A stretch of 23,782 nt of DNA from Symbiobacteriaceae bacterium (GTDB lineage: Bacteria; Bacillota_E; Symbiobacteriia; Symbiobacteriales; Symbiobacteriaceae): the NCBI GenBank assembly GCA_027356675.1, contig DAHVXO010000006.1, positions 1-23,782 of the forward strand. The letters are read 5' to 3'. Every line of letters starts with the position of its first letter. The stretch's first letter is position 1. Under the pieces are notes generated by a model that worked only from the letters and a program-made list of their open reading frames with translations, was not told where the DNA came from and made no database searches. Of this stretch, positions 1 to 23,782 are shown in pieces. A program made the translations under genes and the position numbers.

Positions 1-441
1 CAGGCGACGAAGATAGTTGTCCAACGCCCTTGGTCCCTTTTCAGCGGTTTCCTGGATCCTGGCACGGTGTTCAATCACCAGGCGAGCGAAGAGCTCAGCC
101 TCCCATTCCAGAGGGTTGCTGAAAACATTCTCGCCTACTGCCTCCTCGATCTCGCTGAGGGGATGCCCCAAGACCAGGTGCCCGACTTCATGGGCAAGGT
201 TGTGCAGTGTGGCAAAAAAGTCGGGGACTCGGGGGTAAAACAGAACCGTAGTGTCTTCGATTCGCATCAGGCACGCCCGCAGGGTTCCCGTGTGGGTAAA
301 GGCTTCGCAGACGATGTCATATCCCGCCGTGCGAAGGCCTTCAATGAACTCTTCCTCCGTGTAGACACGTTCGGCGAGTCCCGATCGCTGCAAGAAGTCT
401 TTGACCGCCTGCTCCACTTTTGAGCGACTTCGAAAAAACAC
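1..441 (-). CDS. ImmA/IrrE-family metallo-endopeptidase, C-terminus beyond left edge
   Basis: Seen: an open minus-strand frame covers 147 codons up to the window edge. It contains NLAHEVGHLVLGHP (HEVGH encoded at 192-178), the HEXXH zinc-protease motif, followed about 25 residues later by LEWEAELFARLVI, which matches the third zinc ligand (Glu) helix of ImmA/IrrE peptidases. The GTG start at 441-439 is chosen because AAGGTGG lies 9 bases upstream. A later in-frame GTG lacks such a site. Known: this family cleaves or de-activates XRE-type repressors, as ImmA does for ImmR in ICEBs1 and IrrE for DdrO. Inference: the two XRE proteins encoded nearby (1272-1913, 2066-2347) are candidate substrates, which would let the protease relieve repression of the pilus operon. 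The N-terminal 85 or so residues are not recognisable. A solitary peptidase gene with an unrelated target is the alternative. Confidence 0.85.
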   Translation of the reverse strand, partial: MFFRSRSKVEQAVKDFLQRSGLAERVYTEEEFIEGLRTAGYDIVCEAFTHTGTLRACLMRIEDTTVLFYPRVPDFFATLHNLAHEVGHLVLGHPLSEIEEAVGENVFSNPLEWEAELFARLVIEHRARIQETAEKGPRALDNYLRRL

Positions 442-463
442 TACCAACGACCACCTTGACGTC

Positions 464-481
464 TATCCGCTACAGCGGATA
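464..481. promoter_or_regulatory. Perfect inverted repeat upstream of the metallopeptidase gene
   Basis: TATCCGCT and AGCGGATA form a perfect 8-bp inverted repeat around a 2-base centre, 22 bases upstream of the metallopeptidase GTG. It could be an operator or a hairpin in the 5' leader of that gene. The surrounding 442-823 is about 380 bases without a gene and holds only the palindromes and promoter listed here. Confidence 0.5.
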
Positions 482-522
482 TAGTTAGGGCTGCGACATA
501 CTTCTGCGAAGCGTTCTCAATG

Positions 523-539
523 TGGCGCTATTAGCGCCA
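523..539. promoter_or_regulatory. Perfect inverted repeat, candidate operator
   Basis: TGGCGCTA and TAGCGCCA are perfect 8-bp arms around a single central base. The site lies in the intergenic region upstream of the minus-strand metallopeptidase gene, 41 bases beyond the 464-481 palindrome. The sequence differs from the other palindromes, so a different regulator or an RNA hairpin is possible. Confidence 0.45.
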
Positions 540-632
540 TACAGAAGCTAGGCAAAGGTGTGCCGCATTAGAGCGAATGTCTCGATGAGTTCTATTGTTT
601 CTTCCTTTATTAACAATACATAGAAATTTCCC

Positions 633-648
633 TGTACCCTATTGTACC
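633..648. promoter_or_regulatory. Two TGTACC direct repeats one helical turn apart
   Basis: TGTACC occurs at 633-638 and again at 643-648, a 10-base repeat. The TGTAC core also occurs at 1981-1985 and in the palindrome at 2032-2045 near the pilus promoter. It could be a shared regulator half-site, but a six-base word is short and chance is not excluded. Confidence 0.25.
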
Positions 649-727
649 ACATCTTGCACGTGACAACTGCGCCTTCCAGGCTCAGGGAACTAACGGTAGG
701 GGAAAATCACATTCTAGGTGATTGATA

Positions 728-757
728 TTGTGTCATGAGCAGTAATTAGAGTATAAT
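728..757 (+). promoter_or_regulatory. Sigma-A-like promoter for the 824-1252 gene
   Basis: A perfect TATAAT lies at 752-757, with a weak -35 (TTGTGT, 728-733) 18 bases upstream. Transcription would begin near 764, about 60 bases before the ATG at 824. The leader also contains GCGCCC (793-798) pairing with GGGCGC (813-818), which would partly enclose the ribosome site GGAGGAGG at 807-814. Confidence 0.5.
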
Positions 758-762
758 TACTG
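740..762. promoter_or_regulatory. Nine-base inverted repeat over the -10 box, candidate repressor operator
   Basis: CAGTAATTA (740-748) and TAATTACTG (754-762) are a perfect inverted repeat around five bases, and the right arm covers the end of the TATAAT at 752-757. A protein bound here would block the promoter. The natural candidate is the XRE protein encoded at 1272-1913, acting on its own transcription unit. That assignment is inference. Confidence 0.55.
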
Positions 763-823
763 TAGGACAAACATACCCTGTCCACCCGGAAGGCGCCCCC
801 GTCATCGGAGGAGGGCGCGCACA

Positions 824-1252
824 ATGACCGAACCAGTTCACGTTAACACAGTCGAATCGGTCTCGTCATCGTCACCGGAACCGATCTTCACCGAACTTCC
901 ATTGGTCATTGTTAATCGGAAGGGCTATCACGCCCTCCAACGGCAGTTGAAGGAACATGGGCAAGAGGATGTCGCTTACGCTGTCGGTGTGCTAGCCCGG
1001 CAGGCTCAAGAGATCAAATGTTTCGGCGGGTACTATCTGCCGTTCACCACCAGGGAGGCACTGGTAGCATTCTGCCAGTCCCAGGGTATCCCACCTGAAC
1101 TGGTGATCTTTCTGTATCGATCCAATCTACTTGATTTCCCCCACCCAGACGAGCCGGCGTCAATCACCTTTGACCCAGGCTACAGGGGTAAAGTAAGACC
1201 TGTACGAGGTCTCCAGTCGCAAGGGGGACCCGGAGAAAGACCCTTGGCGTAA
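824..1252 (+). CDS. Hypothetical protein, possibly the 5' half of a frame-shifted regulator gene
   Basis: A 142-codon frame starts at ATG 824 with GGAGGAGG nine bases upstream (807-814). I do not recognise the family. The protein is soluble, with no signal peptide or membrane segment. It opens with a Ser/Glu-rich tail, followed by a compact region of about 90 residues that includes LPLVIVNRKGY and CFGGYYLPF. The last 17 or so codons (from about 1199) have poor third-position GC, whereas the +1 frame over 1197-1271 has strongly coding-like codons and runs without a stop into the helix-turn-helix frame. The true C-terminus may therefore be in the other frame, giving one protein of about 362 residues with a C-terminal DNA-binding part. 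Transcribed from the operator-covered promoter at 728-757. Confidence 0.6.
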   Translation: MTEPVHVNTVESVSSSSPEPIFTELPLVIVNRKGYHALQRQLKEHGQEDVAYAVGVLARQAQEIKCFGGYYLPFTTREALVAFCQSQGIPPELVIFLYRSNLLDFPHPDEPASITFDPGYRGKVRPVRGLQSQGGPGERPLA

Positions 1253-1271
1253 CTGCCGGGGCGTCCTCCGG

Positions 1272-1913
1272 GTGCAGGAGTCGTTATTCAACTCGCATCG
1301 GAGGGTAAACCCCGACGCAGGAGGTGCCGTTGCATTGGACGAGCATGTGGATGAGACTGGAAATGGTAAGAATGTAGTCTCCACCAGGCGCAAACGTCAA
1401 CGTGTCCAGAAAGCGGGAGCGAAGGTTGAGATCAATCCCTTTGCCTTGGAGATTGGACAACGGCTGCGGGCTGCCCGCACTAAGGCTGGTTTCGAGACAA
1501 TCGAAGAAGCCGCAGATGCCCTCGGATGGCCCCGCCAAAGCCTTGCCAGCTACGAGAACGGGTATGCGGTTATCGCCCTGGATCGCCTGCGGGAGGCCAT
1601 CGTACTGTTCAAAGCCCATCCTGCTCTGATCTTGTTCGGGTCGGATGAGAAAACGACAGAGACAGGCCTCAGCATGTTACCGGACGATGTTCGGCCGCAG
1701 ATGTTTTTGATGTATCAGTACCCGGAGCTCTCTGAGATGGTGATTGCCTTCCAGAGCCTCCCCCAAGCCCAGTTACAGGAAGCCAGCAGGCTGGGCGCCA
1801 TGCTGGCCGATGTTCCGGCGGAAGAGCTGGGAACGGTCAAGGCTCTGGTCGAAAAGTTCGTTGTTCCAAAAAAGAGAAAGTACGAGCGCCGAAAGGGAGC
1901 CACAGAAGAATAG
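1272..1913 (+). CDS. XRE-type helix-turn-helix regulator
   Basis: From residue about 59 the protein reads IGQRLRAARTKAGFETIEEAADALGWPRQSLASYENG, a clear XRE/Cro-CI helix-turn-helix of about 55 residues. The remaining 100 residues are helical with a basic tail (KKRKYERRK), probably for dimerisation. The assigned GTG at 1272 is only the first start codon in the open stretch, and no good ribosome site precedes it. The frame is already open from 1197 with coding-like codons, so the 5' end is unsure and may be fused to the 824-1252 frame. It lies between an operator-covered promoter and a strong terminator, which suggests an autoregulated unit. Known relatives act as phage- or ICE-style repressors, often paired with ImmA-type proteases such as the one encoded divergently here. 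Its target is unknown. Confidence 0.75.
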   Translation: MQESLFNSHRRVNPDAGGAVALDEHVDETGNGKNVVSTRRKRQRVQKAGAKVEINPFALEIGQRLRAARTKAGFETIEEAADALGWPRQSLASYENGYAVIALDRLREAIVLFKAHPALILFGSDEKTTETGLSMLPDDVRPQMFLMYQYPELSEMVIAFQSLPQAQLQEASRLGAMLADVPAEELGTVKALVEKFVVPKKRKYERRKGATEE

Positions 1914-1920
1914 CAACCAC

Positions 1921-1951
1921 ACCCCCTGGGAGACCAGGGGGTTGTTTTTTT
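1921..1951 (+). terminator. Rho-independent terminator
   Basis: ACCCCCTGG and CCAGGGGGT form a nine-base stem with a four-base loop, followed by TG and seven T residues (1945-1951). It lies 8 bases after the stop of the XRE gene and insulates it from the pilus operon. Confidence 0.9.
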
Positions 1952-1975
1952 CCTGTCATCCGGTACCCGATTAGT

Positions 1976-2004
1976 TTGACTGTACACAGGTTTATAATTA
2001 TAAT
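1976..2004 (+). promoter_or_regulatory. Near-consensus sigma-A promoter of the Tad pilus operon
   Basis: TTGACT (1976-1981) and TATAAT (1999-2004) are separated by exactly 17 bases. An overlapping second TATAAT at 1993-1998 is too close to the -35 box to be used. Transcription would begin near 2011, about 55 bases before the GTG at 2066. This is the only strong promoter visible for the genes that follow. Confidence 0.8.
1980..1989. promoter_or_regulatory. CTGT-AC-ACAG palindrome overlapping the -35 box
   Basis: A ten-base palindrome overlaps the last two bases of the TTGACT box and the start of the spacer. The same CTGT...ACAG arms recur at 2036-2046, downstream of the -10 box. Paired sites on both sides of a promoter fit an XRE-family repressor such as the one encoded directly downstream. 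Confidence 0.4.
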
Positions 2005-2031
2005 TTAACCACGATACGTTTCATCACAATA

Positions 2032-2047
2032 TGTACTGTAGTACAGT
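2032..2047. promoter_or_regulatory. TGTAC/GTACA and ACTGT/ACAGT nested palindromes, candidate operator
   Basis: TGTAC-TGTA-GTACA (2032-2045) overlaps ACTGT-AGT-ACAGT (2035-2047). The site is about 25 bases downstream of the predicted transcription start and 19 bases before the GTG at 2066, a position suited to repression. It shares CTGT/ACAG arms with the site at 1980-1989. Confidence 0.5.
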
Positions 2048-2065
2048 TAAAAGGACGGGGACAGC

Positions 2066-2347
2066 GTGACTGCTCGACCGTGCGGAATCCCACTGTTCCA
2101 ACTGCTTGGCGAGATCGCAGAACACGAGGACTTTGCCCTTTTGCGAAGGCGCCTCGGCTTATCGCAACACGAAGTTACGATCGGGACAGGCGTTCCCCCT
2201 GTTCAAATCAGTCAGTATGAAACCGGCGCTAAGCCCATTCCGGAGCCACATAAGCAGGCGTTGCTTGCCTATTACCAAGCTCAGATGGTTGGCCGAGACA
2301 GGGAGGCGAGCGAGGATGCGCGTGGTCCTGGCCCTGCCACCGTTTGA
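2066..2347 (+). CDS. Small XRE-type regulator, first gene of the pilus operon
   Basis: A 93-residue protein with one helix-turn-helix domain at residues about 23-70: LRRRLGLSQHEVTIGTGVP followed by VQISQYETGAKPIP, the typical XRE recognition helix and turn. GTG start at 2066, with the purine-rich AAAAGGACGGGG just upstream. The last 32 bases overlap the ATG of the CpaE-like gene at 2316, so the two are probably translationally coupled. Known: single-domain XRE proteins often repress their own promoter. Inference: it binds the CTGT...ACAG palindromes at 1980-1989 and 2036-2046 and sets expression of the whole Tad operon. It could also be a cleavage target of the metallopeptidase encoded at the left edge. 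Confidence 0.85.
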   Translation: MTARPCGIPLFQLLGEIAEHEDFALLRRRLGLSQHEVTIGTGVPPVQISQYETGAKPIPEPHKQALLAYYQAQMVGRDREASEDARGPGPATV

Positions 2348-3590
2348 CCGGGCACTGGCCGATGAAGTCAGCAGGTTCCCGGGGATCGACGTTGTCAAGG
2401 ACAGTCCCTACTACTCAGCGGCGGTATTGGAGAGCATCCGCTCAGTGACACCACCTGTGGATGTCGTCTTGGTGCGCGAAGATCTCGATGGTGACCAAGG
2501 GTTCAGCCTGCTCGACTTTGTTCGGGGCCTCCGCACCGCGAATATCCGGGTTATCTTCCTGGCCGACCAGGCACGACCTGGTGATGTTCTGCTAAGTGAG
2601 CTAGTGGGCATGGGGGTCTACGACATTGTCGTCGGTGGCTCCATTTCCCTCGAACAACTGAAGAACATGTTAACAACTCCGGCCACGTGGGGATCTGTGG
2701 CGCACCTTCAGCAGCCGGGTCGAACCGCCTTCGAGGCCTCACCGGGGCGCCCTGCCGAACGGGCAGCCCCCGTTAGGGAAGTCGTTCGGGAAGTGGTCAA
2801 GGAAGTCATCGTGGAACGGACACAGACCCTGCCGCAGAAGGGCGTAACCGTCGTTGTGGGTCTGGGGGCTGAAGGGGTGGGCGTGACGACGATCGCGACC
2901 AGCCTGGCTGCAGTGCTCGCCCGTACAGAGCAAAAGGTGGCCTTGATCGACGCCGACCCGCGGAACGCCGCGATGGTCGCCCACCTGGCCCTCGGGGAAG
3001 AGCACAACGGCCTGAAACAATTGCTGGACGGTATTGCAGCGAACCGTGCGGGTGAGACGGCCGAGGGGGTGTGGGTGTACGGTTCCCGGGCGATCCCCCA
3101 CGCACCAACGGCAAGCTCCCTCACAGAAGCGGACGCTGTATCCCTGGTGGACCGGCTCATGGCGGCAGGGCACAACCGCATTGTAGTGGATGCCGGCCAC
3201 CAACTCAGACACCCCTTCACCAAGGCCGTTCTCCAACTGGCGACTGACGTGATCATCGTCGTTGACCTGGATGTGTACCGCACCATGGTCGCCATCCAGT
3301 ACTGGCCGGTTCTCGCTCGCACTACCGGCCCTTTCAAGTGCCGCCTCGTTGTCAATCGTGTCAGCCCGTCTCACCGATTTGCAAAGGCCGAAGACGTGGC
3401 GACCTCCTTCGATCAGGGTCCGACCCTCGCTGCTGCGATCCCCCTGGTGCCGGAGGCAGCGGATGCGATGATCCAGGGCCAATCACTGTATAACTTCCAG
3501 CCTCCGGATTCCCCCTTTGCCAAGGCCATACGAACCCTTTCGGGGTTGGCCGAGCCACAGAAGCAGCGGAAAGGTTGGTTTGGCCTGTGA
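2316..3590 (+). CDS. cpaE: CpaE/TadZ-like P-loop ATPase with pseudo-receiver domain (first copy)
   Basis: A 424-residue protein. Residues about 1-115 resemble a response-regulator receiver fold, but the phospho-acceptor region reads VDVVLVREDL, so phosphorylation is unlikely. A linker with VREVVREVVKEVIVE follows, then a MinD/ParA-type ATPase domain from residue about 178. The deviant Walker A is degenerate: GLGAEGVGVTT (182-192) lacks both signature lysines, while the A' motif ALIDADP and the switch-like VVDAGH are kept. Known: CpaE/TadZ proteins localise the Tad machine and often have atypical Walker A loops. ATG 2316 is chosen because GGGAGG lies just upstream and the receiver fold begins there. 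The frame is open further upstream, but inside the XRE gene. It ends in a GTGA overlap with cpaB. Hydrolysis may be weak or absent. Confidence 0.88.
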   Translation: MRVVLALPPFDRALADEVSRFPGIDVVKDSPYYSAAVLESIRSVTPPVDVVLVREDLDGDQGFSLLDFVRGLRTANIRVIFLADQARPGDVLLSELVGMGVYDIVVGGSISLEQLKNMLTTPATWGSVAHLQQPGRTAFEASPGRPAERAAPVREVVREVVKEVIVERTQTLPQKGVTVVVGLGAEGVGVTTIATSLAAVLARTEQKVALIDADPRNAAMVAHLALGEEHNGLKQLLDGIAANRAGETAEGVWVYGSRAIPHAPTASSLTEADAVSLVDRLMAAGHNRIVVDAGHQLRHPFTKAVLQLATDVIIVVDLDVYRTMVAIQYWPVLARTTGPFKCRLVVNRVSPSHRFAKAEDVATSFDQGPTLAAAIPLVPEAADAMIQGQSLYNFQPPDSPFAKAIRTLSGLAEPQKQRKGWFGL

Positions 3591-4411
3591 AGCCACAGCA
3601 TTGGATCCTCGTCGTTTCCGTTTCGATCGGTGTGGCCGCCACCGGCGCCCTGTGGTATGCACAGCGCATTTCCGCTGAACTGGTGCCCGTTCTTGTTGCA
3701 GCCCATGACGTCGAGGCGCGCCAGGTAATTCAGAAGGAAGACCTCACCTACCAGATGGTCCCTCCCAGCACAAAGGATGAAAAAGCCATCCAGGACCCCG
3801 CCCAACTTGTCGGCCAGCTTCTTCTCTCCCCTGTGTTTGCCGGAGAGCAGATCCGCCCCGGGCGGGTGAACTCCACGGAGCGGGAACTGGCCCCCGACGA
3901 GTTGGCTATCGGCTTTCTCACCGATTTGACCAAATCAGTTGGCGGCCTCCTCGAATCAGGAGATGTGGTCGATCTCTTCTGGGCGCCCGAGCGTGGTGGT
4001 AATCGTGTGGGTCGGGTGGAGGTCTATAAGGTCGGCGAGGGATACCGCGTTCTAAGTGTCCGTGACAATACGGGCAAAGCCACCGGTCCCCGGGTGCAAG
4101 CTGAACTGGCAAAGTCCGGCGCCGCTGCTGGACTTCCCAACGTGGTGGTGTTAAAGGTCCCCAACAGCCAGGTAGCAGCTCTGCGGCAGGCGGCTGAGGT
4201 CGGCCAGATCACCTTTGCGAAACGGAGTCCCAATGCACCAGTACCGAATGAACCGGTTCTTACCCCACTGCCGGCAGCCGCGATGTCCCTCGATGTCAAC
4301 GGACTGCCGCAAGTGCTCGTCAACCCACAGGGCGCCGCACAGACACCGAACGGTTCCGCCGGTCCCCAGTCAACGACCACCGTTCCCGTACCGAAGGGAG
4401 GCTCTCGTTAG
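3587..4411 (+). CDS. cpaB: CpaB/RcpC-type pilus assembly protein (SAF domain)
   Basis: A 274-residue protein with an N-terminal membrane anchor (WILVVSVSIGVAATGALWYA, residues about 5-25), then VPVLVAAHDVEARQVIQKEDLTYQMVP, the typical CpaB SAF-domain opening, and VGQLLLSPVFAGEQIRPGRV. The C-terminal 50 residues are rich in Pro, Asn and Thr and probably extended. GTG 3587 overlaps the stop of the previous gene (GTGA) and has GGAAAGG twelve bases upstream. A TTG at 3575 in the same frame sits directly on that ribosome site and is less likely. Known: CpaB/RcpC is an extracytoplasmic part of Tad machines, in diderms linked with the secretin. With no secretin here, it may act in the cell wall zone. 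Confidence 0.88.
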   Translation: MKPQHWILVVSVSIGVAATGALWYAQRISAELVPVLVAAHDVEARQVIQKEDLTYQMVPPSTKDEKAIQDPAQLVGQLLLSPVFAGEQIRPGRVNSTERELAPDELAIGFLTDLTKSVGGLLESGDVVDLFWAPERGGNRVGRVEVYKVGEGYRVLSVRDNTGKATGPRVQAELAKSGAAAGLPNVVVLKVPNSQVAALRQAAEVGQITFAKRSPNAPVPNEPVLTPLPAAAMSLDVNGLPQVLVNPQGAAQTPNGSAGPQSTTTVPVPKGGSR

Positions 4412-4413
4412 TA

Positions 4414-5718
4414 ATGCGCATCGTCATTGCCACGGGCGTGCCACCCGTTGACGCTTTTCTTCAAGCACTGCCCGCAGACCAGACCTGGACAGCCGCCCGT
4501 CGGGAAGATGTCGCGATGCACCTCAGTGACCATGCTCCCGATGAAATGCCCAATGTGGTAATTGTTGGCGAACCCTTGCCAGGAGACCCCCAGGGCCACG
4601 ACTTCCCGTTGATGATCCGCCGTTACTTCCCAAGCGTTCGGGTACTTTACCTTGCCCGAGATGGCTTCGCCAAACCAGAGGATTTTGATACTGCTGGGGT
4701 TGAGGTCCTCGTCGGCCACGTAACCGGAAGTCGGCTGGCTGGCCTGCTCGGAATCCCGTTGCCGGGCATTCAGCTTGTGGCTTCTGGCTCCAAAACGGAT
4801 GCGAGTCCGGCGCCGGCTCAGACAGCCGCACGTCCAGTCGTACCGCCCGGGTTTGCGGCCAGCGAGGCACGAGTCGAAGCCACTAACGCTGCCCCTATTC
4901 CCGACGTTGCGGAGGTAGAGGTGGTGGACCCTCCCGCCCCTGAGCCGGATGCACCTCCACCGCCCCCGGCCGGCGGCGTCGTCGCTGTGTGGAGTCCCAA
5001 ATCCGAAGGAGCGACTGTTACCGCACTGCACCTTGCGCACGCCCTTGCAGTTAACGGTCCCACCCTGCTGCTGGACCTAAACCTGCGGCGCCCCGCTATC
5101 GCCACCAGCCTGAAAGATGCAGATCTAGCCGAGCACAACGTCGACCAACTGTGGTCGATGCTTGCCGTTGACTCCTTGACGCCGGAGTACCTCGGTTCAC
5201 AGGCGGTGCTACTGGCGAAGGCAAAGGGTGCTCCAGCACTCCTCGGGGGGACCATGCACGCCGAATATGCCGGCACCTACCCCCTTGAATCGGTTAGCCG
5301 CCTGCTCGCCGTTGCACGTAGCCGGTTCAACAACGTAGTGGTTGATATTCCTGCGGACCTTGATAATGCCGCTACCGAGGCGGCCCAGGCGACGGCAGAC
5401 GTCGTACTGGTGGTTCTTAGAGCCAATCTGCTTTCCCTGAAAACGTATGAACGAGTGCGAAGCTACGCCTCTGAATTAGGTGTCGACTCTAAGAAGCACC
5501 GCATCGTCCTGACGGCGAGACGGGCTGAAGACCCCTATGGGGTAGACGAGATCGCCAAGCACCTGCAGGTACCCGTGGTGGCCACGCTCCCCTTTGCACC
5601 GATGCTTGACACGGCCATTAGCAAGGGTGAATTGCTCAAGCCAGGCTCGAAAACGGCAAACGAGTACCTGAAGACCTTGCAAGGGCTTACGTGGGAAGTG
5701 TTGCACCGTGGTATATAA
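4414..5718 (+). CDS. CpaE/TadZ-like protein with proline-rich linker (second copy)
   Basis: A 434-residue paralogue of the protein at 2316-3590. Residues about 1-115 are a receiver-like domain, residues 128-187 a Pro/Ala/Glu-rich linker, and from 188 a MinD-like ATPase domain: VVAVWSPKSEGATVT (Walker A loop keeps the first Lys, K196, but has Thr201 in place of the catalytic one), LLLDLNLRRP (A' motif), NNVVVDIPADLDN, and ADVVLVVLRANL. ATG 4414 is two bases after the cpaB stop, with GGGAGG inside the cpaB end. Two divergent CpaE-like proteins around CpaB suggest a heterodimer or a division of labour (one localising, one regulatory). This is inference. Both have altered nucleotide-binding loops. 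A truly redundant duplication is the alternative, but the sequences differ strongly. Confidence 0.85.
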   Translation: MRIVIATGVPPVDAFLQALPADQTWTAARREDVAMHLSDHAPDEMPNVVIVGEPLPGDPQGHDFPLMIRRYFPSVRVLYLARDGFAKPEDFDTAGVEVLVGHVTGSRLAGLLGIPLPGIQLVASGSKTDASPAPAQTAARPVVPPGFAASEARVEATNAAPIPDVAEVEVVDPPAPEPDAPPPPPAGGVVAVWSPKSEGATVTALHLAHALAVNGPTLLLDLNLRRPAIATSLKDADLAEHNVDQLWSMLAVDSLTPEYLGSQAVLLAKAKGAPALLGGTMHAEYAGTYPLESVSRLLAVARSRFNNVVVDIPADLDNAATEAAQATADVVLVVLRANLLSLKTYERVRSYASELGVDSKKHRIVLTARRAEDPYGVDEIAKHLQVPVVATLPFAPMLDTAISKGELLKPGSKTANEYLKTLQGLTWEVLHRGI

Positions 5719-5738
5719 GCTGAAGGGTGGTGGTAGGC

Positions 5739-7310
5739 ATGGGCGTACACCCCGAACCGGGTTATGACCTTGCTCAGCGGCTGCAAAGGGCAAGGCTGAG
5801 TGGTCAGCCGGGCCCGGCAGTTGATCCCCTTGGGGCTGCCGGTGCCGCAACCGCAAGAATCGATGAGCGTCGCCCGGTAACGGTTGGTGACCTGCCTGTT
5901 CCCGTGGCGGCCGGTCAACCGGCTATCGAGACATTGCAAGTTCATGAACCGGGCAGCCTGTCTCCTTCCCAGAGTCTCACACCAGGAGTCGACCTGTGGC
6001 TCGAAATGGCAGCGCACCCGCAGTTGCGGAGAGCCGTTAACGAAGTTCGAGGAGCATTGGCGGAAGGCAGCAAGTCAAAGGACGAGAATGATCGCCGGCT
6101 AACCCTGCTGGTCGAAGCCCAAGCCGGTGACCCCAAAGCGGAGGCGGAGCTCAAAGCCCAGATCGCCCAGGTCCTGCAGGAGCAGAAGCTGTTCGTCCCG
6201 GGCAAGGATCCAGCGCAGATCGTTGACGTCGTTTTCGACTGCTGCTGGGGTCTCGATGTGCTTGCACCGATCTACGCCGACCCCTCGGTTGAGGAGATTC
6301 GGGTCAACAGTCCCGACCGTATCTATACCATGCGGCTGGGGCGATCGTACCTGGAACCCATCCAGTTCGCCGACGAGGACCATCTCAAGCGGGTCATCCG
6401 GCGGGTTCTGCTGCACGACCGGATTGACATTACCCGCGACCAGCCACGTGTTGAAACGACCCGGCGAGACGGCTGCCGCGTCACGGCGTCGATCCCGCCG
6501 TTTACCCGCACAGTGACCATGGTCATCCGGAAATTCTCCTCAATCTCAATCACGGAAGCTGAGTTTCTTCATTACCGCTCCCTCAGTCACCGGATCCTTC
6601 GGATGCTCAAAGCATTGGCCAAGGGGCGTGCCAGCATTCTGTTAAGCGGCGGTACCGGCACGGGCAAGACCACGATGCTTCGCCTGCTCGTCAGTTTTCT
6701 ACCCCCACGCCTTCGCATTCTCACGCTCGAGACCGACTTCGAGCTTAACCTTCGCCACTACTTCCCTGACCGGGATATCGTAGAGATGGAGGAGCACAAG
6801 GAGTTAAGCCCGCCCATCACCCTGCAAGAAGCGTTCAAGACCATCCTCCGGATGACTCCCGACGTGATCATCATGGGTGAGTCTCGATCGGGTGAGGCAG
6901 ACGAGATGGTCAAGGCTGCTATGCGCGGTCACGACGGAAGCATGGGAACGGTTCACGTCAGCTCAGTCCCGGAGATTATCCCTGCGGTCTGCAACATGAT
7001 CCTCGAAGAGAAGCCACACCGCCCTCTTCCAGTGCTGCGCGAGCAGGTAGCGACCGCGTTTCAAATCCTTGTCCAGCTCGTACGCTGGCCCAGCGGCTGG
7101 AAGATGATCGAGGAAATCTGTGAGTGCTACTACGACCACGGCCGCGGGGAAGTGGTGTACAACCCGCTCGTGAAGTGGAAGTGGGCCGGCGATGACCCGG
7201 AACAGGGGGAGTGGGTCTTTCCCAACCGGCCATCTCCGCGACTGATTGAGAAACTGCGGCGGGGCGGCGTAACAACCCGCGAATTGCAGGAGGCGGAGAT
7301 GATTTGTTGA
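5739..7310 (+). CDS. cpaF: CpaF/TadA secretion motor ATPase
   Basis: A 523-residue hexameric-type ATPase that powers Flp pilus assembly at the cytoplasmic membrane. Seen: an unusually long, poorly conserved N-terminus (residues 1-135, including an Ala/Gln-rich stretch). Then LDVLAPIYADPSVEEIRVNSPDRIY, the standard CpaF N-terminal domain, followed by Walker A GGTGTGKTT (304-312), Walker B PDVIIMGESR (from 374) and the His-box GHDGSMGTVH (399-408). ATG 5739 is chosen because AAGGGTGG lies 8 bases upstream. Two GTG codons at 5727 and 5730 lie inside that ribosome site. The stop overlaps the tadB start. All catalytic motifs are intact, so it is probably active. Confidence 0.95.
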   Translation: MGVHPEPGYDLAQRLQRARLSGQPGPAVDPLGAAGAATARIDERRPVTVGDLPVPVAAGQPAIETLQVHEPGSLSPSQSLTPGVDLWLEMAAHPQLRRAVNEVRGALAEGSKSKDENDRRLTLLVEAQAGDPKAEAELKAQIAQVLQEQKLFVPGKDPAQIVDVVFDCCWGLDVLAPIYADPSVEEIRVNSPDRIYTMRLGRSYLEPIQFADEDHLKRVIRRVLLHDRIDITRDQPRVETTRRDGCRVTASIPPFTRTVTMVIRKFSSISITEAEFLHYRSLSHRILRMLKALAKGRASILLSGGTGTGKTTMLRLLVSFLPPRLRILTLETDFELNLRHYFPDRDIVEMEEHKELSPPITLQEAFKTILRMTPDVIIMGESRSGEADEMVKAAMRGHDGSMGTVHVSSVPEIIPAVCNMILEEKPHRPLPVLREQVATAFQILVQLVRWPSGWKMIEEICECYYDHGRGEVVYNPLVKWKWAGDDPEQGEWVFPNRPSPRLIEKLRRGGVTTRELQEAEMIC

Positions 7311-8248
7311 CCCTCTTCCTGGCCGCAACGGGGTATCTCCTCTCCATTGCCGCCATTACTCTCGCTGTTTATGCCTTCCTGAGCTCCTACTATGATCGGA
7401 CCCTGCTCCGCTCGCGTCTTCGACCTGCGCTCAAGCAGAGTCTGGCCCGGAGCCACTCCCAGGGCAGCGGCATCGAACGGCTGCTTGGGGCCGCTACACT
7501 TCGGAGGCTTCGGTCCTCGTTCGACGAGCGGCGAGCGGTCTCTGGATTCCCGCTCTCATGGAATGGGTTTCTCATGCTGAGCGGCACAACGGCCATTCTC
7601 GGCATGGTGTTCGGCACTGCTTACTTCAACAATTTCCTGGCCGGCATCGCGCTGATGATCATGGGGCTACTTCTTCCAGATCAGGTCCTCAGTCTTGGGG
7701 CGGGCGCCCACAAGGATCGGACTCATGAGCAGCTCCAGTTGGCGATACAGGTCTTCGGTGCTGAGTACCGCAGCAGCCGTTCCGTGCAGCGAGCCTTTTT
7801 GGGAACCGTTCCCCAACTGCCTGAGCCAATCCGACACCACTTTGAGCGCTGCGCCCGTCGCCTCAATAGTGGAGAGCCACATGAACAGGTCCTCGAAGAA
7901 CTCGCATTCCGCCTCCAGCACCCGTTCGCCAGGCTATTTGTAACCAATTGCAAGGCCGTGATGGAGAGCCAGCAGGCTGCGCCCCTGTTTGACATGATCG
8001 CCTATCAGTTGAACCAATGGCGCATTCGGCAGACAGCCAACGCCGCAGCACTCTCCGGCGGGCGGATGCTAGGCCTGCTGCTAAATGCCGCTCTTCCGGC
8101 GGTCTACTTCGTCAACTTGCGGCTTCAACCGGCGACGAAGGTACTGCTCACGGAAACGTCCGGCGGTCGGGCGATGGTCGTTCTGATGTTGCTTGGGGTC
8201 CTGGTCACCTTCGGACTGAACAAATTCTTGGCGAAGGCGGACTGGTAG
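7304..8248 (+). CDS. tadB: TadB-like inner-membrane platform protein (T2SSF family)
   Basis: A 314-residue membrane protein. An N-terminal hydrophobic helix (residues 2-26) is followed by a basic cytoplasmic segment. Two adjacent hydrophobic spans lie at about 88-125, then a soluble helical T2SSF domain (LQLAIQVFGAEYRSSRSVQRAFL ... PFARLFVTNCKAVMESQQAAPLFDMI), and two C-terminal spans. Known: TadB and TadC form the platform on which CpaF acts. The start is TTG 7304 or the next TTG 7307, both overlapping the end of cpaF, with AGGAGG about 10 bases upstream (7288-7293). The overlap implies translational coupling. The conserved GE-type T2SSF signature is weak, but gene order supports the call. 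Confidence 0.88.
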   Translation: MLTLFLAATGYLLSIAAITLAVYAFLSSYYDRTLLRSRLRPALKQSLARSHSQGSGIERLLGAATLRRLRSSFDERRAVSGFPLSWNGFLMLSGTTAILGMVFGTAYFNNFLAGIALMIMGLLLPDQVLSLGAGAHKDRTHEQLQLAIQVFGAEYRSSRSVQRAFLGTVPQLPEPIRHHFERCARRLNSGEPHEQVLEELAFRLQHPFARLFVTNCKAVMESQQAAPLFDMIAYQLNQWRIRQTANAAALSGGRMLGLLLNAALPAVYFVNLRLQPATKVLLTETSGGRAMVVLMLLGVLVTFGLNKFLAKADW

Positions 8249-8249
8249 G

Positions 8250-9170
8250 ATGCTTGTCTATCTCGTGTGGTTCGGAGCTCTGGCCGGTGGACTGTCAGCA
8301 AGCCTGGCTGTCTATGCAGTGGCCACCTGGGGTCGCCCTACCACCGTAAGAGCTCGAACTGCAAGGATTCGGGAATGGGTCCGGGCAGATGAGCCGCTCC
8401 TGCCCCAACTCTGGCGGTTCCTATCCGTCATCGCAAGTGGTCGGACGGTCACGGCCGTGGCTGGAAGCTTCAGCGCCTTTGAGCGTTCGAAAGTAGAGGT
8501 GCTGCTGGAGGATGCCCGGCACCCGTGGGGGTTCACCAAGGCAGGGGATGTCTATGCTGTCGGCCTCAGTTCTGGCGTAATCTTGACGCTCTCAGCCTGG
8601 TACCTGAGTGGGCTTAACCTGGTCGCCCTGGTCGCGTTCCCGGCGTTCCTGATGGCGGGCCTCGGGATTCCCGTGCTCGCCCTGAAGATCGTCGCAAGTG
8701 GTACAAGACAGGCTATGGTCCGTGAACTATGGACGCTCATGAGCGGCCTCGAAGTCTACCTGGCCTCCGGTTATCCACTGTACTACGCCCTCAAGGAGGC
8801 AACCGCCACCTGTGTACTGATCAGCCCCGCGATTGACCGGGCGCTGCTGCAGTGGGGTTCGACCGGCCCAGGAGCTGCTCTGGACCAACTTGGGAAGGAA
8901 CTGCGTCTACCTGAGGCCTTCCTGGTGATTGGCGCCATCCGGCAAGCCGTGGACGCAGATCCGTCCTCGCTGGCCACCTTCATGATGCGTGAGAGCATCC
9001 GGCTAGATAAAGCCATGGAGGCAAACCAGGCACGGAGCGCTCAAGTCAAGCCCATGCTCCAGAACGCAGCGCTGTTCATCCCCATGTTCAACATCTTCAT
9101 CCTCTGGACGGCCCCGTGGGCCTACTCTGTCTTCGCCCAGCTCGAACGAGGTGTACAAACTGCCCCATAG
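8250..9170 (+). CDS. tadC: TadC-like inner-membrane platform protein (T2SSF family)
   Basis: A 306-residue membrane protein starting one base after the tadB stop. It has an N-terminal span (VYLVWFGALAGGLSASLAVYA), two spans near residues 98-150, a soluble T2SSF-type helical domain (MVRELWTLMSGLEVYLASGYPLYYALKEA ... PEAFLVIGAIRQAVDADPSSLATFMM) and a final C-terminal span (ALFIPMFNIFILWTAPWAYSVF). The repeated GLEVYLASGYPL-type helix is typical of TadC. It should pair with TadB as the assembly platform. About 300 noncoding bases follow, so expression of the pilins downstream can be set separately. Confidence 0.85.
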   Translation: MLVYLVWFGALAGGLSASLAVYAVATWGRPTTVRARTARIREWVRADEPLLPQLWRFLSVIASGRTVTAVAGSFSAFERSKVEVLLEDARHPWGFTKAGDVYAVGLSSGVILTLSAWYLSGLNLVALVAFPAFLMAGLGIPVLALKIVASGTRQAMVRELWTLMSGLEVYLASGYPLYYALKEATATCVLISPAIDRALLQWGSTGPGAALDQLGKELRLPEAFLVIGAIRQAVDADPSSLATFMMRESIRLDKAMEANQARSAQVKPMLQNAALFIPMFNIFILWTAPWAYSVFAQLERGVQTAP

Positions 9171-9469
9171 GAAACCGCAAGAGGGTTCTGGGGATTCTCG
9201 CGCCCAATCGTAACTGTGTTATTAGCGCGATCTCTCAACGTTTGACTTTAATACCGGCGGAAAGGTGGTTGACGTCATGCGCACGTTGCGGGGCGCCCGT
9301 GGCCCTTAGGCGGCTGTGGCTGCATCCGAAAGGAGGCGCATCACTCCCACTTCCAACTGGACAGCCGCTCCGGGTGGAAGGGTGCTTGATTTCATCTACG
9401 TCCCGCGTTCACGACTAGGACACCAGACCGCGCTGTTATTCCGCAATTCGAGAAGGGAAGGGATCCTTC
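9171..9469 (+). promoter_or_regulatory. 300-base leader ahead of the pilin genes with mutually exclusive stems
   Basis: No convincing gene is present. GCGGCTGT (9310-9317) pairs perfectly with ACAGCCGC (9361-9368), while CTTCCA (9350-9355) pairs with TGGAAG (9375-9380). The two stems cross, so they form a pseudoknot or are alternatives. A ten-codon reading frame with a good ribosome site (9277-9309) ends just before the first stem. A second AAAGGAGG at 9330-9337 has no start codon behind it. A TTTAAT at 9247-9252 has no good -35 partner, so a promoter is not established. The layout recalls a translation-sensing leader that could raise pilin output above that of the assembly genes. Confidence 0.35.
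9277..9309 (+). CDS. Possible ten-residue leader peptide
   Basis: ATG 9277 is preceded by AAAGGTGG with 8 bases spacing, the same type of ribosome site used by the metallopeptidase gene. It encodes MRTLRGARGP and stops one base before the 9310-9317/9361-9368 stem. Three of ten codons are Arg. It could be a regulatory leader peptide or chance. There is no homology evidence. Confidence 0.25.
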   Translation: MRTLRGARGP

Positions 9470-9688
9470 ATGCTGCAACTGCTTTCGCATGCACTCTCAC
9501 TGATCACCGGCTTCTTCCACGAGGAAGAGGGCGACATTATCCAAAACCTGGGTTGGCTCGTTGCTGTTTCCGTCGGCGCCGCCGTAGTGGGCGGCCTGGT
9601 CTACACGGGCATCAAGACCTATGGCACCACGGTCAAGAGCAAGGTGGAAACCATGACGGTTACCCCGCCTGCCACCCCAACCTATTAG
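9470..9688 (+). CDS. flp: Flp-type major pilin 1
   Basis: A 72-residue prepilin. The leader carries HEEEG, with likely peptidase cleavage after Gly21, giving a mature 51-residue subunit that begins DIIQNLGWLVAVSVGAAVVGGLVYTG, a single hydrophobic helix, and ends in a polar tail (VKSKVETMTVTPP...TY). The ribosome site is AAGGGAAGGGA, 6-9 bases before ATG 9470. Small size, one N-terminal helix and position after tadC and before tadE identify an Flp pilin. Oddity: classical Flp pilins have Glu at mature position 5. Here it is Asn (D1-I-I-Q-N5). Closely similar to the next gene, so the pair arose by tandem duplication. Confidence 0.85.
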   Translation: MLQLLSHALSLITGFFHEEEGDIIQNLGWLVAVSVGAAVVGGLVYTGIKTYGTTVKSKVETMTVTPPATPTY

Positions 9689-9757
9689 AAGCGTAGGCCC
9701 TCGGGGTGGGGGCGAACCCACCCCGAGGTGCCAATCAGAGCTTGGGAGGTCTGCCGC

Positions 9758-9949
9758 TTGGGTTGGTTCTGGACATTTCTGCGATCCGAGCGCGGCGACA
9801 TCATTCAGAATCTGGGGTGGCTCGTCGCGGTTTCCATCGGCGGTCTCGCTTTGGGCGGTTTGGTCTACGCCGGCATGAAGGGGTATGCGACCAACGTGAA
9901 GACCAAGGTGGAGAGTCAAACCATTACTCCGCCCACGGTCACCTATTAG
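9758..9949 (+). CDS. flp: Flp-type major pilin 2
   Basis: A 63-residue prepilin, paralogue of the preceding one: RSERG then DIIQNLGWLVAVSIGGLALGG, ending VKTKVESQTITPPTVTY, nearly the same tail as pilin 1. TTG 9758 is preferred because TTGGGAGGT ends 7 bases upstream. The GTG at 9728 in the same frame has no ribosome site and would add ten residues. Cleavage is expected after Gly13. Asn again occupies mature position 5. The pilus may be a copolymer of the two, or one may be a backup or minor form. Confidence 0.82.
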   Translation: MGWFWTFLRSERGDIIQNLGWLVAVSIGGLALGGLVYAGMKGYATNVKTKVESQTITPPTVTY

Positions 9950-9960
9950 GTGGTGGCCCG

Positions 9961-10131
9961 ATGCTACGACGATTTTGGACCGATGAATCGGGGGACATGG
10001 TGGCCAACCTCGGCATCATTGCGACCATCTGCGTGGGCCTTGCAGCCCTGCTGGCCGCCATCGAGCTGGCCGTGACCCGCACAAGCAGCGCATTCGTTCG
10101 CAACATTCCTGGGGTGACGGTGGGGGAGTGA
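9961..10131 (+). CDS. Flp-like small pilin 3
   Basis: A 56-residue protein with leader MLRRFWTDESG and a mature start DMVANLGIIATICVGLAALLAAIELAV, so it keeps the GD-x-x-x-NLG processing-site signature of the two preceding pilins with Asn at +5. Its tail (RTSSAFVRNIPGVTVGE) is shorter and unrelated to theirs. The ribosome site AGGTGGTGG lies just before ATG 9961. It overlaps nothing and ends 3 bases before tadE. Probably a minor pilin, perhaps a tip or initiation subunit (inference). Confidence 0.75.
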   Translation: MLRRFWTDESGDMVANLGIIATICVGLAALLAAIELAVTRTSSAFVRNIPGVTVGE

Positions 10132-10134
10132 CTC

Positions 10135-10566
10135 ATGCGCAGGTATTTCAGGTGGCTCCATGCGGAGCGCGGCTCGGCCATGCTCGAGTACTTGATCCTG
10201 GTACCGATGCTTGTCTTCCTTGCCTTTTACCCTATCTCGACCTTTGTATTCCAAGTCCAGCGCAATCACTTGGACCAGGTGAAAGATCGCTATCTCCAGG
10301 AGGCCCAGTTAGCTGGCGGGTTTGATACAGCCATGTGGCAGCGCCTGGGCGACGACTTGAAAGCACGAGGTTTTGACATGACCAAGGTGCGCTTCGACGG
10401 ATCGACTACAGTGGGCGCCCGGGTGGCCCGCGGGGGCGTCATTACGCTTAATATCGGGTACCCCCAAGGGGACAGCCAGCGCCTGATTCAGCTGATCGGC
10501 CTGTCTGCGCCGGATGAAAACAAACTCCTCTGGGTCTCCGGCTCTATCCTCAGCGAGAAGCCATGA
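10135..10566 (+). CDS. tadE: TadE-like pseudopilin
   Basis: A 143-residue protein with the classical TadE processing site: HAERG followed by SAMLEYLILVPMLVFLAFYP, giving cleavage after Gly13 and Glu at mature position 5. One N-terminal hydrophobic helix, then about 110 extracytoplasmic residues (soluble alpha/beta, ending in GYPQGDSQRLIQLIGL). Known: TadE pseudopilins are needed for Flp pilus assembly and are cut by the TadV/CpaA peptidase, encoded here at 14000-14488. ATG 10135 follows GGGGGAG in the end of the previous gene. The stop overlaps the next start (ATGA). Confidence 0.88.
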   Translation: MRRYFRWLHAERGSAMLEYLILVPMLVFLAFYPISTFVFQVQRNHLDQVKDRYLQEAQLAGGFDTAMWQRLGDDLKARGFDMTKVRFDGSTTVGARVARGGVITLNIGYPQGDSQRLIQLIGLSAPDENKLLWVSGSILSEKP

Positions 10567-11096
10567 GGAGCCTGACGAGACTGTTGCGCCGGTTGCTAAC
10601 CGAGCAGCGAGGCAGCGCCTTGATGTGGTTCCTGGTGAGTGTACCCTGCCTGATTGTGGTCATGGCAATCGGCTATGAGACGACCGAGGTTTCACAGACG
10701 GCCGGATGGTTTCAGGAGGCCGTCAACCGGGCGGCCAAGGCTGCGGCCTACCAGGTGAGTCCACCATCCTACTCCGTTGGTCTCCCGACAATTGATCCAG
10801 TTAAGGGCGACGCAGCCTTCCGGTCGTTGCTGGCTCATAACCTGAGCCTTGGCCCGGTCGACCTGAAACCGACGGAACGGAATTCGCGGATCGCAGGGGC
10901 CCCGGAGTACAACCTGTTTGTCTATAATGGCCCCTTTCCATACACCTTTCAAAACGCCGAGTACGGAATTAGCACCGTTCTAAACGAACCGACCGTGGTG
11001 GCCATGGTCAAGATTAAGTTCGCCGCCACGGTCCGCAATACGAACATCACGATCCGACGCTACGCCATCGCCAAGGTCGTGAAAACAACGCCATGA
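10563..11096 (+). CDS. TadE/TadF-like second pseudopilin
   Basis: A 177-residue protein with EQRG then SALMWFLVSVPCLIVVMAIGYE: a pseudopilin-like leader with a positively charged N-terminus and one hydrophobic helix. Mature position 5 would be Trp rather than Glu, so this is a divergent member. The region QEAVNRAAKAAAYQV right after the helix is typical of TadF/TadG-like proteins, which have a helix rich in Ala next to the membrane. The rest is an extracytoplasmic domain of about 110 residues. ATG 10563 overlaps the tadE stop. Function is probably a minor pseudopilin that works with TadE. Confidence 0.75.
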   Translation: MRSLTRLLRRLLTEQRGSALMWFLVSVPCLIVVMAIGYETTEVSQTAGWFQEAVNRAAKAAAYQVSPPSYSVGLPTIDPVKGDAAFRSLLAHNLSLGPVDLKPTERNSRIAGAPEYNLFVYNGPFPYTFQNAEYGISTVLNEPTVVAMVKIKFAATVRNTNITIRRYAIAKVVKTTP

Positions 11097-11106
11097 GGTG
11101 AACGCT

Positions 11107-11883
11107 GTGGTCACGGCCATCCCGCGTCGTCCCTGGAGACTGTGGATCCTGGCACTGCTGTTAGGCCTTCTGGTAGCAGTGGCGGCCGGCTTTTACTTCT
11201 TCCATCCTGCGGCCACTGTCCAGCAGGAGGAAATCATCAGAACCTACTTTCGAGCAGTGGTAGCTGGCCGGCTTGATGAGGCGGAGCAGGTCCTCACCGG
11301 GAATGCTCTGGCGATGTTCCGGCGAACCATGGCGGCCAGACCCCGGCTTCGGGACTCGGCTCTGGTGGACCTGCGGATTTCCTGGCTTGTGACCGGGAAG
11401 CAGGTCGCTGTGGCTGAGGTAACAGCCGTAGTTCATCAGGTGGAGGACGGTGGAAAGGCCACCGACCTGCAGGCTGCACGGGTCCATTTGAGCCGCATGG
11501 AGGGTGGTTGGCGGATCTTCGCGTATGAGCCTATCCCGTTGCCCTACGGCGGGAAAGCACCAGCGGACAGCGAGGCGACAGCCGTGGTCGATGCCTATGT
11601 GAAGGCGACAGCCGCGGGCAGTTATGATGAAGCGCTCCGCTTCCTGGCCGGCGGCGCCCGCAATGATGCCGAGTCGACCCTGGCTGTTATGAAGCAGACG
11701 AAGCTGGATATGAAAGTGTCTGGGCTACAACTGAGAGTCTCTGAGCGATCGGGGAATGCGGTTTGGGTCATGGCCTCCTACACAGCCTCCGTTGCGGGAA
11801 ACGATGCACGGCCGGTCAGGTTGCTCCTGGAGGTACGTGGGGCCGGGGGGGCGGCCGCAATCGTCAAGGTCAACAACCTGTAA
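11107..11883 (+). CDS. Membrane-anchored protein with two NTF2-like repeats
   Basis: A 258-residue protein: a basic N-terminus, one membrane helix (LWILALLLGLLVAVAAGFYFF), then two similar units: IIRTYFRAVVAGRLDEAEQVLTG... (near residue 42) and VVDAYVKATAAGSYDEALRFLAGG... (near 157). Each opens with the A(x)YFxAxxxGDxxxAxxLL-type helices of NTF2-like/DUF4878-like extracytoplasmic domains. GTG 11107 is preferred because GAGGTG sits 6 bases upstream. A GTG at 11098 is in frame but coincides with that site. Placed between the pseudopilins and the secreted propeller protein, it could be an assembly accessory or lipid/peptide-binding factor. No specific Tad homologue is recognised. Confidence 0.65.
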   Translation: MVTAIPRRPWRLWILALLLGLLVAVAAGFYFFHPAATVQQEEIIRTYFRAVVAGRLDEAEQVLTGNALAMFRRTMAARPRLRDSALVDLRISWLVTGKQVAVAEVTAVVHQVEDGGKATDLQAARVHLSRMEGGWRIFAYEPIPLPYGGKAPADSEATAVVDAYVKATAAGSYDEALRFLAGGARNDAESTLAVMKQTKLDMKVSGLQLRVSERSGNAVWVMASYTASVAGNDARPVRLLLEVRGAGGAAAIVKVNNL

Positions 11884-11908
11884 TTGCCTGGTGATAAGGT
11901 ATGAGCCC

Positions 11909-13984
11909 ATGAGACAACGCCTACTCGCTTCCCTCCTGGTTGTGGTGACCGCTGCCGGGGTCTCAACGGAGGCCTTTGCGACCGGTCTCGGCACTGATGA
12001 TATTAGTCGGAATGACCGATATCAGTACCCGGCCACATCGGCGGTCGTAGACACCGCCCGGCGCGAGATCCGCCTTCCCGAGGCATATTCGGCCGCCGGT
12101 GCCGGCCTACTTGATGGGCGCCCCGCCGGTTTCGACCTGGTAACTGTCAACGGCAACGCCGTAGAAAGCTACTCTTTCAACGGTTCAGCACTGGTGAAGA
12201 ACCAGGCCCTCTCCCTGTCGCCCTCCGATCGCCCCCTGGCCGTGGCCGCCAGGAGCAACTCCGCTGATATGGTGGTCCTCTCCGGGACCGAATCCACACA
12301 GTTCAACTTCAACGGCGATGCCCTAACCGAGAATCCCCTGCTGGCTGTGGCAGGCCTCACTGCCCCCGTCCAGGTGGCTACCCGCCCGGGGCTCAGTGAA
12401 ACGGTTGTTCTAGATGGCTCCACACTTCGGGGGTTCAGTTTCAACGGGGCTGGGATGGTGGAGAATCCCGCCCTCTCCATTAACAGCGGCCTAACAAGCC
12501 CAATCGCCTTTGCCTTGCATCCCGCCACATATGACTGCGCTGTGCTGGACGGCACCACGGTTCGCTACTTCAACTTCAATGGTACGACCCTCGCCGAAAA
12601 CCCGCTGATGTCGCTGACAGGGCTCACATCTCCGGTGGCCGTACAGCTTGCCAAGGACGGCACGATGTACGTGGCAACCGCCGGCGGGGTGATGGCGTAC
12701 TCCTTCGACGGAACCGGGATGCGGGCCAACTTTGCACTTTCTGTCCCGGAGGCTTCAGGAGCACTCGCGATCACCCTGCTGGGCGACCCGCAGACGCTGG
12801 CGGTCCGGCTCCCGACTGAAGTCCGCTGCTACCAGTTTAACGGCGAGGGTATGGTGGAAAACCCAGCCCTTCGACTGACGGGCCTTGCCCTACCCGGTGG
12901 AAGCGGGGGAGGGGTGGGCCAATATGCTCCCTCAGCCGTTGCCGTTTCCAAGGTCTATCCCGTCACGGAGCCTGTTGAAGCGTTGGTGCTCAAAGCGAAC
13001 ACGAACATCCCACCCGGTACCGCTGTTTCCTTTCAGGTCTCGGGAGATGCCGGCGCCTCGTGGCGACCAGCGAGGCTCGGAAAGGGCGTACCATTGCCTG
13101 TCCCATTAAGCACGGCTGGGGCGGCCTGGAAAGCCGTACTGTCAACGTCCGATCCCGCCGTCACCCCCTTGGTACTGCCGAATGTGCAGCTCGACCAGGT
13201 CTGGCGCCCAAACGCTCCGACCGGCCTGACCGTCGTGCCCACGGATGCTGACGGACTGGTACGAACGGCAACGCCTACACTCCGCTGGACATTCACCGAC
13301 CGGGATACCCCAGATGGGGACAAGCAGAGCGCCTTCCAGGTACTTGTCTATGAACAGGACAGCGGGGCCCTCATTTACAACAGCGGCAAGATCTCGTCGC
13401 TGGTTGATGCCGATCCCCCGCCCGACCAGGGGGGAAGTTACCCACTCACCGCCCCGGACTGGCGTGGGTTCATCAGTGAATTCACCCTGCCCGAAGGTGC
13501 CCTCTCCACTGGGTATCGTTATCGCTGGCGGGTCAGAGTGTGGGATAGTTACGACCTAGATTCCCCATGGAGCGGCCCGGATCACTCCTTCGAGGTGCTT
13601 GCGCTGCAGAACGTCCAGGTCACTCGGGTGTATCTGCCGCCGGGCGAGACGCCACCAACGTTACCGACCGCCGTACTGCCGGTCTTTGTGAAGGCTGGGG
13701 CGCGCTTTGAGTACAGCGTGGACAGCATCGGGACCATCACGCAGGTAGTCGTCGACTTCATCGATGGCGGAACCCGGCCAGCCGCCCCTCGGGCCCCGGC
13801 AGGCGCGACCCGAAACACGTGGGATTCGGATTACTTCACCGACGGCTCTCTGGCAACCGGGACCGTACTAACCGCCACATTCACGGGCGCCCGTGCCGAC
13901 GGCAAGACCACCTCGTTGACCCGGCCGATCGTAGTCATCCAGGGCTCTGTGTACGACGACTTTGTCGTGGTCCTGACCAAATAG
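11909..13984 (+). CDS. Secreted surface protein with six propeller-like repeats and Ig-like domains
   Basis: A 691-residue exported protein: signal peptide MRQRLLASLLVVVTAAGVSTEAFA, then six repeats of about 45 residues whose signature is [YF]-[SN]-F-[ND]-G-x-x-[LM]-x-E-N-P-x-L-S, each followed by a GL-x-x-P-V-x-V-A strand and a V-V-L-D-G-type strand. This pattern fits one blade per repeat of a beta-propeller. After a Gly-rich hinge (GGSGGG) come Ig/fibronectin-III-like domains (TPTLRWTFTDRDTPDGDKQSAFQVLVYEQ ... YRYRWRVRVWDS) and a final Ig-like domain. ATG 11909 is chosen because AAGGT lies 8 bases upstream and a signal peptide follows. No LPXTG, SLH or C-terminal membrane helix is present. 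Inside the pilus operon, it may be a pilus-associated adhesin (inference). Confidence 0.75.
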   Translation: MRQRLLASLLVVVTAAGVSTEAFATGLGTDDISRNDRYQYPATSAVVDTARREIRLPEAYSAAGAGLLDGRPAGFDLVTVNGNAVESYSFNGSALVKNQALSLSPSDRPLAVAARSNSADMVVLSGTESTQFNFNGDALTENPLLAVAGLTAPVQVATRPGLSETVVLDGSTLRGFSFNGAGMVENPALSINSGLTSPIAFALHPATYDCAVLDGTTVRYFNFNGTTLAENPLMSLTGLTSPVAVQLAKDGTMYVATAGGVMAYSFDGTGMRANFALSVPEASGALAITLLGDPQTLAVRLPTEVRCYQFNGEGMVENPALRLTGLALPGGSGGGVGQYAPSAVAVSKVYPVTEPVEALVLKANTNIPPGTAVSFQVSGDAGASWRPARLGKGVPLPVPLSTAGAAWKAVLSTSDPAVTPLVLPNVQLDQVWRPNAPTGLTVVPTDADGLVRTATPTLRWTFTDRDTPDGDKQSAFQVLVYEQDSGALIYNSGKISSLVDADPPPDQGGSYPLTAPDWRGFISEFTLPEGALSTGYRYRWRVRVWDSYDLDSPWSGPDHSFEVLALQNVQVTRVYLPPGETPPTLPTAVLPVFVKAGARFEYSVDSIGTITQVVVDFIDGGTRPAAPRAPAGATRNTWDSDYFTDGSLATGTVLTATFTGARADGKTTSLTRPIVVIQGSVYDDFVVVLTK
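12170..12895 (+). repeat. Six tandem repeats of about 45 codons (propeller blades)
   Basis: The motif F-[ND]-G-x-x-[LM]-x-x-N-x-x-L-S recurs as SFNGSALVKN, NFNGDALTEN, SFNGAGMVEN, NFNGTTLAEN, SFDGTGMRAN and QFNGEGMVEN. The DNA has diverged, so the duplications are old. Coordinates are approximate. Confidence 0.8.
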
Positions 13985-13999
13985 GAGAGAGGGTTACCC

Positions 14000-14488
14000 A
14001 TGGGCTGGACTTTGCTTCTGTCCGCCGGACTGGCTGCTGCTGTAATCCTGGACTACCAACATCGGTGGTTGCCAAACCTGTTGACCTTACCATTGGCTAT
14101 GTTGGGCCTATTGCGGGCGGCCATCACAGGAGACGGCAGCATTTCGAGCAGCGCCGGCGGACTCGTCTCCTTATTTGTGGTTTTCCTCATTCTGTGGCGC
14201 TTGCGTTTTGCCCGCGCCGGGGACGGCAAACTCGTCGCCGCTGTGGGAGCTTGGATCGGCTTTGACCGGGCGTACGGGTTCCTTGTGGCCTGGATCGTCT
14301 TCAACGCCTTGGCGTTCTTTACGGTCAGCATTCGTGCCCACGGCGGTTCTCTGGGCCGCTGGTGGCAGGAGCAACGAGTCAGCCTTCGCGGGGTGACCAT
14401 TGGCGTTCTGACGTGGCACGGAGCCCACAGTTACGCCGGCGCCATTCCGATCGCCCTAGCCACCCTGACCGTGCTAATTGTGCAATGA
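14000..14488 (+). CDS. tadV: Prepilin peptidase, TadV/CpaA type (A24 family)
   Basis: A 162-residue integral membrane aspartic protease that cleaves the Flp-type prepilins and TadE-type pseudopilins of this operon. Seen: the N-terminal catalytic motif D18-YQHRWLPN (usual form D-x-x-x-x-x-I/L-P-N), and the second catalytic Asp in RAGD75GK (usual GxGD-x-K), spaced and flanked by hydrophobic spans as in the family. The length fits the short TadV/CpaA class without an N-terminal methylase domain. ATG 14000 follows GGAGAGAGGG. It lies only 15 bases after the propeller-like gene. The interrupted coiled-coil gene begins 14 bases after its stop with its own AGGAGGT. Confidence 0.9.
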   Translation: MGWTLLLSAGLAAAVILDYQHRWLPNLLTLPLAMLGLLRAAITGDGSISSSAGGLVSLFVVFLILWRLRFARAGDGKLVAAVGAWIGFDRAYGFLVAWIVFNALAFFTVSIRAHGGSLGRWWQEQRVSLRGVTIGVLTWHGAHSYAGAIPIALATLTVLIVQ

Positions 14489-14502
14489 CAGGAGGTAGAC
14501 CC

Positions 14503-14574
14503 GTGATTCATCCGTTAGCAAAGCTAAGTGGTCCCCGCCGTAAATGCGGCAAGGGTTGTTCAATGAACTGGTAG
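14503..14574 (+). pseudogene. Severed 5' end of the coiled-coil protein gene
   Basis: AGGAGGT lies six bases before GTG 14503, which reads MIHPLAKL for eight codons to the TA at 14525-14526, where the IS630 element starts. The frame then continues 15 codons into the element and stops at 14572-14574. Joining codon CTA (14524-14526) directly to AGG (15791-15793) restores the reading HPLAKL-RHLAEQILNVVSEG in frame with the 3' part. Confidence 0.85.
14528..14555 (+). repeat. Left terminal inverted repeat of the IS630 element
   Basis: Starts GTGGTCCCCGCCGTAAAT. It matches the reverse complement of 15761-15788 at 20 of 28 positions, with the outer 18 bases matching at 16. Confidence 0.85.
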
Positions 14575-14631
14575 GACTTTTGATGGTCGGTCGCGAACTC
14601 CCATCGCAGTAAATGCTGGAGGTAGTTCGCC

Positions 14632-14916
14632 ATGCCAGGACCTGCTCCAACCTATCGCCCGACATTCACTGAAAAAGACATTCAGGATGCCCAGCGCGTT
14701 GCTCGTTCACATACGGCCCCCCATAGCCATGTCCAGCGGGCCAGGCTTGCCCTTATCTTAGCAGAGCGGCCCTCCATCGATAGTGCGGAGGCCGGGCGGT
14801 TGATTGGTTGGCATGTACAGACGGTCCTGAAGTGGCGCCGTCGTTGGGAAAAGGACGGCTTTACGTTGACGGATCTACCTCGCCCGGGTCGTCCGCCGTA
14901 TTTTTCCCCCTCGTGA
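14632..14916 (+). CDS. IS630 transposase, N-terminal part (frame 1)
   Basis: 94 codons from ATG 14632 with GGAGGT 7 bases upstream. It encodes the N-terminal helix-turn-helix region of the transposase: ARSHTAPHSHVQRARLALILAE ... AGRLIGWHVQTVLKWRRRWEKDGFTLTDLPRPGRPP, the typical IS630 DNA-binding module that ends at a GRPP linker. It stops at 14914-14916 just after a T5C5 run (14901-14910). The +1 frame over the same spot reads IFPPRDQAVVIALACERPS, the expected continuation. So it is either a decayed gene with one extra base or a transposase made by frameshifting or slippage at the run. Confidence 0.85.
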   Translation: MPGPAPTYRPTFTEKDIQDAQRVARSHTAPHSHVQRARLALILAERPSIDSAEAGRLIGWHVQTVLKWRRRWEKDGFTLTDLPRPGRPPYFSPS

Positions 14917-14926
14917 CCAGGCAGTC

Positions 14927-15760
14927 GTGATCGCCTTGGCCTGTGAGCGGCCATCTGACAGGGGGCGACCGTTAAGCCGTTATTCGGCTTTTGAGATTGT
15001 CCGTGAAGCCATCGCACAAGGGCTTCTTCCCATGATCAGCCCCACCACCGTCCTGCGCTGGTTACGCGACTTGGCCATCAAGCCCTGGCATTTTCGGTCA
15101 TGGATCTCGGTCCGGGACCCCGAGTTTGAAGCGAAAGCTGGACGTGTGTTAGACCTTTATGCCCGAACCTGGGATGGCGAGCCGTTGGGACGAGATGACT
15201 TCGTCATCAGTCTCGACGAAAAGACGAGCATCCAAGCCCGTGGTCGAAGGGAGTCGACCAGACCGCCGGCCCCAGGCCAAGTCATCCACCTTGAGTTTGA
15301 CTACAAGCGGGGCGGAGCCGTGGCCTACATGGCAGCACTGGATGTCTTTTCAGCGACTGTGATGGGGGAAGTCGTGGCAAGAACCGGGATTGCACCCTGC
15401 CGGGCGCTGGTTTCTAAGATTATGAGCCAGGAACCATACCGCTCGGCGCGGCGGGTGTTCTTTATTGTCGACAACGGTTCCTCACATCGGCCCAGCACTT
15501 TTGGGGCGTGGTTGACGGCCACATTCCCAAACGCAGTTGCCGTCCATACACCCATCCATGCGAGCTGGCTCAACCAGATCGAGATCTATTTCTCGATCCT
15601 ACAGCGCAAGGCCCTTACGCCCAATGACCTTAAGACCAGAAACGACGTAATCTCACGAATCCTGAAGTTCCAGCAGAAGTTCAACGAGGAAGCCGACCCA
15701 TTCAAGTGGCGTTTTACCAGAGAAGACATGATCCGCTGGCTTCAAAAGTCCGCCGCCTAA
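14927..15760 (+). CDS. IS630 transposase, catalytic DDE part (frame 2)
   Basis: 277 codons. The domain carries SLDEKTSIQ (first Asp), VFFIVDNGSSH (second Asp) and SWLNQIEIYFS (Glu), the complete DDE catalytic triad of IS630 transposases, with the typical KAL-x-P-N-D and KFNE motifs near the end. GTG 14927 is merely the first start codon. The frame is open upstream to the T5C5 run, where it joins the N-terminal part. The stop TAA directly abuts the right inverted repeat. If frameshifting occurs, the full transposase is about 375 residues. The catalytic half shows no lesion, so insertion may be fairly recent. Confidence 0.88.
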   Translation: MIALACERPSDRGRPLSRYSAFEIVREAIAQGLLPMISPTTVLRWLRDLAIKPWHFRSWISVRDPEFEAKAGRVLDLYARTWDGEPLGRDDFVISLDEKTSIQARGRRESTRPPAPGQVIHLEFDYKRGGAVAYMAALDVFSATVMGEVVARTGIAPCRALVSKIMSQEPYRSARRVFFIVDNGSSHRPSTFGAWLTATFPNAVAVHTPIHASWLNQIEIYFSILQRKALTPNDLKTRNDVISRILKFQQKFNEEADPFKWRFTREDMIRWLQKSAA

Positions 15761-15788
15761 CCCAATGGGAATTTAGGGCGAGGACCAC
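15761..15788 (+). repeat. Right terminal inverted repeat of the IS630 element
   Basis: The reverse complement starts GTGGTCCTCGCCCTAAAT, pairing with 14528-14555. It is followed immediately by TA (15789-15790) and the restored host codon AGG. Confidence 0.85.
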
Positions 15789-15817
15789 TAAGGCACCTGG
15801 CGGAGCAGATCCTGAAC

Positions 15818-16402
15818 GTGGTGAGCGAGGGGGAAGAGATTCCGACTCTTGAACGACGTGTCTCGGAGGCATCTGCCAGGGTGGCCAGCGCCGATCAGCG
15901 AACAGCCGCTCTCCGCACGGAGTTGGCCGCGGCGGAGCAAGAGCAAGCGGCGGCCCGGGAGGAGCTCCAGAGCCACCAGCAGAGCCTGGAGACCTTGAGG
16001 AACGGACTCTCCGGCAAGACTGCCGGCCTGTGCAGTCTGATGGCTGAGCTCGTGCAGGAAGGCATCGCTGAGCCGGTCCGGTTGCCCGAAGCCTCTCCTC
16101 TCGCTGAAGTCATCAGTCCTGCTCCGACTGAACCAGCCCCCCAAGGGTTGCAGTCCGCACCGGAACAGGCTGGAACCCACCTTCAGGAAGTGGCAGCCGC
16201 CGAAAAAACTGCTGTGCAGTCGGCAAGTGCATCGGCGCCACTCGGCAAGGAAGGGGCTAGCGGTGGGGTTTTACTCCAATTGGTGCGGCGCCCTCGGCCT
16301 GACAGCGCCTCCCAGCAGGTGGATGACGGCCCCGCCGTCCGCATTGACCGCCCCCCGCTTGAACGGGCCGCCGGCGGAGATCCAGTCTTCATCATCCAGT
16401 AA
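15818..16402 (+). CDS. Coiled-coil protein, 5' end cut off by the IS element
   Basis: The open frame actually begins at the IS border (AGG at 15791). GTG 15818 and 15821 are only possible restart codons, with no good ribosome site. Reconstructed with its first eight codons (14503-14526), it is a protein of about 212 residues. The N-terminal half (LERRVSEASARVASADQRTAALRTELAAAEQEQAAAREELQSHQQSLETLRNGL) is a long charged coiled coil without signal peptide, so probably cytoplasmic. The C-terminal half is Pro/Ala/Ser-rich and low-complexity, ending RPPLERAAGGDPVFIIQ. I do not recognise a family. As the next gene after tadV it may have been a cytoplasmic pilus or cell-pole scaffold (inference). 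The insertion probably abolishes or strongly lowers its synthesis. Confidence 0.65.
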   Translation: MVSEGEEIPTLERRVSEASARVASADQRTAALRTELAAAEQEQAAAREELQSHQQSLETLRNGLSGKTAGLCSLMAELVQEGIAEPVRLPEASPLAEVISPAPTEPAPQGLQSAPEQAGTHLQEVAAAEKTAVQSASASAPLGKEGASGGVLLQLVRRPRPDSASQQVDDGPAVRIDRPPLERAAGGDPVFIIQ

Positions 16403-16409
16403 GGATAAG

Positions 16410-16487
16410 GGGGCCTGGTCACCAGGCCCCTGCCCCTCAGGTGGAGGCCACCTCTACGGCCCAAAGTTTTGGGTCTGCTGGACCCAA
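16410..16487 (+). other. Three successive hairpins between the coiled-coil and stalk-domain genes
   Basis: GGGGCCTGGT/ACCAGGCCCC (16410-16419/16421-16430) is a perfect ten-base stem. AGGTGG/CCACCT (16439-16444/16448-16453) and TTGGGTC/GACCCAA (16469-16475/16481-16487) follow. CCAAA (16461-16465) can also pair with TTTGG (16468-16472), competing with the third stem. There is no T run after the first hairpin, so it is not a standard terminator. It may be an attenuator, an mRNA stabiliser or a processing site before the 16535 gene. Confidence 0.5.
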
Positions 16488-16534
16488 GGTTGGAGTTTGG
16501 CTCCTGACACGAAGCGAAGAGAAGGGGAAGACCG

Positions 16535-17260
16535 ATGCGGAGATTCTTGGGTACGATGATCGTTCTAGCGCTACTGATGGGCCTTGGTGGCCAACGAACT
16601 TTTGCCGACAGCATGGATCCTCTGATGAGCCTCCCCAATGAAACGACCGTGATCGAGGCCGTCACCGCCGACGGCAGCATCGCCTCTCCCGATCGCATCC
16701 GCGCCTATGCCGAGAAGCTCAATAGCAGAGCACCGTCGGACCTGGCTGGAGTTCTCCAGCTCGGGATCGCCTGGCAGATGGCCCACGAGCCAGCAAGAGC
16801 TCGTCAGATGTTCGAGCGCGCTGTACAGTTGGCGCCGAACAACCCGACCTTGTATCCACGCCTCGCAAGTGTCGCCGTTGAGGGCATCACCGTCTACGTC
16901 AGAGGGCGGCGGGTCGAGTTTTCCGATGTCCAGCCACAGATCATCAACGGGCGAACCCTGGTACCGTTTCGTGCAGTTGCGGAGGCCCTGGGCGCCGATG
17001 TCAAATGGGATCCCGACACCGAGACCGCTACGGTAACACTGGATAGCCGAGCAGTGCGTCTGACCAAGGACCGCGACGTGGCCATGATCGGCCTGAACCC
17101 AACGATCCTGGATGTCCCCGCCTCGATCATCCCGCCCGGCCGGTTCGCCGTGCCGCTCAGATTTCTTAGCGAAGCGTTTGGCTACAAGGTGCACTGGGTC
17201 CAGATCAACCCGGGTAGCACCATCATCGGGATCTACCAGCAGTCGGAGGAGGGCTTGTAG
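16535..17260 (+). CDS. Secreted TPR plus copper-amine-oxidase-N (stalk) domain protein
   Basis: A 241-residue exported protein. Signal peptide MRRFLGTMIVLALLMGLGG with likely cleavage after TFA24. Then a short helical TPR-like stretch (LAGVLQLGIAWQMAHEPARARQMFERAVQLAPNNP, residues about 68-103). The C-terminal half is a Cu_amine_oxidN1 domain: VYVRGRRVEFSDVQPQIINGRTLVPFRAVAEALGADVKWD ... VPASIIPPGRFAVPLRFLSEAFGYKVHWVQ, with both copies of the GRT/F-x-VP-x-R-x-x-x-EA motif. Known: this domain is common in Bacillota surface proteins and binds no copper by itself. It probably attaches to the cell surface. ATG 16535 follows AAGGGGA. It lies three bases before the giant-protein gene, suggesting joint expression and possibly partnership. 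Confidence 0.85.
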   Translation: MRRFLGTMIVLALLMGLGGQRTFADSMDPLMSLPNETTVIEAVTADGSIASPDRIRAYAEKLNSRAPSDLAGVLQLGIAWQMAHEPARARQMFERAVQLAPNNPTLYPRLASVAVEGITVYVRGRRVEFSDVQPQIINGRTLVPFRAVAEALGADVKWDPDTETATVTLDSRAVRLTKDRDVAMIGLNPTILDVPASIIPPGRFAVPLRFLSEAFGYKVHWVQINPGSTIIGIYQQSEEGL

Positions 17261-17263
17261 CGC

Positions 17264-20200
17264 ATGAGGCGGAGTCGGTCACTCTGGGTCCTGTGGTCCC
17301 TGGCCTTCCTGTTTTCGCTGGTTTCACTAATCACTCCGTCGAGGAAGGCTGCGGCCTTTGACGCGACGGTAAGCCCGTCGGGCGTCACGGCCAGTAGTAA
17401 TCAAGACTACAGGGGCGTTGTCGGCACGTCATACAAGGATGCCAACAACTACCGGATCAAGTCGGCAACGTTCAGCTTTACCGGACGCAGAACGAGCTCA
17501 GGCAGTTCTACCACCAACGACTATACCTACCTGTACTACAAGACCTGCGTGGGTTGTGGGTGGTCCAGCATCGGTCCCTACTACGCCAACTCCGGCACAC
17601 TCGGGTACACCAACAAGACGGTCGACCTCACCCCTTACGGCAACGTCGTCGAAGTCGCGATGTATCTGTACACGCAGACCGGCCTGAACTCCGAGACTGC
17701 GACTGCTTCGGTCACCAGCGTCGTCATAGACTCACCGCCCTGGACCCCTGGCACGCCCTCGATCGCCGGCCCGGGTGTAGCCCGATCTGTTAACCCCACG
17801 GGAAGCTGGCAGACCTGGTATTCCGCCGAGTTCGTCGGCGCAAAGAAAATGACGGGCGCCCGCTTTTTGACGACCAACATTTACGGCGACGCCTATCTGC
17901 AAGGATGGAACAGCAACACGAACCAATGGGTGAACCTGATCACCCGCAGTTACAACGACAACGTGGTGGACCAGTGGTGGGACGGCCGCTCACAGACCAC
18001 GTACAACATTACAAAGCTCAGGGTCTACCAGAACACGTACACGGGCTACGGTGCCTTCTCAGAAGCCTACGTGCCCCAGGTCTATTACTTCGATGCCTAT
18101 GGTACCCCGGTCGACATTCCGGACAGCCGGAACCAGATCCGCATTGCCTGGACTGCCAATAACAATCCTGCAGGCACGGTTTATGAAGTCTCCCGCCGGG
18201 AGTACAACAGTACCGGGGTTCAGGTTTCGGATACCCTCGACTACAGCGGCACGAACCTGGAGTACGTGACCGATGACCTGCAGCCCGGTAAGTACTATAA
18301 ATTCCGGGTGAGGGCAAAGTCGGGTGGCAATACCAGTGCTGATACTACCGAAATCGCTTACTGGGTTCCCCCCGTACCCTCGGTCACACGGGACAACGCC
18401 AAGCTGAGCCTGAGCTGGACCGCTCCCTACCCGAGCCTCTCGTACTGGGTCTGGTACCGCCAAGCTGGCAGCGTTGACTGGTCGGGTGGATGGCAAACAT
18501 CAGCGACGTCGTACACAATCGACCCGGGCTGGAATTCGCCGTGGAATCAGTACGAGGTCTCACTGACGCCCCCCGGTTCCCTTCCCAACGGCGGCCCGAT
18601 GTGGCCCGTCTCCGACGGGCAAAAGTATCGCCCGATGTGGCCCGCACCATATGCCGCCCTTGCGTCGAATGTAACTGCAACTTCTGCACGCATCTGGTGG
18701 CAGATCAACTACAACTCCAGCTGGAATATCGATTCCGGCGTAAACATCCGAATCACCCGCTCGGATGGCACCAACACGGTCACGCTCCCCACAACGACGA
18801 CCGCGGCAGCGTCCGGCAACTGGTATACCCCCAGCGGCGCCAGCTACGGTTACTGGGGTTACGTCGACCAGACCGGCCTGACCCCGGGCCTCACCTATAC
18901 CTACACCATCTGCGCGCTCAACCCAGACAATGAGTGTGGTCCGGCCAGGACTGTCACGGTGACCCCCAAGCCGATCACCCCTGGAACCCCCACACTGTCC
19001 GCTGCCTCAACAACGCACCAGGTCAAGATCGACTGGACTCAGAATGGCAACGCAGCAGGCACCACGTACGAAGTCTGGCGGAAGACTGTTAATCCTGACG
19101 GCTCGGTCGCCAGGGATGAGCGCATCTTTACGGGGACTGACACTTACACGTACACCACGACCGGCACCTATGCCCAGAGCGCCGGAAAGTATTATCGGTA
19201 CCGTGTAAGAACTGTCGTGAGTGGCGTAAACAGCGACGACACATCCGAGGTTGCCTATTGGACGGCGCCGACCGCTTCCGTTACGAGGAGCACAGCTGGG
19301 TTCAACTTGTCCTGGACATTACCGGATGCCCCCTCAACGCAAAGCACCGGGGGCGCCCTGCGAATCTCCTCTTCAAGCTGCTCCTGGGTCAACACGAGCT
19401 ACTGGTACGTCCCCAATGGCACCACTTCCCGCGTCCGCGTCACCTTTACGGGTAACACCAACGACGCCTGGGGACTATATGCCTATTCGCCGTCTTACGG
19501 TTACTACTGGGTGATCCCACAGGCGAGCGTTCCTTCTGGAACCTACGACGCCTGGATTGACCTCCAGTATCCTGCGGACCGACTGCGGACCTACACCCAC
19601 GACTGCGGCGGCGGCGGGGCGACGATGGACGTGCCTGAGTTCATTAGTCCTTCGAGCACCACCGTCAACGTGGAATACTCCACAAACGGCACCACCTGGT
19701 CGACCTACACCTCCGGCACCACGGCAGAGGCGATCTCGATTCCCTCGCCGGGCACCTTGACTCCAGCCCAGAAATATCAGGTGGCCTTGACGCCAAACTC
19801 GCTTCCCAACGGAGGCACCGCCTGGCGATCAGTGAACAGCACCTGGTACAGCCCTCTTTGGACTTCGCCCGTCAATGCCCTGGCCACCGGCGTGAACGGA
19901 ACCTCGGCACGCCTCTGGTGGCAAATCTCTACCGGAAGCAGTTTCGTCATCGACCAGACGGCGAAGATCCGGATCACCCGCAGCGATGGCCAAACGCCTT
20001 TGAACGGTGTAACGACTCAGAACTCAAACGGTGCGTACGCTACGCCATCGGGGGGGAGTTACGGCTACTGGGGCTACATCGATCAGAGCGGCCTGACCCC
20101 CGGCGTCACCTACACATGGACCATCTGTGCGCTCAACGCCAATGATGAGTGCGGCGACGCCGATACCGTCACTGTAACCCCTAAGCCGCTTACGCCCACA

Positions 20201-23200
20201 ACCCCGACGCTGGCTGCCGCCACAAACACCTACCAGGTGAAGGTCGACTGGACTGCTAACGGGAACTCCAGCGGCACCACCTACGAAGTATGGCGGAAAA
20301 CCCTAAAGCCGGATGGAACGGTACTTCGGGATGAACGGATTTACAGCGGCGTCGATACCTACACCTATACCACTGCCGGCACCTATGCGCAGGATGACGG
20401 AGATTACTACCGCCATCGGGTAATTGCGGTCGTCGGCGGGGTCAGCAGTGCCGCCACGGCCGAAGTGGATTATTGGACACCCCCAGTTCCCGCGGTCTCC
20501 AACGGAGTAAACACACTGGATGTATCCTGGAATCCGCCGCTGAGCGCATCAACCCAAAGCGCCGGCACTGCCCTACGAATTTCTTCGTCAAGCTGCTCGT
20601 GGAACAGCACCAGTTACTGGTATGTGCCGGACAGTGGCACCACGTCCCGCATCCGGGTGACGTTCTCAGGCAATACCGGAGACCAGTGGGGCCTGTATGC
20701 CTACGCTCCGTCCTACGGCTATTACTGGGTGATATCGCAGCAGAACGTCCCCTCCGGCACCTACGACCAGTGGATCGACCTGCCCTATGCGGTCGATCGC
20801 CTGCGCACCTACGTCAACGACTGCGGCGGTAGTGGTGGGGCTACCATGGACGTTCCGGAGTATATCGCTCCGAGTCCGACGCAGGTAACGGTTCAATACT
20901 CGTCCAACGGCACCAGCTGGTCGAGTCACGTGACGGGCAACGGCAGCGGCTCGCAGTCCATCCCCGCCCCGAGCCCGCTCAGCCCGGCCCAGAAGTACCA
21001 GATCGGCCTCCTGCCAACCTCCCTGCCGAATGGCGGAACCGCCTGGCGCGCCGTCAACACAACCTGGTACAGCCCCCTCTGGCGCGAGCTGATCCAGAAC
21101 AATAACGGCACGGTCACACAGACCTCTGCCCAACTGTGGTGGGCAACGGGTGAATACAGCGACAACACCCGCCCAAGCCGGAGCTCTAAGGTTCAGCTTT
21201 CCCGTGATGGTGTGGTCATCGCCACGTTGACCCCGGGCACAGACATCACCTACTCCCTGCAAACTCGCAACAGCCGCTACGACTACTGGACTTCATACAC
21301 CGACAACGGGCTGGCCCCGGGCACCAGCTACACCTATTCTGCCTGTGTCCTGAACGCCCTGGACCAGTGCGGCACGCCTGTCACATGGTCTGTGCTCACC
21401 CTTCCCCCGACCCCGGACAGTACCCAGATGGACGTACAGTATGGATCCTACGGCTGGCAAAAGGTAGACACTGCCGGCGGTTGGGGCGAAATCAGTTTCA
21501 AGGCCGTCAAGAGCGCCACCAGCTACAAGTTGTACATCTCGGGCGCCGAGACCAGGACCCTGACAATCAACAGCAGCGCATCCGCAGGTTCCACCGTCAA
21601 GTACAAGGTAACCGACCTCGAAAGTGGCGGCGCTTACACCTTCAAGATCAGCGCCGTGAACACTACAGGTGAGGGCTCCCAGTCTGGAGCTGTTACCTTC
21701 TCCACCCCGAGTCGTAGCGACTCCGGCGCCCCCACCGGCACCAGCATTGTGCTAAATGACGGCGCCGCTACAACCGGCGGCACCCGCATACGGGTGGGAG
21801 GCACCGCGACTGATACCCTCTCCGGCGTCGCTGGGGTCCAACTGAGCAACGATAACAGCACCTGGTCGACCACGTATCCGCTGTACGACTTCACACAGGT
21901 CAACCTGATTACCTACAGTGGTGGCAATGCCTTTTTTAGCGATCTCGGCGGCTGGCAGACGGATAGCACTGCCTGGGCGAAGGTCCAGAATGACTCTTCG
22001 GCCCAGAGCGGCAAGGCCGTCAACATCCGCTGGGATGGCACCACCTCTGACCGCTGGCAGGGGCTCGACCTCGCCAAGAACCTGACGGTCACTGGCGGGA
22101 AGCAGTATACGGTCCAGGTGCGATATAAGGTCACGGGCATGACGACCGGCCGGGCCGCCGTCTGGTCGAACTGGCTGACAGGTAGCACCACCGTCTCCAG
22201 CGCAGATCACGTCTTCGCTACCACAAACGGGCAGTGGGCAACCGAGACGTGGACGCTGACGGCGCCTGCCAGCGCCAACGGCCGAAACATTACCCTTGGC
22301 TTTGACCAGGCAAACCTCGGCGCCACGCTCTGGGTCGACTACATCGTCGTCAACGAGGGGCCAGCGCCCATCTCACCCACCAACTCGTTGCCAAACCCGG
22401 TATCCAATCAGGTCGAATGGACCATATCTGGAAGCAGCTTCGGGTCTAAGACCGTATACGCGCGCTTTGTCGACGCCGTCGGTAACCAGAGCAGCGCCGT
22501 TTCGGCGTCGATCCAGTTCATGCTGACCGACACGACGGCGCCCAGGGTCATCCTCACGATCAACGGCCAGACTACCGGAGGTTCCACCCCAAGCACTACG
22601 GTGACGCTGCAGATCACCGCGTCCGATGCCGAATCCTCCCAGGACCTGCTGAAGATGCGGTTCAAGAACGACAGTGGCCAGTGGTCGCCATGGGAAGACT
22701 ATTCCCCAACCAAAGCCTGGACGATCTGCACAGGCCTCACGCCCAGCCTCTGTGAGGGGCGGCGCAGTGTCTGGGTAGAGGTCCAAGACCCCGCCCAGAA
22801 CACGGGCGGCGCCGTTGCCGACATCTTCTTCAGGACCAGTCTCAATCCTGTTCAGGACGCAGCAACGGTTTGGGCAACCACTGGCAGCCAAGGTAACTAT
22901 GACACTGGCTCAGGAACCGTCACGGTGCAGTATGTGCGAGTCTCGGAGATCGCCCTGAGTCTTGACCTGACGAAGTTCCCAGGCGTGCGCACGGTTCGGT
23001 ACGGTTTTGATCCAAACCGATACGGTCAGTGGGAGCCCATCAGCGCTACGAAGAGCCTCAGCCTGCCGATCGTTCAGGGCATTCAGACGCTCTATATGCA
23101 AACCGATGCGGGCCAGTCCTATCAGATCCGGTTCCTGCTCGATTTCACTCCCCCTGAGATGACTGCCACCTGGAAGGGAGGGGCCACGGCCACTCGCCCC

Positions 23201-23413
23201 GGCGGCAAGGCCACCTTGGTCCTGACCGGCGAGGACAACGTGAGCCGGAATGAGGACTTGCAAGTCTCTATCAACGGGGGAACCTGGCGGGCTTGGGCCC
23301 CGGAGATGGAGATTACCCTAACCGGTAGTGGCCTGCAGACAGTCACCATACGCGTGAAAGATCCAGCAGGTAACCAGAAGACTCTGAACCTCAATTTGTG
23401 GGTAATGCCGTAG
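17264..23413 (+). CDS. Giant secreted fibronectin-III/Ig-like surface protein (2049 residues)
   Basis: Signal peptide MRRSRSLWVLWSLAFLFSLVSL with likely cleavage near KAAAF. The N-terminal 280 residues include a CVGC motif and a discoidin-like jelly-roll region (TGARFLTTNIYGDAYLQGW). Then come about ten fibronectin-III domains, several closed by CALNxxxECG-type cysteine pairs, in two large duplicated units (see repeat entry). The next part holds Ig-like domains (TDTLSGVAGVQLSNDNSTWS; SDAESSQDLLKMRFKNDSGQWS) with a CBM4/9-like jelly roll inserted into one of them. The C-terminus ends in an Ig-like strand (VTIRVKDPAGNQKTLNLNLWVMP) without LPXTG, SLH or membrane helix. ATG 17264 follows GGAGGAGGG. 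The composition is rich in Thr, Ser, Tyr and Trp, as in secreted adhesins. A role in surface attachment or polysaccharide binding is inferred. Confidence 0.85.
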   Translation: MRRSRSLWVLWSLAFLFSLVSLITPSRKAAAFDATVSPSGVTASSNQDYRGVVGTSYKDANNYRIKSATFSFTGRRTSSGSSTTNDYTYLYYKTCVGCGWSSIGPYYANSGTLGYTNKTVDLTPYGNVVEVAMYLYTQTGLNSETATASVTSVVIDSPPWTPGTPSIAGPGVARSVNPTGSWQTWYSAEFVGAKKMTGARFLTTNIYGDAYLQGWNSNTNQWVNLITRSYNDNVVDQWWDGRSQTTYNITKLRVYQNTYTGYGAFSEAYVPQVYYFDAYGTPVDIPDSRNQIRIAWTANNNPAGTVYEVSRREYNSTGVQVSDTLDYSGTNLEYVTDDLQPGKYYKFRVRAKSGGNTSADTTEIAYWVPPVPSVTRDNAKLSLSWTAPYPSLSYWVWYRQAGSVDWSGGWQTSATSYTIDPGWNSPWNQYEVSLTPPGSLPNGGPMWPVSDGQKYRPMWPAPYAALASNVTATSARIWWQINYNSSWNIDSGVNIRITRSDGTNTVTLPTTTTAAASGNWYTPSGASYGYWGYVDQTGLTPGLTYTYTICALNPDNECGPARTVTVTPKPITPGTPTLSAASTTHQVKIDWTQNGNAAGTTYEVWRKTVNPDGSVARDERIFTGTDTYTYTTTGTYAQSAGKYYRYRVRTVVSGVNSDDTSEVAYWTAPTASVTRSTAGFNLSWTLPDAPSTQSTGGALRISSSSCSWVNTSYWYVPNGTTSRVRVTFTGNTNDAWGLYAYSPSYGYYWVIPQASVPSGTYDAWIDLQYPADRLRTYTHDCGGGGATMDVPEFISPSSTTVNVEYSTNGTTWSTYTSGTTAEAISIPSPGTLTPAQKYQVALTPNSLPNGGTAWRSVNSTWYSPLWTSPVNALATGVNGTSARLWWQISTGSSFVIDQTAKIRITRSDGQTPLNGVTTQNSNGAYATPSGGSYGYWGYIDQSGLTPGVTYTWTICALNANDECGDADTVTVTPKPLTPTTPTLAAATNTYQVKVDWTANGNSSGTTYEVWRKTLKPDGTVLRDERIYSGVDTYTYTTAGTYAQDDGDYYRHRVIAVVGGVSSAATAEVDYWTPPVPAVSNGVNTLDVSWNPPLSASTQSAGTALRISSSSCSWNSTSYWYVPDSGTTSRIRVTFSGNTGDQWGLYAYAPSYGYYWVISQQNVPSGTYDQWIDLPYAVDRLRTYVNDCGGSGGATMDVPEYIAPSPTQVTVQYSSNGTSWSSHVTGNGSGSQSIPAPSPLSPAQKYQIGLLPTSLPNGGTAWRAVNTTWYSPLWRELIQNNNGTVTQTSAQLWWATGEYSDNTRPSRSSKVQLSRDGVVIATLTPGTDITYSLQTRNSRYDYWTSYTDNGLAPGTSYTYSACVLNALDQCGTPVTWSVLTLPPTPDSTQMDVQYGSYGWQKVDTAGGWGEISFKAVKSATSYKLYISGAETRTLTINSSASAGSTVKYKVTDLESGGAYTFKISAVNTTGEGSQSGAVTFSTPSRSDSGAPTGTSIVLNDGAATTGGTRIRVGGTATDTLSGVAGVQLSNDNSTWSTTYPLYDFTQVNLITYSGGNAFFSDLGGWQTDSTAWAKVQNDSSAQSGKAVNIRWDGTTSDRWQGLDLAKNLTVTGGKQYTVQVRYKVTGMTTGRAAVWSNWLTGSTTVSSADHVFATTNGQWATETWTLTAPASANGRNITLGFDQANLGATLWVDYIVVNEGPAPISPTNSLPNPVSNQVEWTISGSSFGSKTVYARFVDAVGNQSSAVSASIQFMLTDTTAPRVILTINGQTTGGSTPSTTVTLQITASDAESSQDLLKMRFKNDSGQWSPWEDYSPTKAWTICTGLTPSLCEGRRSVWVEVQDPAQNTGGAVADIFFRTSLNPVQDAATVWATTGSQGNYDTGSGTVTVQYVRVSEIALSLDLTKFPGVRTVRYGFDPNRYGQWEPISATKSLSLPIVQGIQTLYMQTDAGQSYQIRFLLDFTPPEMTATWKGGATATRPGGKATLVLTGEDNVSRNEDLQVSINGGTWRAWAPEMEITLTGSGLQTVTIRVKDPAGNQKTLNLNLWVMP
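18367..21405 (+). repeat. Three large repeat units in the giant protein, two with an inserted Cys module
   Basis: Unit 1 (about 18367-19261), unit 2 (about 19262-20478) and unit 3 (about 20479-21405) each contain a fibronectin-III domain ending in LPNGG-x-x-W, a second with YGYWGY-type aromatic strands and the CALN-x-x-x-x-CG pair, and (units 1 and 2) a third with TTYEVWRKT. Units 2 and 3 carry an additional module of about 110 residues starting LRISSSSCSW and ending DCGG-x-G-GATMDVPE, absent from unit 1. The DNA of units 2 and 3 is still recognisably similar. Confidence 0.8.
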
Positions 23414-23427
23414 GAGCCGTGGCGGCT

Positions 23428-23472
23428 GCCGGCGGAGCAGATGGGGTACTCTCTTCCACTTGCTCCGCCGGC
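23428..23472 (+). promoter_or_regulatory. Twelve-base inverted repeat over the start of the last gene
   Basis: GCCGGCGGAGCA (23428-23439) and TGCTCCGCCGGC (23461-23472) are perfect arms with a 21-base loop. It lies 15 bases after the stop of the giant gene. There is no T run after it. The left arm contains the only ribosome-site-like sequence (GGCGGAG) for the ATG at 23441, which lies in the loop. So it is either a factor-dependent or stabilising 3' hairpin, or a structure that hides the start of the next gene. Confidence 0.6.
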
Positions 23473-23782
23473 TATCCTTGACGCCTTGACGCACAACCGT
23501 TTAGCCGGGGTGTCGGAGTTGGCTATCAATGAACGCTACCTCTCGCAGTTGCAGGAGTTGTCTGCCGTAGCGCTGTCGAGACTGGGCCTTGCAGAGGATC
23601 CCTCCAGCAAGCAGCTCCAGCAATTAGAAACGAAGGTCCGGAGCAGTGGTGAGCTCGACCCGTACGTCCTCGCTGTACTAGGTTTCTACCTCGGTCAGGT
23701 CATCATAAAGACAATCAAGGGTTCTGAATGGGGAGAAGTCACAGCCTCCTCCCTGATTGTACGAATTCCGGTCCAAGTGCGC
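23441..23782 (+). CDS. Unidentified protein, C-terminus beyond right edge
   Basis: An open frame of 114 codons runs from ATG 23441 to the window end (same frame as the giant protein, directly after its stop). GTG 23510 is an alternative start. The protein is soluble and helical: INERYLSQLQELSAVALSRLGLAEDPSS, then LDPYVLAVLGFYLGQVIIKTIKGSEWGEV. The last part resembles the YLGEV-x-x-x-x-x-GG-x-W pattern seen in several small uncharacterised cytoplasmic families, but I cannot name one. Codon third positions are C/G-rich as in neighbouring genes, so the frame is probably real. No function is proposed. Confidence 0.65.
   Translation, partial: MGYSLPLAPPAILDALTHNRLAGVSELAINERYLSQLQELSAVALSRLGLAEDPSSKQLQQLETKVRSSGELDPYVLAVLGFYLGQVIIKTIKGSEWGEVTASSLIVRIPVQVR

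Follow-up and report, generated by a model that had tools for sequence, protein, structure and literature searches.

An IS630-family element with a two-frame transposase and a probably interrupted gene in a Tad-type pilus locus

Within a 23,782-nucleotide stretch of a Symbiobacteriaceae genome (contig DAHVXO010000006.1; hereafter the window), profile searches located a Tad-type pilus locus comprising CpaB, whose match exceeds its curated cut-off, a CpaF-type ATPase, and an A24 prepilin peptidase. Directly behind the peptidase gene, a ribosome site and eight codons run into an insertion sequence, and a coiled-coil-like open reading frame follows on its far side. The locus raises two questions: whether the element sits inside a gene of the operon, and whether its transposase, spread over two reading frames, is broken. 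A preliminary description had proposed that an IS630-family element inserted early in a Tad-locus gene, and domains, repeats, reading frame, ribosome site, and coding model agree in upholding that proposal. Our overall reading, which we hold with considerable confidence, is an IS630 insertion into an orphan operon gene, with a duplicated TAA and a two-frame transposase joined at a T5C5 tract. The features of the region are as follows, in window coordinates.

14000..14488, + strand: TadV-type prepilin peptidase gene (Pfam Peptidase_A24, 4.6e-14), directly 5' of the putatively interrupted gene
14490..14496, + strand: Shine-Dalgarno sequence AGGAGGT of that gene, 6 nt ahead of GTG 14503
14503..14526, + strand: first eight codons of that gene (MIHPLAKL), start GTG
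14525..14527, no strand: left copy of the target duplication, best read as TAA (TA in the first reading)
14528..15788, + strand: IS630-family insertion sequence, 1261 bp, with symmetrical tips GTGGTC...GACCAC
14528..14549, + strand: left terminal inverted repeat, 17/22 positions matching the right one
14632..14916, + strand: transposase ORF1, helix-turn-helix part (HTH matches below the Pfam cut-off; IS630 model 2.6e-6)
14901..14910, + strand: T5C5 slippage-type tract, site of the frame change
14927..15760, + strand: transposase ORF2, DDE part with D97, D182, and E219 present (DDE_3 5.8e-12; IS630 model 7.3e-26)
15767..15788, - strand: right terminal inverted repeat
15789..15791, no strand: right copy of the target duplication, best read as TAA
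15791..16402, + strand: remaining codons of the putatively interrupted gene, coiled-coil-like, ending at stop TAA
15881..16402, + strand: shortened form of that gene, predicted protein P0001 (173 aa), starting at GTG 15881
16535..17260, + strand: next downstream gene, with a TPR and a copper-amine-oxidase N-terminal domain (Cu_amine_oxidN1, 5.5e-30)

The gene run continues past the last of these with a 2049-residue protein (17264-23413) that is repetitive, secreted-looking, and, by eye, of fibronectin type. Between 14400 and 15900, no sigma-70 consensus promoter was found; terminator-like sites numbered five (1.3 expected), of which two overlap and none lies at the right end of the element.

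The case for an interrupted gene begins with its start. GTG 14503 lies 14 bases past the end of the peptidase gene, and the pattern AGGAGGT-N4-8-RTG occurs on both strands of the window only at 14490-14503. Because shuffled sequences carry this pattern 0.57 times per window, it is its position right behind a gene end that bears the weight. It had been claimed that removing 1264 bases joins the flanks in frame, and this was borne out: in all six registers from 14523 to 14528, the excision gives the single joined sequence GCTAAGG, across which the reading frame stays open. The 8- and 203-codon parts combine into a protein of 211 residues followed by a stop, so the 212-residue product described earlier holds in its two parts, with the stop having been counted as a residue. 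By our reading, one heptad register accommodates the hydrophobic residues on both sides of the join (L5 and L8 in front, A12, I15, and V19 behind). In the present DNA, the 5' piece reads VIHPLAKLSGPRRKCGKGCSMNW, 23 residues terminating at TAG 14572-14574, and the 3' piece shares its frame with transposase ORF2, starting 10 codons past the ORF2 stop and remaining open until 16402.

We then examined whether the right-hand frame is coding, using a codon model that contrasts a reading frame with the other five. Thirteen neighboring genes served as the test set (12 left out in turn, with the large Fn3 gene outside the training set throughout), and frame 0 ranked first in 13/13. For the interrupted ORF, the stated frame was best, at 0.093 against -0.022 for the next frame, and likewise in both halves; for the 132-nt gap behind it, the stated frame was not best. 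Synonymous codon choice alone did not separate the frames (0.085 for the interrupted ORF versus 0.111 for the +1 frame and 0.143 for one reverse frame) and, being indecisive as a coding test, was replaced by the model above. Among 7997 candidates scored for homologues of the coiled-coil protein, the sole return was P0001 (99% identical), the window's own prediction, and none of 40 candidates matched when the query was cut to the initial 44 residues of the 3' piece to avoid alanine- and glutamate-rich words. The failure of these searches to detect a homologue counts against the gene and its assigned start. The CpaF gene (5727-7310) was searched as well. A genome-contig scan with six 8-residue patterns, which detects solely relatives sharing one of them, gave a single match, a 34%-identical Arthrobacter locus, and no close relative; against plasmids, the best-ranked match reached 34.7%, and all 1788 records were below 60% identity. 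Given such distant CpaF relatives in the searched data, the host lineage of the window may be poorly sampled.

Two other accounts of the flanks have to be set against an interrupted gene. The element could be intergenic, the coiled-coil gene having always started at GTG 15818 or GTG 15881, with the eight codons being a chance start or a leader peptide. Sequences resembling ribosome sites do stand before both codons (GGAG at 15802-15805 and GGAGG at 15865-15869), and P0001 is predicted from 15881, yet their spacers of 12 and 11 nt are long, whereas GTG 14503 combines a perfect AGGAGGT and a 6-nt spacer with a frame that is open over the exact join. The first half of the 3' piece, including the stretch before 15881, also scores as coding in the codon model, and we regard an intergenic element as unlikely. 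It is more improbable still that the element struck no gene at all, the right-hand ORF being open merely by chance in DNA of 60% G+C. The failure to find a homologue, the indecisive synonymous codon bias, and the long opposite-strand ORFs that occur inside known genes of the window would all suit that view, but the codon model ranks the frame first in both halves, and without this ORF, a gap of ~780 bases in the operon would lie behind a perfect ribosome site.

That a short gene directly behind the prepilin peptidase gene was interrupted is thus well supported. An IS630-family element would have jumped, in the direction of the operon, into a short, lineage-specific gene at the CTAAG site of codons 8-9, duplicating TAA. 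What remains of the gene would be a dead-end peptide of 23 residues and a downstream part that either stays silent or restarts from an internal GTG. The earlier claim that an accessory gene of the pilus operon is disrupted survives in part: interruption is supported, "accessory" was drawn from position only, as any role in the pilus would be, and disruption is probable but not certain, as GTG 15818 or GTG 15881 could yield a shortened protein. These two internal codons have weak ribosome sites, and the insertion may shorten the protein instead of abolishing it; loss of gene function is what we infer, not what we observe. For annotation, this case illustrates how a gene caller can miss where an operon gene really starts once an element has inserted into it.

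Next, we considered the ends of the element. The inverted arms at 14524-14545 and 15771-15792 (22 nt, 86% complementary) are the longest inverted pair in the inverted-repeat search; the tip pair scores 17/22, a level that chance pairs can reach in a search without a flank condition. TA is present on both sides of the element, as the preliminary description had noted when it counted the element plus one TA copy, and it is the extent of the duplication that we would revise, since TAA is the better reading and leaves an element of 1261 bp. From a single copy, TA and TAA are indistinguishable; TAA is preferred because the symmetrical tips leave TAA on both sides and because relatives show TAA or TTA.

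For the relatives, 30 elements were examined, a set slightly different from that used for the transposase comparison below. Defining ends by inverted repeats alone was abandoned, as it yielded mostly chance pairs. Both tips were placed in 15 elements, 13 by a right-end motif plus a T(N)A shape and two (L009 and L058) by eye. TAA or TTA was identical on both sides in 11 of these, TA in one (L006), and the flanks differed in three (L039, L042, and L058). As the search sought T(N)A shapes, what carries information here is solely the matching middle base, together with the tips. A duplication of TA only would place an extra base in the left tip of some elements and in the right tip of others, whereas TWA gives GTR...YAC tips throughout. 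The placed tips were rechecked by an inverted-pair search without any flank condition. Seven placed pairs scored 18-22/22 (L040, L049, L005, L034, L035, L042, and L044), with identical TWA in six and a difference in L042. The two best rows did not include the placed pair of L004 or of L006, and L007 and L037 scored only 14/22; non-placed pairs in L006 (17) and L052 (16) indicate that the score alone hardly separates values of 16-17 from chance. In L008, ~27 bases (ACTGAGGGGGACGGGCGCGACTCAACG) occur twice, once beyond the right tip and once a short way ahead of ORF1, which would fit a lost left end or a misassembled contig.

A TA duplication is given as the rule for the whole group, with TATA for Sailor elements, in the part of the literature available to us (PMC8533490). 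No paper reporting a three-base duplication in IS630 was found by title or abstract, nor in the accessible part of PMC10214660, and ISfinder may record one. We lean slightly towards the proposal that a widespread IS630 clade, split (T/C tract) and fused members alike, departs from the TA rule of the family, inserting at CTWAG (sometimes CTAG), duplicating TWA, and carrying GTR...YAC tips, and that one of its branches depends on slippage in a T/C tract for its transposase. A TWA duplication, if true, matters for placing the ends of such elements.

We then turned to the transposase. ORF2 matches DDE_3 at 46.1 bits against a cut-off of 28.6, and its residues D97, D182, and E219, which we take to be the catalytic triad, are invariant across the 16 rows of alignment A1. 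The IS630 model scores 27.1 bits for ORF1 and 91.3 bits for ORF2, each half lying under the full-length cut-off of 100. Domain support for ORF1 is weak, and its codon-model score is -0.028, with its own frame still best.

To place the frame change in context, we compared 30 distinct elements, including that of the window, with at least 44% identity and a match reaching the first ten residues of ORF2; weaker or later-starting matches were excluded, and eight rows that repeated an identical 120-base stretch were removed. The plasmid members were 19 elements drawn from 60 listed matches, some chosen because they were annotated as two genes. Every element with a TnCm tract was split (10/10: the window element, L004, L053, L037, L058, L007, L006, L008, L064, and L011; 48-100% identity), the conserved GRP motif of ORF1 lying in the frame from which ORF2 is reached by omitting one base. 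Every element without a tract was fused at that point (20/20), with GRP in the frame of ORF2; two of these (L005 and L045) have an additional chance GRP match in another frame, and in three (L038, L039, and L050), a stop occurs deeper within ORF2. Tract composition varies (T8C3, T6C5, T5C6, T5C5, T4C7, T4C6, T3C7, and T3C6), whereas place and direction are constant. The compared elements are related, and these cases do not count as independent events.

These comparisons bear on whether a one-base indel has broken the transposase and left the element dead. Two ORFs in different frames, together with relatives that are fused at the split place, are what such decay would leave behind. Against this, the tract-bearing elements are all split at the same place and in the same direction, the tract-less ones are all fused, and P0003, 79% identical, is itself an ORF2 that matches this one in length (277 aa). 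We give a dead element very little credence. The contrast within one IS630 clade (10/10 split with the tract versus 0/20 without) makes slippage the likely normal mode of expression, and the split transposase is very likely a normal slippage arrangement and not decay.

The two frames would be joined at T5C5, most likely by losing one base in transcription, as in the Roseiflexus IS630. For that element, the portion of the study available to us describes transcriptional realignment in T5C5 and an upstream hairpin that matters (PMC6211511). A second, partly accessible source names the Roseiflexus case and states that frameshifting occurs in the IS630 family (PMC5009743), and a third reports, in the part seen, that clusters of IS630-type transposases show frame transitions in both directions (PMC3711429). 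The frames fit a one-base ribosomal shift equally, and it is the published T5C5 case that tips the choice towards transcriptional slippage. Ahead of the window's tract, an RNA stem can be drawn, though none stronger than in shuffled sequence (z -0.53; -0.41). Slippage itself, like current activity of the element, is inferred.

Taken as a whole, the insertion is ordinary IS630 biology in an orphan operon gene, close to its start. This reading is correct at its core and of limited reach, and the split transposase and insertion site are more informative than the interrupted gene. The window resembles Tad/Flp pilus loci in CpaB, the CpaF-type ATPase, and the A24 prepilin peptidase; no counterpart of the interrupted gene was detected in any other such locus, the protein search having returned the window's own protein alone.

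Close comparisons are also offered by IS630 elements from plasmids (Streptomyces, Rhodococcus, Mycobacterium, Dietzia, Polaromonas, and Halococcus), from genomes in the phylum of the Arthrobacter match, and from two viral contigs; their transposase cores are 44-58% identical to that of the window. Their placed tips are GTR...YAC and their sites mostly CTWAG, and at the window's split point, 20 of the 30 distinct elements have a single frame. Eight placed ones are longer, at 1.63-1.67 kb against 1261 bp, and seven of those loci have a related divergent passenger gene. In these seven fused-type elements, the passenger lies between the left tip and the transposase, is divergent from the latter, and encodes 108-121 aa with 53-97% mutual identity:

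L034, 160-495, - strand: passenger gene
L035, 153-509, - strand: passenger gene
L039, 198-524, - strand: passenger gene
L040, 193-528, - strand: passenger gene
L042, 128-478, - strand: passenger gene
L044, 114-479, - strand: passenger gene, its end extending a few bases past the tip
L049, 173-505, - strand: passenger gene

A Pfam scan of six of the seven gave bacterial PH-domain matches below the cut-off in two and no match in four.

The Roseiflexus IS630 is likened to the window element through its published description, as far as that was available to us (PMC6211511 and PMC5009743). The window element differs in that its upstream stem is no stronger than in shuffles. The two have in common the IS630 family and a T5C5 tract, which in the window sits at the frame change of the transposase.
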